Positions 1 to 64,000 of a DNA stretch of 64,000 nt are shown in pieces. The notes below the pieces were generated by a model. That model worked only from the letters and a program-made list of their open reading frames with translations, was not told the origin of the DNA and made no database searches. A program made the position numbers and the translations under genes. Positions within the stretch are counted from its first letter, which is position 1, and the number at the start of each line of letters is the position of its first letter. Source of the DNA: Actinomycetales bacterium (GTDB lineage Bacteria; Actinomycetota; Actinomycetes; Actinomycetales; Cellulomonadaceae); contig JAHLLI010000001.1 in the NCBI GenBank assembly GCA_020444245.1, positions 62,001 through 126,000 on the forward strand. The letters are read 5' to 3'.

Positions 1-1005
1 GCGGGGTGGCGCCGTGCTCGACCGCACCACCAGGTGCGGCTCGATGATCTCCGCCGCCACCGGCTCCCCGTCGATCGCCCGGCTGAGCACCCGCAGGCAC
101 GCGCGGCCGAGCGTCGCGAACTCCTGTCGCACCGTGGTCAGCGGCGGGGAGAAGTGGTCCGAGCCCGCGATGTCGTCGAACCCGACCAGCGACACGTCCT
201 GGGGCACCCGCACACCGGCCTCGGTGAAGGCGTGCAGCACCCCGAGCGCGAGCTGGTCGTTCGCGGCGAACACCGCCCCGGGGAGCTCGCCGTCGACCAT
301 CAGACGCCCGGCCTCGTATCCACGCTGCGCCGTCCAGTCCCCGGGGATGTGGTCGGGGACCTCCAGGCCGCTCTCGGCGAGCACGTCACGCCAGCCACGC
401 AGGCGCTCGCGCCCCTCGATCCAGTCCTGGGGCCCGCAGACGTGCGCGACCCTGGTGTGACCCAGGTCGAGCAGGTGTCGCGTCGCCAGCCGGGCGCCGA
501 GGTAGTGGTCCACCGCCACCGGGTGGACCCCACCCGGCGGCAGGTCCCGCGGGCCCACGACGACCACCGGCACCGGTGCCTGGAAGGACCGGACCGCAGC
601 GATCGCGTCGTCCTGCGCGGCGATCACCACGGCGCCGTCGACGCCCTGGGACATGAAGTGCTCCAGCGCGAGGAGGACGGTCTCCTCGGTGAAGTCGAGC
701 ACCGTGGCCACCGACACGAACAGGCCGCGCTCGCGCGCCGCGTGCTCGACCGCGATGAACGTGCTGGTCGGGCCGAACAGCGCCGAGCCGGACGTGATCA
801 CGCCGACCGTGCCGGACCGCCGGGTCACCAGCGTGCGGGCCGCCACGTTGCGCCGGTACCCGAGCGTCGCGATCGCGTCGAGCACCCGCGCGCGGGTCTC
901 CGGGCGCACGCTCGGGTGCTCGTTGAGCACGCGGGAGACCGTCTGGTGCGAGACGCCGGCGAGCGCGGCGACGTCGCTCATCGCGGGGGGACGGGAGCTC
1001 GCCAC
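1..1005 (-). CDS. LacI-family transcriptional regulator (partial, C-terminus off the left edge)
   Basis: A LacI/GalR-type repressor, visible for 335 codons and cut by the window edge close to its expected end. The N-terminal helix-turn-helix (VAALAGVSHQTVSRVLN) is at about residues 11-27. It is followed by a periplasmic-binding-protein-like effector domain with typical blocks such as FAANDQLALG and VSLVGFDDI. Members usually bind a sugar or nucleoside; the ligand cannot be told here. I chose GTG at 1005 because it follows the proC stop by one base, so the gene is probably the last of that transcript; an ATG at 981 is the alternative. No sugar-use genes lie next to it in the window. Confidence 0.9.
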   Translation of the reverse strand, partial: MASSRPPAMSDVAALAGVSHQTVSRVLNEHPSVRPETRARVLDAIATLGYRRNVAARTLVTRRSGTVGVITSGSALFGPTSTFIAVEHAARERGLFVSVATVLDFTEETVLLALEHFMSQGVDGAVVIAAQDDAIAAVRSFQAPVPVVVVGPRDLPPGGVHPVAVDHYLGARLATRHLLDLGHTRVAHVCGPQDWIEGRERLRGWRDVLAESGLEVPDHIPGDWTAQRGYEAGRLMVDGELPGAVFAANDQLALGVLHAFTEAGVRVPQDVSLVGFDDIAGSDHFSPPLTTVRQEFATLGRACLRVLSRAIDGEPVAAEIIEPHLVVRSSTAPPR

Positions 1006-1006
1006 G

Positions 1007-1870
1007 TCACACCGCCGGGTCTCGGGGCGCACCGAGCTCGCGGCTGCGGTCCCTGGCGGCCTCGGCCGCCGCGAGGACCGCCGCCCGGACCCCGTGCGCG
1101 TCCAGCTCGCGCAGTGCGGCGACGGTGGTCCCCCCGGGCGAGGAGACGCGCTCACGCAGCACCACGGGGTGCTCGCCGGACGACTCCAGCAGCGCCGCAG
1201 CGCCGGCGAAGGTCGCGCGCGCGAGGTCCAGCGCCTGCGCCCGGGTCAGGCCGAGCAGCACCCCGGCCTCGGCCAGCGCGTCGACCAGGTAGAAGACGTA
1301 GGCGGGGCCGGAGCCGGAGATCGCGGTCACCGCGTCCATGTCCGCCTCGCCGACCCTGAGCACCAGCCCGGTCGGCGCGAGGAGTGCCTCGACGCGGGCG
1401 AGGTGCTCGTCCGTGGCGGCCTCGCCGGGGCAGATCGCCGCGGCGCCCTTGCCGATCACCGCCGGGGTGTTGGGCATCACCCGGACCACCGGGGTGCCGG
1501 CCGGCAGAGGCCCGGCCAGCGCCGCGGTCGTCACACCGGCAGCGACGCTGACCACCAGCGCGCCGGGGCGCAGGTGGTCGGCGACCGCGGCCAGCACGGC
1601 CGGGACGTCCTTGGGCTTGACCGCCACCAGCAGGGTGTCGCTCGCCTCCGCGACCCGCGAGGGCTCCGCGGTACGCACACCGTGCCGCTGCGCGACCGCC
1701 GCCGCGCGCTCGGCGGACGGCTCGGCGACCAGGACGGCGTCGGGCGGCGTGCCGCCCCGCAGCACCGCGGCCAGCAGCGCCTCGCCCATCACGCCCGCGC
1801 CCAGCAGGCCGACCGTGCCGAGACCTCCCGCGCCGGCCGGCACGGGTGCCTCGCCCGACCCGCTGGTCAC
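1007..1870 (-). CDS. proC: pyrroline-5-carboxylate reductase
   Basis: Cytosolic enzyme of 287 residues that makes L-proline from pyrroline-5-carboxylate using NAD(P)H, the last step of proline synthesis. The Rossmann motif GLLGAGVMGEA is near residue 16, VRVMPNTPA marks the middle, and the family signature around SGSGPAYVFY plus the C-terminal block VSSPGGTT are intact. GTG at 1870 overlaps the upstream stop in a GTGA, so translation is probably coupled to the preceding membrane protein. The LacI regulator starts one base downstream. Length is normal for the family. Confidence 0.95.
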   Translation of the reverse strand: MTSGSGEAPVPAGAGGLGTVGLLGAGVMGEALLAAVLRGGTPPDAVLVAEPSAERAAAVAQRHGVRTAEPSRVAEASDTLLVAVKPKDVPAVLAAVADHLRPGALVVSVAAGVTTAALAGPLPAGTPVVRVMPNTPAVIGKGAAAICPGEAATDEHLARVEALLAPTGLVLRVGEADMDAVTAISGSGPAYVFYLVDALAEAGVLLGLTRAQALDLARATFAGAAALLESSGEHPVVLRERVSSPGGTTVAALRELDAHGVRAAVLAAAEAARDRSRELGAPRDPAV

Positions 1871-2460
1871 AGCGGGAACGCCGTGTAGAGATCGGGCAGC
1901 GCGTCGGCCGGCCCGTCCAGCTCCATCACCGCGGTGCCGTTGGACCAGAGCACGGTCCCCGTGCCGTCCTCGCGGGTCACCATCGCGTAGCTGCCCACCT
2001 GGGCGTCGTCGACCTGCACCGCACCGGAGTCGTCGGGCGTGGCGCCCTCGGGCACGATCGATGCGAGCAGCGCGGAGTAGGCCGCGTCGGCCTCGTCGGC
2101 GGTCGGCCACTGGCCGGCCCGGAGGACCACCTGCTGCGTGCCGTCGGTGTAGTCGAGCTGGTAGCCCTCGAGGGCGCCGGCGGCGAGCATCTCGGGCGAG
2201 TCGGCGCTCGCGCTCAGCGCGAACGTGAGCACCTCGGAGGGCAGCGCGTCGTAGAACGGCGTGCCGGCCTCGCGCGTGATCGCGGAGACGGTCGGCGTGG
2301 GCACCGGCAGGGTCACGACCTCGGCCTCGGGCACCGGGCCGCCTCCTCGGTTGCCCAGCAGCAGGGCCACGACCGTCGCCAGGCCGACGGCCAGCACGCC
2401 GGCGGCGATCCACAGCCAGAGCGGTGCCTGACGGCGTTCGCGTGCATGGCTCTCAGTCAT
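1867..2460 (-). CDS. membrane-anchored protein of unknown function
   Basis: A 197-residue protein I do not recognise. A charged 12-residue N-terminus is followed by one hydrophobic helix (about residues 14-36), then a Pro/Thr linker and an extracytoplasmic domain of about 150 residues without cysteines. The topology suggests a single-pass anchored domain outside the cell. ATG at 2460 has a GGAG about ten bases upstream, and a TAGGCT hexamer at 2529-2534 could be its -10. It heads a tightly coupled run with proC and the LacI gene; nothing in the sequence links it to proline metabolism. Confidence 0.7.
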   Translation of the reverse strand: MTESHARERRQAPLWLWIAAGVLAVGLATVVALLLGNRGGGPVPEAEVVTLPVPTPTVSAITREAGTPFYDALPSEVLTFALSASADSPEMLAAGALEGYQLDYTDGTQQVVLRAGQWPTADEADAAYSALLASIVPEGATPDDSGAVQVDDAQVGSYAMVTREDGTGTVLWSNGTAVMELDGPADALPDLYTAFPL

Positions 2461-2562
2461 CCGTGCGCTCTCCGTCGATGTCGGTTCGGCCCCGCGAGTC
2501 CACGACCCGGCCAGGGGGCCCGGCGGTCAGCCTACGACCTCGGGCAGCGCGCGGCGGCGAAC

Positions 2563-2605
2563 GGCACGGGGTGGCGCAGGCACTGCCCGCGCCACCCCGC
2601 GTGCC
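2563..2605 (-). terminator. hairpin terminator after the ABC permease gene
   Basis: Arms 2563-2577 and 2589-2605 pair (core CGGGGTGGCGC with GCGCCACCCCG, then an outer GGCAC/GTGCC with one bulged base) around an 11-base loop. It starts three bases past the permease stop. There is no U-run, as is common in high-GC actinobacteria. It should separate the exporter operon from the proC group on the same strand. Confidence 0.7.
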
Positions 2606-2607
2606 GG

Positions 2608-4254
2608 TCAGGCCTCCAGGTCCCGACGCCGGTAACCCACCAGCCCGATCGCCACGAGCGCGACCGCGACGGCCACCAGGCCGCCCAGCTGAGCGGCCGA
2701 GACCACCTCGCCCGGCACCTTCGGCGTGTGCGCGAACGGCGACAGGTCGAGCATCCACGTCGGCAGCTCCAGGAGCGGCCCGATCTCGCCGAGCAGGAAG
2801 AACGCCGTGAACAGCCCCCAGGAGACGCCGACCGCCCACCGCGGGACGAACGCGATCGCCACCAGGGTGAGACCGGCCAGCACCGCGATCGCCGGGAGCT
2901 GCACCCCGGCGGCACCGGCGACCTTGCCCCACCAGGCGTCGTCGCCGGTCGCGCGCGCCGTGGAGAACGCGCCGAACACGCCGGCCACGACGAGCAGCGC
3001 GACCGCGCCGCCGAGCGCGGCGGTCAGGTGCGCCGACGCCCACCGCCACCGGGTCAGCGGGGACGCGAGCAGCCCCTCCGCGCGACCGGCGGACTCCTCG
3101 CCGCGCAGCCGCAGCAGGGTCGCGACCGCGAACGCGGCGAAGAACACCCCGATCAACGACCACTCGGCCGCCATGAAGGCGTCCTCCAGACCCTGCTGCC
3201 CGCCGAGGGCCTCGAAGAAGGGGCGCGAGTTCTCGTCGACGAAGCCGCCGATGTTGGCCACCAGGCCACCCATCACCATGGACAGCAGGGCCGCGCCGAG
3301 GGCCCAGCCCACCAGGAAGCCCCGGTTGAGGCGCGCGACCAGTCCGAACGGCCCGGACAGGTTGCGCGGCGCCGTCGCGGTGCCCGCGCGGTCCGGCAGC
3401 AGGCCGGCGCCCAGGTCACGACGGTCCACCAGCGCATACGCGAGCGCGACCATCGCCGCGGCGAACACCACCGCGAGGCCCACGACCATCCAGCGGGGGT
3501 TGCTGAAGGCGTGCAGCTCCTGGGACCAGCCGACGGGCGAGAGCCAGCGCAGGCCGACCAGGTCGCCGTTCGGCGAGCCGTCGGCGACCGCCCTGACCAG
3601 GTAGGCCAGGCCCAGCACGCCCGCGGCCAGCCCCTTGGTGCCGCGGGAGGTCGAGGCGACCTGCGCCGCCACGGCCGCGATCCCGGTGAACGCCAGGCCG
3701 GTGACCAGCCAGGACAGCCCGAAGCTCAGCGACCCGACCGCGTCGAGCCCGGCGCCCACCAGGCCCGCGGCGGTCAGCAGCGCGAGCACCACGAGGGCGC
3801 CCGCCACGACGATCAGTGCCGCGGACAGGGGTGCCCAGCGACCTACGACCCCCGCGCCGAGCAGCTCGGTGCGTCCGGTCTCCTCCTCGGCCCTGGTGTG
3901 CCGGGCCACGAGGAACACCGCGAGCAGGCCGACCAGCGCCGCGCCCATCGCGGACATCTTGAACAGCGACACCTGACCCATCGAGGTCGGGTCGAGGATC
4001 GGCCCGTACAGCGCGGCGAACGACGGGTTGCCGTTGATCGTCGCGGCGACCGAGACCCGGGAGGCCTCGGTCGGGTAGAGGCCGACGGTGGCGCCGGCCG
4101 ACCCGGCCGCCGACATCACGAAGACGCCCAGCCAGATCGGCACCAGCACCCGGTCGCGGCGCAGCGCGAGCCGGACCAGGTGGCCCGTCCCGGTGAACCG
4201 CGCGACGGGCGCCGCGACCGTGGCGGTGCGCCGGGTGAGAGTCGTGGTGGCCAT
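2608..4254 (-). CDS. ABC-2 type exporter permease
   Basis: Integral membrane subunit of 548 residues with about twelve hydrophobic segments arranged as two similar halves, the architecture of the tetronasin/polyketide-antibiotic exporter permeases. The order tetR - ATPase - permease is that of M. tuberculosis Rv1219c-Rv1218c-Rv1217c, a known efflux operon, so drug or lipid export is the best guess; the substrate is unknown. The ATG at 4254 overlaps the ATPase stop as TGATG, so the two subunits are probably translated in step. A strong hairpin follows the stop codon. Confidence 0.88.
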   Translation of the reverse strand: MATTTLTRRTATVAAPVARFTGTGHLVRLALRRDRVLVPIWLGVFVMSAAGSAGATVGLYPTEASRVSVAATINGNPSFAALYGPILDPTSMGQVSLFKMSAMGAALVGLLAVFLVARHTRAEEETGRTELLGAGVVGRWAPLSAALIVVAGALVVLALLTAAGLVGAGLDAVGSLSFGLSWLVTGLAFTGIAAVAAQVASTSRGTKGLAAGVLGLAYLVRAVADGSPNGDLVGLRWLSPVGWSQELHAFSNPRWMVVGLAVVFAAAMVALAYALVDRRDLGAGLLPDRAGTATAPRNLSGPFGLVARLNRGFLVGWALGAALLSMVMGGLVANIGGFVDENSRPFFEALGGQQGLEDAFMAAEWSLIGVFFAAFAVATLLRLRGEESAGRAEGLLASPLTRWRWASAHLTAALGGAVALLVVAGVFGAFSTARATGDDAWWGKVAGAAGVQLPAIAVLAGLTLVAIAFVPRWAVGVSWGLFTAFFLLGEIGPLLELPTWMLDLSPFAHTPKVPGEVVSAAQLGGLVAVAVALVAIGLVGYRRRDLEA

Positions 4255-5165
4255 CAGCGCACCCCCGCGAGGTCGTCGCTGTAGTGCCGCAGGAAGAGCT
4301 CCTCGAGGGTGGGCGGCGCGCTGGTCAGACCGTGCACGCCGGCACCCGCGAGGGCGTCGACCAGGGTGGGCAGCGCGTCGGAGTCGACCTCGCAGGTCAC
4401 TCGGGCGCCCGTGCCGTGCGGCTCGACGCGCACGTCGTGGACGCCGGGCACATCGGCCAGGCCGGCGGGGACGGTGACCACGTCGACGGTGATCGCCGTG
4501 CGGGTCAGGTGGCGCAGCTGCGCGAGCGTGCCGGACTCCACCACCCGGCCGTGCCGGATGATGCTCACCCGATCCGAGAGCGCCTCTGCCTCGGACAGGA
4601 TGTGGCTGGACAGCAGCATGGTCGCGCCCTCGGCCTTGCGCTCGGCGACGACCTGCCGGAACACCTCCTCCATCAGGGGGTCCAGCCCGGAGGTGGGCTC
4701 GTCCAGGAGCAGCAGCTCGGCGTCGGACGCGAGCGCGGCGACCAGGGCGACCTTCTGGCGGTTGCCCTTGGAGTAGGCCCGGCCCTTCTTGGTCGGGTCC
4801 AGGTCGAACCGCTCGAGCAGCGCGTCGCGCCGCGTGCGGTCCACGCCGCCGCGCAGCCGGCCGAGCAGGTCGATGACCTCCCCGCCGGTGAGGTTGGGCC
4901 ACAGCGCGACGTCGCCGGGCACGTACGCGAGCCGCCGGTGCAGCGTCGCGACGTCCCGCCACGGGTCGGAGTCCAGGATGCGCACCGCGCCGCCGTCGGC
5001 GCGCAGCAGCCCGAGCAGGACGCGCAGCGTGGTGGTCTTCCCGGCGCCGTTGGGGCCGAGGAAGCCGTGCACCTCGCCGCGCTCGACGGTCAGGTCGAGG
5101 TGGTCGAGCGCGCGGACGGCGCCGAACGCCTTGGACAGGTCGGTGATCTCGATGACAGGGCTCAT
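4254..5165 (-). CDS. ABC exporter ATP-binding protein
   Basis: Cytosolic ATPase of 303 residues that should power the permease encoded next. Walker A (GPNGAGKTT) is near residue 35, the signature motif reads [11 protein letters not shown] (a degenerate LSGGQ), Walker B is [13 protein letters not shown], and the H-loop is [11 protein letters not shown]-terminal tail of about 90 residues after the H-loop is typical of drug-export ATPases. The ATG at 5165 is preceded by AAGGA. The gap of 85 bases to the tetR stop and shared strand make tetR-ATPase-permease one transcript, presumably repressed by its own first product. Confidence 0.93.
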
Positions 5166-5250
5166 CAGGGGTCCTTCGGATGGGTGGGTCTGGACGCTGG
5201 GGCGCTGCGGCCCTGATCGGGCGGCAGGCAGGCGCAGCCCGCCCCGCAGG

Positions 5251-5937
5251 TCACGCGGAGCGCTGCGCCTCGTCGGCCGGCGGGTCCGAGACGTAGGAGA
5301 GGTAGGCGTCGAGCATCCGGCGGTCGGTGAACAGACCCTCGGTGAACAGCTCCATGATCGGCAGGCCGACACCCTCCATGTACCGGCGCAGCCATGGGCC
5401 CAGATCCCCGAAGTCCTCCGGCGGGTCCAGTGCCATCCAGCCCAGGATGCCGCCGTAGCCGCTGAGGGTGAGGTAGCGGACGCGCGCCTCCTCGTCGCGG
5501 CTGGGCCGCAGCGTCCCGGCGGCGACGCCGTCGGCGACCCACGTGCGCGCGCTGGCCATGAAGTCCTCGAGCAGGGCCTTGGCCATCTCGCCGCCGGCGA
5601 GCACGCTGCGCAGCTGGTAGGCGACCAGGGGCGCGTACTGCTCGATCTCGGCCATCTGGGTCATGACCATCTCCGGGCCGGCGGCGGTGACCGACCGCGC
5701 CTTGACCTCGGCGATCACCGCGAGCACGTGCTCGTCGCAGGCGCGCCGGAGGCCCTCCTTGGACCCGAAGTGGTGCAGGACGAGCGCGGGGCTCACGCCG
5801 GCGTCCGCCGCGATGGCCCGCAGGCCGACGCCGAAACCCTCCGCGCCGAACCGGCGGATCGCGGCGTCCCGGATGCGGGCGCGCGAGGTCGCGTCGTCGG
5901 CCGGGGCGGCCCCGGGGCGCTGCTGGGCTGAACGCAC
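5251..5937 (-). CDS. TetR-family repressor of the adjacent ABC exporter
   Basis: A 228-residue TetR protein. The N-terminal helix-turn-helix covers about residues 18-65 ([20 protein letters not shown] then [12 protein letters not shown]); the rest is the ligand-binding and dimer domain. The GTG at 5937 is chosen because a -10 hexamer ends seven bases before it and the start codon itself lies inside a perfect palindrome (5928-5943). This predicts a leaderless mRNA and direct autorepression. By analogy with Rv1219c, a toxic exporter substrate may be the inducer; that is inference. Confidence 0.9.
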
Positions 5938-5963
5938 GTTCAGGATGCTAAACGCACGTTCAG
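5928..5963. promoter_or_regulatory. tandem palindromic TetR operators
   Basis: Two copies of the same box sit 20 bp apart, two helical turns. Box 1, 5928-5943, is CTGAACGCACGTTCAG, with perfect 7-bp arms around CA. Box 2, 5948-5963, is CTAAACGCACGTTCAG, with one mismatch. Box 1 covers the tetR start codon and box 2 abuts and covers the -10 and spacer of the tetR promoter. This is the expected design for two repressor dimers. Confidence 0.8.
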
Positions 5964-5973
5964 CCGAACGCAA
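5945..5973 (-). promoter_or_regulatory. leaderless promoter of the tetR-ABC operon
   Basis: Reading leftward, TTGCGT (5973-5968) is separated by 17 bp from TAGCAT (5950-5945), whose last base is seven bases from the GTG at 5937. Transcription should therefore begin at or next to the start codon. Confidence 0.7.
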
Positions 5974-6052
5974 GCGACCAGCCACGAGCCGACACGGCGC
6001 GTCCACGAGCCGACACGGCGGCACGGGCCGGGCCGCTGTCTCCGGCCCGGGA

Positions 6053-6058
6053 TACCGT
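6053..6058 (+). promoter_or_regulatory. -10 element of radA (leaderless)
   Basis: TACCGT ends six bases before the GTG at 6065, setting the radA start at the predicted transcription start. Confidence 0.65.
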
Positions 6059-6064
6059 GCGCGG

Positions 6065-7498
6065 GTGACCTCGACCTCCACCCGCGCCAAGGGCCGCGCC
6101 AGGCCCGGCTTCACCTGCACCGAGTGCGGCTGGACCGCCTCCAAGTGGGTCGGCCGGTGCGGCGAGTGCCAGGCCTGGGGCACGGTCGTCGAGGACGCCG
6201 CGCCCACCGGGCCACGGACGGTGGCCACCGCGCCGGGCGCCAGGGTGGCCCGCCCGATCGGCCAGATCGACGTGGAGACCGCCCGCGCCCGGCCCACCGG
6301 CGTCGGCGAGCTCGATCGGGTGCTCGGCGGCGGGCTCGTGCCCGGCGCGGTGGTGCTGCTCGCGGGCGAGCCCGGGGTGGGCAAGTCGACCCTGCTCCTG
6401 GACGTGGCGGGCCGGCTCGGACGCGCCGAGGGCGCCCGGGTGCTCTACGTCACCGGCGAGGAGTCGGCCGGCCAGGTCCGGCTGCGCGCCGAGCGGATCG
6501 GCGCGGTCGCCCCCGGCCTGCTGCTCGCCGCCGAGACGGACCTGGGCACGGTGCTGGGCCAGGTCGAGGCGACCGACCCCACCGTGCTGGTCGTGGACTC
6601 GGTCCAGACGGTGTCCTCGACGGTCGTGGACGGCTCCCCCGGCGGCGTCTCGCAGGTGCGCGAGGTGGCCGCGGCGCTCATCCAGGTGGCCAAGGAGCGC
6701 GGCATCCCGGCCCTGCTGGTGGGGCACGTGACCAAGGACGGCGCGGTGGCCGGGCCGCGCACCCTGGAGCACCTCGTCGACGTGGTGTGCCAGGTGGACG
6801 GCGACCGGCACACCCGCCTGCGCCTGCTGCGGGCCACCAAGAACCGCTTCGGCCCCACCGACGAGGTCGGCTGCTTCGACCTGACCGACACCGGCATCGT
6901 CGAGCTGACCGACCCCAGCGGGTTGTTCGTCTCCCACGGTGCCCACCAGGTGCCCGGCACGTGCGTGACGGTGACCCTCGAGGGGCGACGGCCGCTGGCG
7001 ACCGAGGTCCAGGCGCTCGTGGTCCCGAGCCTGCTCACCAACCCGCGCCGCACCACCAGCGGCGTCGACTCCAGCCGCCTGGCCATGGTGCTCGCGGTCG
7101 CCCAGCGCCGGGCCGCGCTGCCGCTGGGCGACCGCGACGTGTATGTCTCCACGGTGGGCGGGGCCCGGGTCGCCGAGCCCGCGGCCGACCTGGCGATCGC
7201 GCTCGCCGTGGTCTCGGCGGCCACCGACCAGCGACTGGGCACCGACCTGGTCGCCGTCGGCGAGGTCGGGCTGGCCGGTGAGATCCGCACCGTCCTGGGC
7301 ATCGGCCGCCGGCTGGCCGAGGCCGCGCGGCTCGGGTTCCGCCGGGCCGTGGTGCCCGCCGGCACCCGGGCGGACGGCCCCGTGCCGGACGGCCTGGAGC
7401 TGCTCGAGGCGGACCACCTCGCCCAGGCGGTGGCACTGGCCTCCACCGGCGCACCACGACGCGGGCCCCACCCGGCCGCCGCACCCGCCGAGCACTAG
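6065..7498 (+). CDS. radA: DNA repair protein RadA/Sms
   Basis: A 477-residue RecA-like ATPase that drives branch migration during recombinational repair. An N-terminal four-cysteine zinc finger (Cys18, 21, 32, 35; CTECGW and CGEC) is followed by Walker [10 protein letters not shown] at residues 101-109. The RadA-specific KNRFG motif is present, and a C-terminal Lon-protease-like domain runs to the end ([23 protein letters not shown]). The GTG at 6065 is fixed by a TACCGT hexamer six bases upstream. disA begins 10 bases after the stop codon, the radA-disA order common in Gram-positive bacteria. Confidence 0.97.
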
Positions 7499-7501
7499 GA
7501 T
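7496..7501 (+). promoter_or_regulatory. -10 element of disA, overlapping the radA stop codon
   Basis: TAGGAT ends seven bases before the disA GTG at 7509. Its first three bases are the radA stop codon TAG, so disA can be transcribed alone as a leaderless mRNA. Confidence 0.65.
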
Positions 7502-7508
7502 CCGGGAC

Positions 7509-8576
7509 GTGCCCATCCCCGCCGAGGACCTGCTGCGGTCCACCCTCGCCGCGGTCGCGCCCGGCACCGAGCTGCGCGACGGCCTCGAGCGGATCCTGCG
7601 CGGCCGGACCGGTGCCCTGATCGTGCTGGGCTTCGACCAGACGGTCGAGTCGATGTGCTCGGGCGGCTTCGTGCTCGACGTGGAGTTCTCCGCCACCCGG
7701 CTGCGCGAGCTGGCCAAGATGGACGGCGCCGTGGTGGTCGACGGGCACCGGATCGTGCGCGCCGCCGTCCAGCTGCTGCCGGACCCGACCATCGAGACCG
7801 CCGAGTCGGGCACCCGGCACCGCACGGCGGAGCGGGTCGCCAAGCAGTCCGGCTTCCCCGTGGTCTCGGTGAGCCAGTCGATGCAGATCATCGCGCTGTA
7901 CGTGGGCAACGCCCGCCACGTGCTGGAGGCGTCCGACGTCATCCAGTCCCGCGCCAACCAGGCCCTGGCGACCCTCGAGCGCTACAAGGCCCGCCTGGAC
8001 GAGGTCAGCGGGACGCTGTCGGCGCTGGAGATCGAGGACCTGGTCACCGTGCGGGACGTGGCCGCCGTCGTCCAGCGCCTGGAGATGGTCCGCCGGATCT
8101 CCCAGGAGATCGCGGGCTACGTCGTCGAGCTCGGCACGGACGGCCGCCTCATGGCGCTCCAGCTCGACGAGCTCGTGGGCGGCGTCGCGACCGACCGGCA
8201 CCTCGTGGTCAGGGACTACCTGGACCAGGTCAGCCCCGAGCGCACCGCCCAGGTGCACGCGGAGCTGGCGGAGATGAGCCCGAACGACCTGCTCGAGCTG
8301 GCGCACATCGCGCGGATCCTCGGGCTGGCCGTCGTGGAGGACTCGCTCGACGGTGCGGTCGCGCCACGCGGCTACCGGTTGCTGTCCAAGGTGCCCCGCG
8401 TCCCGGTCGGCGTCATCGACCGCCTGGTGAACCACTTCGGGTCGCTCCAGCGGCTGCTGGCCGCCGGGATCGAGGAGCTCATGACGGTCGACGGCGTGGG
8501 CGAGCTGCGCGCCAGGACGGTCCGCGAGGGCCTGTCCCGTCTGGCGGAGTCGTCGATCCTCGAGCGCTACGTCTGA
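7509..8576 (+). CDS. disA: DNA integrity scanning diadenylate cyclase DisA
   Basis: A 355-residue protein that joins two ATP molecules into the second messenger c-di-AMP and scans DNA for branched structures. The DAC-domain motifs are intact: DGA at residues 72-74 and RHRTAER at 103-109. A helical linker follows, then a C-terminal helix-hairpin-helix DNA-binding region ([20 protein letters not shown]). The start GTG at 7509 is set by the TAGGAT hexamer over the radA stop. radA just upstream fits a shared role in repair; in other bacteria RadA restrains DisA. This is the only diadenylate cyclase seen here. Confidence 0.97.
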
Positions 8577-8619
8577 CCGACCCCCGGGACACGGGGTGAC
8601 CGGCGCACCCCCGCTCGCC

Positions 8620-8625
8620 TAGCGT
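8620..8625 (+). promoter_or_regulatory. -10 element of the glyoxalase-like gene
   Basis: TAGCGT ends six bases before ATG 8632; this favours that ATG over the in-frame ATG at 8644. Confidence 0.65.
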
Positions 8626-8631
8626 GCCCGC

Positions 8632-9045
8632 ATGACGGCAGTGATGAGCGAGATCGTCGTGGACGCCGCCGACGCGCTGGCGCAGGCGCGCTGGTGGGCC
8701 GAGGTGCTCGGCTGGACGGTGCAGACCGACGACGAGGAACCCGGCCTGGCGGCGATCGAGCCGCCGGGCGGACCGGGTGCCGGCCTGACGGTGCTGTTCG
8801 CCCAGGTGCCCGAGGCCAAGACGGTGAAGAACCGGCTACACCTGGACGTCCGGCCGGCCGACGGCACCACCCAGGAGGACGAGCTCGCCCGGCTCCTCGC
8901 CCTCGGCGCCACACCGGTCGACGTCGGCCAGGGCGACGTGCCGTGGCACGTGCTCGCCGACCCGGAGGGCAACGAGTTCTGCCTGCTGCGCCGTACGCCG
9001 AGCGAGGTCGCCGCGATCCTGGCGGAGCAGGCGTCGGCTACTTGA
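8632..9045 (+). CDS. glyoxalase / bleomycin-resistance fold protein
   Basis: A 137-residue vicinal-oxygen-chelate protein. Its two beta-alpha-beta-beta-beta halves are recognisable (ARWWAEVLGW at residues 18-27, NRLHLDVRP in the centre, WHVLADPEGNEFCLL near the end). The terminal DPEGNEFCL motif is typical of actinobacterial Glyoxalase_6-type proteins, mostly of unknown substrate. Candidate metal ligands (a His of LHLDV, a Glu of GNEFC) are present, but enzyme activity cannot be inferred. Its last eight bases overlap the end of the convergent gene. Confidence 0.82.
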   Translation: MTAVMSEIVVDAADALAQARWWAEVLGWTVQTDDEEPGLAAIEPPGGPGAGLTVLFAQVPEAKTVKNRLHLDVRPADGTTQEDELARLLALGATPVDVGQGDVPWHVLADPEGNEFCLLRRTPSEVAAILAEQASAT

Positions 9046-9652
9046 GCTCGAAGACCGCCGCGGTGCTCGAGACCCCCGCCAGGCTCGCCACGGCCTGGTA
9101 GTAGCCCGGCTTCGGTGCGGGCAGACCGTCCGTGCACCCCTCGGCCGAGCGGATCCGCGTCCAGGTGACCACCGACTCGTCGCGTCCGCCGGCGGGCAGC
9201 AGCAGCGTCCGCTCCGCGTTCTCGGTCGCAGGGCAGTCCAGCGAGGACCAGATCCGGTCCGTACCCGAGGTGATGAGGATCCCGCGGCTCGCCTCCCCGG
9301 CGTCGACCACGCAGCTCGCGTCGGACGTGTTGGTGAGGGTCACCGTGAACACCGGGTTCGCCCCCGCGGCGTAGGTGCGGTGGTCGGCGGACAGGGCGAT
9401 CGACAGCGACTCCTCGCCGCACTTCGCGGGCCCGGCGGTCGAGCCTGCGTCAGGGGAGGTCTGCGGGTCGGGGGTCTGCTCCGCGGCGCCCGGCGCACCG
9501 GCCGGGTCCTGGGCCGCCTGGGCCGTGCCGCGCCCGGCCAGCACGTTCGCCAGGATGATCACCACCGTGGCCAGCAGCGCCAGCAGGACGATCCGGCGCC
9601 GCCAGTAGACCCGCGCGGGTCGCGGACCCACCGGGTGCATCAGTGCACTCAT
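9038..9652 (-). CDS. membrane-anchored protein of unknown function
   Basis: A 204-residue protein. One transmembrane helix at about residues 20-40 follows an Arg-rich start, then comes a Pro/Ala/Thr-rich linker (about 45-75) and an extracytoplasmic beta-rich domain with four cysteines. The phrase VFTVTLTNTSDASCVVDAG resembles domains built around extracellular Ig-like sheets (DUF4232 or BsuPI type). I could not assign a function. ATG 9652 has a strong GGGAGGG three bases upstream. It converges on the glyoxalase-like gene with an 8-bp overlap of the coding ends. Confidence 0.75.
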   Translation of the reverse strand: MSALMHPVGPRPARVYWRRRIVLLALLATVVIILANVLAGRGTAQAAQDPAGAPGAAEQTPDPQTSPDAGSTAGPAKCGEESLSIALSADHRTYAAGANPVFTVTLTNTSDASCVVDAGEASRGILITSGTDRIWSSLDCPATENAERTLLLPAGGRDESVVTWTRIRSAEGCTDGLPAPKPGYYQAVASLAGVSSTAAVFELK

Positions 9653-9735
9653 CGTCCCTCCCGGGTCTCACCCCTGCCCTGCCACGGTACGGCGAGCGGA
9701 GCGCCCGCCCGGGGTGCCGCGCCGACGGAGTCGGG

Positions 9736-9741
9736 CATCAT
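9736..9741 (+). promoter_or_regulatory. -10 element of mutY
   Basis: CATCAT, a variant of TAnnnT, ends six bases before the GTG at 9748. Confidence 0.45.
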
Positions 9742-9747
9742 CGACGG

Positions 9748-10686
9748 GTGCCCCACCCGCCCGTCTCCCCGCTGGTGCCACCGGTGCTGGCCTGGTTCGA
9801 CGCGCACCGCCGCGACCTGCCCTGGCGGGCCGCCGACCGGACCCCCTGGTCGGTGCTGGTCAGCGAGGTGATGCTCCAGCAGACGCCGGTGTCGCGTGCG
9901 CTCCCGGTGTGGCGTGCGTGGCAGCAGCGCTGGCCCGGCCCGGCCGACCTCGCGGCTGCCGGGCACGACGAGGTGCTGCGCGCGTGGGGACGGCTGGGCT
10001 ACCCGCGCCGCGCGCTGCGCCTGCACGCGTGCGCCGTCGCGGTGGTCGAGCGGCACGCCGGCGCGCTCCCGGACGACGAGGCGGCGCTGCTCGCCCTGCC
10101 GGGCGTCGGGGAGTACACCGCGGCGGCGGTGCTGGCGTTCGCCTTCGGGCGACGAAGCGTGGTGCTGGACACCAACGTGCGACGCGTGCTGGCCCGGGCG
10201 CTGGACGCCGCCGCGCTGCCGGCGCCGCACCTGACCGCCGCCGAGCGCGCGAGAGCCGGTGCGCTGGTCCCGGCCGACGGTCCCACGGCGGCCCGGTGGA
10301 ACGCCGCGGTCATGGAGCTGGGCGCGCTGGTGTGCACCGCGCGGTCCCCGGACTGCGATGGGTGCCCGCTCGCCACCCGGTGCGCCTGGCTCGCCGACGG
10401 CCGCCCACCCGACGCGCTCGCCGGCAGCCGGCGTCGCCAGGCGTGGCACGGCACCGACCGCCAGGCCCGCGGCGCGCTCATGGCCGTGCTGCGCGAGTCG
10501 CCGTCCGGCACGGCCACGCCCGAGGTCCTGGCGACCACGTGGGCCGACGCCGCCCAGCGCGAGCGCGCCGCGGCCGGCCTCGTCTCCGACGGGCTCGCCG
10601 AGCGCCACGACGGCGGCCTGCGCCTGCCGCGGGGTCCGCGAGCCGCGGCGCCCGACGGCCCGCCCGCGGTGAGCGACGCGCCGTGA
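9748..10686 (+). CDS. mutY: A/G-specific adenine DNA glycosylase MutY
   Basis: A 312-residue base-excision glycosylase that removes adenine opposite 8-oxoguanine. The helix-hairpin-helix LPGVGEYTAAAV and the catalytic Asp in VVLDTNVRR are present. The [4Fe-4S] ligands follow the C-x6-C-x2-C-x5-C rule (CTARSPDCDGCPLATRC). The C-terminus after the cluster is short, about 100 residues, so the MutT-like lesion-recognition domain of E. coli MutY is reduced; this is common in actinobacteria. Its stop overlaps the next start in a GTGA, coupling it to a kinase-like gene. Confidence 0.93.
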   Translation: MPHPPVSPLVPPVLAWFDAHRRDLPWRAADRTPWSVLVSEVMLQQTPVSRALPVWRAWQQRWPGPADLAAAGHDEVLRAWGRLGYPRRALRLHACAVAVVERHAGALPDDEAALLALPGVGEYTAAAVLAFAFGRRSVVLDTNVRRVLARALDAAALPAPHLTAAERARAGALVPADGPTAARWNAAVMELGALVCTARSPDCDGCPLATRCAWLADGRPPDALAGSRRRQAWHGTDRQARGALMAVLRESPSGTATPEVLATTWADAAQRERAAAGLVSDGLAERHDGGLRLPRGPRAAAPDGPPAVSDAP

Positions 10687-11624
10687 ACCCCGTGCCGAAC
10701 CCACCCGCGCTGCCCGCCGGGCTGCTCGCGCTGCCCGACCACGGGCCGACGTGGCGACCGTGGCTCGACGGCCTGCCGCGCGCGCTCGCCGACCTGCTCG
10801 AGGACTGGGACCTGACGCCGGACGGACCCGCGACCCACGGGGTCTGCGCGGTGGTGCTGCCGGTGCGCACCCCCGATGGCCGGCCCGCGGCCCTGAAGGT
10901 CACCTGGCCGCACGACGAGGCCGAGCACGAGCCTCTCGCGCTCCAGCACTGGCACGGCGACGGTGCGGTGCAGCTGCTGCGCGCGGACCCGCGCCGCTGG
11001 GCGCTGCTGCTCGAGCGGGCCCACCGGCGGGACCTGTCCGCCGTCGACGACGTCGAGGCGTGCGGCGTGGTCGGCGGGTTGCTCGCCCGGCTGCACCGCC
11101 CGGCTCCGCCCCAGCTGCGCCCGCTGTCGGCCGCCGTCGCCGGGTGGGCGGAGCGGCTGGCGGCCCTGCCGCGCTCCGCGCCGCTGCCGCACCGGCTGGT
11201 CGCCCAGGCCGTGGCACTGGGTCGCGCGTTCGCTGCCGACCCCGCCACCGACGGCACACTCGTGCACACCGACGCGCACTACGCGAACGTGCTGGCCGCG
11301 GACCGCGAGCCCTGGCTGGTGATCGACCCGAAGCCGCTGTCCGGCGACCCGCACTACGAGCCGGCACCGCTGCTGTGGAACCGGTGGGACGAGGTGGTCG
11401 CCGACCCGGCCGGCGTGCGGGTCGCCGTGCGCCGCCGGTTGGACGCCGTGGTGGACGCGCTGGGGCTGGACCCGGACCGGGCCCGCGACTGGGTCGTGGT
11501 GCGCGAGGCGTGCAACGCGCTGTGGCTCCTGGAGGACGCCGACGCCGCGGGGCGCGGACTGACTCCGTCGGAGTCCGCGGACCTGACCATCGCGGTCGCG
11601 GTGACCAAGGCCGTCCAGGACTGA
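10683..11624 (+). CDS. aminoglycoside/hydroxyurea-type phosphotransferase
   Basis: A 313-residue kinase-fold protein of the APH(6)/hydroxyurea phosphotransferase family. The catalytic loop reads HTDAHYANVL and the metal-binding region WLVIDPKPLSGDP, followed by PAPLLWNRWDE; an N-terminal lobe Lys lies in AALKVTWP. Members phosphorylate streptomycin or hydroxyurea, but most chromosomal copies have unknown targets, and no mobile element is nearby. The GTG at 10683 overlaps the mutY stop by four bases, so it is translationally coupled to a repair gene. That looks like a lineage-specific arrangement rather than a resistance cassette. Confidence 0.85.
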   Translation: MNPVPNPPALPAGLLALPDHGPTWRPWLDGLPRALADLLEDWDLTPDGPATHGVCAVVLPVRTPDGRPAALKVTWPHDEAEHEPLALQHWHGDGAVQLLRADPRRWALLLERAHRRDLSAVDDVEACGVVGGLLARLHRPAPPQLRPLSAAVAGWAERLAALPRSAPLPHRLVAQAVALGRAFAADPATDGTLVHTDAHYANVLAADREPWLVIDPKPLSGDPHYEPAPLLWNRWDEVVADPAGVRVAVRRRLDAVVDALGLDPDRARDWVVVREACNALWLLEDADAAGRGLTPSESADLTIAVAVTKAVQD

Positions 11625-11653
11625 CGCCCCTTCTCCGGCGCCGCACGGACCGG

Positions 11654-11659
11654 CAGGCT
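11654..11659 (+). promoter_or_regulatory. -10 element of the cupin gene
   Basis: CAGGCT ends six bases before ATG 11666. Confidence 0.45.
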
Positions 11660-11665
11660 GGGGCG

Positions 11666-12019
11666 ATGCGCCTGTACCGGGTCCCCGTGACGCACCGCGA
11701 CGACGGCGTCGCGGTCGACGCCCTGCCCGGCGTGATGGGCACCACCGAGGCATCGGTGGCCCGCGTCCCGGCCGGCGCGACCCTCACCCACGCCGCCGAC
11801 CAGCACCGCCAGCTCCTCGTGGTGGTCAGCGGCGAAGCCGTGGTCGAGGCGGCGGACCACCCGCCCGTCACCATCAGCACCGGCACGCTGCTGTTGTGGG
11901 AGCGCGGCGAGGTCGAGCGCACCCGGGCCGTCACCGACCTGGTCGCGGTGGTGGTGGACTGCGTCGGGATGCTCGACCTGGCCGGCCGCTACCCCGAGGT
12001 CACGCCCGAGCCGCTGTGA
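11666..12019 (+). CDS. small cupin-fold protein
   Basis: A 117-residue single-domain cupin. The conserved beta-barrel turns are visible: HAADQHRQLLVVVSGEAVVE (motif 1) and ISTGTLLLWERGEVERTRA (motif 2). The metal-ligand pattern is only partly kept, with an HxxxxH-like start and a Glu in SGEAVV, so an enzymatic role is unproven. It is an isolated gene, converging on argA with ten bases between stops. Actinobacterial relatives are annotated only as cupins. Confidence 0.75.
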   Translation: MRLYRVPVTHRDDGVAVDALPGVMGTTEASVARVPAGATLTHAADQHRQLLVVVSGEAVVEAADHPPVTISTGTLLLWERGEVERTRAVTDLVAVVVDCVGMLDLAGRYPEVTPEPL

Positions 12020-12029
12020 CCGGGAAGGT

Positions 12030-12545
12030 TCACAGTTCCAGGAGCATCCGGGTGTTGCCCAGCGTGTTCGGCTTCACGTGGGCCAGGTCGAGGAACTCGG
12101 CCACGCCGTCGTCGTGCGAGCGGAGGAGCTCGGCGTAGACGTCGGGCGGCACCGGCGTGCCGACGATGGGCCGGAACCCGTGCGCGCGGAAGAAGTCCAC
12201 CTCGAAGGTCAGGCAGAACACGCGCCGCAGGCCCAGCTCTCGCGCCCGGGCCAGCAGTGCGTCCAGCAGGGCGTGCCCCACACCCCGGCGCCGCCACGTC
12301 GGGTGCACCGCGAGCGTGCGCACCTCGGCCAGGTCCGACCACATCACGTGCAGGGCCCCGCATCCCACCGGGCGCTGTGAGGCGTCCACCGCGACCTGGA
12401 AGTCGCCGATCGCCTCGTAGTAGCCGACCAGCTCCTTGGCCAGCAGGATCCGCTGGTCGGCGTAGGGCGTGACCAGGTCGCGGATCGCGCGGACGTCGCG
12501 CGGCAGGGCGGGCCGGACCCGGTAGACGCCGTCGGGGTCGCTCAC
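12030..12545 (-). CDS. argA: amino-acid N-acetyltransferase (GNAT type)
   Basis: A 171-residue GNAT enzyme predicted to acetylate L-glutamate, the first step of arginine synthesis, using acetyl-CoA. The acyl-CoA loop is VHPTWRRRGVGHALL at about residues 80-94, and the C-terminal AHVKPNTLGNTRMLLEL closely resembles the short ArgA of M. tuberculosis (Rv2747), which lacks the kinase-like domain of E. coli ArgA. The start GTG at 12545 is fixed by TAGCGT six bases upstream. No other arg gene is nearby. Confidence 0.88.
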   Translation of the reverse strand: MSDPDGVYRVRPALPRDVRAIRDLVTPYADQRILLAKELVGYYEAIGDFQVAVDASQRPVGCGALHVMWSDLAEVRTLAVHPTWRRRGVGHALLDALLARARELGLRRVFCLTFEVDFFRAHGFRPIVGTPVPPDVYAELLRSHDDGVAEFLDLAHVKPNTLGNTRMLLEL

Positions 12546-12551
12546 GGCGCC

Positions 12552-12557
12552 ACGCTA
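12552..12557 (-). promoter_or_regulatory. -10 element of argA
   Basis: On the minus strand TAGCGT ends six bases before GTG 12545. It overlaps the stop of the upstream SorC gene (12555). Confidence 0.65.
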
Positions 12558-13511
12558 GTGCTCCCCGGGGCTCTGGCTCACCAACGCCTCCGCGGTGAGC
12601 TCGTCGATCACGAGGTCGGTGACGACGCCCGCCGCGAGCGCGGCGCGCAACGGCGAGACCTTCGCGTCGCCGGCCGCGGCGCACACCCGGCGCGGGATGC
12701 GCCGCAGCTCGTCCGGGGTGGGGCCGGTGGCACGCTCGTTGATCGGGATGTCCTCATAGCTGCCGTCAGCCCGCAGGAAGACCGTGCACACGTCGCCCAC
12801 CACACCCTCGCGGTGCAGGAGGTCGACGTCCTCGGGCTCGAGGTAGCCCGCGGAGTAGACGTGAGAGGGCAGCCCGCCGCTCACCGCACCCACCCCGAAC
12901 AGCGCGATGTCTGCACGTCGTTGCACGTCGAGCACGCGCTGCACCGAGCGCTCCCGCCACATCGCGGCCTTCGTCTCGGGGTAGTCGAAGAACGCCGGGA
13001 CAGGGAAGTGGTGGACCGTGGCGTCGAACGCCGCCCCGAAGCCGCTGATCAGGTCGGACGCGTACTCGATGCCCGAGGTGCGGGTGTTCGCGGCGCCGTT
13101 GAGCTGGACCACGGCGCCGTTGCGGATGGGCTTGGGGATCAGGCGGCGCCCGATGGCGGCCAGCGTGGTCCCCCAGGCGATCCCGAGGACCATGTCGGAG
13201 TCGAACCAGGCCGAGATGAGCTTCCCCGTCGTGATCGCGACCTGGTCCAGCCGCTCGACGTCGCTGGCCGAGTCCGACACCGGGACGACGTAGGCCTCGA
13301 TGCCGTAGCGACGCGCGATGGTCCGCGACAGACCCGGCGCCCGGGTGCGCGCGGGACGCAGGTGGATCTCCACGATCCCGCTCGACCTGGCCTTCTTGAT
13401 CAGCCGCGAGACGGTGGACCGGGAGGTGCCGAGATGACGCGCGATCACCTCCATCTTCATGTCCTGGAGGTAGTACATCGACGCCGCACGGAGCACGTCC
13501 TCGTGGTCCAC
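12555..13511 (-). CDS. SorC/DeoR-type sugar-binding regulator of the glp genes
   Basis: A 318-residue SorC-family regulator. The N-terminal helix-turn-helix (MEVIARHLGTSRSTVSRLIK, residues 20-39) is followed by the phosphosugar-binding domain with the WGTTL block near residue 114. It is divergent from glpD-glpF-glpK, so glycerol-3-phosphate or a related polyol phosphate is the likely effector and the glp genes the likely target; both are inference from position. A perfect inverted repeat at 13544-13557 lies between the genes. GTG 13511 is the first start in frame after a weak GGAG. Confidence 0.88.
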   Translation of the reverse strand: MDHEDVLRAASMYYLQDMKMEVIARHLGTSRSTVSRLIKKARSSGIVEIHLRPARTRAPGLSRTIARRYGIEAYVVPVSDSASDVERLDQVAITTGKLISAWFDSDMVLGIAWGTTLAAIGRRLIPKPIRNGAVVQLNGAANTRTSGIEYASDLISGFGAAFDATVHHFPVPAFFDYPETKAAMWRERSVQRVLDVQRRADIALFGVGAVSGGLPSHVYSAGYLEPEDVDLLHREGVVGDVCTVFLRADGSYEDIPINERATGPTPDELRRIPRRVCAAAGDAKVSPLRAALAAGVVTDLVIDELTAEALVSQSPGEH

Positions 13512-13543
13512 TGCTGCTCACCCGCTCTCCGCCGACGGGCCCG

Positions 13544-13557
13544 TGCACATCTGTGCA
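13544..13557. promoter_or_regulatory. palindromic operator in the sorC-glpD divergent region
   Basis: TGCACATCTGTGCA has perfect 6-bp arms (TGCACA, TGTGCA) around TC. This is the size and form of SorC-family operators. It lies 33 bp before the sorC-type start and 115 bp before glpD. Confidence 0.65.
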
Positions 13558-13671
13558 CACGGGTTGCGCGTTCGTTCGCGCCGTGGCCAGCATAGGGGCG
13601 ACACGGGACCTTCGACCTCGGTACCCCGCCGAGTTCGGGATGGTCCCGGCACCACGTCGAGGAGGACGAGT

Positions 13672-15432
13672 GTGAGAACCGCAGCCCTGACGCCGCAGAA
13701 CCGCCAGGAGGCGCTCGAGGTCTTGGCCGCGTCCGGCCAGGGTCACGAGCTCGACATCCTCGTGATCGGCGGGGGCGTCACCGGTGCGGGCATCGCGCTC
13801 GACGCGGTCACCCGGGGCCTGCGGGTCGGCATCGTCGAAGCCCAGGACTGGTCCAGCGGCACCTCGAGCCGCTCCAGCAAGCTGGTGCACGGCGGCCTGC
13901 GGTACCTGCAGATGCTCGACTTCCACCTCGTGCACGAGGCCCTCACCGAGCGCGACCTGCTGCTCAAGAAGATCGCCCCGCACCTGGTGCGGCCGGTGTC
14001 GTTCCTGTACCCGCTGGAGAACGCCTACTGGGAGCGCGCCTACGTCGGCGCCGGCGTCGCGCTGTACGACACGCTCGCCTCGATCGCCCCCGGCAAGCGC
14101 GCGATGCCGTGGCACCGGCACGTGTCCCGGGCCGGCATGGAGCGGATGTTCCCCGACCTGCGGCACGACGCCGCGGTCGGCGCGGTGCGCTACTACGACG
14201 CCAGCGTGGACGACGCCCGCCTGGTCTCGACGCTCATCCGCACCGCGGTCAGCTACGGGGCGTACGCCGCCAGCCGCACCCAGGTGGTCGAGCTGACCAA
14301 GCGCGGCACAGGGGTGGTCGACGGTGCGGTGCTGGTCGACCTCGAGACCGGCAACCGCTTCACGTGCCGCGCCGACCAGGTCATCAACGCCACCGGCGTG
14401 TGGACCGAGGACACCGAGGCGCTGGCGGGTACCGACGGCGGCCTGCACGTGCTGGCCTCCAAGGGCATCCACATCGTCGTGCCGCGTGAGCGGATCCGCG
14501 GCGAGGTCGGCCTGATCCTGCAGACCGAGAAGTCGGTCCTGTTCGTCATCCCGTGGTCGCGCTACTGGATCATCGGCACCACGGACACGCCGTGGAAGCA
14601 GCAGCTGGTCCACCCGGTCGCCACCTCGACCGACATCGACTACGTCATCGAGCACGCCAACGCCGTGCTGTCGACCCCGCTGACCCGCGACGACGTCATC
14701 GGCGTGTGGGCCGGCCTGCGGCCGCTGCTCCAGCCCGGCACCAAGGAGGGCACCTCGTCGGCCAAGGTGTCGCGCGAGCACACCGTCGCCTCGCCCACGC
14801 CGGGCCTGACGGTGATCGCCGGCGGCAAGCTCACCACGTACCGCGTGATGGCCAAGGACGCCGTCGACTTCGCCATCGGCGAGCGGGCCGCGAGCCTGCC
14901 CTCGCTGACCGACCGGATCCCGCTCGCCGGGGCCGAGGGCCACGCAGTGCTGCAGCGCCAGGCCCGCCAGATCGCCGAGCGCTACGGGTGGACCTCGGCC
15001 ATGGTCGAGCACCTGCTGCACCGGTACGGCGCGCTGCTCGCCGAGATCATGGACTCCGTGGACGCCGATCCCTCCCTCGGCCGTCCGTTGGAGGGCGCCC
15101 CGGCCTACCTTCGCGCCGAGGTCGCCTACGCCGCCACCCACGAGGGCGTCCTGCACCTGGAGGACGTCATGCTGCACCGGACCCGTCTGGTCTACGAGCA
15201 GCGCGATCGCGGGCTGGCGGCCATCGAGGAGATCGCCGACCTGGTCGCTGAGCGGCTGGGCTGGGACGCCGCCAGACGCCAGGCGGAGATCGACTCCTAC
15301 CGGGCGCGCTGCGAGGCGGACGAAGCCGCCGCACAGGAGCCCGGTGACGCAGAGGCCGAGGCAGTCCGGCTGCGAGTCGACGACATCGTCCCGATGGTGC
15401 CGCTCGACGAACCGTCTGCTGCCACGACCTGA
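13672..15432 (+). CDS. glpD: glycerol-3-phosphate dehydrogenase, FAD-dependent (aerobic)
   Basis: A 586-residue membrane-associated flavoenzyme oxidising sn-glycerol 3-phosphate to dihydroxyacetone phosphate, with electrons passed to the quinone pool. The FAD-binding GxGxxG motif (VIGGGVTGAGIALDA) is near residue 27. The family signatures SSKLVHGGLRYLQ and the C-terminal DAO_C helical domain are present; the last 40 residues are acidic and variable. GTG 13672 has GGAGGA five bases upstream. It is first of the glpD-glpF-glpK series, which converts external glycerol to a glycolytic intermediate. Confidence 0.96.
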   Translation: MRTAALTPQNRQEALEVLAASGQGHELDILVIGGGVTGAGIALDAVTRGLRVGIVEAQDWSSGTSSRSSKLVHGGLRYLQMLDFHLVHEALTERDLLLKKIAPHLVRPVSFLYPLENAYWERAYVGAGVALYDTLASIAPGKRAMPWHRHVSRAGMERMFPDLRHDAAVGAVRYYDASVDDARLVSTLIRTAVSYGAYAASRTQVVELTKRGTGVVDGAVLVDLETGNRFTCRADQVINATGVWTEDTEALAGTDGGLHVLASKGIHIVVPRERIRGEVGLILQTEKSVLFVIPWSRYWIIGTTDTPWKQQLVHPVATSTDIDYVIEHANAVLSTPLTRDDVIGVWAGLRPLLQPGTKEGTSSAKVSREHTVASPTPGLTVIAGGKLTTYRVMAKDAVDFAIGERAASLPSLTDRIPLAGAEGHAVLQRQARQIAERYGWTSAMVEHLLHRYGALLAEIMDSVDADPSLGRPLEGAPAYLRAEVAYAATHEGVLHLEDVMLHRTRLVYEQRDRGLAAIEEIADLVAERLGWDAARRQAEIDSYRARCEADEAAAQEPGDAEAEAVRLRVDDIVPMVPLDEPSAATT

Positions 15433-15537
15433 CCCCCCCAACTCCCGGGGCGACCCTCCGGGATGCACCACCTCTGCCCGCGCGCCGCGCGGGTGCACGT
15501 CGACAACGAAGTCCGCGAGTGAAACGAGGGAACGCAC

Positions 15538-16266
15538 ATGTCGATGGGAACCATCTTCCTGTCGGAGACGCTCGGTACGATGATGCTGCTGCTGCTCGGT
15601 GCTGGCGTCGTCGCCAACGTCATCCTGCCCAAGACCAAGGGCAACAACTCAGGCTGGATCGTCATCACCTGGGGATGGGGCCTCGGCGTGTTCGCCGGTG
15701 TCTACACCGCCTACAAGTCCGGAGCCCACCTCAACTTCGCCGTGACCGTCGGGTTGTGGGCAGCCAACAAGGACTTCGCTCCGGGCGTCTCCCCGACGTT
15801 CGGCAACGCGATGGTGTACCTCGGTGGCGAGATGGCCGGTGCCTTCCTCGGTGCCGTCCTGACCTGGCTGGCCTACAAGAAGCACTTCGACGAGGACGCC
15901 GACGAGGGCATCAAGCTCGCCGTGTTCTCGACCGGCCCCGGCATCCGCTCCTACGGCTGGAACTTCGTCACTGAGGCCATCGGCACGTTCGTGCTGGTGT
16001 TCGTCATCATCGCGTTCGGTCCGACGTCCACGGGTCTTGGCCCGCTCGCCGTCGCCCTGCTCGTGGTCGGCATCGGCCTCAGCCTCGGTGGCCCCACCGG
16101 GTACGCCATCAACCCGAACCGTGACCTCGGCCCCCGCATCGCGCACGCCATCCTGCCGATCCCGAACAAGGGCTCGAGCGACTGGGCCTACTCCTGGGTC
16201 CCGGTCTTCGGCCCCATCGTCGGCGGCATCATCGCCGGCCTGGTCGGCGCCTGGTACGTCGTCTGA
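15538..16266 (+). CDS. glpF: glycerol facilitator (aquaglyceroporin) with altered NPA boxes
   Basis: A 242-residue MIP-family channel with six hydrophobic helices and two half-helix loops, letting glycerol into the cell. The loop boxes are unusual: NFA at residues 66-68 (usual NPA) and NPN at 192-194 (usual NPA). Both pore asparagines and the selectivity-filter Arg195 remain (NPNRDLGPR). Placement between glpD and glpK supports a glycerol channel. The changes should alter how the half-helices meet and may affect water or solute selectivity. ATG 15538 follows GAGGGAA. A GC-rich hairpin comes after the stop. Confidence 0.93.
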   Translation: MSMGTIFLSETLGTMMLLLLGAGVVANVILPKTKGNNSGWIVITWGWGLGVFAGVYTAYKSGAHLNFAVTVGLWAANKDFAPGVSPTFGNAMVYLGGEMAGAFLGAVLTWLAYKKHFDEDADEGIKLAVFSTGPGIRSYGWNFVTEAIGTFVLVFVIIAFGPTSTGLGPLAVALLVVGIGLSLGGPTGYAINPNRDLGPRIAHAILPIPNKGSSDWAYSWVPVFGPIVGGIIAGLVGAWYVV

Positions 16267-16272
16267 CCCGAC

Positions 16273-16301
16273 GGGGTGCGGGGCCTCGCGCCCCGCACCC
16301 C
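16273..16301 (+). terminator. hairpin between glpF and glpK
   Basis: GGGGTGCGGGGC (16273-16284) pairs perfectly with GCCCCGCACCCC (16290-16301) around CTCGC. It has no U-run; it may end or partly end glpDF transcripts or protect their 3' ends, leaving glpK with separate control. Confidence 0.6.
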
Positions 16302-16449
16302 GCCAACGGGGCCCCGCGGGCCCCGCGCGCGCCTCGGCGCGCACCCCGGCGCGGTGACGCGCCACCGGGGCGACCGCCCCTCTCCCAGGGGCCCGGCCCC
16401 ACTCCCCAGCGGTGCAGAGCACCGCGTCGCGACCACACGAAGGACGGAC

Positions 16450-17967
16450 ATGGCTGACTACATCCTCGCCATCGACCAGGGCACCACCAGCTCGCGTGCC
16501 ATCGTCTTCGACCACTCCGGATCGATCGTCTCCAGCGGCCAGAAGGAGCACGAGCAGATCTTCCCCAAGCCGGGCTGGGTCGAGCACAACCCGGTGGAGA
16601 TCTGGGACAACATCCGCGAGGTCGTCGGTCTGGCACTCACCCGAGCCAACCTCACCTACCGCGACATCGCTGCGGTCGGTATCACGAACCAGCGCGAGAC
16701 GGCCGTGGTGTGGGACCGCACCACCGGTGAGCCGGTGTACAACGCGATCGTCTGGCAGGACACCCGCACCAACAAGATCTGCGACGAGCTCGCCGCTCTC
16801 GGCGGCGGGGCCGAGCGCTACAAGGCCAGGGTCGGCCTCCCGCTGGCGACGTACTTCTCGGGCCCCAAGATCAAGTGGATCCTCGACAACGTCGAGGGCG
16901 CCCGGGCCAAGGCCGAGGCCGGCCAGCTCGCGTTCGGCAACACCGACACCTGGGTGCTGTGGAACATGACCGGCGGCGTCAACGGCGGCGTGCACGTCAC
17001 CGACGTGACCAACGCCTCGCGCACCATGCTCATGGACCTGTCGACCCTGAGCTGGGACGCCGACATCGCCAAGGACATGGGCATCCCGATGTCCATGCTC
17101 CCGGCCATCAAGTCCTCCTCCGAGATCTACGGCTACGGCCGCGAGGGCGGCATGGTCCCGGGCGTGCCGATCGCCGGCGACCTCGGCGACCAGCAGGCCG
17201 CGACCTTCGGTCAGGCGTGCTTCGAGGTCGGCAACGCGAAGAACACCTACGGCACCGGCAACTTCATGCTGCTGAACACCGGCACCGAGCCGATCCCGTC
17301 GAAGAACGGCCTGCTCACCACGGTGTGCTACAAGATCGGCGACAAGCCGGCGATCTACGCGCTCGAGGGCTCGATCGCGGTGACCGGCTCGCTGATCCAG
17401 TGGCTGCGGGACAACCTCGGCATCATCTCGTCGGCCCCCGAGGTCGAGGAGCTGGCCAAGACGGTCGAGGACAACGGTGGCGCGTACTTCGTGCCGGCGT
17501 TCTCCGGCCTGTTCGCCCCGTACTGGCGTGCCGACGCCCGCGGCGCCCTGGTCGGCCTGACCAGGTACGTCAACAAGGGCCACATCGCCCGCGCGGCGCT
17601 GGAGGCCACGGCCTTCCAGACCCGCGAGGTGCTGGACGCCATGAACGCCGACTCCGGCGTGGACCTCACCGAGCTCAAGGTCGACGGCGGCATGATCGCC
17701 AACGAGACGCTCATGGAGTTCCAGGCCGACATCCTCGGCGTCCCGGTCGTGCGGCCGAAGGTCGCCGAGACCACCGCCCTCGGCGCGGCCTACGCGGCCG
17801 GCATCGCCGTCGGGTTCTGGTCGGGCGAGCAGGACGTCATCGACAACTGGGCCGAGGACAAGCGCTGGCTGCCGGAGATGGACGACGCGGCCCGCGACAA
17901 GACCTACCGGAACTGGAAGAAGGCCGTCACCAAGACCTTCGACTGGGTGGACGCGGACACCGAGTGA
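16450..17967 (+). CDS. glpK: glycerol kinase
   Basis: A 505-residue FGGY-family sugar kinase that phosphorylates glycerol with ATP and so traps it in the cell. DQGTTSSRA near residue 9 is the phosphate-binding loop, WQDTRT and the FGNTDTW region bind glycerol, and [18 protein letters not shown] and [17 protein letters not shown] are the FGGY signatures. Length equals the family norm. ATG 16450 follows GAAGGACGGAC. A 183-base gap with a strong stem separates it from glpF, so expression may differ from the first two genes. Confidence 0.97.
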
Positions 17968-18015
17968 CACCCCCGGCAGGAGCCGCCCAGCGGGCTCCGA
18001 TCGGGGCTCGGTGAG

Positions 18016-18042
18016 CCGACCCCGACCGCGGACCGGGGTCGG
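18016..18042 (+). terminator. first hairpin after glpK
   Basis: CCGACCCCG pairs with CGGGGTCGG across an 8-9 base loop, 48 bases after the glpK stop. It precedes a second, stronger stem. Confidence 0.45.
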
Positions 18043-18057
18043 TGCCTCCGGCCCCAC

Positions 18058-18089
18058 GCGACGGCCGTCCCTTCGGGGGCGGCCGTCGC
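18058..18089 (+). terminator. glp operon terminator with UUCG tetraloop
   Basis: Arms 18058-18071 and 18076-18089 form a 14-bp stem with one U-G wobble, closed by the very stable C(UUCG)G loop. There is no U-run. It is the most likely transcription end for glpK. Confidence 0.7.
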
Positions 18090-18105
18090 CGCGTCCCCGC
18101 CCCGC

Positions 18106-18168
18106 CCGTCACGGTTCTGGAACCGGATCGGTCGCCGACTGACCGATCCGGTTCCAGAAGCGTGACGG
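18106..18168. repeat. 28-bp inverted repeat upstream of yaaA
   Basis: Arms 18106-18133 and 18141-18168 are reverse complements at 27 of 28 positions (single mismatch at 18114), separated by GCCGACT. The right arm ends three bases before the yaaA -10 hexamer, so the -35 region lies inside it. It could be a large operator, a structured RNA on a longer transcript, or a remnant of a mobile repeat. Confidence 0.85.
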
Positions 18169-18171
18169 ACA

Positions 18172-18177
18172 TAGGGT
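18172..18177 (+). promoter_or_regulatory. -10 element of yaaA
   Basis: TAGGGT ends six bases before GTG 18184 and begins three bases after the 28-bp inverted repeat. Confidence 0.65.
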
Positions 18178-18183
18178 GCGGTC

Positions 18184-18957
18184 GTGCTCATCCTCCTGCC
18201 GCCCTCGGAGGGCAAGGCCGCGCCGGCCCGCCGCGGCCGTCCGGTGGACCTGGACGCGCTGAGCTTCCCCGAGCTGAGGCCGACCCGGCGCCGCATCCTC
18301 GACGCGCTCGTGGCGACCAGCGCGCTGCCCGACGCACCCGCACGCCTCATGGCCGGTGCCCGCGTCGCCGACGAGGTGGCGCGCAACGCCCGGCTCGCCT
18401 CGCTCCCCGCGCGTCCGGCGCTCGAGGTCTACACGGGGGTGCTGTGCGAGGCGCTGGGGGCCGCCACCCTGTCCACCGCGGCCCGCCGGCGCGCCGCGGC
18501 CCGGCTCGTGGTGGTCTCGGGCCTCTGGGGAGCCGTGCGGCCCGGCGACCGGATCCCTCCCTACCGGATGCACGTCTGCGCGAAGCTCGTGGGTCTGGGT
18601 GGCCTGGAGCCGATGTGGCGCGAGGTGCTCCCCGAGGTCCTCGCCGCGGCGGCCGGTCGGCGCGGGGTGGTTGTGGACCTGCGCTCGTCGAGCTACCTGG
18701 CCATGGGCGCTCCCGCCGGGCTCGCCGAGCGCACCGTCACGGTCCGCGTGGTGCGTGAGGTCGACGGCCGGCGCAGCGTGGTCAGCCACCTGGCCAAGCA
18801 CACCAGGGGCCTGGTGGCCCGCCACCTGCTCGAGTCCGGGGCCGCCCCCCGCACGCCGGAGGGCCTGGTCGACGCTCTCGCGGACCGCTGGGCCACCGAG
18901 CTCGCCGAGCCGGCCCGCCCGGGTCGCCCCTGGACACTGGAGGTCGTGACGTCCTGA
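18184..18957 (+). CDS. yaaA: peroxide stress protein YaaA (DUF328 family)
   Basis: A 257-residue cytosolic protein of the YaaA family, which in E. coli limits intracellular iron and DNA damage during peroxide stress. Family blocks are clear: LLPPSEGK at residues 4-11, YTGVLCEAL in the middle, VVSGLWGAVRPGDRIPPYR, VVDLRSSSYLAM, and SHLAKHTRGLVAR near the end. GTG 18184 is set by the TAGGGT hexamer. The long inverted repeat over its promoter suggests specific control. It converges on the MFS gene with no clear shared terminator. Confidence 0.92.
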   Translation: MLILLPPSEGKAAPARRGRPVDLDALSFPELRPTRRRILDALVATSALPDAPARLMAGARVADEVARNARLASLPARPALEVYTGVLCEALGAATLSTAARRRAAARLVVVSGLWGAVRPGDRIPPYRMHVCAKLVGLGGLEPMWREVLPEVLAAAAGRRGVVVDLRSSSYLAMGAPAGLAERTVTVRVVREVDGRRSVVSHLAKHTRGLVARHLLESGAAPRTPEGLVDALADRWATELAEPARPGRPWTLEVVTS

Positions 18958-19017
18958 GGTCTGCCGGGACGCGCTCGGCTCGGCAGCCCCGCTGATGGGG
19001 CGGCGCCTCGTGCGGGA

Positions 19018-20472
19018 CTACGCGAGGGCGCTGCGGCCCCGGCGCACCAGGTCCACCACGCCGATCGCCAGGGCGGCGAGCACCAGCGTGACGATCGCCC
19101 ACAGGCCGTGCTGGACGGCCGTCGTGGCGTCGCCGGCGGCCAGCCCTCGGAAGTACAGCGCACCCACGAGCGCGATGCCCGCTGCCGTGCCCAGCCGCTG
19201 GCCGGTCTGGAGCACGCCGCCGGCCGTCCCGGCCTGGTGGACCGGCACCTCCTGGAGGGCGAGGGTGACGTTCGGGGAGATCACCAGCCCGCTGCCGAGC
19301 CCGGCGAGCAGCAACGGTGCCGCGACCCACCACCCGGTGGCCGAGCCCGCACCGCGGGACGCGGCCAGCATGATCGCGAGGTCGGTCGCGGCCAGCCCGA
19401 GGCTGACCAGCACCAGCCCCGCGACCACGACCCGGCGCCCCTGCCTGCTCACCAGGCGGCCGCCGACCGTGGCGCTCACCGCCGAGCCGAGGGCGAACGG
19501 GGTGATCGCCAGCCCGGCCTGGAGCGGGGTGTACCCGAGCCCGTTCTGGAAGAACAGCGTGAGGACGAAGAACACGCCCGTGAAGCCCGAGAAGTAGACC
19601 AGGCCCAGCAGCGCCCCCGGGGTGTAGCCCGGGCGCGAGAACAGCGAGAGCTGCACCATGGGCGCCCTCCCCCGCGCACCGAGCCTGCGCTCCCAGGCGA
19701 CGAACGCCGCGAGCGCCAGCACCCCGGCCGCGAGCAGCACGGCGTCCACGCCCTGCCAGTGGTCGGAGACCAGCGGCCACAGCAGGCCCACCACACCGGC
19801 GCCGAGCAGCAGCGCCCCCACCGGGTCCAGGTCGCGCACCGGCTCCGGGTCGCGCACCTGGTCGATGAAGCGCCGCGCGAGGACGATGGTCAGCAGGCCG
19901 ACGGGCAGGTTCACCAGGAACACCCAGCGCCACCCGTGCTGCGGCCCGGCCAGGCTGAGGATCACCCCGCCCAGCACCGGGCCGACGGCCGTGGAGATCC
20001 CGATCGTGGTCCCCAGCCGGCCGAACGCCCGGCCCCGCTCGGCTCCGCGGAACAGCTGCTGGACCAGCCCGGAGACCTGCGGGTTGAGGATGCCCCCGCC
20101 CACGCCCTGCACGAGCCGCGCGGCGACCAACCAGCTCGCCGTCGGCGCCAGCCCGGCCACGACGCTCGCGCCGGTGAACACCGCCACGCCGACGACGAAC
20201 ATCGTGCGCCGCCCCCTGGCGTCCCCGAGCCGCCCGGCGGCCACGAGCACCAGCCCGAACGTCAGGGCGTAGCCGGAGACGATCCACTGCAGCTGCGCGG
20301 CCGAGGCGTCGAGGGCGGTGCGCACGGACGGCAGCGCCACGTTGACGATGCTCACGTCCAGGAGCGTCATGAAGCCGGCGGTGAGCGCGACGCTCAGCGC
20401 CCGCCAGCGTCGCGGGTCGGGCGTCTCGGCCGCGGCGCTGCCCGCCTGCGGCGACGGCTGTCGCTCGGTCAT
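19018..20472 (-). CDS. MFS exporter, DHA2 (EmrB/QacA) type
   Basis: A 484-residue major facilitator with about fourteen hydrophobic segments, the DHA2 layout of proton-driven drug exporters. Motif D1 appears as FMTLLDVSIVNVALPS, motif A as GRLGDARGRRTMF and motif C as GVGGGILNP. Substrate is unknown. The ATG at 20472 has TAGGCT at 20482-20487, nine bases upstream, giving a leader of only two or three bases. There is no neighbouring TetR or MarR gene, so specific regulation is not evident. Confidence 0.9.
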   Translation of the reverse strand: MTERQPSPQAGSAAAETPDPRRWRALSVALTAGFMTLLDVSIVNVALPSVRTALDASAAQLQWIVSGYALTFGLVLVAAGRLGDARGRRTMFVVGVAVFTGASVVAGLAPTASWLVAARLVQGVGGGILNPQVSGLVQQLFRGAERGRAFGRLGTTIGISTAVGPVLGGVILSLAGPQHGWRWVFLVNLPVGLLTIVLARRFIDQVRDPEPVRDLDPVGALLLGAGVVGLLWPLVSDHWQGVDAVLLAAGVLALAAFVAWERRLGARGRAPMVQLSLFSRPGYTPGALLGLVYFSGFTGVFFVLTLFFQNGLGYTPLQAGLAITPFALGSAVSATVGGRLVSRQGRRVVVAGLVLVSLGLAATDLAIMLAASRGAGSATGWWVAAPLLLAGLGSGLVISPNVTLALQEVPVHQAGTAGGVLQTGQRLGTAAGIALVGALYFRGLAAGDATTAVQHGLWAIVTLVLAALAIGVVDLVRRGRSALA

Positions 20473-20521
20473 CGAGTGCCGAGCCTAGGTCCGCGCGGGC
20501 GTGCGCGCCGCGCGGGCGGCC

Positions 20522-21550
20522 TCAGGCGCCGGCCAGCAGCCCGTCGATCGCGTCGAGCTCGTCGGCCGTCAGCGGCGGCGCCTCCAGGGCGGCCACGTTG
20601 TCCTCGAGCTGCGCCACGCCGGACGCCCCGATGATCGCCGTGGTGACCCGAGGGTCACGCAGCGTCCAGGCGAGGGCCAGCTGGGCGAGCGACTGCCCGC
20701 GTGCGGACGCGACCTCGGCCAGGCCGCGGGCCATCGCGAGGTACTCCGGCGTGATCCGGTCGCTGGTCAGGAAGTGCCCGACCGCAGCCCGCGAGTCGGC
20801 GGGGACGTCGCCGGACAGGTACCGGCCGGTCAGCAGGCCCTGGGCCAGGGGGCTGAACACGGCCACGCCCACGCCCAGCTCGTCCACCACGTCCAGCAGG
20901 GGCTCCTGCTCGCCCGGGCCCACCTGCTCGATCGAACGGTCGAGCATGGAGTAGCGCGGCTGGTGGACCAGCAGGCGCACGCCCTCGGCGGCGAGGATCT
21001 GAGCGGCACGGCGGGTCGCCGAGGGCGAGTAGTTCGAGATCCCGACGTACAGGGCCTTGCCCGACTGCACCGCGGTGAGCAACGCACCCATCGTCTCCTC
21101 GAGCGGGGTGTCGGGGTCGGGACGGTGGGAGTAGAAGATGTCGACGTAGTCCAGCCCCATCCGGGCCAGCGACTGGTCCAGCGAGGCGAGCAGGTACTTG
21201 CGCGACCCGCCGTCACCGTACGGCCCCGGCCACATGTCGTACCCGGCCTTCGTCGAGATCACCAGCTCGTCGCGGTAGGGCCGCAGGTCGCTGGCCATCA
21301 CCCGGCCGAAGGTCTCCTCGGCCGAGCCGTAGGGCGGGCCGTAGTTGTTGGCCAGGTCGAGGTGCGTGATGCCCAGGTCGAACGCCCGTCGCAGCACGGC
21401 GCGCTGCGTCTCGTAGGGCTTGGTGGCCCCGAAGTTGTGCCACAGCCCCAGCGCGAGCGGCGGCAGCTGGAGCCCGCTACGCCCGCAGCGGCGGTAGGTC
21501 ATCGAGGCGTAGCGGTCGTCGGAGGCCAGGTAGGCCGGCTGGATGTCCAC
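20522..21550 (-). CDS. aldo/keto reductase, YghZ-like (glyceraldehyde-3-phosphate reductase type)
   Basis: A 342-residue NADPH-dependent reductase of the AKR14/YghZ type. The N-terminus YRRCGRSGLQLPPLALGLWH matches YghZ of E. coli, which reduces L-glyceraldehyde 3-phosphate and methylglyoxal. The tetrad is complete: Asp and Tyr in LDLANNYGP, Lys in ISTKAGYD, His in FYSHRPD. The C-terminal NADP-binding block TTAIIGAS is present. GTG 21550 is set by TACGGT seven bases upstream. The next gene reads divergently, 97 bases away. Detoxification of reactive carbonyls is the likely role. Confidence 0.9.
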   Translation of the reverse strand: MDIQPAYLASDDRYASMTYRRCGRSGLQLPPLALGLWHNFGATKPYETQRAVLRRAFDLGITHLDLANNYGPPYGSAEETFGRVMASDLRPYRDELVISTKAGYDMWPGPYGDGGSRKYLLASLDQSLARMGLDYVDIFYSHRPDPDTPLEETMGALLTAVQSGKALYVGISNYSPSATRRAAQILAAEGVRLLVHQPRYSMLDRSIEQVGPGEQEPLLDVVDELGVGVAVFSPLAQGLLTGRYLSGDVPADSRAAVGHFLTSDRITPEYLAMARGLAEVASARGQSLAQLALAWTLRDPRVTTAIIGASGVAQLEDNVAALEAPPLTADELDAIDGLLAGA

Positions 21551-21557
21551 GCCCCCA

Positions 21558-21563
21558 ACCGTA
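21558..21563 (-). promoter_or_regulatory. -10 element of the YghZ-like gene
   Basis: Minus-strand TACGGT ends seven bases before GTG 21550. Confidence 0.65.
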
Positions 21564-21647
21564 GAGGCCCGCCCGGCCACGCCGCGCCGGTCGCGCCGGG
21601 CCGATCGACCCTCGCGACGGCGCCGCGCACACGGTTGGCTGACCGGT

Positions 21648-22298
21648 GTGACAACACGACGACTGCTCGCCGCGGCCGCGATCGCCGCCGCCCTGGTGCC
21701 TCTGGTGCGCACCGCCCATCGACGTCAGCTCGGCTGGGGCGCGAGCCCCGGCGAGCAGGTGACGAGCCTGCCGGGCGACGGCCTGGTCCCCCGCGCGGAC
21801 CTCGTCGCGACGCGCGCGGTCGACATCGACGCCCCGCCGGAGGCGGTGTTCGGGTGGCTCGTCCAGCTGGGCCACGGGCGCGGCGGGTTCTACTCCTACG
21901 ACGCGCTGGAGAACCTGTTCGGGCTCGGCATCCACTCCGCGGACCGGATCGAGCCGCGGTGGCAGGACCTCGCCGTCGGGGACCAGGTGAACCTCGCCGA
22001 GGACTTCCCGCTCGACGTGGCGATCTGCGACCGCCCGCACGCCCTCGTGCTGCACGGTGGGCCCCCGGCCGACCCGGACGACGTCGACCAGCCGGACCAG
22101 GGCGTGCCGTACACGTTCTCGTGGGCGTTTGTGGTCGAGCCCGCCGGCACCGGGAGCCGGCTGATCGTGCGGGAGCGCTACGGGTACCGGGCCGGGTGGG
22201 CAGGGAGCCTCGTCACGCCGGTGACCTGGGTGAGCTTCGTGATGACCCAGCGGATGCTCCGCGGCATCCGCGACCGCGCCGAGCGCACCCCGGCATGA
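21648..22298 (+). CDS. SRPBCC-fold protein with N-terminal hydrophobic helix
   Basis: A 216-residue protein. Residues 6-22 form a hydrophobic helix that could be an uncleaved anchor or signal; the rest is a START/polyketide-cyclase-like (SRPBCC) cavity domain beginning with the typical RAVDIDAPPEAVFGWLVQLG. Such domains bind lipids or other hydrophobic molecules; the ligand is unknown. GTG 21648 is preceded by TTGGCT with a 7-base gap, a weak -10. It converges on the hydrogenase operon across a shared hairpin. Confidence 0.78.
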   Translation: MTTRRLLAAAAIAAALVPLVRTAHRRQLGWGASPGEQVTSLPGDGLVPRADLVATRAVDIDAPPEAVFGWLVQLGHGRGGFYSYDALENLFGLGIHSADRIEPRWQDLAVGDQVNLAEDFPLDVAICDRPHALVLHGGPPADPDDVDQPDQGVPYTFSWAFVVEPAGTGSRLIVRERYGYRAGWAGSLVTPVTWVSFVMTQRMLRGIRDRAERTPA

Positions 22299-22300
22299 CG

Positions 22301-22336
22301 CCGCCGGGACCCGCACCTCGGTACGCGTCCCGGCGG
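22301..22336. terminator. bidirectional terminator between the SRPBCC gene and hydA
   Basis: CCGCCGGGAC (22301-22310) pairs perfectly with GTCCCGGCGG (22327-22336) over a 16-base loop, three bases after one stop and 14 before the other. Confidence 0.6.
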
Positions 22337-22349
22337 TCGTCCGTCCGGC

Positions 22350-23669
22350 TCAGCTCCGGCTGACCGTGACCTCCACCGCGTGCACCGAGCAGGAGATGCA
22401 CGGGTCGTAGTTGCGGATCGCCAGCTCGCACCGATGCGTGAGGTCGTGATCCCCCAGCGCCACCCAGCGCTCGGCGAGCACCCGCAGGTCGCCCTCGATG
22501 CTCGGCTGGTTCTGCGCGGTCGGCGGCACGATGTGCGCGTCCTCGATGATCCCGGCGTCGTCGATCACGTACCGGTGGAAGAGCACTCCGCGAGGGGCCT
22601 CGGTGGCGCCGAAGCCCTGACCCGCACGGGCCGGGACGGGCACCGACGCCGGCCGGCCGTCGACCCACTCGTCGATGATCCGCAGCGCCTCGACCAACGC
22701 CTCGACCAGCTCCACGCCGCGCACGATGATCGACTTGAACGGGTTGCGGCACACCGTGCCGAGCCCGGCCTCGTGCGCCAGCTCGCGGGCCAGCGGCGAG
22801 AGCCGGTCGTGGTTGAGCGAGTACCGCGCGAGCGGACCCACCACGTACGGCTGACCGTCGAGGGTCGAGTGCAGCGCGGTGGAGTGCTCGACCTGGTACT
22901 CCACGATGTGCTCGCGGAACTCCTGCACGGGCCAGGCGTCGCCCTCGCTGGTCACCACGTCGCCGCCCTCGAGCGGGTAGCCCACCTCCGGGCGCAGGGC
23001 CAGGTACGGGTAGGTCTGCTCGAGCTCGGGGAAGTCGAACGTCGAGACCAGCCGCACGGTGGCGACCGCCTCGTCCAGGGCCTGGGCGAGGCGCGGGCGG
23101 ATGGCGCGGAGCTCGGCCACCGTCGGCAGGTGGTAGAAGCCACCGAGCCGCACGTTGATCGGGTGCACCGACCGGCCGCCGACCAGGTCCATCAGGTCGT
23201 TGCCGGCCTTCTTCAGGCGCAGCCCCATCGCGACGACGTCCGGGTGGTCCGCGGCCATCTCGACCGCGCCCGGGTAGCCCAGGAAGTCCGGCGCGTGCAG
23301 CAGGAACATGTGCAGCGCGTGGCTCTCGATCCACTCCCCGCAGTACAGCAGCCGCCGCATCGTGCGGATGTGGTCGGGCACCGTGACACCGCAGGCGTCC
23401 TCCATGGCCAGGCAGGAGCTGAACTGGTACGCCACCGGGCAGATCCCGCAGATCCGGGCGGTGATGTCCGGCGGTTCGGTGTACGAGCGACCGCGCAGGA
23501 ACGCCTCGTAGAACCGGGGCGGCTCGAAGATCCTCAGCTGCACGTCGGTGACGTGACCGTCGTGGATCTCCACGTGCAGGCCGCCCTCGCCCTCGACCCG
23601 GGCGAGCATGCCCACCTGGAGCGTCTGGGTCGGGTGCCGGGTGTCGCCGGCGTTGCTGACCTGGGTCAT
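22350..23669 (-). CDS. hydA: group 3b [NiFe]-hydrogenase, large (catalytic) subunit
   Basis: A 439-residue catalytic subunit carrying the Ni-Fe centre of a cytoplasmic NAD(P)-linked hydrogenase. The L1 motif [11 protein letters not shown] gives ligands Cys74 and Cys77; the L2 motif DPCISCSVH gives Cys424 and Cys427. Only nine residues (430 is the His) follow the L2 His, a short tail of the sort a maturation endopeptidase removes. The ATG overlaps the small-subunit stop in an ATGA. With HydB, HydG and HydD this completes the heterotetramer that can take up H2 to reduce NADP+ or release H2 from NADPH. Confidence 0.93.
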
Positions 23670-24493
23670 CTTCCCGCCCCCTTCCCGGCCACGGCCACGG
23701 CTCTCTCCTGGCGCTCGCTCTCGCGCCGGAACGGCTCGGCCGCGGCGTTGAAGGTCCGGTAGACCCGCATCGCCACCTCGGGCGGCATGCCCGCCGCCAC
23801 GAGCTGGTCGGACAGCGCCGCGGTGTTCGGCGTGTTCTGCGGCCCGAAGCAGCCGTAGCAGCCGCGCTCGTACGTCGGGCACAGGGCGCCGCAGCCGGCC
23901 TGCGTCACCGGGCCGAGGCACGGCGTGCCGTTCGCGACCATGACGCAGACGTTGCCGCGACGCTTGCACTCGGCGCACACGCTGTACGTCGGGATCCGCG
24001 GGCGCCTGCTCTCGACGAGCGCGGCGAGCACCTCGAGCAGCTGACCCTTGTCGATCGGGCACCCGCGCAGCTCGAAGTCGACGCTGACGTGCGCCGAGAT
24101 CGGCGTCGAGCGGGCCAGCGTGGACAGGTACTCCGGGTGGGCGTAGACGATCGACCGGAACTCGGCGACGTCGGCGAAGTTGCGCAGCGCCTGGATGCCG
24201 CCGCTCGTGGCGCACGCGCCGAGGGTGACCAGCGTCTTGGACATCTCCCGGATCTGGCCGATCCGCTCGATCTCCTCAGGCGAGGTGACCGAGCCCTCGA
24301 CCAGCGACACGTCGTAGGGCCCCTCGACGACGCCTCGGGTGGCCTCGGGGAAGTACGCGATGGACACCGCGCCGGCCACGGTGAGCAGCTCCTCCTCGCA
24401 GTTGAGCAGGCTGAGCTGGCACCCGTCGCAGGACGCGAACTTCCAGACCGCGAGCTTGGGGAGGGCGGAGGACTTCAGGGACTCGTCGAACAT
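23666..24493 (-). CDS. hydD: group 3b [NiFe]-hydrogenase, small subunit
   Basis: A 275-residue iron-sulphur subunit that passes electrons between the Ni-Fe site and HydG/HydB. The proximal-cluster ligands are Cys22 and Cys25 (FASCDGCQ), then GACATSGG and [10 protein letters not shown] cysteine-rich C-terminal part ([30 protein letters not shown]) holds further [4Fe-4S] clusters. There is no Tat signal, in keeping with a cytoplasmic enzyme. It overlaps both neighbours by 1-4 bases. Confidence 0.93.
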
Positions 24494-25340
24494 CACAGCT
24501 CCCTCACGCTCAGCAGCGACGCGAGCCGGTCGTACGAGAGCACCGGTCCGTCGACGCACACGAACAGCTCACGGAGCTGGCAGTGGCCGCACAGCCCGAC
24601 CCCGCACTTCATGCTCCGCTCCAGCGACAGGCGCACCCGGTCGCCGGGCACACCGCGGGCCACCAGGGACTGCGCGACGGCCCGCATCATCACCTCCGGC
24701 CCGCACACCAGCGCCAACGTCGCGTGCGGGTCGAAGCCGGCGCGCGGCACCAGGTTGGTGACCAGGCCGACCTTGCCCCGCCAGGCGTGCTGGCCGTTGT
24801 CCACGGTGACCTCGACGACCACGCCGTGGTCCCGCGCCCACGAGCGCAGCTCGTCGCCGAACAGGATGTCCTCGGGCGTGCGGGCGCCGTACAGCAGCAC
24901 GACGCGGCCGTAGCGGTCACGGTGCCGCACGACCTCGAGCAGCGCCGGGCGCAACGGTGCCAGTCCGATGCCGCCGGCCACGAAGACGATGTCGCCGCCC
25001 TGACCGTCGGCGACGTCCCACGACGTGCCGAACGGTCCGCGCACCCCGAGCACCGCGCCGCGCGGCGCCGTGATGAGCGCGTGCGTCACCGCACCGACGT
25101 CGCGGATGGTGTGCTCGAGCGGCCCGGGGCGTCCCGGGTCGCCGCTGATCGAGATGGGGACCTCGCCGACGCCGAAGGCGTCGAGCATCGTGAACTGCCC
25201 GGCGCGGTAGCGCAGCATCGGCCCGTCGACGGGCTCGAGCTCGATGGTGAACGTGTCGCGGGTGTCCTGGCGGGTTCGGCCGATCCGGTAGCGGGCCGGG
25301 GCCATGGCGTCCGGTTGGGCCGGCCGCTCGAGCGTCGCGG

Positions 25341-25344
<4 letters not shown>
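24493..25344 (-). CDS. hydG: group 3b hydrogenase, FAD/NAD(P)-binding subunit
   Basis: A 283-residue ferredoxin-reductase-type subunit. An FAD-binding beta-barrel is N-terminal (the RAGQF block near residue 48), the nucleotide-binding fold contains [13 protein letters not shown], and a C-terminal [2Fe-2S] cluster uses Cys247 and the following [10 protein letters not shown] cysteines plus LFVCVDG. It exchanges electrons between NAD(P)H and the hydrogenase. The same fold serves dihydroorotate dehydrogenase PyrK and sulphide dehydrogenase; position fixes the call. The stop overlaps hydD as TGATG. Confidence 0.92.
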
Positions 25345-26474
<1,130 letters not shown>

Positions 26475-26532
26475 TGGACGCCTCCTCCACGATGGTGCTT
26501 CTCACGCTTCTGCGCCCGGCAGCACAAAGCCA

Positions 26533-26546
26533 GGGACCTTCGTACC
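26533..26546 (-). promoter_or_regulatory. DosR/DevR-like box upstream of the hydrogenase operon
   Basis: GGGACCTTCGTACC matches 11 of 13 defined positions of the mycobacterial DosR core GGGACTTTnGTCCC. It sits 59 bp upstream of hydB, a usual distance for DosR activation. No dosR gene is in the window. Confidence 0.45.
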
Positions 26547-26612
26547 GACCCTGACCTGCGGAAATACCCCCCGGGGCATGCGGTGCATCCGTTCGTGTGA
26601 CGCCCGCGATGG

Positions 26613-26618
26613 CACACT
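26613..26618 (+). promoter_or_regulatory. -10 element of trmL
   Basis: CACACT ends six bases before GTG 26625. Confidence 0.45.
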
Positions 26619-26624
26619 CAGGGG

Positions 26625-27089
26625 GTGCTGCACGTCGTCCTGCTCGAGCCGCGGATCGCCGGGAACACCGGCAACGCGATCCGGATGGTGGCCGGCACCG
26701 GCGCCACGCTGCACCTGATCGAGCCACTCGGGTTCACGCTCGACGAGCCCCGGGTGCGGCGGGCCGGACTCGACTACCACGAGCTCGCGCACGTCCTCGT
26801 GCACCCCGACCTGGACGCGCTGTGCGACGCGCTCCCGGGTGCGAGGCTGTGGGCGTTCACCACCCGCGGCGACCTGCGCCACACCGACGTGGCCTGGCGC
26901 GACGGCGACGCGCTGCTGTTCGGGCCCGAGCCGACCGGCCTGCCGCCGGAGGCGCTGACGCACCCTCGGGTCACCGGACTGGTGCGGATCCCGATGCTGG
27001 CCGGCCGGCGCTCGATGAACCTGTCGAACGCCGCGGCGGTGGCGACCTACGAGGCCTGGCGCCAGCTCGGCTTCCCGGGCGGCGCCTGA
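26625..27089 (+). CDS. trmL: tRNA (cytidine/uridine-2'-O-)-methyltransferase TrmL
   Basis: A 154-residue SPOUT methyltransferase that 2'-O-methylates the wobble nucleotide 34 of tRNA-Leu isoacceptors. Motif 1 is LEPRIAGNTGNAIR at residues 7-20; the SAM knot motifs LLFGPEPTGLP and RIPMLAGRRSMNLSNAAAV are intact. The short length, lacking an N-terminal RNA-binding domain, distinguishes TrmL from other SpoU proteins. GTG 26625 is supported by CACACT six bases upstream. It converges on the epimerase-like gene. Confidence 0.93.
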   Translation: MLHVVLLEPRIAGNTGNAIRMVAGTGATLHLIEPLGFTLDEPRVRRAGLDYHELAHVLVHPDLDALCDALPGARLWAFTTRGDLRHTDVAWRDGDALLFGPEPTGLPPEALTHPRVTGLVRIPMLAGRRSMNLSNAAAVATYEAWRQLGFPGGA

Positions 27090-27149
27090 CCCACGCAGGC
27101 GCGCCGACGGGTCGACGCGCCGTTGCGCCGACCCGCCGTCCAACGGGCC

Positions 27150-28166
27150 TCAGGCCGAGGCGCCCTCCGCGGCCGCGGCCATCTCCTTGGCGGCGCGGCG
27201 CTCGGTGAGCTCGCGGACCACAGCGGGCAGCGGCGGGTGGCTGAGCGCCGCCCGCACCTGCCAGGCCCACGTGTCCGCGACCGACTCGGAGATCGGGCGC
27301 ACCGGCACCGCCAGCTCCCTGGCGCGGGCTGTGTCGACCTGCCACACGGTGTGCGCGACGTCACCGGGCAGCACGAACGGCATGTCCGTCCACGGCCGCA
27401 CGCCTGCGGCACGCAGCTCCGCATCGTGCAGGTTGGCGAACCTCGCGGCCGGCAGACCGGTGGAGCGGATCGCGTCCGCGCAGGCCTCCAGCATCTCGCC
27501 GAACGTGCACATGCCCGCAGGGCCGGTCGCGTTGAGCGGGCCGATCACCAGCTCCTCGGCTGCCGTGACCATCCAGGTCGCCAGGTCGCGCACGTCGATC
27601 ACCGCGATGGGCTGGCTGCGCGCGGCGGGCACGCCCACCCACTCCTCGGTGGCGATCCGGTGCAGCCAGGTGGTGAGCCGGTAGGTGTCGTCACCCGGGC
27701 CGATGATGATGCCGGCCCGGACCGCGAGCAGGCGCTTGCCGACCGCGGCACGCAGGATGCGCTCGCTCTCGGCCTTCATCGGGCCGTACTGGGTCAGGTC
27801 GTCGTCGTGGTGCGCGAGCTCGTCGTCCTCGCCCCGGATGGGCCCGGGGGGCCAGTTCCGGTAGGCGCTGATGCTCGAGACGTACACGTAGTGCGGCACG
27901 TTCTTGAACACCGCGGCAGCGGCGATCGCACCCTCGACGGTGAAGCCGCTGCAGTCGATCACCGAGTCGATCCGGTCCAGGAAGGGCGCCATCGCGGACG
28001 AGAGCGACGCGACGTCGTCCCGGTCCGCACGCACCCAGGTGGTCCCGGGGGGCGGCTCACCCTTGTTGCCGCGCGAGACGGCCACCACGTCATGACCCGC
28101 GGCGAGCGCGGCGTCGACGACAGCACTGCTGAGGAACCCGGTGGCACCGAGCACGGCGATGAGCAT
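27150..28166 (-). CDS. NAD-dependent epimerase/dehydratase-like SDR protein
   Basis: A 338-residue extended short-chain dehydrogenase. The cofactor loop is GATGFLS at residues 7-13, the central VYVSSISAYRNW block is typical, and the catalytic pair appears as YGPMK (YxxxK). The substrate is not evident; relatives act on nucleotide sugars or serve as reductases. ATG 28166 has CATCCT seven bases upstream. An inverted GGGACC/GGTCCC element lies 37 bases before the start. No sugar-pathway genes are adjacent. Confidence 0.82.
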   Translation of the reverse strand: MLIAVLGATGFLSSAVVDAALAAGHDVVAVSRGNKGEPPPGTTWVRADRDDVASLSSAMAPFLDRIDSVIDCSGFTVEGAIAAAAVFKNVPHYVYVSSISAYRNWPPGPIRGEDDELAHHDDDLTQYGPMKAESERILRAAVGKRLLAVRAGIIIGPGDDTYRLTTWLHRIATEEWVGVPAARSQPIAVIDVRDLATWMVTAAEELVIGPLNATGPAGMCTFGEMLEACADAIRSTGLPAARFANLHDAELRAAGVRPWTDMPFVLPGDVAHTVWQVDTARARELAVPVRPISESVADTWAWQVRAALSHPPLPAVVRELTERRAAKEMAAAAEGASA

Positions 28167-28173
28167 GGGGCCC

Positions 28174-28179
28174 AGGATG
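28174..28179 (-). promoter_or_regulatory. -10 element of the epimerase-like gene
   Basis: Minus-strand CATCCT ends seven bases before ATG 28166. Confidence 0.45.
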
Positions 28180-28202
28180 GCGGCCGTCAGGGAGTCGATC
28201 TA

Positions 28203-28222
28203 GGGACCTTCGGCGCGGTCCC
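28203..28222. promoter_or_regulatory. GGGACC inverted repeat between the epimerase-like and DUF2087 genes
   Basis: GGGACC (28203-28208) and GGTCCC (28217-28222) are perfect 6-bp arms 8 bp apart. The left part, GGGACCTTCG, is identical to ten bases of the box before hydB. Confidence 0.4.
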
Positions 28223-28238
28223 AGGACATCCGGGCAGG

Positions 28239-28604
28239 TCACGCCCCCCGGTGCGGTCCGCTGTCGGGGCCTTCGGCGTCGCGCAGGGCGGCGTCGATCA
28301 CGACGATCACGCCGAACCCGTCGAACTCCGTGACGTGCGTGCGCCAGTACTCCGCCCCGTCGCGGGTCCGCGAGAGCAGGCCGGCGTCCACCAGGTCGCG
28401 CCGCACGCCGACCGGGTCGTGCACCAGTGCAGCCAGCCGTGCGGTGAGCACCCGCTCGGACACCGGGTCGTGCACGGTCGTGACCCGGCTGGCCACCCAC
28501 CGCCGCACCAGCGCCCGGTCCGCCTGCCGCCGCGGCATCCGCTCGAGCCGGCCGCGGTCCAGGAACCGCGCGACCGCGCCGGGGACGTCCGAGCCCTCGT
28601 TCAC
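28239..28604 (-). CDS. DUF2087-domain protein
   Basis: A 121-residue protein whose central part, RRWVASRV ... VRRDLVDAGLLSRTRDGAEYWR, fits DUF2087, a small winged-helix-like domain often fused to ArsR regulators; here there is no HTH partner. Function is unknown. I chose GTG 28604 because TAGCCT ends seven bases before it; an upstream in-frame start at 28640 would add twelve residues but lacks such a signal. Confidence 0.75.
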   Translation of the reverse strand: MNEGSDVPGAVARFLDRGRLERMPRRQADRALVRRWVASRVTTVHDPVSERVLTARLAALVHDPVGVRRDLVDAGLLSRTRDGAEYWRTHVTEFDGFGVIVVIDAALRDAEGPDSGPHRGA

Positions 28605-28611
28605 CCGACCG

Positions 28612-28617
28612 AGGCTA
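28612..28617 (-). promoter_or_regulatory. -10 element of the DUF2087 gene
   Basis: Minus-strand TAGCCT ends seven bases before GTG 28604. Confidence 0.6.
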
Positions 28618-28676
28618 GGCCGCGCGACCGCATCGCTCATCCCGGGCCGCCCGGCCTCGCCGCCCCCGGACGCGAC

Positions 28677-28710
28677 GACGCCCGGCCCCGCAGGTGCGGG
28701 ACCGGGCGTC
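28677..28710 (-). terminator. clpC terminator
   Basis: Arms 28677-28692 and 28695-28710 are complementary at 15 of 16 positions; the tip CAGGTG forms the loop. It lies 18 bases after the clpC stop. Confidence 0.7.
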
Positions 28711-28727
28711 AGGTCGGCCGGACGGGT

Positions 28728-31277
<2,550 letters not shown>

Positions 31278-31437
31278 CAGCACTCCTTGCCGCTGGGGTG
31301 CAGCCCGCGGGGAGGTCCCGCGAGCCAGGGACGGCGTTCTGCAAGGCTAACCGCGGCACCTGCCCGAGTCGTCCCGTGTTCGCCCCCGGCGTGATCCGTT
31401 CACCCAGCCGCAACACGGGCGGGACCACGGCGTGACC

Positions 31438-32412
31438 TCAGGGGGTCCGCTCCGCGTGCGGAGCACGGCCTGCGCGGGGCGCGGCGTCACCCGGGACCCT
31501 GGCGACGTGCGCGACCACGGCCGCCACGACGCCCGGGTCGGCCAGGACCCGGTGGTGGCCCAGGCCATCGGTGGTGACCAGCGGCGCGTCGGACCAGGCC
31601 TCGGCGACCGCGACGCCCACCGCGTACGGGACCTCCCGGTCGGCGCGGTCGTGCACCACGAGGGTGTCGGGCACCGGGCCGTCGCCGAGCGCGACCGGGT
31701 CCAGCCCGTCGACCGGCTCGGCCACGATCTCCTCGAGCGCGGCGCGCAGGTGGGCGACGGTGCGCTCCGAGAGCCCGAACATCCGCGAGAACTGGGCGAG
31801 CAGCGCCCCGATCCCGGAGCTGGGCGCGACCAGGGCCACCCGCTCGGCGCTCAGCCGTCCGCGCAGCGCGAGGCCGGTCGCCGTGCAGCCCAGCGAGTGC
31901 GCGACGACGCCGGCGACCGGGCCGAACGCGTCGTGCGCGACCTCGAGGGCGTCGACGATCTCCGGCAGCATGCCCCGCCCCGGCCCGAGGACCCCCGGCG
32001 CGGCGTCCCCGTGGCTCGGCGCGTCCAGCGCCACCACCCGGTAGCCGGCGTCGACCAGCGGCGAGACGAACGCCCCGAGCTGGCCGCGCCAGCCGCCCCA
32101 GCCGTGCACCATCAGGACCACAGGGCCGGTCCCCCACGCCTCGGCGACCACGTCCCCGCCACGCGGAGCCGGCAGACGCACCACGTCGCCCGGCCCGGGG
32201 CGCAGGTCGCGGCGCCGCTGCGCGCCGGGCGGCAGCGTGCACCACAGGTCCAGCGCCCGCCGGTCGGCAGCCGCGGGCGCGACGGCCTGGAGCACCGCGA
32301 GGTGTGCCCGCAACCACAGCAGGCCCGCCGTCGCGGCGACCTGGCGCCGCCACCGCCGCGCCCGGCGGCGCAACGACGGGCGTGCCTCGGCCACGGCGGT
32401 CCCGGCGGTCAC
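31438..32412 (-). CDS. alpha/beta-hydrolase fold protein
   Basis: A 324-residue hydrolase. The oxyanion region is LMVHGWGGWRGQ, the nucleophile elbow is AHSLGC (Ser present, first Gly replaced by Ala), and a late Asp and a GLGHHR His complete a likely triad. An Arg-rich N-terminus precedes a hydrophobic helix at about residues 26-48, so membrane association is possible. The ATG overlaps the tetR stop in an ATGA, so it is probably co-transcribed with and controlled by that repressor. Substrate unknown. Confidence 0.83.
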   Translation of the reverse strand: MTAGTAVAEARPSLRRRARRWRRQVAATAGLLWLRAHLAVLQAVAPAAADRRALDLWCTLPPGAQRRRDLRPGPGDVVRLPAPRGGDVVAEAWGTGPVVLMVHGWGGWRGQLGAFVSPLVDAGYRVVALDAPSHGDAAPGVLGPGRGMLPEIVDALEVAHDAFGPVAGVVAHSLGCTATGLALRGRLSAERVALVAPSSGIGALLAQFSRMFGLSERTVAHLRAALEEIVAEPVDGLDPVALGDGPVPDTLVVHDRADREVPYAVGVAVAEAWSDAPLVTTDGLGHHRVLADPGVVAAVVAHVARVPGDAAPRAGRAPHAERTP

Positions 32413-33116
32413 CGTCCGGCCTCCGCCGCCGCGCCGGCCCGGACGCCGCTGCCCTCGCCGGGCGGGCGGGCCGCGTCGAGCAGCGCGGTGACCGCGGCGC
32501 GGGCGCGTTCCTCCGCCCGCGGGTCACCGAGCAGGCGGTGCTGGTGGTAGAAGCCGAGCATCACCGCGTGCAGGTCTCCGGCGAACCGCTCCGGGTCCGC
32601 GTCCGCCCGGAAGTGGCCCTCGCGGATCCCGCCGGCGAAGATCCGCGCGATCGAGCGGCCCAGCTCGAGGTGCTGGTTGCGCAGCCGGTCACGGACCGGT
32701 CCGGGCTGCTCGTCGAGCTCGGTGCTGGACTTGACGAACACGCAGCCGCCGGGCCGTCGCATCAGCCCGCAGCTCAACCACCCCTCGACCAGCACCCACA
32801 CCCGTGGCTCGCCGCGGGGCGCGGACAGCGCCGGGAGCACGACCTCGGTGGCGAACTCCAGGGCCGCGGCGTCCAGGACGGCGAGCTGGAGCGCCTCCTT
32901 GGAGCCGAAGTGCGCGAACATCCCGCTCTTGGACATGCCGACCTCGGTGGCCAGCGACCCGACCGTGAGGCCGCCCAGCCCGGTGCGGCAGGCCAACGCC
33001 ACGGCCGCGCCGAGGATCGCCTCGCGGGTGCGCCCGCCCTTCGACTCGCGCAACGGCTCGAGCGGGACGCCGAGCAGGGCGAGGACGTCGGCGGCAGGTC
33101 TGGTCGGCTCGGTCAC
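32409..33116 (-). CDS. TetR-family regulator
   Basis: A 235-residue TetR protein with an N-terminal helix-turn-helix at about residues 30-75 (REAILGAAVALACRTGLGG, MSKSGMFAHFGSKEALQLAV) and a C-terminal TetR_C domain with a YcdC-like cysteine-containing stretch (GGCVFVKSSTELD). GTG 33116 is preceded by a near-palindromic 18-bp box and TACTAT. The hydrolase gene is translationally coupled behind it, so this is probably a self-regulated two-gene unit that handles a lipid-like inducer. Confidence 0.9.
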   Translation of the reverse strand: MTEPTRPAADVLALLGVPLEPLRESKGGRTREAILGAAVALACRTGLGGLTVGSLATEVGMSKSGMFAHFGSKEALQLAVLDAAALEFATEVVLPALSAPRGEPRVWVLVEGWLSCGLMRRPGGCVFVKSSTELDEQPGPVRDRLRNQHLELGRSIARIFAGGIREGHFRADADPERFAGDLHAVMLGFYHQHRLLGDPRAEERARAAVTALLDAARPPGEGSGVRAGAAAEAGR

Positions 33117-33127
33117 CCGGCGAGAAT

Positions 33128-33145
33128 AGTACGACCGTTCGCACT
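33128..33145. promoter_or_regulatory. palindromic operator upstream of the second tetR gene
   Basis: The 18-bp AGTACGACCGTTCGCACT is a palindrome with two mismatched pairs, 12-29 bp before GTG 33116 and next to TACTAT, a possible -10. Confidence 0.6.
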
Positions 33146-33197
33146 TTTGCTACTGCGGCCCGAGGTTGCTGAGCGAGAGCGCGCCGGCCGCGCCGAT

Positions 33198-33238
33198 CGT
33201 GGAACATCTGGCATGGACAGCGCGTCGGATGTTCCACG
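33198..33238. repeat. 11-bp inverted repeat with 19-base spacer
   Basis: CGTGGAACATC (33198-33208) and GATGTTCCACG (33228-33238) are perfect reverse complements in the non-coding stretch between tetR and the SanA-like gene. It may be an operator pair or a stem; no gene reads into it. Confidence 0.6.
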
Positions 33239-33347
33239 AAGCCGCCCGCGCGGCAACGCCGGGCCGAGCACGACGCCACGCAGGGGCGTCCACGACATGA
33301 TCACCCGACGCCCCCACGTCCTGCCCTCGCCGCGTGGACCGTCGACC

Positions 33348-33353
33348 TACGAT
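33348..33353 (+). promoter_or_regulatory. -10 element of the SanA-like gene
   Basis: TACGAT ends seven bases before GTG 33361. Confidence 0.65.
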
Positions 33354-33360
33354 CGCTGGC

Positions 33361-34005
33361 GTGCCCGCTGCCCTTCCCGCCGACGTGCCCGCCGCCAGGA
33401 CCGTCCGCCGGTCGCGACGCCTACGTGTCGCGGGCTGGGCGCTGAGCGCGGCCGCGGCCCTGGCGCTCGCCCCGGCGGTGTGGGTCCAGGCCCTCGGCCA
33501 GACGCGGGTCGTCGCGAGCCCGGCCGAGGTCCGGCCGAGCGGCGTCGCGCTCGTGCTCGGCGCCGGGCTCGCACCGGACGGATCCCCCTCGCCCTACCTT
33601 CGTCGCCGCCTGGACGCGGCCGCCGAGCTCTACGCCGCGGGGCAGGTGACCACGATCCTCGCCTCCGGCGACGGCGTCCTGGACAGCCACGACGAGCCCG
33701 GCGCCATGCGCGACTGGCTCCTCGCCCGCGGCGTGCCGGACAGCGCGATCGTGCTGGACCGCGAGGGCGTGGACACCAACGCCTCGTGCGTCCGCGCGCA
33801 CGAGGTGTTCGGCGTGGACCGGGCGGTGGTGATCACCCAGGACTACCACCTGCGCCGGGCGCTGTTCTCCTGTCAGTCGGCCGGGATCGACGCCGTGGGC
33901 GTCGGTGTCTCGGCGCAGAGCGCCAAGCCCGCCCAGGCGCTGTGGTGGCACGTGCGCGAGGCGCCGGCCTCCATCAAGGCCGCGTGGGACGCGGTCTCCG
34001 GCTGA
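33361..34005 (+). CDS. SanA/ElyC-like DUF218 membrane protein
   Basis: A 214-residue protein with one N-terminal transmembrane helix (about residues 23-46) and a DUF218 domain (ALVLGAGL, LRRRLDAAAELY, ASGDG, VDTNASCVRAHEVF, ITQDYHLRRALFSC). E. coli SanA and ElyC of this family affect envelope integrity and vancomycin exclusion; the chemistry is unknown. GTG 33361 is set by TACGAT seven bases upstream. It converges on the thioesterase gene with 18 bases between stops. Confidence 0.85.
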   Translation: MPAALPADVPAARTVRRSRRLRVAGWALSAAAALALAPAVWVQALGQTRVVASPAEVRPSGVALVLGAGLAPDGSPSPYLRRRLDAAAELYAAGQVTTILASGDGVLDSHDEPGAMRDWLLARGVPDSAIVLDREGVDTNASCVRAHEVFGVDRAVVITQDYHLRRALFSCQSAGIDAVGVGVSAQSAKPAQALWWHVREAPASIKAAWDAVSG

Positions 34006-34023
34006 GCGCCGCCGAACCCGCCG

Positions 34024-34476
34024 TCACCAGGGGTGCAGCGCCGGCGCCTCACCCGGGTAGGCCTCGAACGCCGCACGCTCGTCGGGCGTGAACGGCCGAG
34101 CGGTTCCGCTGGCGGCGTCGAGCTGGACCATGCGGCTGCTGGCACGCAGGTAGACCGTGCGATCGGCGTCCAGGACCTCGTAGGCCATGTCCACCGAGGT
34201 CCTCCCGATCCGGGGCACCCAGACCTCGACGTCGATGGGCTGCGGCCGGTAGGTGAGCCGGCCCAGGTAGTCGATCTCGTGCTTGACGACCACCAGGCGC
34301 GAGGAGGTCAGCTGGCCGTCGTCGTCCACGCCCATGTCGAACAGGGCGAACCGCGCGTCGTCCAGGTAGCGCAGGTACGCGGCGTTGTTGACGTGCCCGA
34401 ACAGGTCGACGTCCGACCAGCGCACCTGCGTCCGCATGACGCCACGGCCGGCCGGCGGGGAGAGGTGTCCTGACAC
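34024..34476 (-). CDS. acyl-CoA thioesterase (hot-dog fold, YbgC/4HBT type)
   Basis: A 150-residue single hot-dog domain. The signature VRWSDVDLFGHVNNAAYLRY has the catalytic Asp and the HVNN loop typical of 4-hydroxybenzoyl-CoA and YbgC-like thioesterases. It should hydrolyse an acyl-CoA in the cytosol; the chain is unknown. GTG 34476 is set by TAGGCT six bases upstream. The start region of the divergent HAD gene is 76 bases away. Confidence 0.86.
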   Translation of the reverse strand: MSGHLSPPAGRGVMRTQVRWSDVDLFGHVNNAAYLRYLDDARFALFDMGVDDDGQLTSSRLVVVKHEIDYLGRLTYRPQPIDVEVWVPRIGRTSVDMAYEVLDADRTVYLRASSRMVQLDAASGTARPFTPDERAAFEAYPGEAPALHPW

Positions 34477-34482
34477 AGCGGG

Positions 34483-34488
34483 AGCCTA
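34483..34488 (-). promoter_or_regulatory. -10 element of the thioesterase gene
   Basis: Minus-strand TAGGCT ends six bases before GTG 34476. Confidence 0.65.
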
Positions 34489-34539
34489 TCCGCGCGGGCC
34501 CGGCGCCGCCGTGCGTCCGGGCGAGCCCGCGCGATCGGG

Positions 34540-34545
34540 AACACT
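34540..34545 (+). promoter_or_regulatory. -10 element of the HAD gene
   Basis: AACACT ends seven bases before GTG 34553. Confidence 0.4.
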
Positions 34546-34552
34546 GGGGTCC

Positions 34553-35407
34553 GTGCCGACCCTCCTGGACCCCACCCAGCTGCCCGATGCGCGCGAGCTC
34601 GCGGACCTCCGCCTGCTCGCGATCGACCTGGACGGCACGCTGCTCGGCGAGGAGATGACCGTCGACCCCCGGTTCTGGGGCCTGGCCGACGCGCTGATGG
34701 GCCGCGGGGTGCAGCTGTGCGCGGCCACCGGCCGGCAGCGCGGCACCCTGGTCGACCTCTTCGGCGACCGGCTCGCGCGGATGTCCGCGATCTGCGACAA
34801 CGGCGCCTACCTCGAGCACCGGGGTCGCGTCCTGCACGCCGAGGTGCTCGACCCCGCGGTGCTCGCCACGATCGTCCGGGGCATCCGCGAGCTGGCCGAC
34901 GCACGCCACCACCTGGCGATCGCGCTCACCGGGCCGGACATGGTGGTGCTCGAGTCGCCATGGGACGACGCCGCGCTCGAGGCCGCCCGCTTCCTGCACC
35001 GCGCGCGCCGTGTGCCCGACGTGCTCGAGGACGCGGGGCCCACGCTCAAGGTCGCGGTCTTCAGCCCCGCCCGGATGGACGGCCCGCTGCTGGACGCCCT
35101 GCACCGGGCGACTCCTGGCCACCGCGTGGTGCAGGGCCACGACCACTGGGTCGACGTCGTGGGCGCCGACGTCGACAAGGGGGCCGCGCTGCGCCGGCTC
35201 CAGGGTGTGCTGGGGATCCGCCCCGCGCAGACCGCCGCGTTCGGGGACCACCTCAACGACATCGGCATGCTGCGGGCCGTGGGGATGTCCTTCGCGATGG
35301 CCAACGGCCGGTCCGAGGCCCTGGCCGCGGCGCGCTTCCGTGCCCCGTCGAACACCGAGGCGGGCGTGGTCCAGGTGCTCGGGGCGATGCTCGACCGGAT
35401 GGGCTGA
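34553..35407 (+). CDS. HAD-superfamily phosphatase, Cof/IIB type
   Basis: A 284-residue phosphatase. Motif I is LLAIDLDGTLLG (residues 22-33, nucleophile Asp), motif II TGRQRG, motif III Lys in DVDKGAAL and motif IV AFGDHLNDIGML; a large C2B cap lies between. Relatives dephosphorylate sugar phosphates or pyridoxal phosphate; the substrate here is unknown. It converges on the macro-domain gene with only three bases between stops. Confidence 0.9.
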   Translation: MPTLLDPTQLPDARELADLRLLAIDLDGTLLGEEMTVDPRFWGLADALMGRGVQLCAATGRQRGTLVDLFGDRLARMSAICDNGAYLEHRGRVLHAEVLDPAVLATIVRGIRELADARHHLAIALTGPDMVVLESPWDDAALEAARFLHRARRVPDVLEDAGPTLKVAVFSPARMDGPLLDALHRATPGHRVVQGHDHWVDVVGADVDKGAALRRLQGVLGIRPAQTAAFGDHLNDIGMLRAVGMSFAMANGRSEALAAARFRAPSNTEAGVVQVLGAMLDRMG

Positions 35408-35410
35408 GGC

Positions 35411-35935
35411 TCAGCGGGTCAGCGCCGCCTCGAACTCGGCGAGCGCCGCGGCGGAGAACAGCACGAACCGCACCTCCTCGATCCCCGAGCGCGGATGCCG
35501 GGCCGCCCACTCCCGGACCGCCCCCACCGCGATCCGCGCGACGTCGACCATCGCCCAGCCGTACGCCCCGCCGCTCACCGCGGGGAACGCGACCGAGCCG
35601 GCGCCCAGGCGGTCCGCCACGTCCAGCGACCTGGTGAAGCAGGCTGCGAGCAGCGCGGGGTCCGTCTGGCCCCTGGTCCGATTCGGCCCGACCGTGTGCA
35701 CCACCCACCGGGCCGGCAGGTCACCCGCCTCGGTCGCCACCGCCTCACCCACCGGCAGGCCGTCCGGCCACGTGGTCCGCCGCACCCGGCGGCAGGCCTC
35801 GAGCAGCGCGGGGCCCGCGGCGGCGTGCAGGGCGCCGTCCACCCCGCCGCCGCCCAGCAGGGTGGAGTTCGCCGCGTTGACGACGACGTCGGTCCCGGTT
35901 CGGGTCAGGTCACCGTGCTCGGCCGTGATCCGCAT
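35411..35935 (-). CDS. macro-domain ADP-ribose hydrolase (YmdB/Af1521 type)
   Basis: A 174-residue stand-alone macro domain predicted to bind ADP-ribose or remove acetyl or ADP-ribosyl groups. The signature VVNAANSTLLGGGGVDGALH is at about residues 18-37 with the catalytic-loop Asn and Asp; the second loop is FPAVSGGAYGW. No ADP-ribosyltransferase partner is nearby, so a toxin-antitoxin role is not supported. ATG 35935 is set by CAGGCT six bases upstream. Confidence 0.9.
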   Translation of the reverse strand: MRITAEHGDLTRTGTDVVVNAANSTLLGGGGVDGALHAAAGPALLEACRRVRRTTWPDGLPVGEAVATEAGDLPARWVVHTVGPNRTRGQTDPALLAACFTRSLDVADRLGAGSVAFPAVSGGAYGWAMVDVARIAVGAVREWAARHPRSGIEEVRFVLFSAAALAEFEAALTR

Positions 35936-35941
35936 GGATCC

Positions 35942-35947
35942 AGCCTG
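35942..35947 (-). promoter_or_regulatory. -10 element of the macro-domain gene
   Basis: Minus-strand CAGGCT ends six bases before ATG 35935. Confidence 0.45.
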
Positions 35948-36063
35948 CACCCTGCCCTCGGCGGCGGCCAGGCCCACACGGCCTGCACGGCGGGCGCCGG
36001 TTTGTGCCGCCTCGGCGGCGGCGGCAGAGTGGCCCGGCAGCCACCCACCACGGAGGGGACGAC

Positions 36064-36921
36064 ATGCAGCACCGCACCATCGGCGGACGGACGGTCAGCG
36101 CGATCGGGCTGGGCGCGATGCCCATGTCCATCGAGGGCCGCCCGGACGAGGCCCGGTCGATCGCGACGGTCCACGCCGCGCTCGAGTCCGGCGTGACGCT
36201 CATCGACACCGCCGACGCGTACCACCTCAACGCGACCGACGTCGGGCACAACGAGCTCCTGGTCGCCAAGGCGCTGCGCCTGGCCGGCTCGGCAGCCGAC
36301 GACGTGCTCGTCGCGACCAAGGGCGGGCACCGCCGGCCCGGGGACGGCACCTGGTACACCCAGGGAGACCCGGCGTACCTCAGGACGGCGTGCGAGGCGT
36401 CGCTGCAGCGCCTGGACGTCGAGGCGATCGGCCTCTACCAGTTCCACCGTCCCGACCCGACGGTGCCGTACGAGGACTCCGTCGGCGCGATCCGCGACCT
36501 GCTGGACGAGGGCAAGATCCTCATGGCCGGGATCTCGAACGCGAACCCGGAGCAGATCCGGCTCGCGAACGAGGTCCTGGGCGGACGCCTGGTGTCGGTG
36601 CAGAACCAGTTCTCGCCCCGGTTCCGCAGCTCCGAGCCGGAGCTGGAGCTGTGCGCCAAGCTCGGCATCGCCTTCTTGCCGTGGAGCCCGCTGGGTGGGA
36701 TCGGCAACGCCGGCGCGCTCGGCTCCCGGCACACCGCGTTCGCCGAGGTGGCCAATAAGCGCGGGGTCAGCCCGCAGCAGGTCGCGCTGGCCTGGGAGCT
36801 GGCCAAGGCCCCGGTGGTGATCCCGATCCCGGGCGCGAGCCGGCCCGAGTCGGTGCGCGACTCGGCCAAGGCCGCCGACCTGGTGCTCAACGAGGACGAG
36901 TTCGCGCTGCTGGACGCCTGA
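36064..36921 (+). CDS. aldo/keto reductase
   Basis: A 285-residue TIM-barrel NADPH oxidoreductase. The tetrad is visible: Asp and Tyr in LIDTADAYHL, Lys in LVATKGG, His in LYQFHRPD. The cofactor segment IPIPGASRPESV is C-terminal. It differs from the YghZ-like protein at 20.5-21.5 kb and belongs to the Tas/AKR11-15 group. ATG 36064 has GGAGG about nine bases upstream, so this gene has a normal leader. The substrate is unknown. Confidence 0.9.
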   Translation: MQHRTIGGRTVSAIGLGAMPMSIEGRPDEARSIATVHAALESGVTLIDTADAYHLNATDVGHNELLVAKALRLAGSAADDVLVATKGGHRRPGDGTWYTQGDPAYLRTACEASLQRLDVEAIGLYQFHRPDPTVPYEDSVGAIRDLLDEGKILMAGISNANPEQIRLANEVLGGRLVSVQNQFSPRFRSSEPELELCAKLGIAFLPWSPLGGIGNAGALGSRHTAFAEVANKRGVSPQQVALAWELAKAPVVIPIPGASRPESVRDSAKAADLVLNEDEFALLDA

Positions 36922-36936
36922 GGCCGGCTGCCCGGC

Positions 36937-37362
36937 TCAGGCCTCGAGGAGCACGGTGACCGGCCCGTCGTTGACCAGCTCGACGGCCATGTCCGCACCG
37001 AAGACCCCGGTCGCGACCCGCAGGCCGCGCTCGCGCAGGGCCCGGACCAGGTCGGCGACCAAGGGCTCGGCGACCGGTCCGGGCGCTGCCGCGTTCCAGG
37101 TGGGGCGCCGACCCTTGCGGGTGTCGGCGTAGAGCGTGAACTGGCTGACCACGAGCACCGGCGCGCCGACGTCGACCGCCGCGCGCTCGTCGCGCAGGAT
37201 GCGCAGCTCGGCGACCTTGCGGGCGATCCGCTCGACCTGGGCAGGCCCGTCGTCATGCGTCGCGCCCACGAGCACGAGCAGGCCGGGCTCGTCGATCGCG
37301 CCGACCACCTCGCCGGCCACCCGCACCGCCGCGCGGGTCACCCGCTGGACGACCGCCCGCAC
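36937..37362 (-). CDS. dtd: D-aminoacyl-tRNA deacylase
   Basis: A 141-residue homodimeric enzyme that frees tRNA from D-amino acids and glycine mischarged on tRNA-Ala. Start [13 protein letters not shown], the SQFTLYAD motif and the cis-Pro motif NDGPVT near the C-terminus are all intact. The GTG at 37362 follows the DUF2516 stop by one base, so the two are one transcript that starts at the DUF2516 promoter. Confidence 0.95.
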
Positions 37363-37363
37363 C

Positions 37364-37678
37364 TCACCACCCGCCGGATCGCGGACCCTGGCGCCGGGGG
37401 CCCGAGCCGAGGGCCGGGCGCACGTCGACCAGGTACACGATCGCGCCGACCGCGGCGATCAGCACCAGGAAGCCGATCGGCGCCCACAGCGGCGGCATGG
37501 CCACGAAGGACACCGCCGTGCACAGCCCGGTGATCGCGAGCCAGAACCCCTTGGTCCGCTTGCCGGCGGCGACGAACGCCTGGGCCGGACGGCGGGCCGC
37601 GTCGATCAGGGCGAACACGCTGAACAGGAACACCAGGATGTACAGCAGGCCGAAGACGAGGAGCTGGACGCGAAGCAC
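37364..37678 (-). CDS. DUF2516 family membrane protein
   Basis: A 104-residue protein with two or three hydrophobic helices (residues 4-24, 43-62 and 66-86) and a basic tail, matching the DUF2516 family found in actinobacteria. Function unknown. GTG 37678 is set by TAGGCT six bases upstream. It is the first gene of a two-gene unit with dtd. Confidence 0.8.
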
Positions 37679-37684
37679 GGGGAG

Positions 37685-37690
37685 AGCCTA
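37685..37690 (-). promoter_or_regulatory. -10 element of the DUF2516-dtd unit
   Basis: Minus-strand TAGGCT ends six bases before GTG 37678. Confidence 0.65.
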
Positions 37691-37729
37691 CGGGTGCTCG
37701 CCCGGCCGTGACGACGGGGCGAGCACCCG

Positions 37730-38854
37730 TCAGCCCACCACGACCCGGCCGCGCCCCTGGAGCTTGGCCTGGTAGAGCGCCTCGTCGGCGCGGGCGTACA
37801 GCACGGCGAGGTCCGTCTCACGCATGGCCGGCGCGTGGGTGCACCCCACCGACACGCTCAGGGCCAGGACCCGACCGAGGTGGTTCATCGGGCTGGTGCG
37901 AACCGCGTCGTGGAACCGCTCCATCACCTCCGCGACCTCGTCGGGCTCACCGCAGGGCAGCAGCGCGGCCAGCTCGTCGCCCCCGAGACGCGCGACCGTG
38001 GCCTTGCTCGGGCACGTGGTGCGCAGGAGCGCGGCGACGTGCACCAGCGCCGCGTCGCCGACCGGGTGCCCGTAGGTGTCGTTCAGCGTCTTGAAGTGGT
38101 CCAGGTCGATGATGGCCAGCCCGGTGCCGAGGCTGAAGTCGCCCGGCAGGCACGGCGTCTCGAGCACCTCGCGGGCGACCTCCTCCAGGCGCCTGCGGCT
38201 GGCGAGGCCGGTGAGCTGGTCGATGGCGGCGATCTCGCTCAGCCTGGCGGTCAGGGAATCTTGGCGGTGGGCCACCATCTGCAGCGCGCTGGTGACCATC
38301 ACGATGCCTGCGGCGAGCACGAACGCGTCGGCCATCGCGTCCCGCACCGGCAGCAGGGTGAGGACCAGCACCAGCTCGGCGGCCGCGGCGAGCGCGGACA
38401 CCGCCCATGCGGCCCTGGCTCTGAGGTTGGCGGCTGCGAACACCACCGGGTAGAGGAAGCCGAGCTGACCGGCGGCGCGGGTGTCGCCGGTGGCCAGGCT
38501 GAGCAGGAGCACCACGAGCACGCCGACGACCGATCCCGCCCACCAGAGCCAGTCCGGCAGCCGTTCGGGCATCGAGCCGGCGATCACCGCGACCGCCACG
38601 AGCCCGATGCCGATGGCGGTCGCCTGGGCCAGCGACGTCGGCGTGCTGGTCGGGAGGCCGACGAGGGTGCCCACCAGCTCGTAGCCCACCACCGCCGTGG
38701 CGGCGGCGAGCGCGACCGCGGCGGCGGTTCGACCCGCCGCGACGCGGTCGCGCGGCTCGAGCCGCTCGACGTTGGTCACGTCCATCCATCGACCGGTCGT
38801 CCGATGACCTTGGTACTCCAGCCAGGTGACGGGCCGGGTGAATACTTCGGCCAC
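37730..38854 (-). CDS. membrane diguanylate cyclase (GGDEF)
   Basis: A 374-residue protein with five to six transmembrane helices (about residues 42-195) followed by a GGDEF domain. The active loop reads GGDEL at residues 291-295; the final Phe is Leu, which several active cyclases tolerate. The metal and GTP residues in IDLDHFKTLNDTYGHPVGD are present. No EAL domain and no clear RxxD inhibitory site were seen. It should make c-di-GMP. The GTG at 38854 follows the FUSC stop directly; an internal ATG some 23 codons on is the alternative. It ends a five-gene operon. Confidence 0.87.
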   Translation of the reverse strand: MAEVFTRPVTWLEYQGHRTTGRWMDVTNVERLEPRDRVAAGRTAAAVALAAATAVVGYELVGTLVGLPTSTPTSLAQATAIGIGLVAVAVIAGSMPERLPDWLWWAGSVVGVLVVLLLSLATGDTRAAGQLGFLYPVVFAAANLRARAAWAVSALAAAAELVLVLTLLPVRDAMADAFVLAAGIVMVTSALQMVAHRQDSLTARLSEIAAIDQLTGLASRRRLEEVAREVLETPCLPGDFSLGTGLAIIDLDHFKTLNDTYGHPVGDAALVHVAALLRTTCPSKATVARLGGDELAALLPCGEPDEVAEVMERFHDAVRTSPMNHLGRVLALSVSVGCTHAPAMRETDLAVLYARADEALYQAKLQGRGRVVVG

Positions 38855-39970
38855 CTAGATCTCCGGGAGGGTCGCGCGGGCGGCCTCCGGGTCCGCACCG
38901 GCCGTCTCGGCCAGGTCCACCACGAGCGAGCGCAGCAGCAGGACCAGGCCCTGGGCGTGCAGGTCGCCGCCCGGCACCAGCCGCCAGGGGTCCGTGCGCG
39001 CGGCGGCCTCGGCCAAGGCCCGGCGTGCCGTCGCGGTCGCCGACCCGGTGGACAGGGCGAGGCCCAGCTCGTCCGCGCCCCGGCACGCGAGGTCGACGGC
39101 GTCGGCCAGCGGGGCGAGCGCGTCGGCCGCTGCGCGGGCGCCGGTCGCATCCGCCGGCGGCCGCGCCACGACGGTCTCGGCCCGCCGGGCCAGCACTCGG
39201 GCGTTGCGCATCGCACGGTCGGCGAGGGCCGCGGAGGCGACCTGGGCCGCGAGCTCGTCACGGTGCCGACGGAACGCGGGGGACAGCCGTGCGGTCTGCC
39301 TGGCGCTCACCGCAGCCGAGCGCCAGGTGTCCAGCACCGGCTGGGACGCCCGGCCCCGCAGCAGGGCGCGCCGCACGGCGGCGGGGTCCTGCGTGCGCAG
39401 CCCCCCGGCCAGCGTCCGCAGGACCTCGGCGATCTCGGACATCGCCTCCTCGGCCACGGCCCTGACCCGGCGGCGCGGGTCCTGGGGGGACAGCGCGGCG
39501 ACCACGAGCGCCATCACGCCGCCCACCAGCGCGTCCAGCCAGCGCTCCAACGGACCGCTGGTACCCGAGGCCGGCAGCACCACCACGATCATCGCCTGCA
39601 CACCGGCCTGGACCGCCAGCAGGTCGCCGCGGTCGAGGAACCGGGCGACGAGCACGGCGGCCGCGAGCACCACGGCGACCTGGACGGGGCCGGTGCCGAT
39701 CTGGTGCACCAGCAGATCCCCGGCCAGCACGCCGACGGCGACCCCGATCGCCATCTCGGCCACCCGGCGCAGGTTGCGGTCGGCGCTGAAGCCCAGGGCG
39801 ATCCAGGCCGCGACCGGCGCGAAGAACGGGTACTGGTGGCCCAGCCCGTACCGCGCGGCCGCGTAGGCCGCCCCGGCCGCGATCGACGCGAGCAGGACGG
39901 GCACCGCCGCGCGGCGCACCCTGCCCCAGCCCTGCCGGGCACGGGCGCGCAGCACGAGCGAGCCGGTCAC
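38855..39970 (-). CDS. FUSC-family (aromatic-acid exporter-like) membrane protein
   Basis: A 371-residue protein with an N-terminal membrane part of about six helices (residues 20-165) and a helical cytoplasmic C-terminal half, the layout of the fusaric-acid-resistance/YccS group but with only one membrane half. Actinobacterial members are of unknown substrate. Its start overlaps the ygfZ stop in a GTGA, and the diguanylate cyclase starts right after its stop. Confidence 0.82.
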   Translation of the reverse strand: MTGSLVLRARARQGWGRVRRAAVPVLLASIAAGAAYAAARYGLGHQYPFFAPVAAWIALGFSADRNLRRVAEMAIGVAVGVLAGDLLVHQIGTGPVQVAVVLAAAVLVARFLDRGDLLAVQAGVQAMIVVVLPASGTSGPLERWLDALVGGVMALVVAALSPQDPRRRVRAVAEEAMSEIAEVLRTLAGGLRTQDPAAVRRALLRGRASQPVLDTWRSAAVSARQTARLSPAFRRHRDELAAQVASAALADRAMRNARVLARRAETVVARPPADATGARAAADALAPLADAVDLACRGADELGLALSTGSATATARRALAEAAARTDPWRLVPGGDLHAQGLVLLLRSLVVDLAETAGADPEAARATLPEI

Positions 39971-41091
39971 CTCCGGGGCGGCGGGAGGCCGATCCGTGGC
40001 CGGGGCGCCGGCCGGTCGGTCGAGACCCCCTCCGCGGGCACCACGACCTCCTGGCCGGCCGCGACGGCACCGCCGTCGCAGTCCACCAGCAGCTCGGCGT
40101 CGGTGGGCGCGCTGCGCTTGAGCACGGCGAGCGCCACGGGGCCGAGCACGTGGTGGCGGGCGACGGTGGTCACGTGCCCGACCTCGCGCTCCTCGACGCG
40201 CACCGGCGCCCCGGGTCGGGGCACCAGGTGCCCGGACCCGTCCAGGTGCAGCATGGTCAGCCGGCGCGGCGGCCGGCCCATGTTGTGCACCCGGGCGATC
40301 GTCTCCTGGCCCCGGTAGCAGCCCTTGTCGAGATGCACGGCGGTGCGCAGCCAGTCCAGCTCGTGCGGGATCGTGCGGTGGTCCACCTCGGTCGCGGCGC
40401 GCGGGCGCCACGCCTCGACCCGCAGCGCCTCGGTCGCCCACGTCCCGGCCAGGCGCCAGCCGGCCCCCTCGCGCGTGGCGACCTCGTCGGCGAGCCGGCC
40501 GCGCGGCACGAGCACCAGTCGCCAGGCCCGGTCCTGACCGGGGTGCTCGGCGTCCGCGGGCCCGTACCGGGTGCCGCCCGGGGCGGTGGTCGGCCACGGA
40601 TCGTGCCAGGTGAGCGGCTCCCCGTCGGCGCCGCCCTGCGCCACCGCCTCGCCGATCGCGGCCCACGCGGCGGTCACGTCGGCGACCTCGACCCGCCTGG
40701 TGAAGCGCATCGAGTCCAGCCAGGCGGCCAGCGCCGGCGCGGTCTCGGTGATCAGCCACGTGGTCGTGCCGTCGTCGACCACGGCCGCGGCGTGCTCGAC
40801 GTGCCCGTGGGGGCTCAGCACGAGCGTCTCGGTCGAGACGTGCGGCGCCAGGCGCTCCAGGTGCTGGGAGGTGATCGCGTGGAGCCAGGCGAGCCGGTCG
40901 GGGCCCGTGACGCTCACCACCCCCAGGTGGGACTGGTCGACCACCGCCCCGCCGGCCTCGAGGGCGCGCTGCTCGCCGGTGGGGTCGCCGTAGTGCCACG
41001 CGACGCCCTGGTCCGGGCCGGACGCCGCGACGGCGCCGGAGCGTGCGAGCAGCGGGCTGCGCCACCGGCCCGCGTCGTCCGGGGCACTCAT
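39967..41091 (-). CDS. ygfZ: folate-binding iron-sulphur assembly protein YgfZ
   Basis: A 374-residue GcvT-like tetrahydrofolate-binding protein that helps repair or mature [4Fe-4S] enzymes. The diagnostic motif KGCYRGQE is intact with its conserved Cys. The C-terminal beta-barrel follows (EVGHVTTVARH ... VALAVLKR). The ATG overlaps the nitrobindin stop in an ATGA. Pairing of ygfZ with a nitrobindin-like gene is common in actinobacteria and links Fe-S care to haem or NO chemistry. Confidence 0.92.
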   Translation of the reverse strand: MSAPDDAGRWRSPLLARSGAVAASGPDQGVAWHYGDPTGEQRALEAGGAVVDQSHLGVVSVTGPDRLAWLHAITSQHLERLAPHVSTETLVLSPHGHVEHAAAVVDDGTTTWLITETAPALAAWLDSMRFTRRVEVADVTAAWAAIGEAVAQGGADGEPLTWHDPWPTTAPGGTRYGPADAEHPGQDRAWRLVLVPRGRLADEVATREGAGWRLAGTWATEALRVEAWRPRAATEVDHRTIPHELDWLRTAVHLDKGCYRGQETIARVHNMGRPPRRLTMLHLDGSGHLVPRPGAPVRVEEREVGHVTTVARHHVLGPVALAVLKRSAPTDAELLVDCDGGAVAAGQEVVVPAEGVSTDRPAPRPRIGLPPPRR

Positions 41092-41600
41092 CCGACCCGC
41101 TCCATCCGCATCGCGGCGTAGTTCTGCAACGGTTCGCCGAACGCGGCGATGTCCCAGGTCCACATGAGCTCGCCGTCCACCAGCCCCAGCAGACGCGAGG
41201 CCGCCGTCACCTCGGCCGCGTCGGCGGTACGCGCCATGAGGTCGGACGCCAGGTCGATCCGGCCGCCGGAGACCACCCCCGCGTACAGCGTGAGGTAGCC
41301 GGCCGGGTCGGTCACCATGAGCTCGACGGGGAAACGACCCTCGGGCAGGTCCTCCGGGCGGTCGGGCGGCACCCGCCAGAACCCGCGCTCGGTGCCCCAG
41401 GTCTGCTCGGAGTCGGCCAGGCGCAGCGTCGACCGCCAGGTGAGGTACGGACCGCCGTCGTGGTCCACCTCGACCTCGCCGACCACGGACACGCGAGGGA
41501 TCTGCGGGTAGGCGACCTCACCCGTACCCCGCCAGCGCCCGACGAGCCAGGCGAGCGGGTACACCTCCGGGGCCAGGCCGTCGGGGATGACGAACGGCAC
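41088..41600 (-). CDS. nitrobindin / FABP-like haem-binding protein
   Basis: A 170-residue beta-barrel protein of the THAP4/nitrobindin group (M. tuberculosis Rv2717c type). The N-terminus YPLAWLVGRWRGTGE gives the first strand with the GxWxGxG-like motif, and the C-terminal MWTWDIAAFGEPLQNYAAMRMER ends the barrel (shown only as the start MWTWDIAAFG and end NYAAMRM elsewhere in the family). Family members bind ferric haem and convert peroxynitrite. GTG 41600 lies two bases past the stop of the upstream 35-codon gene. Confidence 0.85.
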   Translation of the reverse strand: MPFVIPDGLAPEVYPLAWLVGRWRGTGEVAYPQIPRVSVVGEVEVDHDGGPYLTWRSTLRLADSEQTWGTERGFWRVPPDRPEDLPEGRFPVELMVTDPAGYLTLYAGVVSGGRIDLASDLMARTADAAEVTAASRLLGLVDGELMWTWDIAAFGEPLQNYAAMRMERVG

Positions 41601-41602
41601 AG

Positions 41603-41710
41603 TCAGCGCTGGCCCTTGAAGAGCTTGAGCACGACGTAGACGGCGAACCACCCGATGGTCACGGTCGCCGCCACCAGGAGGCCGATGTAGAACAGCTCCA
41701 GACCGGTCAT
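41603..41710 (-). CDS. 35-residue single-pass membrane peptide
   Basis: A short gene just ahead of the nitrobindin gene. Residues 6-31 are almost entirely hydrophobic (start MTGLELFYIGLLVAATVTIG), with a basic end (LKLFKGQR), giving a one-pass helix with its C-terminus probably inside. TAGGAT ends six bases before the ATG, so it is the leaderless first gene of the operon, and its stop is two bases from the next start. The coding frame is clean and its third positions are mostly G or C. I do not recognise a family. Confidence 0.7.
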   Translation of the reverse strand: MTGLELFYIGLLVAATVTIGWFAVYVVLKLFKGQR

Positions 41711-41716
41711 GTCCCG

Positions 41717-41722
41717 ATCCTA
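41717..41722 (-). promoter_or_regulatory. -10 element of the membrane-peptide/nitrobindin operon
   Basis: Minus-strand TAGGAT ends six bases before ATG 41710. Confidence 0.65.
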
Positions 41723-41756
41723 GGCGCCCTGGCCGCCTGCGCCGCGTCGGTGGGCC

Positions 41757-42491
41757 TCAGCCGAGCAGCACGCGCCCCACGACGTACACCAGGATCCCGC
41801 TCACGGACACCGGCAGCAGCAGGGCCGAGATCGCGGCCGACCGGCGCGACAGCGCCGGCACCCGCTCGAACAGCAGGTGGAGCACCGCGACCAGCAGACC
41901 CACCGCGACGCCGATCAACCCACCCGCGGCCGGTCCCACCTGGGCCATCACCACACCGCCGCCCACGCCGCCCAGGGCACCGGCGAACGCGGTCAGCCCG
42001 GCGGCGGTCCAGCCGCCGAACGGCACCGCCGAGGCGGCCGCGGCGAAGAACAGCGCGAGCGCGCCCGCGACCACCAGTCCCACGCCGACGGGCGTGCGCA
42101 GCGCCGCGACCCAGCCGGCCGCGGCCGAGGCCAGCAGCACGCCGCTGACGCCGCCGGCCACCGACTCGACCAGCCTCGGTCGTCCGTCGGTGCGCGCGAG
42201 CTCGTGGACGAACGCGAGCAGCACCGCGAGCGCGACCACCTCCGGCAGCCCGCGCAGCACGGGGTCGCCCCGCGTCAGGCTCACCGCGAGGACCCCGCCA
42301 CCGCCGCCGAGCGCGACGACCACGGCGGAGCCCTGTGGCGCGGGCAGGCGCAGCAGGGTGGGCCAGCCGACCGCGAACCCGAGCGCCACGGCGACCGCGG
42401 CGAGCGTGACCCACGGCTCGCCGAGCACGCCGGCGCCGGCCACCAGGGCGGCTGCCGCTGCGCTCAGCACGGAGCGGGTGGTGACGTGCAT
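41757..42491 (-). CDS. polytopic membrane protein of unknown function
   Basis: A 244-residue very hydrophobic protein with seven or eight predicted helices and few charges. It has no motif that I recognise; it is not an MFS, ABC or sensor-kinase type. ATG 42491 (MHVTTRSVL) begins the first hydrophobic stretch; an in-frame start 39 codons upstream would add a Pro-rich non-hydrophobic tail and seems unlikely. No clear -10 or Shine-Dalgarno was seen. It is divergent from glnR with a 122-base gap. Confidence 0.7.
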
Positions 42492-42613
42492 GTGTCGCTC
42501 GATCGGGTGCGGGGGCCGGGACGGGGAGCAGTCTCGCAGATCATGGGCCCGCACCGGGACCTCGGCCCCCGGCGGTACGGTTGGTCCGCCAACGACCGGG
42601 AGGCACACCCGCC

Positions 42614-43336
42614 ATGGCGGACCTGCTGCTGCTCACGCCGTCGACCGGGGGCTCGGCCCAGGTGCTACCTGCCCTGGGACTGCTCGCCCACCGGGTCCGT
42701 GTGCTGCCCGTGGAGCCCTCGGCCCTGCTCGACGCCCCGGACGCCGACGTACTCCTGCTGGACGCGCGCCGCGACCTGGCGACCGCCCGGTCGACCTGTC
42801 GCCTGCTGCGAGCCACCGGGCTGACGGTCCCGCTCGTGCTGGTGCTCACCGAGGGCGGACTGACCGTCGTGACCGGCGAGTGGGGCGCCGCGGACATCCT
42901 GCTCGAGGACTCCTCGCCGGCGGAGGTCGAGGCCCGGCTCAGGATCGTCATCGAGCGCTCGGCGGCGAGCGCGGCCGAGGACGAGCCCTCGGAGATCTCC
43001 TCCGGTGACCTGACGATCGACCCGGGGGGCTACACCGCCCGGATCCGGGGGCGAGCCCTGGACCTGACGTACAAGGAGTTCGAGCTCCTGAAGTACCTCG
43101 CCCAGCACCCCGGCCGGGTGTTCACCCGGGCGCAGCTGCTCCAGGAGGTCTGGGGCTACGACTACTTCGGCGGCACCCGCACCGTGGACGTCCACGTCCG
43201 GCGGCTGCGCGCCAAGCTCGGCCCGGAGCACGAGCAGCTCATCGGCACCGTGCGCAACGTGGGCTACCGGTTCGACCCGCCGCGCAACCGGACCGACGGC
43301 GAGGAGGCCTCCGAGGAGGCGGCCGAGCACGCCTGA
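42614..43336 (+). CDS. glnR: nitrogen response regulator GlnR
   Basis: A 240-residue orphan OmpR-type regulator. The receiver domain has the GlnR pattern ([38 protein letters not shown]) and lacks the usual acidic pocket and conserved Lys of phosphorylated regulators. The C-terminal winged helix ([20 protein letters not shown] ... [15 protein letters not shown]) is near-identical to actinobacterial GlnR. In Streptomyces, Amycolatopsis and mycobacteria GlnR controls glnA, amtB and nitrate genes; none is in the window. ATG 42614 follows GGGAGGC. Confidence 0.92.
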
Positions 43337-43422
43337 GCCCGGGAGCGACGGCTCGCCTATCCTGAAGGCCGGGAGAGCCGGGAAGTCCGGTCGGCACACC
43401 CGATCCGCCCCCGAGGAGGCCC

Positions 43423-44676
43423 ATGTCCCGCCGCGCCCGTCTCGCGCGACTGGCTTCTCGTCCCGTCTCCGGGCTCTTCGCCCGGATCAGCCCGGACGAC
43501 GAGCGCAACATCGTCGACGTCCTGCGCACCGAGAAGGCCGGCGGCGCGCTCCTGCTGCTCGGCGCCGTGGTCGCCCTGGTGTGGGCGAACTCCCCGTGGT
43601 CCGACAGCTACGAGACGCTGCGGCAGACCGTGGTGGGTCCGGCCGCGCTGCACCTGGACCTGTCGCTGGCCGCCTGGGCGAACGACGGGCTGCTGACGAT
43701 CTTCTTCTTCGTCGTGGGCCTGGAGCTCAAGCGCGAGATCGTCGCCGGGGAGCTGCGGCGCCCGGCGAGCGCGGCCCTGCCGGTGGTCGCGGCGGTCGGC
43801 GGAATGCTCGTTCCCGCGGCGTTCTTCGTCCTGGTCAACCTCTCCGGCGGTGACCTGCGCGGGTGGGCGGTGCCGACCGCGACCGACATCGCGTTCGCGA
43901 TCGCCGTGCTGGCGGTGGTCGGCCGCAGCCTGCCGAACTCGCTGCGCGCCTTCCTGCTGACCTTGGCCGTGGTCGACGACCTGCTCGCGATCATCGTCAT
44001 CGCGGTCGCGTACTCCGACTCGATCTCGCTGGGCTGGCTCGCCGCGTCCCTGGGCGCGGTGGCGGTGTTCGGTCTGCTCACCCGGCGTCGGATCACCTCG
44101 GCCTGGCTGCTCGTGCCGATCGGGGTGATCGCCTGGGCCCTGATGCACGCCTCGGGCGTGCACGCGACGATCGCCGGCGTGCTGCTCGGCCTGGTGGTGC
44201 CCGGCACGCCGGACGAGAGCGAGGAGCACTGCCTGGCAGCCCACATCGAGCACCGCTGGCGGCCCATCTCGGCAGGCTTCGCCGTGCCGGTCTTCGCCCT
44301 GCTCGCGGCGGGGGTCTCGCTGAACCCGGAGGCGCTGCTGGCCGCGGCCAAGGACCCGGTGGCGCAGGGCATCGTGCTGGGACTCGTGCTCGGCAAGCCG
44401 CTGGGGATCCTCGGCGGCACCTGGCTCGTGGCGACGGCGACCCGGACGCCGCTGGCCAAGGGTCTGGGCTGGGGCGACGTCCTGGCCGTCGGGTTCGTCG
44501 CCGGCATCGGTTTCACGGTCTCGCTGCTGATCAGCTCCCTGGCGTTCGGCGAGGGCAGCGCCACCGAGGAACACGCCCGGGCCGCGATCCTGGTGGCGTC
44601 GGTGGTCGCCGCCGGCCTGGGTGGCCTGGGCCTGGCCCGGCGCGACCGGCACCACGCCACGGTGGCGGCGGCCTAG
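43423..44676 (+). CDS. nhaA: Na+/H+ antiporter NhaA
   Basis: A 417-residue inner-membrane antiporter of twelve helices that expels sodium in exchange for protons. The ion-binding pair is Asp185-Asp186 (TLAVVDDLLAI), matching Asp163-164 of E. coli. Other family blocks, FFFVVGLELKREI and PTATDIAFAIAVL, are intact. ATG 43423 has GAGGAGG three to four bases upstream and TATCCT at 43358-43363 as a possible -10. The next gene starts on the base after its stop, so they are co-transcribed. Confidence 0.96.
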   Translation: MSRRARLARLASRPVSGLFARISPDDERNIVDVLRTEKAGGALLLLGAVVALVWANSPWSDSYETLRQTVVGPAALHLDLSLAAWANDGLLTIFFFVVGLELKREIVAGELRRPASAALPVVAAVGGMLVPAAFFVLVNLSGGDLRGWAVPTATDIAFAIAVLAVVGRSLPNSLRAFLLTLAVVDDLLAIIVIAVAYSDSISLGWLAASLGAVAVFGLLTRRRITSAWLLVPIGVIAWALMHASGVHATIAGVLLGLVVPGTPDESEEHCLAAHIEHRWRPISAGFAVPVFALLAAGVSLNPEALLAAAKDPVAQGIVLGLVLGKPLGILGGTWLVATATRTPLAKGLGWGDVLAVGFVAGIGFTVSLLISSLAFGEGSATEEHARAAILVASVVAAGLGGLGLARRDRHHATVAAA

Positions 44677-45588
44677 ATGCGCACCGCTCCCGACGCCTCG
44701 GCCGTCCTCATGGACGGTCCGTGGCAGCACCGCTTCGTGGCTGCCAACGGCGCCAGGTTCCACGTCGCCGAGGCTGGTGAGGGCCCGCTGGTGCTCCTGC
44801 TGCACGGCTTCCCCCAGATGTGGTGGGCCTGGCGCGCGCAGATCCCGGCGCTGGCGCGGGCCGGCTACCGGGTCGCGGCCATGGACCTGCGCGGCTCCGG
44901 CGCGTCGGACAAGCCGCCGCAGGGCTACGACGTGCCGACCCTGACGCGCGACGTCGCCGGCGTGATCCGTTCGCTCGGGGTCGGCGAGGCGGTGGTGGTG
45001 GGCCATGGCCTGGGCGGCACCGTCGCCTGGTCCATGCCGACCCTGCGCCCGGCGGTGACCCGCGCCGTGGCGGTGCTGGGTGCGGTCCACCCGGCTCGGA
45101 TGCACACCGCGGCCGCGGCCCGGCCGCTGCTGCTCCGCTCGACCTCCCGCCACCTGGCCTTCTTCCAGCTGCCGTGGTTCCCCGAGCGCAGGCTCACCCG
45201 CGGGGACCTGGCCACCCGCCTGCTGCGCGAGTGGGGCGCCGGGTCGTGGCTGACACCGGACGCCGCGGCCACGTACCGCACGGCCATGCAGGTGCCGTTC
45301 GCGGCGCACTCCTCGATGGAGACGCTGCGCTGGCTGGTGCGCTCGACCCCGCGGGTGGACGGGCAGCGCTACCTCGCCGCGATGCGCTCGGCGATCGAGG
45401 TGCCCGTGCTCCAGGTGCACGGCGGGGCGGACCGCTGCCTACCGTCGGCGACCGTCGGCTCGGCCACCGCCGACCACGGCCGACCCTTCCGGCTGGAGAT
45501 CGTGCCCGAGGCGGGGCACTTCCTGCCCGAGGAGGCCGCCGAGGCCACGACCTCGCTGCTGCTCGACTGGCTCGCGACGCTCGACTGA
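44677..45588 (+). CDS. EphE-like alpha/beta-hydrolase with a Gly at the nucleophile position
   Basis: A 303-residue epoxide-hydrolase-like protein. HGFPQMWWAWR (oxyanion loop), a late Asp (VHGGADRCLP) and His (EAGHFLPEE) are in place, but the nucleophile elbow reads GHGLGG with Gly111 where epoxide hydrolases have Asp and esterases Ser. This should abolish normal catalysis unless the site has been redesigned. The gene sits near nth and crp like ephE (Rv3670) in M. tuberculosis. It starts directly after nhaA. Confidence 0.85.
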   Translation: MRTAPDASAVLMDGPWQHRFVAANGARFHVAEAGEGPLVLLLHGFPQMWWAWRAQIPALARAGYRVAAMDLRGSGASDKPPQGYDVPTLTRDVAGVIRSLGVGEAVVVGHGLGGTVAWSMPTLRPAVTRAVAVLGAVHPARMHTAAAARPLLLRSTSRHLAFFQLPWFPERRLTRGDLATRLLREWGAGSWLTPDAAATYRTAMQVPFAAHSSMETLRWLVRSTPRVDGQRYLAAMRSAIEVPVLQVHGGADRCLPSATVGSATADHGRPFRLEIVPEAGHFLPEEAAEATTSLLLDWLATLD

Positions 45589-45611
45589 GCACCGCAAGGC
45601 GCGCTGCTGCG

Positions 45612-46361
<750 letters not shown>

Positions 46362-46367
46362 GCCGCC

Positions 46368-46373
46368 AGCCTA
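46368..46373 (-). promoter_or_regulatory. -10 element of nth
   Basis: Minus-strand TAGGCT ends six bases before ATG 46361. Confidence 0.65.
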
Positions 46374-46534
46374 GGTCCGGCCTCCCACACGGCCGCCGCC
46401 ACGTCCGCCGGGGACGGGCAGCCGTTGGAGTGAACCGCCGGCGCGCGCCTCAAGCGAGCCTGTGGCCCCACCGATCTCATCAACGAGGCCGCTGACCGTC
46501 CGGCGGCCCACGAGGAAGAGCGGAGCCCCTACCG

Positions 46535-46939
46535 ATGATCGTCACGCGCACCGGCGACACCGTCGGCCTGGACTCCGCCGCGACCCGGCGTGCGGTCCGT
46601 GCCGAGCGCGCCAGCGTGACCCGGTGGCGTCGGCTGCTCCGAGCCCGGCTGGACCTGCTGGTGGCGACCTATGCGCCGCCGGAGCGCCTCGGCGAGATGG
46701 GGTGGGACGTGCTGCCGCAGGCGCAGCTCGCCGCGCCCGACACCGACGAGCTTCGCGCCGCGATCGACAACTCCCCTGCCGAGGCCGACCGGGTCGGCGC
46801 CATGCGCCGCCTGCGCGACCTGGACCGACGCCTGGCCGGATACGCCACCGAGCTGGACGCGGCGCTCGACGCGACCACCGAGGCGCTCGTGATGCGCCTG
46901 GTCGCCGACGAGCTCGACGCCCCGATGAACGGGAGCTGA
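46535..46939 (+). CDS. helical protein of unknown function, possibly RsiG-like
   Basis: A 134-residue protein predicted to be two long helices (about residues 18-48 and 80-128) joined by a turn. The first helix contains TRWRRLLRARLDLLVATY, whose spacing R-x3-T-x2-R-x3-R-x3-D recalls the c-di-GMP motif E-x3-S-x2-R-x3-Q-x3-D of RsiG, an anti-sigma factor, but only Arg and Asp are kept. The similarity is weak. The ATG follows GAGCGGAG. It stands alone between nth and crp. Confidence 0.55.
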   Translation: MIVTRTGDTVGLDSAATRRAVRAERASVTRWRRLLRARLDLLVATYAPPERLGEMGWDVLPQAQLAAPDTDELRAAIDNSPAEADRVGAMRRLRDLDRRLAGYATELDAALDATTEALVMRLVADELDAPMNGS

Positions 46940-47053
46940 GCAGCCCGCCACGCCGGTCGGAGCACGGTTCGACATCCGATGGGTCCATTCGGGTCGAAGT
47001 GCGCCTAGTGTGGAACCGGGAAGAGACGTGGGTCACACGCGGCGGAGGCTCAG

Positions 47054-47731
47054 GTGAACGACGACGCGGTGCTGCAGGCTCCTCTGTTCCTCGCGATCGA
47101 CGAGGAGGCCTCCCGAGCTCTGCTGCGCACGATGGCCCGGATCGACCTGCCACGCGGACGGGCGCTGTTCCACGAGGGTGACCCCGGAGACCGTCTGTAC
47201 GTGATCAGCTCCGGGACGGTGAAGCTCGGCCGCCGCGCCCCCGACGGGCGGGAGAACCTGCTCTCCGTGCTGGGGCCGGGCGAGATGTTCGGCGAGCTCT
47301 CGCTGTTCGACCCGGGCCCCCGCACCGCCACGGCCACGGCCGTGAACGACACGCTGCTGTACGAGCTCAGCCACGACGAGCTGATCGCCTGGATCGCGGA
47401 GCACCCCCCGGTGGCCATCCACCTGCTCCAGGCGCTGGCGCACCGGCTGCGGCGGACCAACGAAGCACTCGCGGACCTCGTGTTCGCCGACGTGCCCGGA
47501 CGCGTCGCCAAGGCGCTGCTCGACCTGTCCACCAGGTTCGGCGAGCCGGTGGAGGACGGGCTGCGCGTCGCCCACGGCCTCACCCAGGAGGAGCTCGCCC
47601 AGCTGGTGGGCGCGTCACGGGAGACCGTGAACAAGGCACTGGCGGACTTCACCACCCGCGGCTGGGTCCGTCGGGAGGGCCGGGCCGTGGTGCTCCTGGA
47701 CGTGGAGCGGCTCGAGCGCCGCGCCCGCTGA
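47054..47731 (+). CDS. crp: Crp/GlxR-type cyclic-nucleotide regulator
   Basis: A 225-residue global regulator like Rv3676 and GlxR. The cAMP cassette is FGELSLFDPGPRTATATAV (about residues 78-96), a long dimer helix follows, and the winged helix has the HTH TQEELAQLVGASRETVNKAL. GTG 47054 has GGAGG about six bases upstream, and TAGTGT at 47008-47013 is a likely -10, so it has a normal leader. It converges on ridA with seven bases between stops. Confidence 0.94.
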   Translation: MNDDAVLQAPLFLAIDEEASRALLRTMARIDLPRGRALFHEGDPGDRLYVISSGTVKLGRRAPDGRENLLSVLGPGEMFGELSLFDPGPRTATATAVNDTLLYELSHDELIAWIAEHPPVAIHLLQALAHRLRRTNEALADLVFADVPGRVAKALLDLSTRFGEPVEDGLRVAHGLTQEELAQLVGASRETVNKALADFTTRGWVRREGRAVVLLDVERLERRAR

Positions 47732-47738
47732 GTCCCGC

Positions 47739-48212
47739 TCAGGCGAGCTCGACCACCAGCTCCACCTCGACCGGCGCGTCGAGCGGCAGCACGGCGACGC
47801 CGACAGCCGTCCGGGCGTGCATCCCCGCCGGTCCGAAGACCTGCCCCACCAGCTCGCTGGCCCCGTTGACCACCTGGGGCTGACCGGTGAAGGAAGGGTC
47901 GCTCGCGACGAACCCGATGAGCTTGACCACCCGGACGACCCGGTCCAGGCTGCCGGCCTGCTCGGCCACCGCTGCCAGCGCGTTGAGCACCGCGACCCGG
48001 GCCTGCTGGTACGCGACGTCCGGCGGCACCAGGCCCTCGCCGGCACCGACCTTGCCGGTCACCGGCAGCGCCCCGTCGACGAACGGCAGCTGCCCCGCAG
48101 TCCACACGTAGCTGCCGGTACGCACCGCCGGCACGTAGGCCGCGGCCGGGGCGGGCACCGGCGGCAGCGTCAGGCCCAGCTCGTGCAGTCGCTGCGAGGG
48201 GCTCGAGGTCAT
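47739..48212 (-). CDS. RidA-family protein
   Basis: A 157-residue member of the RidA/YjgF family, which hydrolyses reactive enamine/imine intermediates of PLP enzymes. SYVWTAGQLPFVDG near residue 34 is the family start, and the C-terminal VGVAVLPLDAPVEVELVVEL ends the fold (quoted here as AVLPLDAPVEVEL). This is the Rv3678c-type subgroup with an N-terminal extension, in which the catalytic Arg is not certain. The ATG overlaps the DUF4177 stop in an ATGA, so both form one transcript. Confidence 0.88.
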   Translation of the reverse strand: MTSSPSQRLHELGLTLPPVPAPAAAYVPAVRTGSYVWTAGQLPFVDGALPVTGKVGAGEGLVPPDVAYQQARVAVLNALAAVAEQAGSLDRVVRVVKLIGFVASDPSFTGQPQVVNGASELVGQVFGPAGMHARTAVGVAVLPLDAPVEVELVVELA

Positions 48213-48373
48213 GACTGCCCTCCGGTGGGCCGCTTGAGGTAGGCCACCAGGCCGTTGCCGTCCGGCCCGGGCACCACCTGCACGAGCTCCCAGCCGTCCG
48301 ACCCCCACTGGTCGAGGATCTGCTTCGTGGCGTGCACGATGAGCGGCACCGTCGCGTACTCCCAGGTCGTCAT
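48209..48373 (-). CDS. DUF4177-type small protein
   Basis: A 54-residue protein, starting MTTWEYATVPLIVHATKQIL and containing DQWGSDGWELVQVV, the hallmark of the DUF4177 family (M. tuberculosis Rv3678A position). Function unknown. TAGCGT ends six bases before ATG 48373. It is coupled to ridA by an ATGA overlap, as in mycobacteria. Confidence 0.85.
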   Translation of the reverse strand: MTTWEYATVPLIVHATKQILDQWGSDGWELVQVVPGPDGNGLVAYLKRPTGGQS

Positions 48374-48379
48374 GACCGC

Positions 48380-48385
48380 ACGCTA
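48380..48385 (-). promoter_or_regulatory. -10 element of the DUF4177-ridA unit
   Basis: Minus-strand TAGCGT ends six bases before ATG 48373; it overlaps the stop of whiB (48383). Confidence 0.65.
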
Positions 48386-48715
48386 CCCGCCGCGCGCCAC
48401 ACCCTGCTCGGGGTCGACGCCCGGCAGCGGACGGGCACCACCGACCAGCGCCAGCTCGGGCTCGGCCTCGAGCACCTCGCGCCAGGAGTCGACGTCCGGG
48501 AACCGGCGCAGCAGCGCCCGGCGCTCGCGCTCGGTCATGCCGCCCCAGACCCCGAAGGCGATCTTGTGGTCGAGGGCGTCGACGAGGCACTGGAAGCGCA
48601 CGGGGCAGCGCAGGCACACCTCGCGCGCCGCACGCTGCGCAGCACCCTCGACGAACAGGTCGTCGGGAGATGACTGCCCGCACGCGCCGTACGCGGTCCA
48701 GTGCTGGTCGTGCAC
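48383..48715 (-). CDS. WhiB-family iron-sulphur regulator (WhiB4-like)
   Basis: A 110-residue WhiB protein. The four [4Fe-4S] ligands are Cys12, Cys34, Cys37 and Cys43 (CLRCPVRFQC), followed by the GVWGG turn and a basic ERERRALLRRF helix that contacts DNA or sigma factor. Position next to ponA2 and ridA matches whiB4 (Rv3681c), a redox sensor. GTG 48715 has GAGAGGAG seven bases upstream. The tail is a variable 25 residues. Confidence 0.93.
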   Translation of the reverse strand: MHDQHWTAYGACGQSSPDDLFVEGAAQRAAREVCLRCPVRFQCLVDALDHKIAFGVWGGMTERERRALLRRFPDVDSWREVLEAEPELALVGGARPLPGVDPEQGVARGG

Positions 48716-48860
48716 GGCAGAACTCCTCTCCCCCGCTGATCACGGTAGTTCGTCCCATGCCGTTCACAAATGGGTCCTTCGGGCCCTTGCGCGCGGTCCG
48801 GAGAGTTCAACCTGCACCAGCCCTTCACCCCGAGGCCGGTGACCGCGCCCGACGCTCCCG

Positions 48861-48866
48861 TACCCT
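48861..48866 (+). promoter_or_regulatory. -10 element of ponA2
   Basis: TACCCT ends seven bases before ATG 48874. Confidence 0.65.
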
Positions 48867-48873
48867 GGTCGCC

Positions 48874-51306
48874 ATGTCGTCCCGTCGTCCTGCGTCCGCC
48901 CGGCAGGTCAACGCCCTCCAGGCGATCGGGCTCTTCGTCGCCTTCGTGCTGGTCGCGACCATCGGCGGCGTGCTGTCCGCCGGCTTGTTCATGCCCGCGG
49001 TCGCCACCACCAGTGCGCTCACCGACACGACCGTCGGGATGTTCGACGACTTGCCCGCCGACATCGAGCCTCCCCAGCTGAGCGAGAAGTCCTTCATCTA
49101 CGCCGCTGACGGCACCCTGCTGGCGACCTTCTACAACCAGAACCGGATCGTCGTCCCGCTGTCGGAGATCTCCAAGGACATGCAGAAGGCGGTCATCGAC
49201 GTCGAGGACCGCCGGTACTACGAGCACGGCGCCGTCGACCTGCCCGGCATGGTGCGTGCGCTGGCCACGAACCAGCTCACCGACTCCAACCAGGGCGCGT
49301 CCACGCTGACCCAGCAGTACGTCAAGAACCTGCTCATCCAGGCCGCCGAGCAGATCGAGGACCCGGTCGCGCGGGCGGCGGCGATCAACGAGGCGCGCGA
49401 CGCCAGCGGCGTGGAGGGCTACGGCCGGAAGCTCCGCGAGGCCAAGCTCGCCGTGACGCTCGAGCAGAAGCTGAGCAAGGACGAGATCCTCCAGGGCTAC
49501 CTGAACATCGCCCAGTTCGGCACCGCGCTGTACGGCGTGGAGGCCGCGGCGAGGCAGTACTTCTCGATCTCGGCCAAGGACCTGGACTACCTCCAGGCCG
49601 CGACCATCGCCGGGATCACCCGCAGCCCCTCGGCCTACGACCCGACCCGCAACCCCGACAAGGCGCAGGCGCGACGCAACGTCGTGCTCGCCGCCATGCT
49701 GCGCGAGGGCGACATCACGCAGGCCGAGTACGACAAGGGCAAGGCCACCCCGATCGCGGACACGCTCAAGGTCGGGCAGGACCGGCGCAACTGCTCCGCC
49801 GCGGACGACGCGGTGCCGGGCTCGTCGTACTTCTGCGACTACGTGACCCAGATCATCCGCCAGGACCCGGCCTTCGGCGACACCGCCGCGAAGCGCGACA
49901 AGCTGCTCAACGAGGGCGGCCTGAAGATCTACACCACCCTGGACCCGACGATGGAGGCCTACGCGGTCGCCGCGGTCAACGGGGCCGTCGCGCCGGGCGA
50001 CCCCTCGGGCGTGGGCGTCGCGCTGTCCACGGTCGAACCCGGCACCGGGAAGATCAAGGCGATGGCGCAGAACACCGTCTACGACCCGTCCACCGACGCG
50101 CCGCCCGGGCACACCTCGGTCAACTACAACACGGACTACGCCTACGGCGGTTCACGAGGCTTCCCGCCCGGTTCGACCTTCAAGCCGTTCACCCTGCTCG
50201 AGTGGCTCAAGGAGGGGCACGCGCTCAAGGAGGTCGTCAGCGGCACGCCTCGCAAGTACTCGATGAGCGAGTTCAACGCGCCCTGCACCGGTCTGGGCAA
50301 CGGCACGTTCCCGCTCGCGAACTCCGAGGGCGGCCCGGGCTACATGACGGTGCTCGACGCGACCAGGAACTCGGTCAACAACGCCTTCATGGACATGGCG
50401 ACCAAGCTCGACCTGTGCAAGATCTTCACGGGCGCCGAGGAGCTCGGCGTGCACCGGGCGGACGGCGCCGACATGAGGATCGTTCCGTCGGGCGTGATCG
50501 GCACCAACGAGGTCGCGCCGCTGACCATGGCGGCCGCGTTCGCCGCGTTCTCCGCCGACGGCGTGTTCTGCAACCCGGTCGCCATCGAGAAGGTCGAGGA
50601 CCGCGACGGCAACGAGCTCGCCGTGCCGGACGCCGGGTGTCGCCAGGCGATCACTCCCGACCTCGCCCATGCGGTCGCCTACGGCCTGAGCTTCGTGTGG
50701 GACGGCACGGCCAAGAAGGTCAAGCGGCTGCCGGACGGCCGCCCGGCCTCGGGCAAGACGGGTACGACCAGCGCGAACGAGCACACCTGGTTCGTGGGCT
50801 TCACCAAGCAGCTGTCGACCGCGGTGTGGGTGGGTCACCCGCAGGGCATGATCCCGATGCACAACGAGACGATCAACGGCATCTACCGCCGGTACGTCTA
50901 CGGCTCGGACATCGCCGCGCCGGCCTGGCGCGTGTTCACGGCGGCGGCGAGCCAGGGCATGCCGGTGGTGAAGTTCGCCGCGCCGCCGTCCTCGATGGTC
51001 AACGGCGTGCAGGTCACCGTGCCGCGAGTCGCCGGCATGTCGCCGAGGAGCGCCACCCAGACGCTCACGGCGGCGGGCTTCCACGTCAAGACGGCCGACA
51101 AGACCGTCTACTCGAGCTACCCGTCCGGGGCGGTCGCGGACACCTCCCCAGGTGGCGGGAGCCGCACCGTGCGCGGTTCGGTGATCACGCTCGTGATCTC
51201 CAAGGGTCCCGAGCCCGCACCGCCGCCGACCGACCCGCCGAAGGACAACAACGGTCACGGCGGCGGGAACAACGGCGGGCTCCCGATCACCCCGCCCGCT
51301 CCCTAG
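48874..51306 (+). CDS. ponA2: bifunctional penicillin-binding protein (PonA2 type) with PASTA domain
   Basis: An 810-residue class A PBP for peptidoglycan synthesis. One transmembrane helix (about residues 17-40), a GT51 glycosyltransferase (catalytic Glu111 in VEDRRYYEHG), and a transpeptidase with SxxK at Ser434 (PGSTFKP), SxN at Ser500 (NSVNN) and KTG at 628-630. One PASTA repeat follows (about 708-770), then a Pro/Gly/Asn-rich tail. The order whiB4-ponA2-phosphoesterase is as in M. tuberculosis Rv3681c-Rv3683. ATG 48874 is set by TACCCT seven bases upstream. Confidence 0.96.
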   Translation: MSSRRPASARQVNALQAIGLFVAFVLVATIGGVLSAGLFMPAVATTSALTDTTVGMFDDLPADIEPPQLSEKSFIYAADGTLLATFYNQNRIVVPLSEISKDMQKAVIDVEDRRYYEHGAVDLPGMVRALATNQLTDSNQGASTLTQQYVKNLLIQAAEQIEDPVARAAAINEARDASGVEGYGRKLREAKLAVTLEQKLSKDEILQGYLNIAQFGTALYGVEAAARQYFSISAKDLDYLQAATIAGITRSPSAYDPTRNPDKAQARRNVVLAAMLREGDITQAEYDKGKATPIADTLKVGQDRRNCSAADDAVPGSSYFCDYVTQIIRQDPAFGDTAAKRDKLLNEGGLKIYTTLDPTMEAYAVAAVNGAVAPGDPSGVGVALSTVEPGTGKIKAMAQNTVYDPSTDAPPGHTSVNYNTDYAYGGSRGFPPGSTFKPFTLLEWLKEGHALKEVVSGTPRKYSMSEFNAPCTGLGNGTFPLANSEGGPGYMTVLDATRNSVNNAFMDMATKLDLCKIFTGAEELGVHRADGADMRIVPSGVIGTNEVAPLTMAAAFAAFSADGVFCNPVAIEKVEDRDGNELAVPDAGCRQAITPDLAHAVAYGLSFVWDGTAKKVKRLPDGRPASGKTGTTSANEHTWFVGFTKQLSTAVWVGHPQGMIPMHNETINGIYRRYVYGSDIAAPAWRVFTAAASQGMPVVKFAAPPSSMVNGVQVTVPRVAGMSPRSATQTLTAAGFHVKTADKTVYSSYPSGAVADTSPGGGSRTVRGSVITLVISKGPEPAPPPTDPPKDNNGHGGGNNGGLPITPPAP

Positions 51307-52227
51307 GTGGCCGCCACCACGCCCGCGCGGGCGCTCGGCGTCGCGGCCCTGGCCGCCGGCGCCGGGCTCGCCTGGGCACTCGTCGAGGCTCACCTGTTCA
51401 CCCTGCGCCGGTTCACCGTGCCGGTGCTGCCGCCCGGGCAGGAGCCGCTGCGCGTGCTGCACCTGTCCGACCTGCACCTGACCCCTGGCCAGGACGACAA
51501 GATCGCGTGGCTGCGCTCCCTCGCCGAGCTCGAGCCGCACCTGGTGATCGACACCGGTGACAACTGGGCGCACGTGGATGCGATGCCGGCGCTGGCGCAC
51601 GCGCTCGACCCGCTGCTGAGGGCCCCGGGCGCGTTCGTGATGGGCTCCAACGACTATCTCGCACCCGAGCTGCGCAACCCCGCGCGGTACCTGCTCCCGG
51701 ACGCCCGGCGGCCGCTCTCCCTGCAGCAGACCCGCCTGCCGGCCCGTGACCTCGCCCGGTTGTTCACCGACGCCGGCTGGGTGGACCTGGACAACCGCCG
51801 CGGCGTCACGGTCGCCGACGGCCGGCTCATCTCGATGGTCGGCGTCGACGACCCGCACCTGGATCGGGACCGATTCCCCGAGGGGCACCACCACCCCGAC
51901 GCCACCCTGCGCCTGGGGGTCGCGCACGCGCCGTACCAGCGGGTGCTGGACACCATGGCCTACGACGGTGCGCAGCTGGTGCTCGCCGGGCACACCCACG
52001 GCGGCCAGCTCGCCGTGCCCGGGTGGGGCGCCCTGGTGACCAACTGCGACCTGGACACCGGACGCGCCAAGGGCGTGCACGGCTGGCCCGGGCCCCGCCC
52101 CGACGAGCCGGGGGGCGAGGACTCGATCTGGATGCACGTGTCGGCCGGGCTGGGCACCTCGCCGTTCACCCCCGTGCGGTTCGCGTGCCGCCCCGAGGCC
52201 ACGCTGCTGACCCTCGTCAGCCGCTGA
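51307..52227 (+). CDS. membrane-linked metallophosphoesterase (Rv3683-like)
   Basis: A 306-residue calcineurin-like phosphoesterase with one N-terminal hydrophobic helix (residues 8-28). Metal-ligand motifs: SDLHL, TGDNW, GSND in place of GNHE, VAHAPY and GHTHGGQ. The GSND variant is usual in this subfamily. It starts directly after the ponA2 stop, so it shares its transcript and may act on envelope phosphates; the substrate is unknown. Confidence 0.88.
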   Translation: MAATTPARALGVAALAAGAGLAWALVEAHLFTLRRFTVPVLPPGQEPLRVLHLSDLHLTPGQDDKIAWLRSLAELEPHLVIDTGDNWAHVDAMPALAHALDPLLRAPGAFVMGSNDYLAPELRNPARYLLPDARRPLSLQQTRLPARDLARLFTDAGWVDLDNRRGVTVADGRLISMVGVDDPHLDRDRFPEGHHHPDATLRLGVAHAPYQRVLDTMAYDGAQLVLAGHTHGGQLAVPGWGALVTNCDLDTGRAKGVHGWPGPRPDEPGGEDSIWMHVSAGLGTSPFTPVRFACRPEATLLTLVSR

Positions 52228-52337
52228 GCCCCGCCGGCCCGAGACGCCGTCGCGGCGCGCGCGGGCGCCAACGGGCGAAGACGAGCCCGCGCGGCGCTTG
52301 GGTTGCCGCCGGCGTGTCAGGGGTGTAGTTGGTCTCG

Positions 52338-52745
52338 GTGAACACCACCTCACCCCTCGTGGGTCTCGAACAGCGCATCGTCGACTTCGCCGCCGCATGG
52401 GACCGCCTCGGCGCCCCCGGCGTCGGCGACGACCTCCTGGCCGACCCGGTCCTCGTCCTCGGCGAGCACGGCACGTCGGCCGTGCCCCGGCAGGCCTTCC
52501 TGGCGGCCGTCTCCGAGCGGTACGCGGCGGTGCGCGGTGCCACCACCGCGACCGCGACCCTCGCCGGGACGACGCCCACGCTCCTGGGCTCGCGGCTGGT
52601 GCTGGCCACGATCACCTGGACGTTCGGCAGCGGCGCCGGCACCGCGCTCCTGATCAGCGACTTCCTGCTCCAGCGCGAGGACGACGACCGCCTGCGCTGC
52701 GTCGCCTACCTCCCGCGGACCTCCGTCCTGGACCACCTGCACTAG
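52338..52745 (+). CDS. SnoaL/NTF2-like small protein
   Basis: A 135-residue protein with the cone-shaped NTF2-like pattern: an N-terminal helix (LEQRIVDFAAAWDRLGAP), a helix with a Tyr, and four beta strands ending LRCVAYLPRTSVLDHLH (quoted in part). No catalytic signature. GTG 52338 is chosen because TAGTTG ends six bases before it, although the final base departs from TAnnnT. The 110 bases before it hold no gene. Confidence 0.6.
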   Translation: MNTTSPLVGLEQRIVDFAAAWDRLGAPGVGDDLLADPVLVLGEHGTSAVPRQAFLAAVSERYAAVRGATTATATLAGTTPTLLGSRLVLATITWTFGSGAGTALLISDFLLQREDDDRLRCVAYLPRTSVLDHLH

Positions 52746-52805
52746 CCGTTCCCGGTCGGTGCGCCCGGCGCCGAACCCGGTTTCACGGGCGGTCCGCGGC
52801 TGGGC

Positions 52806-52811
52806 TATCCT
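52806..52811 (+). promoter_or_regulatory. -10 element of tRNA-Pro
   Basis: TATCCT lies 12 bases before the mature tRNA; TTCACG at 52782-52787 is a possible -35 with an 18-bp spacer. Confidence 0.55.
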
Positions 52812-52823
52812 TGCCGGGCTCCC

Positions 52824-52897
<74 letters not shown>

Positions 52898-52906
52898 CCG
52901 TGGGAG

Positions 52907-52935
52907 AAGGGGCCCGGCATCATGCCGGGCCCCTT
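52907..52935 (+). terminator. tRNA-Pro terminator
   Basis: AAGGGGCCCGGCA pairs perfectly with TGCCGGGCCCCTT around TCA: a 13-bp stem with a three-base loop. Confidence 0.8.
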
Positions 52936-53010
52936 CCGCCATCTCAGCCGGAGCCGTGCCGGCTCACCTGCCTCGCGGCGTCCGGTGCGGTGGGCCCGGC
53001 GGCGGGCCGC

Positions 53011-53016
53011 TAGCCT
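53011..53016 (+). promoter_or_regulatory. -10 element of the NUDIX gene
   Basis: TAGCCT ends seven bases before ATG 53024. Confidence 0.65.
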
Positions 53017-53023
53017 GCCGGTC

Positions 53024-53521
53024 ATGCCGGTGCCCGAGTTCATCCTCAGACTTCGTGCCGGGATCGGCACCGATCTGCTGTGGCTGCCCGGGGTCTCCGG
53101 GGTGATCGTCGACGACGTCGGCCGTCTGCTGCTCGGCAGGCGTAGCGACAACGGTCGGTGGGCCGTGGTGAGCGGGATCCCCGAGCCGGGCGAGGAGCCC
53201 GCCGTCGCGCTGGTCCGCGAGGCGCGCGAGGAGACCGGGGTCGACATCGAGGTCCTCGCGCTCACCAGCGTCGCGGCCGGCCAGGAGGTCGTCTACCCCA
53301 ACGGCGACCGCGCGCGCTACCTGGACGTGTCGTTCCTGTGCCGCGCCGTGGGCGGTCGGGCGCGGGTCGCCGACGACGAGTCCACCGACGTCGGCTGGTT
53401 CGCGCCTGACGCGCTGCCCGACCCGCTGAACCCGAGCTCGAGGGCGTGGATCGACCGCGCGCTCGAGGCCCTGGCCGCGATCGAGGCGGGCCGGCCCGCG
53501 CTGCCGTACTTCGCCCGCTGA
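53024..53521 (+). CDS. NUDIX hydrolase
   Basis: A 165-residue pyrophosphohydrolase. The Nudix box is complete: GIPEPGEEPAVALVREAREE followed by TGVD, in the G-x5-E-x7-REUxEExGU pattern at about residues 50-73. The subgroup is that of actinobacterial single-domain hydrolases with a WAVVSGIPEPGE lead-in; substrate unknown. ATG 53024 is set by TAGCCT seven bases upstream. Confidence 0.92.
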   Translation: MPVPEFILRLRAGIGTDLLWLPGVSGVIVDDVGRLLLGRRSDNGRWAVVSGIPEPGEEPAVALVREAREETGVDIEVLALTSVAAGQEVVYPNGDRARYLDVSFLCRAVGGRARVADDESTDVGWFAPDALPDPLNPSSRAWIDRALEALAAIEAGRPALPYFAR

Positions 53522-53564
53522 ACGCGTCGCGCCGGCCGGTCTCGCCGACCGCGTCGCCCGGTGG

Positions 53565-53570
53565 CACGAT
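53565..53570 (+). promoter_or_regulatory. -10 element of the DUF1801 gene
   Basis: CACGAT ends six bases before ATG 53577. Confidence 0.45.
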
Positions 53571-53576
53571 GCGCGG

Positions 53577-53939
53577 ATGACCCTGCCCCTGCCCGACGAC
53601 CTCGCCGCGTACCTCGCCGCGCTCGAGCCGGCCGCGCGCGCGGCGGTGGAGGCGATGCGCGACCGGGTGGTCGCGGCGGTCCCCGAGCCGGGGCAACGGC
53701 TGTCGTACCGGATCCTCGGCGTGACCTGCCGGGGCAAGGCGCTGGTCTACCTGGCCGGCTGGTCCGGGCACGTGTCGATGTACCCCGTGCCCGCCTTGGA
53801 CGACCCCGCACTGGCGGCCGCCGTCGCGCCGTACCGCGCCGCCAAGGGCACGCTGCACTTCCCGCTCGACGCCCCGCTGCCCCTGGACGTCGTCGAGGCC
53901 GTCGCCCGAGCCTGGGTGGCCCAGCGCGGCCTCGCCTGA
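53577..53939 (+). CDS. DUF1801-family protein
   Basis: A 120-residue protein of the DUF1801/YdhG type: LDDLAAYLAALEPAAR-like start (PDDLAAYLAALEPAAR), LSYRILGVTCRGKALVYLAGW in the centre and KGTLHFPLDAPLP near the end. The family fold is known from structures, but the role is not; some are called iron chaperones without proof. It converges on asd with 34 bases between stops. Confidence 0.85.
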   Translation: MTLPLPDDLAAYLAALEPAARAAVEAMRDRVVAAVPEPGQRLSYRILGVTCRGKALVYLAGWSGHVSMYPVPALDDPALAAAVAPYRAAKGTLHFPLDAPLPLDVVEAVARAWVAQRGLA

Positions 53940-53973
53940 CCGCCCACGGCCCGCACGCGGGCGCCGACGGCGG

Positions 53974-56291
<2,318 letters not shown>

Positions 56292-56485
56292 GACGAGCAC
56301 TCCGGAGTCGGTGGGAGCCGGTCGTGGAGCCACGTCACCGGCGGTCCCAGCGAGCATAGTTGGCGCCCACCTGGTGGACGGCAGGTATTCCGGGATCTGG
56401 TCGGGCCGCGCGCGGGTGCAGGAGTCGGGGCGGTGAGAACATGACAGGGGTGGACGACGCACGCACCAGCGACCCGGGAGAGACC

Positions 56486-57052
56486 ATGCGCACCGCACGA
56501 CTCGCGGCAGGCCTCCTGCTGCCGGCGCTGCTGCTGGCCGGGTGCGCGACCGGCACGTCCGCGGGAGGCCAGACCACCGGCCCGGGTGACTCGGGCACCG
56601 GCGGGACGTCGACCACGGCGCCACCGACCGACCCCGACAGCCCGGTGACGTCCGGTCCAGGCGACGACTCCGGCGGCGACGCGGCCGGCGGGACACGGCC
56701 GTCCGGCTCACCGTCGCCGACCGGCCTGCCCGCCGACCTGACGATCACCGTCGACGCGTCGGGCTCGGGCGACACCCAGACCTGGACCCTGACCTGCGAC
56801 CCGCCGGACGGCGACCACCCCGACCCGGCATGGGCCTGCGCAGCGATCGAGGAGGCCGGTGGCGTGGCGGCGTTCGACCCCGTGCCCCGCACCGCCATGT
56901 GCACCGAGATCTACGGGGGCCCGCAGACCGCCCACGTCGAGGGCACGGTCGACGGCACGCCGATCAACGCCGACTTCTCGCGCACCAACGGTTGCGAGAT
57001 CAACCGGTGGGAGGCGCTGCGCGCCGTGCTCGGCGACGTCGCCGGCGTCTGA
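56486..57052 (+). CDS. secreted lipoprotein with subtilisin-inhibitor-like (SSI) domain
   Basis: A 188-residue lipoprotein. Signal peptide and lipobox LLAGC place the lipidated Cys at residue 20; a Gly/Thr/Pro/Asp-rich linker covers about 25-85; then an SSI-type domain with four Cys: [24 protein letters not shown] and NGCEIN, the spacing of Streptomyces subtilisin inhibitors. It probably inhibits a serine protease at the cell surface, although the reactive-site loop (DPVPRTAMC) differs from classical SSI. ATG 56486 has GGGAGAG three bases upstream; GTG 56450 with GAACAT seven bases before is the alternative. Confidence 0.82.
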
Positions 57053-57082
57053 GCGGCCGGCCGGTCCAGCCGGAGGGCTCCG

Positions 57083-57685
57083 TCAGGGGTGCAGGGCGCG
57101 GAACTCCGCCTCGGCGGCCACGTCCTCGTCCACGTCCAGACGCAGGTGCGCCAGGACCGTCTGCAGCACGCGCAGCGCCGAGGACGCCCGCTCACCCCAG
57201 TTGGACAGGTAGGAGTACTGCCACCACCACAGCGCCTCGGTGACCTGACCGGCGGCGTAGTGCTGCAGCCCCTGAGCCAGCGCGCCGGCGATCAGCACCA
57301 GGTCGCCCGACAGCGAGGACTGCACCGGGTCGCCGCCGAGCAGCGGGTCCGCGACCTCGACGTAGGTGTCCAGGCCCTCGAACAGGTTGGCCAGGCCCGT
57401 GCGCAGCGGGTCGAGGTCGTCCTCGGGGCCGACGTCCGGCTCGAAGCGGTCCGCCGGGACCACGTCGACCACGGCGCCCAGCCGCGCACCCACGCCGAGC
57501 GCGTCGGACAGCGCCAGGAGCAGCAGCGGGATGGCGGCCTCGGGGTTCGCGCCGGCCGCGACCTCGGTGAGGGTCTCGACGAAGGTGCCCGCCTCGTCCG
57601 CCACGGTGGCGGCCAGGTCGGCGAGGTCGTCGGGGATGTCCAGGGTCTGCTCGGCGGTCGTCTCGCCGGGCTGAGTGTCAGGCAC
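57083..57685 (-). CDS. DUF5063-family protein
   Basis: A 200-residue acidic, mostly helical protein of the DUF5063 family, which accompanies recR in many actinobacteria. The core reads [20 protein letters not shown] near residue 150. Function unknown. It overlaps recR by eight bases, so expression is coupled. Confidence 0.85.
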
Positions 57686-58277
57686 TGATCTGCCTCCGTC
57701 CTTCGAAAGCGCGTCCGAGGGTGACCTCGTCGGCGTACTCCAGGTCGCCGCCCACCGGCAGGCCCGAGGCCAGCCGGGTGACGCGCAGGCCCATCGGCAC
57801 CAGCAGCCGGGCCAGGTAGGTGGCCGTCGCCTCGCCCTCGACGTTCGGGTCCGTCGCGAGGATGACCTCGGTGACCGAGCCGTCGGCGAGCCGGGTCATG
57901 AGCTGGGAGATGCGCAGGTCGTCCGGACCGACGTTGTCGATCGGGTTGATGGCGCCGCCGAGCACGTGGTACCGGCCGCGGAACTCGCGGGTGCGCTCGA
58001 TCGCGACGACGTCCTTGGGCTCCTCGACCACGCAGATCACGGTGTCCGAACGGCGGGGGTCGCGGCACACCCGGCAGCGCGGCTCCTCGGCGACGTTGCC
58101 GCACACCTCGCAGAACCGGACCCGGGCCTTGACCTCGACGAGTGCGTCGGTGAGGCGGCGGACGTCGGCGGGATCGGCCGCGAGCAGGTAGAAGGCGATC
58201 CGCTGCGCGCTCTTGGGACCGACGCCGGGCAGTCGCCCGAGCTCGTCGATCAGGTCCTGGACCGCGCCCTCGTACAC
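57678..58277 (-). CDS. recR: recombination protein RecR
   Basis: A 199-residue clamp-like repair protein that works with RecF/RecO. The helix-hairpin-helix [16 protein letters not shown]-type start ([17 protein letters not shown]) is followed by a four-Cys zinc finger ([16 protein letters not shown]) and a Toprim domain with [17 protein letters not shown] 58277 is set by TAGGCT six bases upstream, so recR has its own start site and does not rely on dnaX, from which it is separated by four genes. Confidence 0.96.
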
Positions 58278-58283
58278 ACGATC

Positions 58284-58289
58284 AGCCTA
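58284..58289 (-). promoter_or_regulatory. -10 element of recR-DUF5063
   Basis: Minus-strand TAGGCT ends six bases before GTG 58277. Confidence 0.65.
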
Positions 58290-58388
58290 CGGGGTGCGCA
58301 GCGACGGAGTGAGCGAGGCCGCGCGGCCGGGGCCAACCCGCACAGGGGTCACGTCGACCCGGCTCGTACGGGTCGGCCGACGCCGGGC

Positions 58389-59498
58389 TCAGGGGCGCTC
58401 GCCACGACCCTCGCTGAGGATCTCGAACCATGCCTCTGGCGCCCCGTGCGGCGCGGTGGCGAGCACTGTGCCATGGCGGTCGAGCACCGCCCAGCTGGCG
58501 GGCGGCAAGCCCGGGTCGACCGCTCGCACGACATGGGTCGCGGCCACCGGGTCGTAGGTCCACCGGAGGTCGGGCAGCCACTGGCCCGAGGCATCGACAG
58601 CCGGCCAGCCGAGGAGCACGACGATCGCGGCGGGATCCTCGAGCGCCCGCCGGACCTGGTTCCACGCGGCAGCCCTCCGGTGTCGCTCCACCCGCGCCCC
58701 AGGCTCCTTCAGGGCCAGCGCGGCGAGCAGACGCGGGTCGCTGCGGCGATGCCCGAAGGCGCGCGCCCAGACAACTCCCGTCACGATCCCTGCGGCGCCG
58801 GCGATCGACGCGGCGATGCGCAGCCCGGATGGGACCGCGGCGTCTCCGAGAAGGGCCAGCGCAGATGCCAGGCCCACGGCCGTGAGGAGCCACACGCCGG
58901 GGTGGTTGCGGTCCGTCCTGAGCGTGTTCAGCGCGACCGCTCCACCACCGAACAGCACGACGGCGGAGAACTCGCCCAACGGGTGCTGGTCCGGGACCGG
59001 GACCTGCACGGCGGCGACAGCGAGCAGGACGGCAGCGAGCGCGGCCAGTGCCAGCGCTACAACGCTCGCGAACGTCTCCCGCCACGGCGGCGGCAGCTGC
59101 GGCGGGCCGAGGGCCTCGGTAGCCAGCGGGTCGGGTAGCTCTCGCGGGCCACCCCCGAACGGGTCGAGGTCCACCTCTGACGACGTCGACCCGTCGCCCG
59201 GGTCGGCGTGCGCGTCCGACGTCGACCGCCGTTCGGCCGCGGGCCTCGCGGCATCGGGGTCGTTCCCCCATGCCACGTCGTCCCACGACGGGCCCACGCC
59301 GTCCAGCTCGCGGTGGTAGGCGTCACGCAGCTCGGGATCGGACAGCACCCGGTGCGCCTCCTGCACCGCCAGGAAGCGCTCGACCGTGCCGCCGCGATCC
59401 GGGTGCGCCGCCCTGGCAGCCCGGCGGTATGCGCGGCGCACCTGCTCGGCGCTCGCCGGACGAGCGACCCCGAGGGTGGCGTAGTGGTCCGGTGTCAC
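58389..59498 (-). CDS. membrane J-domain protein, paralogue 2
   Basis: A 369-residue protein. A J-domain occupies residues 3-65 with the HPD motif (RAAHPDRGGTVERF). An acidic linker with DLDPFGGGP follows, then four hydrophobic helices (about 140-255) and a C-terminal domain of about 100 residues that begins VERHRRAAAWNQVRRALEDP and ends with SWAVLDRHGTVLATAPHG. The HPD predicts recruitment of DnaK to the membrane. The same layout and C-terminal domain occur in the gene at 60294-61346. GTG 59498 overlaps the upstream stop in a GTGA. Confidence 0.8.
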   Translation of the reverse strand: MTPDHYATLGVARPASAEQVRRAYRRAARAAHPDRGGTVERFLAVQEAHRVLSDPELRDAYHRELDGVGPSWDDVAWGNDPDAARPAAERRSTSDAHADPGDGSTSSEVDLDPFGGGPRELPDPLATEALGPPQLPPPWRETFASVVALALAALAAVLLAVAAVQVPVPDQHPLGEFSAVVLFGGGAVALNTLRTDRNHPGVWLLTAVGLASALALLGDAAVPSGLRIAASIAGAAGIVTGVVWARAFGHRRSDPRLLAALALKEPGARVERHRRAAAWNQVRRALEDPAAIVVLLGWPAVDASGQWLPDLRWTYDPVAATHVVRAVDPGLPPASWAVLDRHGTVLATAPHGAPEAWFEILSEGRGERP

Positions 59499-60301
59499 GA
59501 CGACTCGAGCCGGACGACGGCGCTCCCGTCCGGCCACGTCGGAGCTGCTGCGAGATCGAAGCCGACCTGCTCGACGATCCAGGGAGCTCGGGCCATCTGT
59601 CCCCGCAGGTGGTCCAGGCTTCCGGTGACCGTCGACGGCAGCGACCGTGTCGCGATCACGGTGAGCGCACGAGTCTGCGACACCAGCAAGCAGCGCACGG
59701 CCTGCCCAGAGGGCTTCCCATCGCGCGTCGAGGTCTGCTCGAGCCCGCCGAGCCACACGACAGGATCAGGGATGAGCGCCTCAGCGGCCGTACGCACCTC
59801 GGCGGGCAGGTACCGCCATGCCTCGGCGGCGTCCGCGTGGTGGGTGGGGCCGGGACGGGCCGGGCGCCTGCCGGGCCGATCGAGCTCGTCGGCCACCGTG
59901 ACCACGCCCCGACGTCGGTGCACCGCGCCCGAGGCCTCCGCGTGCCGCGCCCACCGGTGCTGCCAGGGCCCGGCGGGCACGACGCGATCGCCGGCGGCCG
60001 GCCGGACGGGACGGGAGGCCTCGACGATCACGACGCCGTCCTCGTGGAGCCGCCAGCCGATGGCCACCTCCACCGCGTGGCCACCGTCGGTGCGGTGGCG
60101 TCCGTCGGAGCGCACCGACTCCGCGACCACGGGGCCCGCGCGACGGGCCGCGCGGTGCGTAGCACGCGGCAGGTCTGCCCAGGTGAGGAGCTGACTGTCG
60201 AAGCTGACCTGCTCGGTGCTCGCCGCCGGGGACGAGCGCTGGGCCACCTCCCGTGCGGTAGTACGTACCAGCGCACCCGCGCGACGGATCAGCTCACCCA
60301 C
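59495..60301 (-). CDS. protein of unknown function within the J-domain cluster
   Basis: A 268-residue soluble protein that I do not recognise. It has no signal or membrane helix and two Trp-rich stretches (TWADLPRATHRAARR; VAIGWRLHEDGVVIVEASRP; GPWQHRWARHA), ending with a part that may be a small alpha-beta domain (RALTVIATRSLPSTV). GTG 60301 overlaps the preceding stop by eight bases, and its own stop overlaps the next start by four, so it is made together with the two J-domain proteins. Confidence 0.7.
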   Translation of the reverse strand: MGELIRRAGALVRTTAREVAQRSSPAASTEQVSFDSQLLTWADLPRATHRAARRAGPVVAESVRSDGRHRTDGGHAVEVAIGWRLHEDGVVIVEASRPVRPAAGDRVVPAGPWQHRWARHAEASGAVHRRRGVVTVADELDRPGRRPARPGPTHHADAAEAWRYLPAEVRTAAEALIPDPVVWLGGLEQTSTRDGKPSGQAVRCLLVSQTRALTVIATRSLPSTVTGSLDHLRGQMARAPWIVEQVGFDLAAAPTWPDGSAVVRLESS

Positions 60302-61346
60302 GACGACCTCCAGCCATCACCTTGCGCCACGACTTCATGGCTGCCGGCGGCGCCACCACCACCACTCGCCCGCGAGCGTCGAGCACCAGCCACGAGCCGA
60401 GCGGGTACTCGTCGGCAAGCACGCGCAGCACGGCGCGCCCGGTCCTCGGGTCGGACAGCAGCCAGCGGCCCGCGCCCTCGTGCACGGCCGGTGCCTCCAC
60501 CCGTTCCAGGTGCGTACCCGGCACCAGGAGAGCGTCCCGCAACCTGTTCCACTCCCCGGCGAGCCTGTGCCGCTCGACCAACCCCCCGACCCTGCCCGCG
60601 GGACGCGCCGACCTCGGGCGTCCGGGGCGACGGCGGCGACCGAGGACGAACGCCACAGCCGAGCAACCGAGGGCTGCGGCCACCAGGATCACCACGTCGT
60701 CGGGGCCCAGCCCGTCCTGGCGGGCGCCGACCACGAGCGTCCCGCACATCACGACCGCGGCACCCACCCAGGGCACCACCCCCGGCGCCCCGAACGCCCG
60801 GCCGACGAGCACACCCACACCGGTGAAGAAGACCAGCGCCGCGACCACGGCGTAGGCCGCACCACTCACCCGGGCTCCGGCCACGAGGCCCGTCACGACC
60901 ACGACGCCGGTCGAGGTCGCCGCGGTGAGCACGAGCTGGCGGTCAGTGACACTCGGCAGGAAGCCCCGTGGCTCCGTCCCGAGGTCGAGCGGAGGCAACG
61001 GGACCGCTCCGGGCTCGAACGGGTCGACGGTCCGAGCCGGGCCGTCGGTCGGCGGCACCGACGAGCTCGCGGCGTCGTCGTCCGAGGCGCCCCAGTCCGC
61101 GCCTGCCCAGTCATTGGCGCCGGTCGCGTCGTAGCCGGCGCGCCGCTCCGGGTCGCCCAGCAGGCTCCACGCGCGCTGGACTGCGTGGAACTCCTCGGCC
61201 GAGCCACCGGAGTCCGGGTGTGCGGCCCTGACCGCTGCCCGGTACGCGCGGGCGATCGCTTGCGGGTCGGCGTCGCGTGGGACGCCGAGGACGACGTAGG
61301 GGTCCGGCTCGCCGGCCGCGTCGGATGAGGCAGGTCCCTGAGTCAC
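60294..61346 (-). CDS. membrane J-domain protein, paralogue 1
   Basis: A 350-residue protein with a J-domain at residues 16-75 (YVVLGVPRDADPQAIARAYR, HPD in AAHPDSGGSAEEF). A linker with TVDPFEPG follows, then four or five hydrophobic helices (about 130-245) and a C-terminal domain starting VERHRLAGEWNRLRDALL and ending SWLVLDARGRVVVVAPP. It shares this order and the ERHR..WN..R.AL pattern with the gene at 58389-59498, which marks a duplication. GTG 61346 lies 16 bases past the upstream stop. Confidence 0.8.
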   Translation of the reverse strand: MTQGPASSDAAGEPDPYVVLGVPRDADPQAIARAYRAAVRAAHPDSGGSAEEFHAVQRAWSLLGDPERRAGYDATGANDWAGADWGASDDDAASSSVPPTDGPARTVDPFEPGAVPLPPLDLGTEPRGFLPSVTDRQLVLTAATSTGVVVVTGLVAGARVSGAAYAVVAALVFFTGVGVLVGRAFGAPGVVPWVGAAVVMCGTLVVGARQDGLGPDDVVILVAAALGCSAVAFVLGRRRRPGRPRSARPAGRVGGLVERHRLAGEWNRLRDALLVPGTHLERVEAPAVHEGAGRWLLSDPRTGRAVLRVLADEYPLGSWLVLDARGRVVVVAPPAAMKSWRKVMAGGRRG

Positions 61347-61362
61347 GATGACGTCCAGGCGC

Positions 61363-62154
61363 CTACGGCTGCACGGTGGCGGAGACCGTCGAGGTGACGA
61401 TGGGATCCGCGTGCCAGGGGTCGCTCGCGGTGTGCCCGGTGGGGGTGGTGAGCTCGACGGTCCATACCGGCCGGGCGCCGTCGGGGACTTTCTGGGCGTA
61501 GACCAGCTCGACCTGGTGCAGGCCAGCAGGCTGGTCGGCACGCCAGGCCGCGGACGTCTCGTCCTCACCGAGCAGTCGCACTCCGTAGCCACGGCAGGCC
61601 GACGCCGTCGCCACGTGGTCGCGCGCCCCGACCGTCGCCGGCAGCGTCAGCACCGCGTCGCACCCGGCCGCCGACACGAAGGTCCTCGTCGCGCCGTGCA
61701 CGTTCGAGATCGCGGCAGTGTCCGAGGCGACCTTGACCTGCACGGGGGCGGGCAACCGAGCCATCCCGTCGACGTGCGTCCAGCTGGTCACCACGTGCAC
61801 GACGTAGTAGTCGCCGATCGGGTCGGCGTCGTCCAGACGGCCGACCCACGCGTCCACGGTGACCGTGCCGCTCGCGGGACTCATCGGCCAGGCCGCGGGC
61901 CCGCTCCACGCCGCCTGCAGCACATCCTCCTGGAAGTGCCCGGGCACCTCCTGCGTGCTTGTCGCGGGCGGCACGGTCGGGTCGCTGGGCCGGGCGGCCG
62001 CGCCGGACTGGCCCCACGGAACCCACCCACTGACCCGAAGCGGCGTGGTGAGCACGGCGAGCAGGGCGACGCCCACGACGAAGGAGGCGTACCACCGCCA
62101 CGGCCGACCGGTCGCGGGGACGGCGGGCCCGGGCGTCTGCGTCGCGGTCACCAC
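61363..62154 (-). CDS. membrane-anchored extracytoplasmic protein of unknown function
   Basis: A 263-residue protein, first of the four-gene cluster. One transmembrane helix (about residues 22-40) is preceded by a short cytoplasmic end; the outside part has two cysteines (AAGCDAVL and ASACRGYG) that could form a disulphide, and many beta-type stretches. No family is recognised. GTG 62154 or the next codon, GTG 62151, is the start; neither has a clear Shine-Dalgarno. Confidence 0.65.
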   Translation of the reverse strand: MVTATQTPGPAVPATGRPWRWYASFVVGVALLAVLTTPLRVSGWVPWGQSGAAARPSDPTVPPATSTQEVPGHFQEDVLQAAWSGPAAWPMSPASGTVTVDAWVGRLDDADPIGDYYVVHVVTSWTHVDGMARLPAPVQVKVASDTAAISNVHGATRTFVSAAGCDAVLTLPATVGARDHVATASACRGYGVRLLGEDETSAAWRADQPAGLHQVELVYAQKVPDGARPVWTVELTTPTGHTASDPWHADPIVTSTVSATVQP

Positions 62155-62330
62155 CCCGCGCCCGACACGTCACCGGACGACGACACCACTCGACCGAGCA
62201 CCACCCTGATCCCCCTGCTCCCATCGCGCCCGAGGGCACGACGCCTCCCCCACCGGTGCGCCGATCATGGACCCACGACGCGGTCAGGACAAGGGCTCTT
62301 GGACCCGTCGCGGGGCCACATCACGTCGGC

Positions 62331-64000
62331 CTACTGCGGCTCGTCCGGGATCTCGTCGATCACCGTGCCGCCCAGCATCTGCGCGATGAGCGGCGCGCCG
62401 ACCAGGCCCGACCCGACGAGCTCGGGGTCGTCGGGGCTGGCGTCGCTGCCGTCGTTCGGCGCGGGTGCCGGCCCGGCCGGGCGGCTCGGGCTCTGGCGGT
62501 GTGGGGGCGCTGGGCGGGTGCGCGGCTGCGTCGCCGCGGGTGCCGTGGGCGAGCCCCTGCCCTGGTCCGGCCGGGCAGCGGACTGCCGCGCGGGTGCCGG
62601 CCCGGGCTCGGGTGGTTCGGGCTCCTCGTCGGGCTCCGGCGCGTCAGGCACGCCATCGGAGGCCAGAGGCGGTCCGGCGGCGGGCCGGGCCTCGGCGGCA
62701 CGGCGCGGAGGGGTGCTGCTGCTGCGGCCGGGCGCACCCGCGGACGCGCCCGGGGTGTCGGACGAACCGGACGCCGGGGCCGACCTCTGGGGCCGGTCGG
62801 ACGCGGCGGCCTGACCCGGGCGAGCGGGAGCGCCCCACGAGGCCTCGGCCTGCTCACGCGTCGGCGTGCCCGGCGCGCCCGCGGCGCGGGGGGCGGGCTC
62901 ACCGCCGCTGGGGGCCAGCACGGGCTCGACGCGGACGTCCAGGCCGAGGGTCTCGTGCAGGGCGCGGCGGACGTGCTCGGCGTGCGGCCCGGTGCGGAAC
63001 GTCTGGGCCAGCTGCGGGGTGGTGAACGCGAGCCGGACCACGCCGGCCTCGATCGAGGCCACCTGGGCGTTCTGGCTGACCAGCGCCCAGGACGCCATCT
63101 TCAGACCGCGCAGGGTCTGGAGCACCTCGGGCCACCGGCGACGGACCATCTCCGCCTCGGCGGCGGGTGGTGCGGCGGCGGACGACACTGCGGCAGGTGG
63201 CGCCTCGGGTTCGGGAGCGCGCGCCGCGGCGGCGGGAGGTGCCGAGGGCTGCGCGGCGGCCGGCGGCTCGGAAGCAGGCGCCCTCGGCGCGGGCGGTGCG
63301 GGCTCCGGCGCCTTCGGCGCGGGCGCCTCACGGTCGGGCGCGGACGGCCGCGTCGCGGAGGCCACCGGCGCCGCCGGCTCGGGGGCGCGCGACTCCGGCA
63401 CGGGCGTGGGTGCGGCGGGCGGCTCGGGTGCAGCAGCCGCGGGAGCAGCCGCCGCGGACGTCTCCTGCACAGGCGCCGCCTGCGGCCCTGGGGCAACCCT
63501 CGGCCCGCCCTCGACCGCCCGCTCCACGCGCTCGAGCCGCGCGACCACGCCGCCGCCGTCCACCGCGGGCAGCAGCAGCCGCGCGACCAGCAGCTCCAGG
63601 TGCAGCCGGGGCGAGGTCGCCCCGGTCATCTCGGTGAGCGCGGTGTTGACCAGGTCTGCCGAGCGGGACAGCTCCGCCGGACCGAGCGCGGCGGCCTGGG
63701 CCCGCATCCGCTCGAGCTGGTCGGACGGCAGGTCCCGCAGCGCGGCGCGCGCGGACTCCCCCGACGCGGCGATGACGATGAGGTCGCGCAGTCGCTCGAG
63801 CAGGTCCTCGATGAACCGGCGCGGCTCGTGCCCGGACGAGATCACCCGGTCGACCACCCGGAACGCACTCGCGCCGTCCCGCGTGGAGATAGCGCCCACC
63901 ACGTCGTCGAGCAGCGCGGCGTGGGTGTAGCCGAGCAGGGCGACCGCCCGCTCGTAGTCCAGGCCGCCCTCGTCCGCCCCGGCGATGAGCTGGTCGAGCA
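62331..64000 (-). CDS. dnaX: DNA polymerase III tau/gamma subunit, C-terminal part (cut by right edge)
   Basis: The visible 556 codons begin within domain II/III of the clamp-loader subunit: LDYERAVALLGYTHAALLDD, then the domain III collar (FIEDLLERLRDLIV, ALTEMTGATSPRLHLELLVA). A long Pro/Ala-rich linker follows (about 170 residues), then a folded tau-like domain (MVRRRWPEVLQTLRGLK, QVASIEAGVVRLAF, HVRRALHETLGLDVRVEPVL), a second Pro/Arg-rich tail and the end GAPLIAQMLGGTVIDE. The ATPase lies outside the window. recR is normally close by in bacteria; here four genes intervene. Confidence 0.93.
   Translation of the reverse strand, partial: LDQLIAGADEGGLDYERAVALLGYTHAALLDDVVGAISTRDGASAFRVVDRVISSGHEPRRFIEDLLERLRDLIVIAASGESARAALRDLPSDQLERMRAQAAALGPAELSRSADLVNTALTEMTGATSPRLHLELLVARLLLPAVDGGGVVARLERVERAVEGGPRVAPGPQAAPVQETSAAAAPAAAAPEPPAAPTPVPESRAPEPAAPVASATRPSAPDREAPAPKAPEPAPPAPRAPASEPPAAAQPSAPPAAAARAPEPEAPPAAVSSAAAPPAAEAEMVRRRWPEVLQTLRGLKMASWALVSQNAQVASIEAGVVRLAFTTPQLAQTFRTGPHAEHVRRALHETLGLDVRVEPVLAPSGGEPAPRAAGAPGTPTREQAEASWGAPARPGQAAASDRPQRSAPASGSSDTPGASAGAPGRSSSTPPRRAAEARPAAGPPLASDGVPDAPEPDEEPEPPEPGPAPARQSAARPDQGRGSPTAPAATQPRTRPAPPHRQSPSRPAGPAPAPNDGSDASPDDPELVGSGLVGAPLIAQMLGGTVIDEIPDEPQ

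Follow-up and report, generated by a model that had tools for sequence, protein, structure and literature searches.

A soluble protein and an adjacent membrane J-domain protein form a conserved gene pair in actinobacteria

What is conserved at the locus studied here is not the set of four genes but a pair within it: the gene for the soluble protein B and the neighboring gene for a membrane protein with a J domain. In the window, the whole 64,000-nucleotide Actinotalea stretch analyzed, the dnaX stop lies at 62331 and the recR start at 58277, and the space between them holds four minus-strand genes in the order A, J1, B, J2 (Table 1). The 16-base gap between A and J1 as well as the overlaps of 8 bases (J1/B) and 4 bases (B/J2) agree exactly with the tight coupling in the original prediction. 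Each of the four has homologues in other genomes, so these are not open reading frames that arose by chance.

Table 1 Features of the dnaX–recR slot in the window (positions of the window; residues of the respective protein).
Feature	Position	Strand	Description
Gene A	61363..62154	-	263 aa; one N-terminal membrane helix and outside domain; separate family, probably outside the conserved unit
A membrane helix	62038..62088	-	Residues 23-39, hydropathy
Gene J1	60294..61346	-	350 aa; J domain, linker, 4 helices, C-terminal domain
J1 DnaJ domain with HPD	61128..61304	-	Pfam, residues 15-73
J1 four-helix membrane part	60645..60932	-	Residues 139-234, hydropathy
J1 C-terminal domain, common to J2	60297..60644	-	Tail alignment
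Gene B	59495..60301	-	268 aa; soluble; core partner of the J proteins
B first module copy (probable duplication)	59882..60190	-	Residues 38-140
B second module copy (probable duplication)	59528..59833	-	Residues 157-258
Gene J2	58389..59498	-	369 aa; layout as in J1
J2 DnaJ domain with HPD	59316..59489	-	Pfam, residues 4-61
J2 four-helix membrane part	58767..59063	-	Residues 146-244, hydropathy
J2 C-terminal domain	58392..58766	-	Tail alignment

A J-domain membrane protein adjoins B in 24 of the 26 B loci (the window, L015–L020, L036–L046, L096, L097 and L135–L140), and the HPD motif is kept in all 26 J proteins of these loci. The J proteins were called with a custom J profile, and Pfam DnaJ, run on ten of them, scored above its cut-off in all ten. 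At L020 the contig start truncates the partner, which shares 49% identity over 415 residues with the J partner of L019; at L016 the partner of B is devoid of a J domain. The two members of the pair diverge in parallel: uncorrected for shared species history, the distances between B proteins correlated with those between the J domains with an r of 0.79 for 24 pairs, and with an r of 0.68 for the 11 pairs left upon omission of the actinobacterial family f38; none of 2000 permutations was as high in either case. J2 follows directly behind B, an arrangement shared by nine other loci of the family, and the short B/J overlap in most of these nine suggests that the translation of B and J may be coupled. 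The co-occurrence elsewhere on which the original prediction depended thus holds for the B–J pair and fails for the quartet.

The pair is present in two families and in two genomes from two further families of the window's order. Our successive searches recovered B in 4 of 59, 8 of 297, and 12 and 14 of 394 genomes and in 11 of the 200 family genomes, where the 8 of 297 include three weak matches that were later dropped (G231, G116, G070; E 2.9e-4 to 5e-4), two of them resembling GntR-type regulators by eye and none of them having a J–B set. Absences are soft, as only the best few candidates per genome were scored. Genes were predicted with a simple GC3 method and the several that it missed were read from all open reading frames; the same 200 genomes were presumably used for the A, B and J-tail searches.

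Both J proteins exceeded the Pfam cut-off for the DnaJ domain (27.8 bits) with 53.1 bits for J1 (3.5e-14) and 56.3 bits for J2 (3.5e-15), and both retain HPD as anticipated. Hydropathy analysis yielded four membrane helices each, within the four or five predicted, and because of this number both ends of J1 and J2 should face the cytosol. In J1 an arginine-rich stretch follows the four-helix part, and its tail is predicted to be cytosolic. An alignment of five J tails revealed invariant R, A, W-N, G, W, D, G, A-P, A and W columns, corroborating the proposed C-terminal domain shared by J1 and J2; two weak matches of the J-tail search (G784, G817) were left out. This domain occurs in only part of the J family, the other J partners having no such tail, extra helices or a NERD (nuclease-related) domain, and a PDB search for a known fold of the tail gave nothing or E values of 0.3 or worse. 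The partner in G001 no longer carries a J domain, and DnaK recruitment is therefore dispensable in that genome. Pfam detected no second DnaJ-type domain in J1 or J2, placing them in class C, and the NCBIfam DnaJ equivalogs matched far below cut-off and solely within the J region. E. coli DjlA is membrane-anchored, and against its family model (PRK09430; cut-off 162) J1 and J2 reached 14.8 and 19.1 bits.

Protein B contains no membrane helix by hydropathy, and comparison of 13 members with Pfam, NCBIfam and PHROGs resulted only in weak matches of single members (at best 3.8e-4 in NCBIfam, 0.0048 for Pfam DUF5897 and 0.1 for a PHROG), in agreement with the predicted soluble protein of no known family. 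PDB searches with B profiles likewise gave nothing or E values of 0.3 or worse. The protein probably consists of a single module in duplicate, judging from a self-repeat whose profile score lies well above column shuffles but whose hhalign probability is only 21%. A relationship to the YbjN protein encoded beside B in f38 was rejected (hhalign probability 0.2%). Two scans of IMG/VR with B alignments found no viral relatives, and a tblastn search of PLSDB, with B from L017 and from L019 as queries, found no plasmid relatives.

From the sequence evidence we consider it fairly probable that J1, B and J2 act at the cytoplasmic membrane as a module dedicated to targeting DnaK. The J domain would stimulate the DnaK ATPase at the membrane, and the retained HPD motif supports the earlier proposal that these membrane proteins recruit DnaK. 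B would bind the J protein at its cytosolic face, where it would select the client or be the client itself, and DnaK would thereby remodel one specific membrane-bound assembly. At loci where the pair is embedded in type IV secretion-like genes or adjoins an FtsK-type pump, that machine or its cargo would be the most likely client.

Such contexts were found in two settings. Among the 22 genomes of family f38, 14 carry a VirB4-like gene, and in 13 of these the B–J pair lies inside the cluster, the contig of the fourteenth ending within it; as the genomes with the cluster represent two genera, these are not 13 independent events. No B match was obtained in the 8 f38 genomes lacking the cluster, which were presumably among the 394 searched. 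The cluster is chromosomal and type IV secretion-like, with TcpC, VirB4-type AAA, CHAP and FtsK-type proteins above Pfam cut-offs. TcpC, TcpF/VirB4 and TcpA characterize the Tcp/Tn916-type grouping of Gram-positive type IV secretion, which the f38 clusters thus resemble. They differ in that B and J are absent from three plasmids with related VirB4 genes (30 kb read). The window's genome, G000, yielded no VirB4-type gene; the VirB4 query likewise returned nothing in G001, G008, G014, G036, G096, G211 and G217, with the control G451 working. No B was present in the 6 kb read around the second VirB4 of G397. Homologues of the f38 or pXCEL01 transfer proteins were not detected by blast at seven other loci of the family (in G096, G723, G738, G756, G768, G792 and G822) or at L019; the window, L015 and L016 were checked for transfer proteins by eye only. 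In G036 the B–J pair and the gene for an FtsK/SpoIIIE protein, which is weakly similar to plasmid TraB, belong to one run of overlapping genes. We tentatively suggest, at low confidence, that B–J could be an Hsp70-targeting module for membrane DNA-translocation machines, bringing DnaK to type IV secretion-type and TraB/FtsK-type conjugative channels in order to assemble or open the channels or to unfold protein cargo, and that solitary copies, as in Actinotalea, might work in trans, either on incoming elements or against them.

The slot itself is variable. The dnaX-ybaB-recR order assumed to be its normal state does not apply to the genus, as inspection by eye of the predicted genes in 16 other genus genomes with both slot ends visible revealed no ybaB-like gene; the slot is empty (< about 350 bases) in 8 and holds varied cargo in 8, two further genus genomes being left out of this survey. 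Its genes also change fast, with identities across the compared genomes of 37% for B and 55% for A versus 92-93% for recR and 93-95% for lysC, although the C-terminal part of dnaX is likewise diverged (61-65%). Together with the patchy presence of B (11 of 200 family genomes), the ties to transfer machines and the varied J tails, which comprise the C-terminal domain, extra helices and, in one J protein, NERD, these properties would suit a conflict system, in which B is constant, the interchangeable tails of the J proteins act on incoming DNA or rival mobile elements, and DnaK serves as energy source or trigger. A neighbor of the B–J pair at L138 matches the PADLOC candidate PDC-S01, but neither A, J1, B and J2 nor six B/J proteins from other loci matched a PADLOC model, the L017 FtsK matched the SspH and mad8 models at levels that any FtsK-type motor might reach, and no catalytic motif was recognized in the commonest J tail. 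We regard a conflict role as unlikely.

We consider it quite improbable that the genes are left-over cargo, formerly belonging to a mobile element and drifting without function in Actinotalea. The third-position GC signal is weaker in all four than in recR, the B genes of one slot share low identity and the G001 partner has no J domain, as expected for such remnants; yet none of the four frames is interrupted, HPD is intact in J1 and in J2, the conserved tail residues and the overlaps between genes persist, and J1 and J2 seem to have duplicated before the compared species split.

Gene A, predicted as an anchored extracytoplasmic protein, indeed exhibits a single N-terminal helix by hydropathy, followed by an outside domain with cysteines 165 and 187; a PDB search gave nothing or E values of 0.3 or worse. 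It is found alone in the same dnaX–recR slot of another Actinotalea (G008; 55% identity). Counting G008, four other family genomes carry A with neither B nor J seen next to it, as is the case for the homologues at L090–L092. Conversely, G001 has the B set in this slot and lacks A. Among the 200 family genomes A is present in 6 (one of them, in G795, a weak match in a frame with a stop that was left out of the further comparison) and B in 11, ten of them without A, both occurring together only in the window's own genome, G000. A is therefore a separate family, a neighbor and probably not part of the conserved unit, and the originally proposed membrane complex of A, J1, B and J2 with A as outside sensor or client-binding part is very unlikely, despite the tight gene order with its 16-base A–J1 gap and the shared slot.

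Returning to the DnaK-targeting module, its closest described counterparts are only partly similar. In Shewanella oneidensis the class C J protein AtcJ shares its operon with undescribed partners (PMC6715715); AtcC binds AtcJ outside the J domain, and the authors propose a link of DnaK to AtcC/AtcB. B–J resembles this system as a class C J protein encoded beside an undescribed partner, but AtcJ is a short protein with an extension of 21 residues, and AtcA, AtcB and AtcC are without any identified membrane segment (PMC6715715), whereas J1 and J2 have four helices each. The NCBIfam cold-adaptation model (ActJ, NF050028) matched their J domains far below its cut-off of 150, at 12.3 and 25.5 bits, and the comparison of B with AtcC is by description only. 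E. coli DjlB and DjlC are membrane-attached class C proteins believed to recruit HscC, an Hsp70, to the plasma membrane (PMC8215388). J1 and J2 share class and membrane location with these and with DjlA, but DjlB and DjlC are tail-anchored (PMC8215388), while here the J domain is at the N terminus, with several helices behind it and in many cases also a C-terminal domain; the retrieved part of that source mentions no B-like partner. The main text of PMC3218068 on actinobacterial ICEs does not contain 'DnaJ' or 'J-domain'. Our literature search by title or abstract start found no prior description of the B–J pair, in line with the original view that no system of this make-up had been described.

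Dedicated J proteins decide where in the cell Hsp70 works, and to our knowledge few bacterial examples with their own partner are known. The actinobacterial B–J pair adds one whose partner is without a convincing entry in the family libraries searched and which neighbors genes of DNA-transfer type in two independent contexts. The pair constitutes a small testable system of two proteins, one known chaperone and one candidate machine. If the DNA-translocation reading is true, it would represent a chaperone-driven step in actinobacterial DNA transfer.

The four minus-strand genes between dnaX and recR are arranged as listed in the table. J1 and J2 each contain a DnaJ domain above the Pfam cut-off with the HPD motif, and hydropathy analysis indicated four membrane helices followed by a positively charged stretch past the last helix, which predicts a cytosolic position for the J domain as well as for the common C-terminal tail. 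This bears out the originally proposed membrane layout of two HPD-containing J proteins. Two further J-domain loci of the same genome, which has four in all, exhibited higher scores. By the same approach A displayed a single N-terminal helix, with two cysteines in its sequence, and B no membrane helix; neither A nor B yielded a family match in the Pfam, NCBIfam and PADLOC models.

Features of the dnaX–recR interval in the window
Feature	Position	Strand	Location
A	62154-61363	minus	between dnaX and recR
J1	61346-60294	minus	between dnaX and recR
B	60301-59495	minus	between dnaX and recR
J2	59498-58389	minus	between dnaX and recR
dnaX stop	62331		flank of slot
recR start	58277		flank of slot

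Within the window's genus, Actinotalea, the dnaX–recR slot (58278-62330 in the window; loci L016, L065-L078 and L080 elsewhere) takes variable cargo. Among 19 genomes searched, it was read in 16 other genus genomes with both ends visible, leaving out G014 (cut by a contig end) and G005 (no recR match). The slot was empty or nearly so in eight (L066, L067, L069, L073, L074, L076, L077, L078) and carried differing, unrelated cargo in the other eight (L016, L065, L068, L070, L071, L072, L075, L080). Inspection by eye revealed no ybaB-like gene in these 16 slots, at odds with the expectation that dnaX-ybaB-recR is the normal content. The slot of L065 (G008) holds A only, at 55% identity, and that of L016 (G001) holds B at 37% identity; the gene before this B encodes a J1-like protein in which helices and tail are retained but the J domain is missing, with no J-domain remnant upstream in the three forward frames. 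Another genome of the genus, G014, carries B as well. Across the same genomes RecR and LysC are 92–95% and DUF5063 83–89% identical, and the C-terminal part of dnaX just 61–65%, indicating rapid divergence of A and B that is nevertheless not unique to them.

Searching 200 genomes of the window's own family, we found A in 6, one of them by a weak match, B in 11, and the tail of J in 7, of which two matches were weak, with A and B together in the window's genome only; due to the first-look filters used in the genome searches, absences are soft. The A-like proteins of L090-L092 are small and secreted or anchored, with no B or J alongside. A conserved A-J1-B-J2 quartet was therefore rejected, and A probably does not belong to the conserved unit. 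At L091:9044-10437 and L092:9346-10583 a small lipoprotein-like gene overlaps the end of the A-like gene. Its products at the two loci are similar by eye, and in other genomes A may thus have its own partner.

With a J profile built for this analysis, the surroundings of B were inspected at 26 loci (L015-L020, L036-L046, L096, L097, L135-L140 and that of the window), and a J-domain membrane protein adjoined B in 24, ten of these J proteins also scoring above the Pfam DnaJ cut-off. At L016 the neighbour has no J domain, and at L020 it is cut at its start by the contig end, sharing 49% identity over 415 residues with the L019 partner beyond the latter's J domain. HPD is intact in all 26 J proteins of these loci. 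In nine other family loci B precedes J on the same strand, mostly with a short overlap, except for gaps of 31 bases at L015 and about 320 bases at L140; both same-strand and convergent arrangements occur in f38, a second actinobacterial family of 22 genomes. Two J proteins at one B were found in the window and at L042, where the tandem spans L042:9832-11515. The partner at L019 (L019:10264-11805), from a genome of the window's taxonomic order, carries several membrane helices between its J domain and a nuclease-related NERD domain, both domains above Pfam cut-off; its contig-cut homologue at L020:2-1195 likewise adjoins B. A neighbour of the pair at L138:8015-9250 matches the PADLOC candidate defence family PDC-S01.

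Distances of B and the J domain correlated with r = 0.79 over 24 pairs (0/2000 permutations) and r = 0.68 over 11 pairs outside f38 (0/2000), and those of B and the rest of J at 0.78 (0/2000) and, outside f38, 0.67 (1/2000), species history not being factored out of any of these values. In a tree of nine J tails, J2 joins the J protein of Actinotalea fermentans (97/96) and J1 the J-less protein of G001 (90/90), hence the J1/J2 duplication seems to predate these Actinotalea species.

Thirteen B members gave only weak matches of single members in Pfam, NCBIfam and PHROGs, and no solved structure related to B was found by profile searches. The B members of f38 are genuine homologues (99% in hhalign). 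The two halves of B can be aligned over nearly their whole length, at just 21% probability in hhalign and with a local score of 27.6 versus a maximum of 15.8 in 200 column shuffles. We interpret B as tandemly duplicated, each copy opening with a W..LP..VR-like and closing with a PW.V-like motif.

A VirB4-like gene is present within a chromosomal T4SS-like cluster in 14 of the 22 f38 genomes, belonging to two of six genera, with 86–97% identity to the G451 protein in the other 13. B-J lies inside the cluster in 13 of these 14, the G411 contig ending within it, and B had no match in the eight f38 genomes lacking VirB4. The cluster at L036, which was read in detail, encodes TcpC, VirB4-type AAA, CHAP and FtsK-type proteins above Pfam cut-offs, and a YbjN protein was present in all three f38 loci tested. 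The clusters correspond to loci L036-L046, L096 and L097; the VirB4 frame contains a stop in G541 and is split over two frames in G487. In G036, the genes overlapping in series with B and J encode membrane proteins and an FtsK/SpoIIIE protein that shows weak similarity to TraB of plasmids, and a DUF3854 protein lies nearby; the region is a putative mobile element. A small membrane protein near B-J at L140 (G723) showed a sub-threshold match to DUF6112. The transfer proteins of f38 and plasmid pXCEL01 had no blast match in eight further B loci (those of G096, G792, G822, G756, G738, G768 and G723, and L019), the VirB4 query had none in the window's genome, and B and J were absent from the 30 kb read in three plasmids with related VirB4 genes. 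A role of B-J in DNA transfer as such appears unlikely.

In mechanism, the nearest tested analogue is AtcJ with AtcC and AtcB (PMC6715715); DjlB and DjlC, which are also membrane J proteins, are proposed to act together with HscC (PMC8215388). J1 and J2 did not reach the NCBIfam models for DjlA and the cold-adaptation J protein. The sequence shows a J domain with HPD, membrane anchoring, adjacency to a partner and co-divergence. Of the idea that the four-gene set recruits DnaK to the membrane, the part concerning HPD-bearing membrane J proteins with an adjacent B is retained, and A is probably not in the unit. The J protein would recruit DnaK to the membrane and bind B, with B or the J tail selecting the client; B-J is somewhat likely to constitute a dedicated DnaK-targeting pair.
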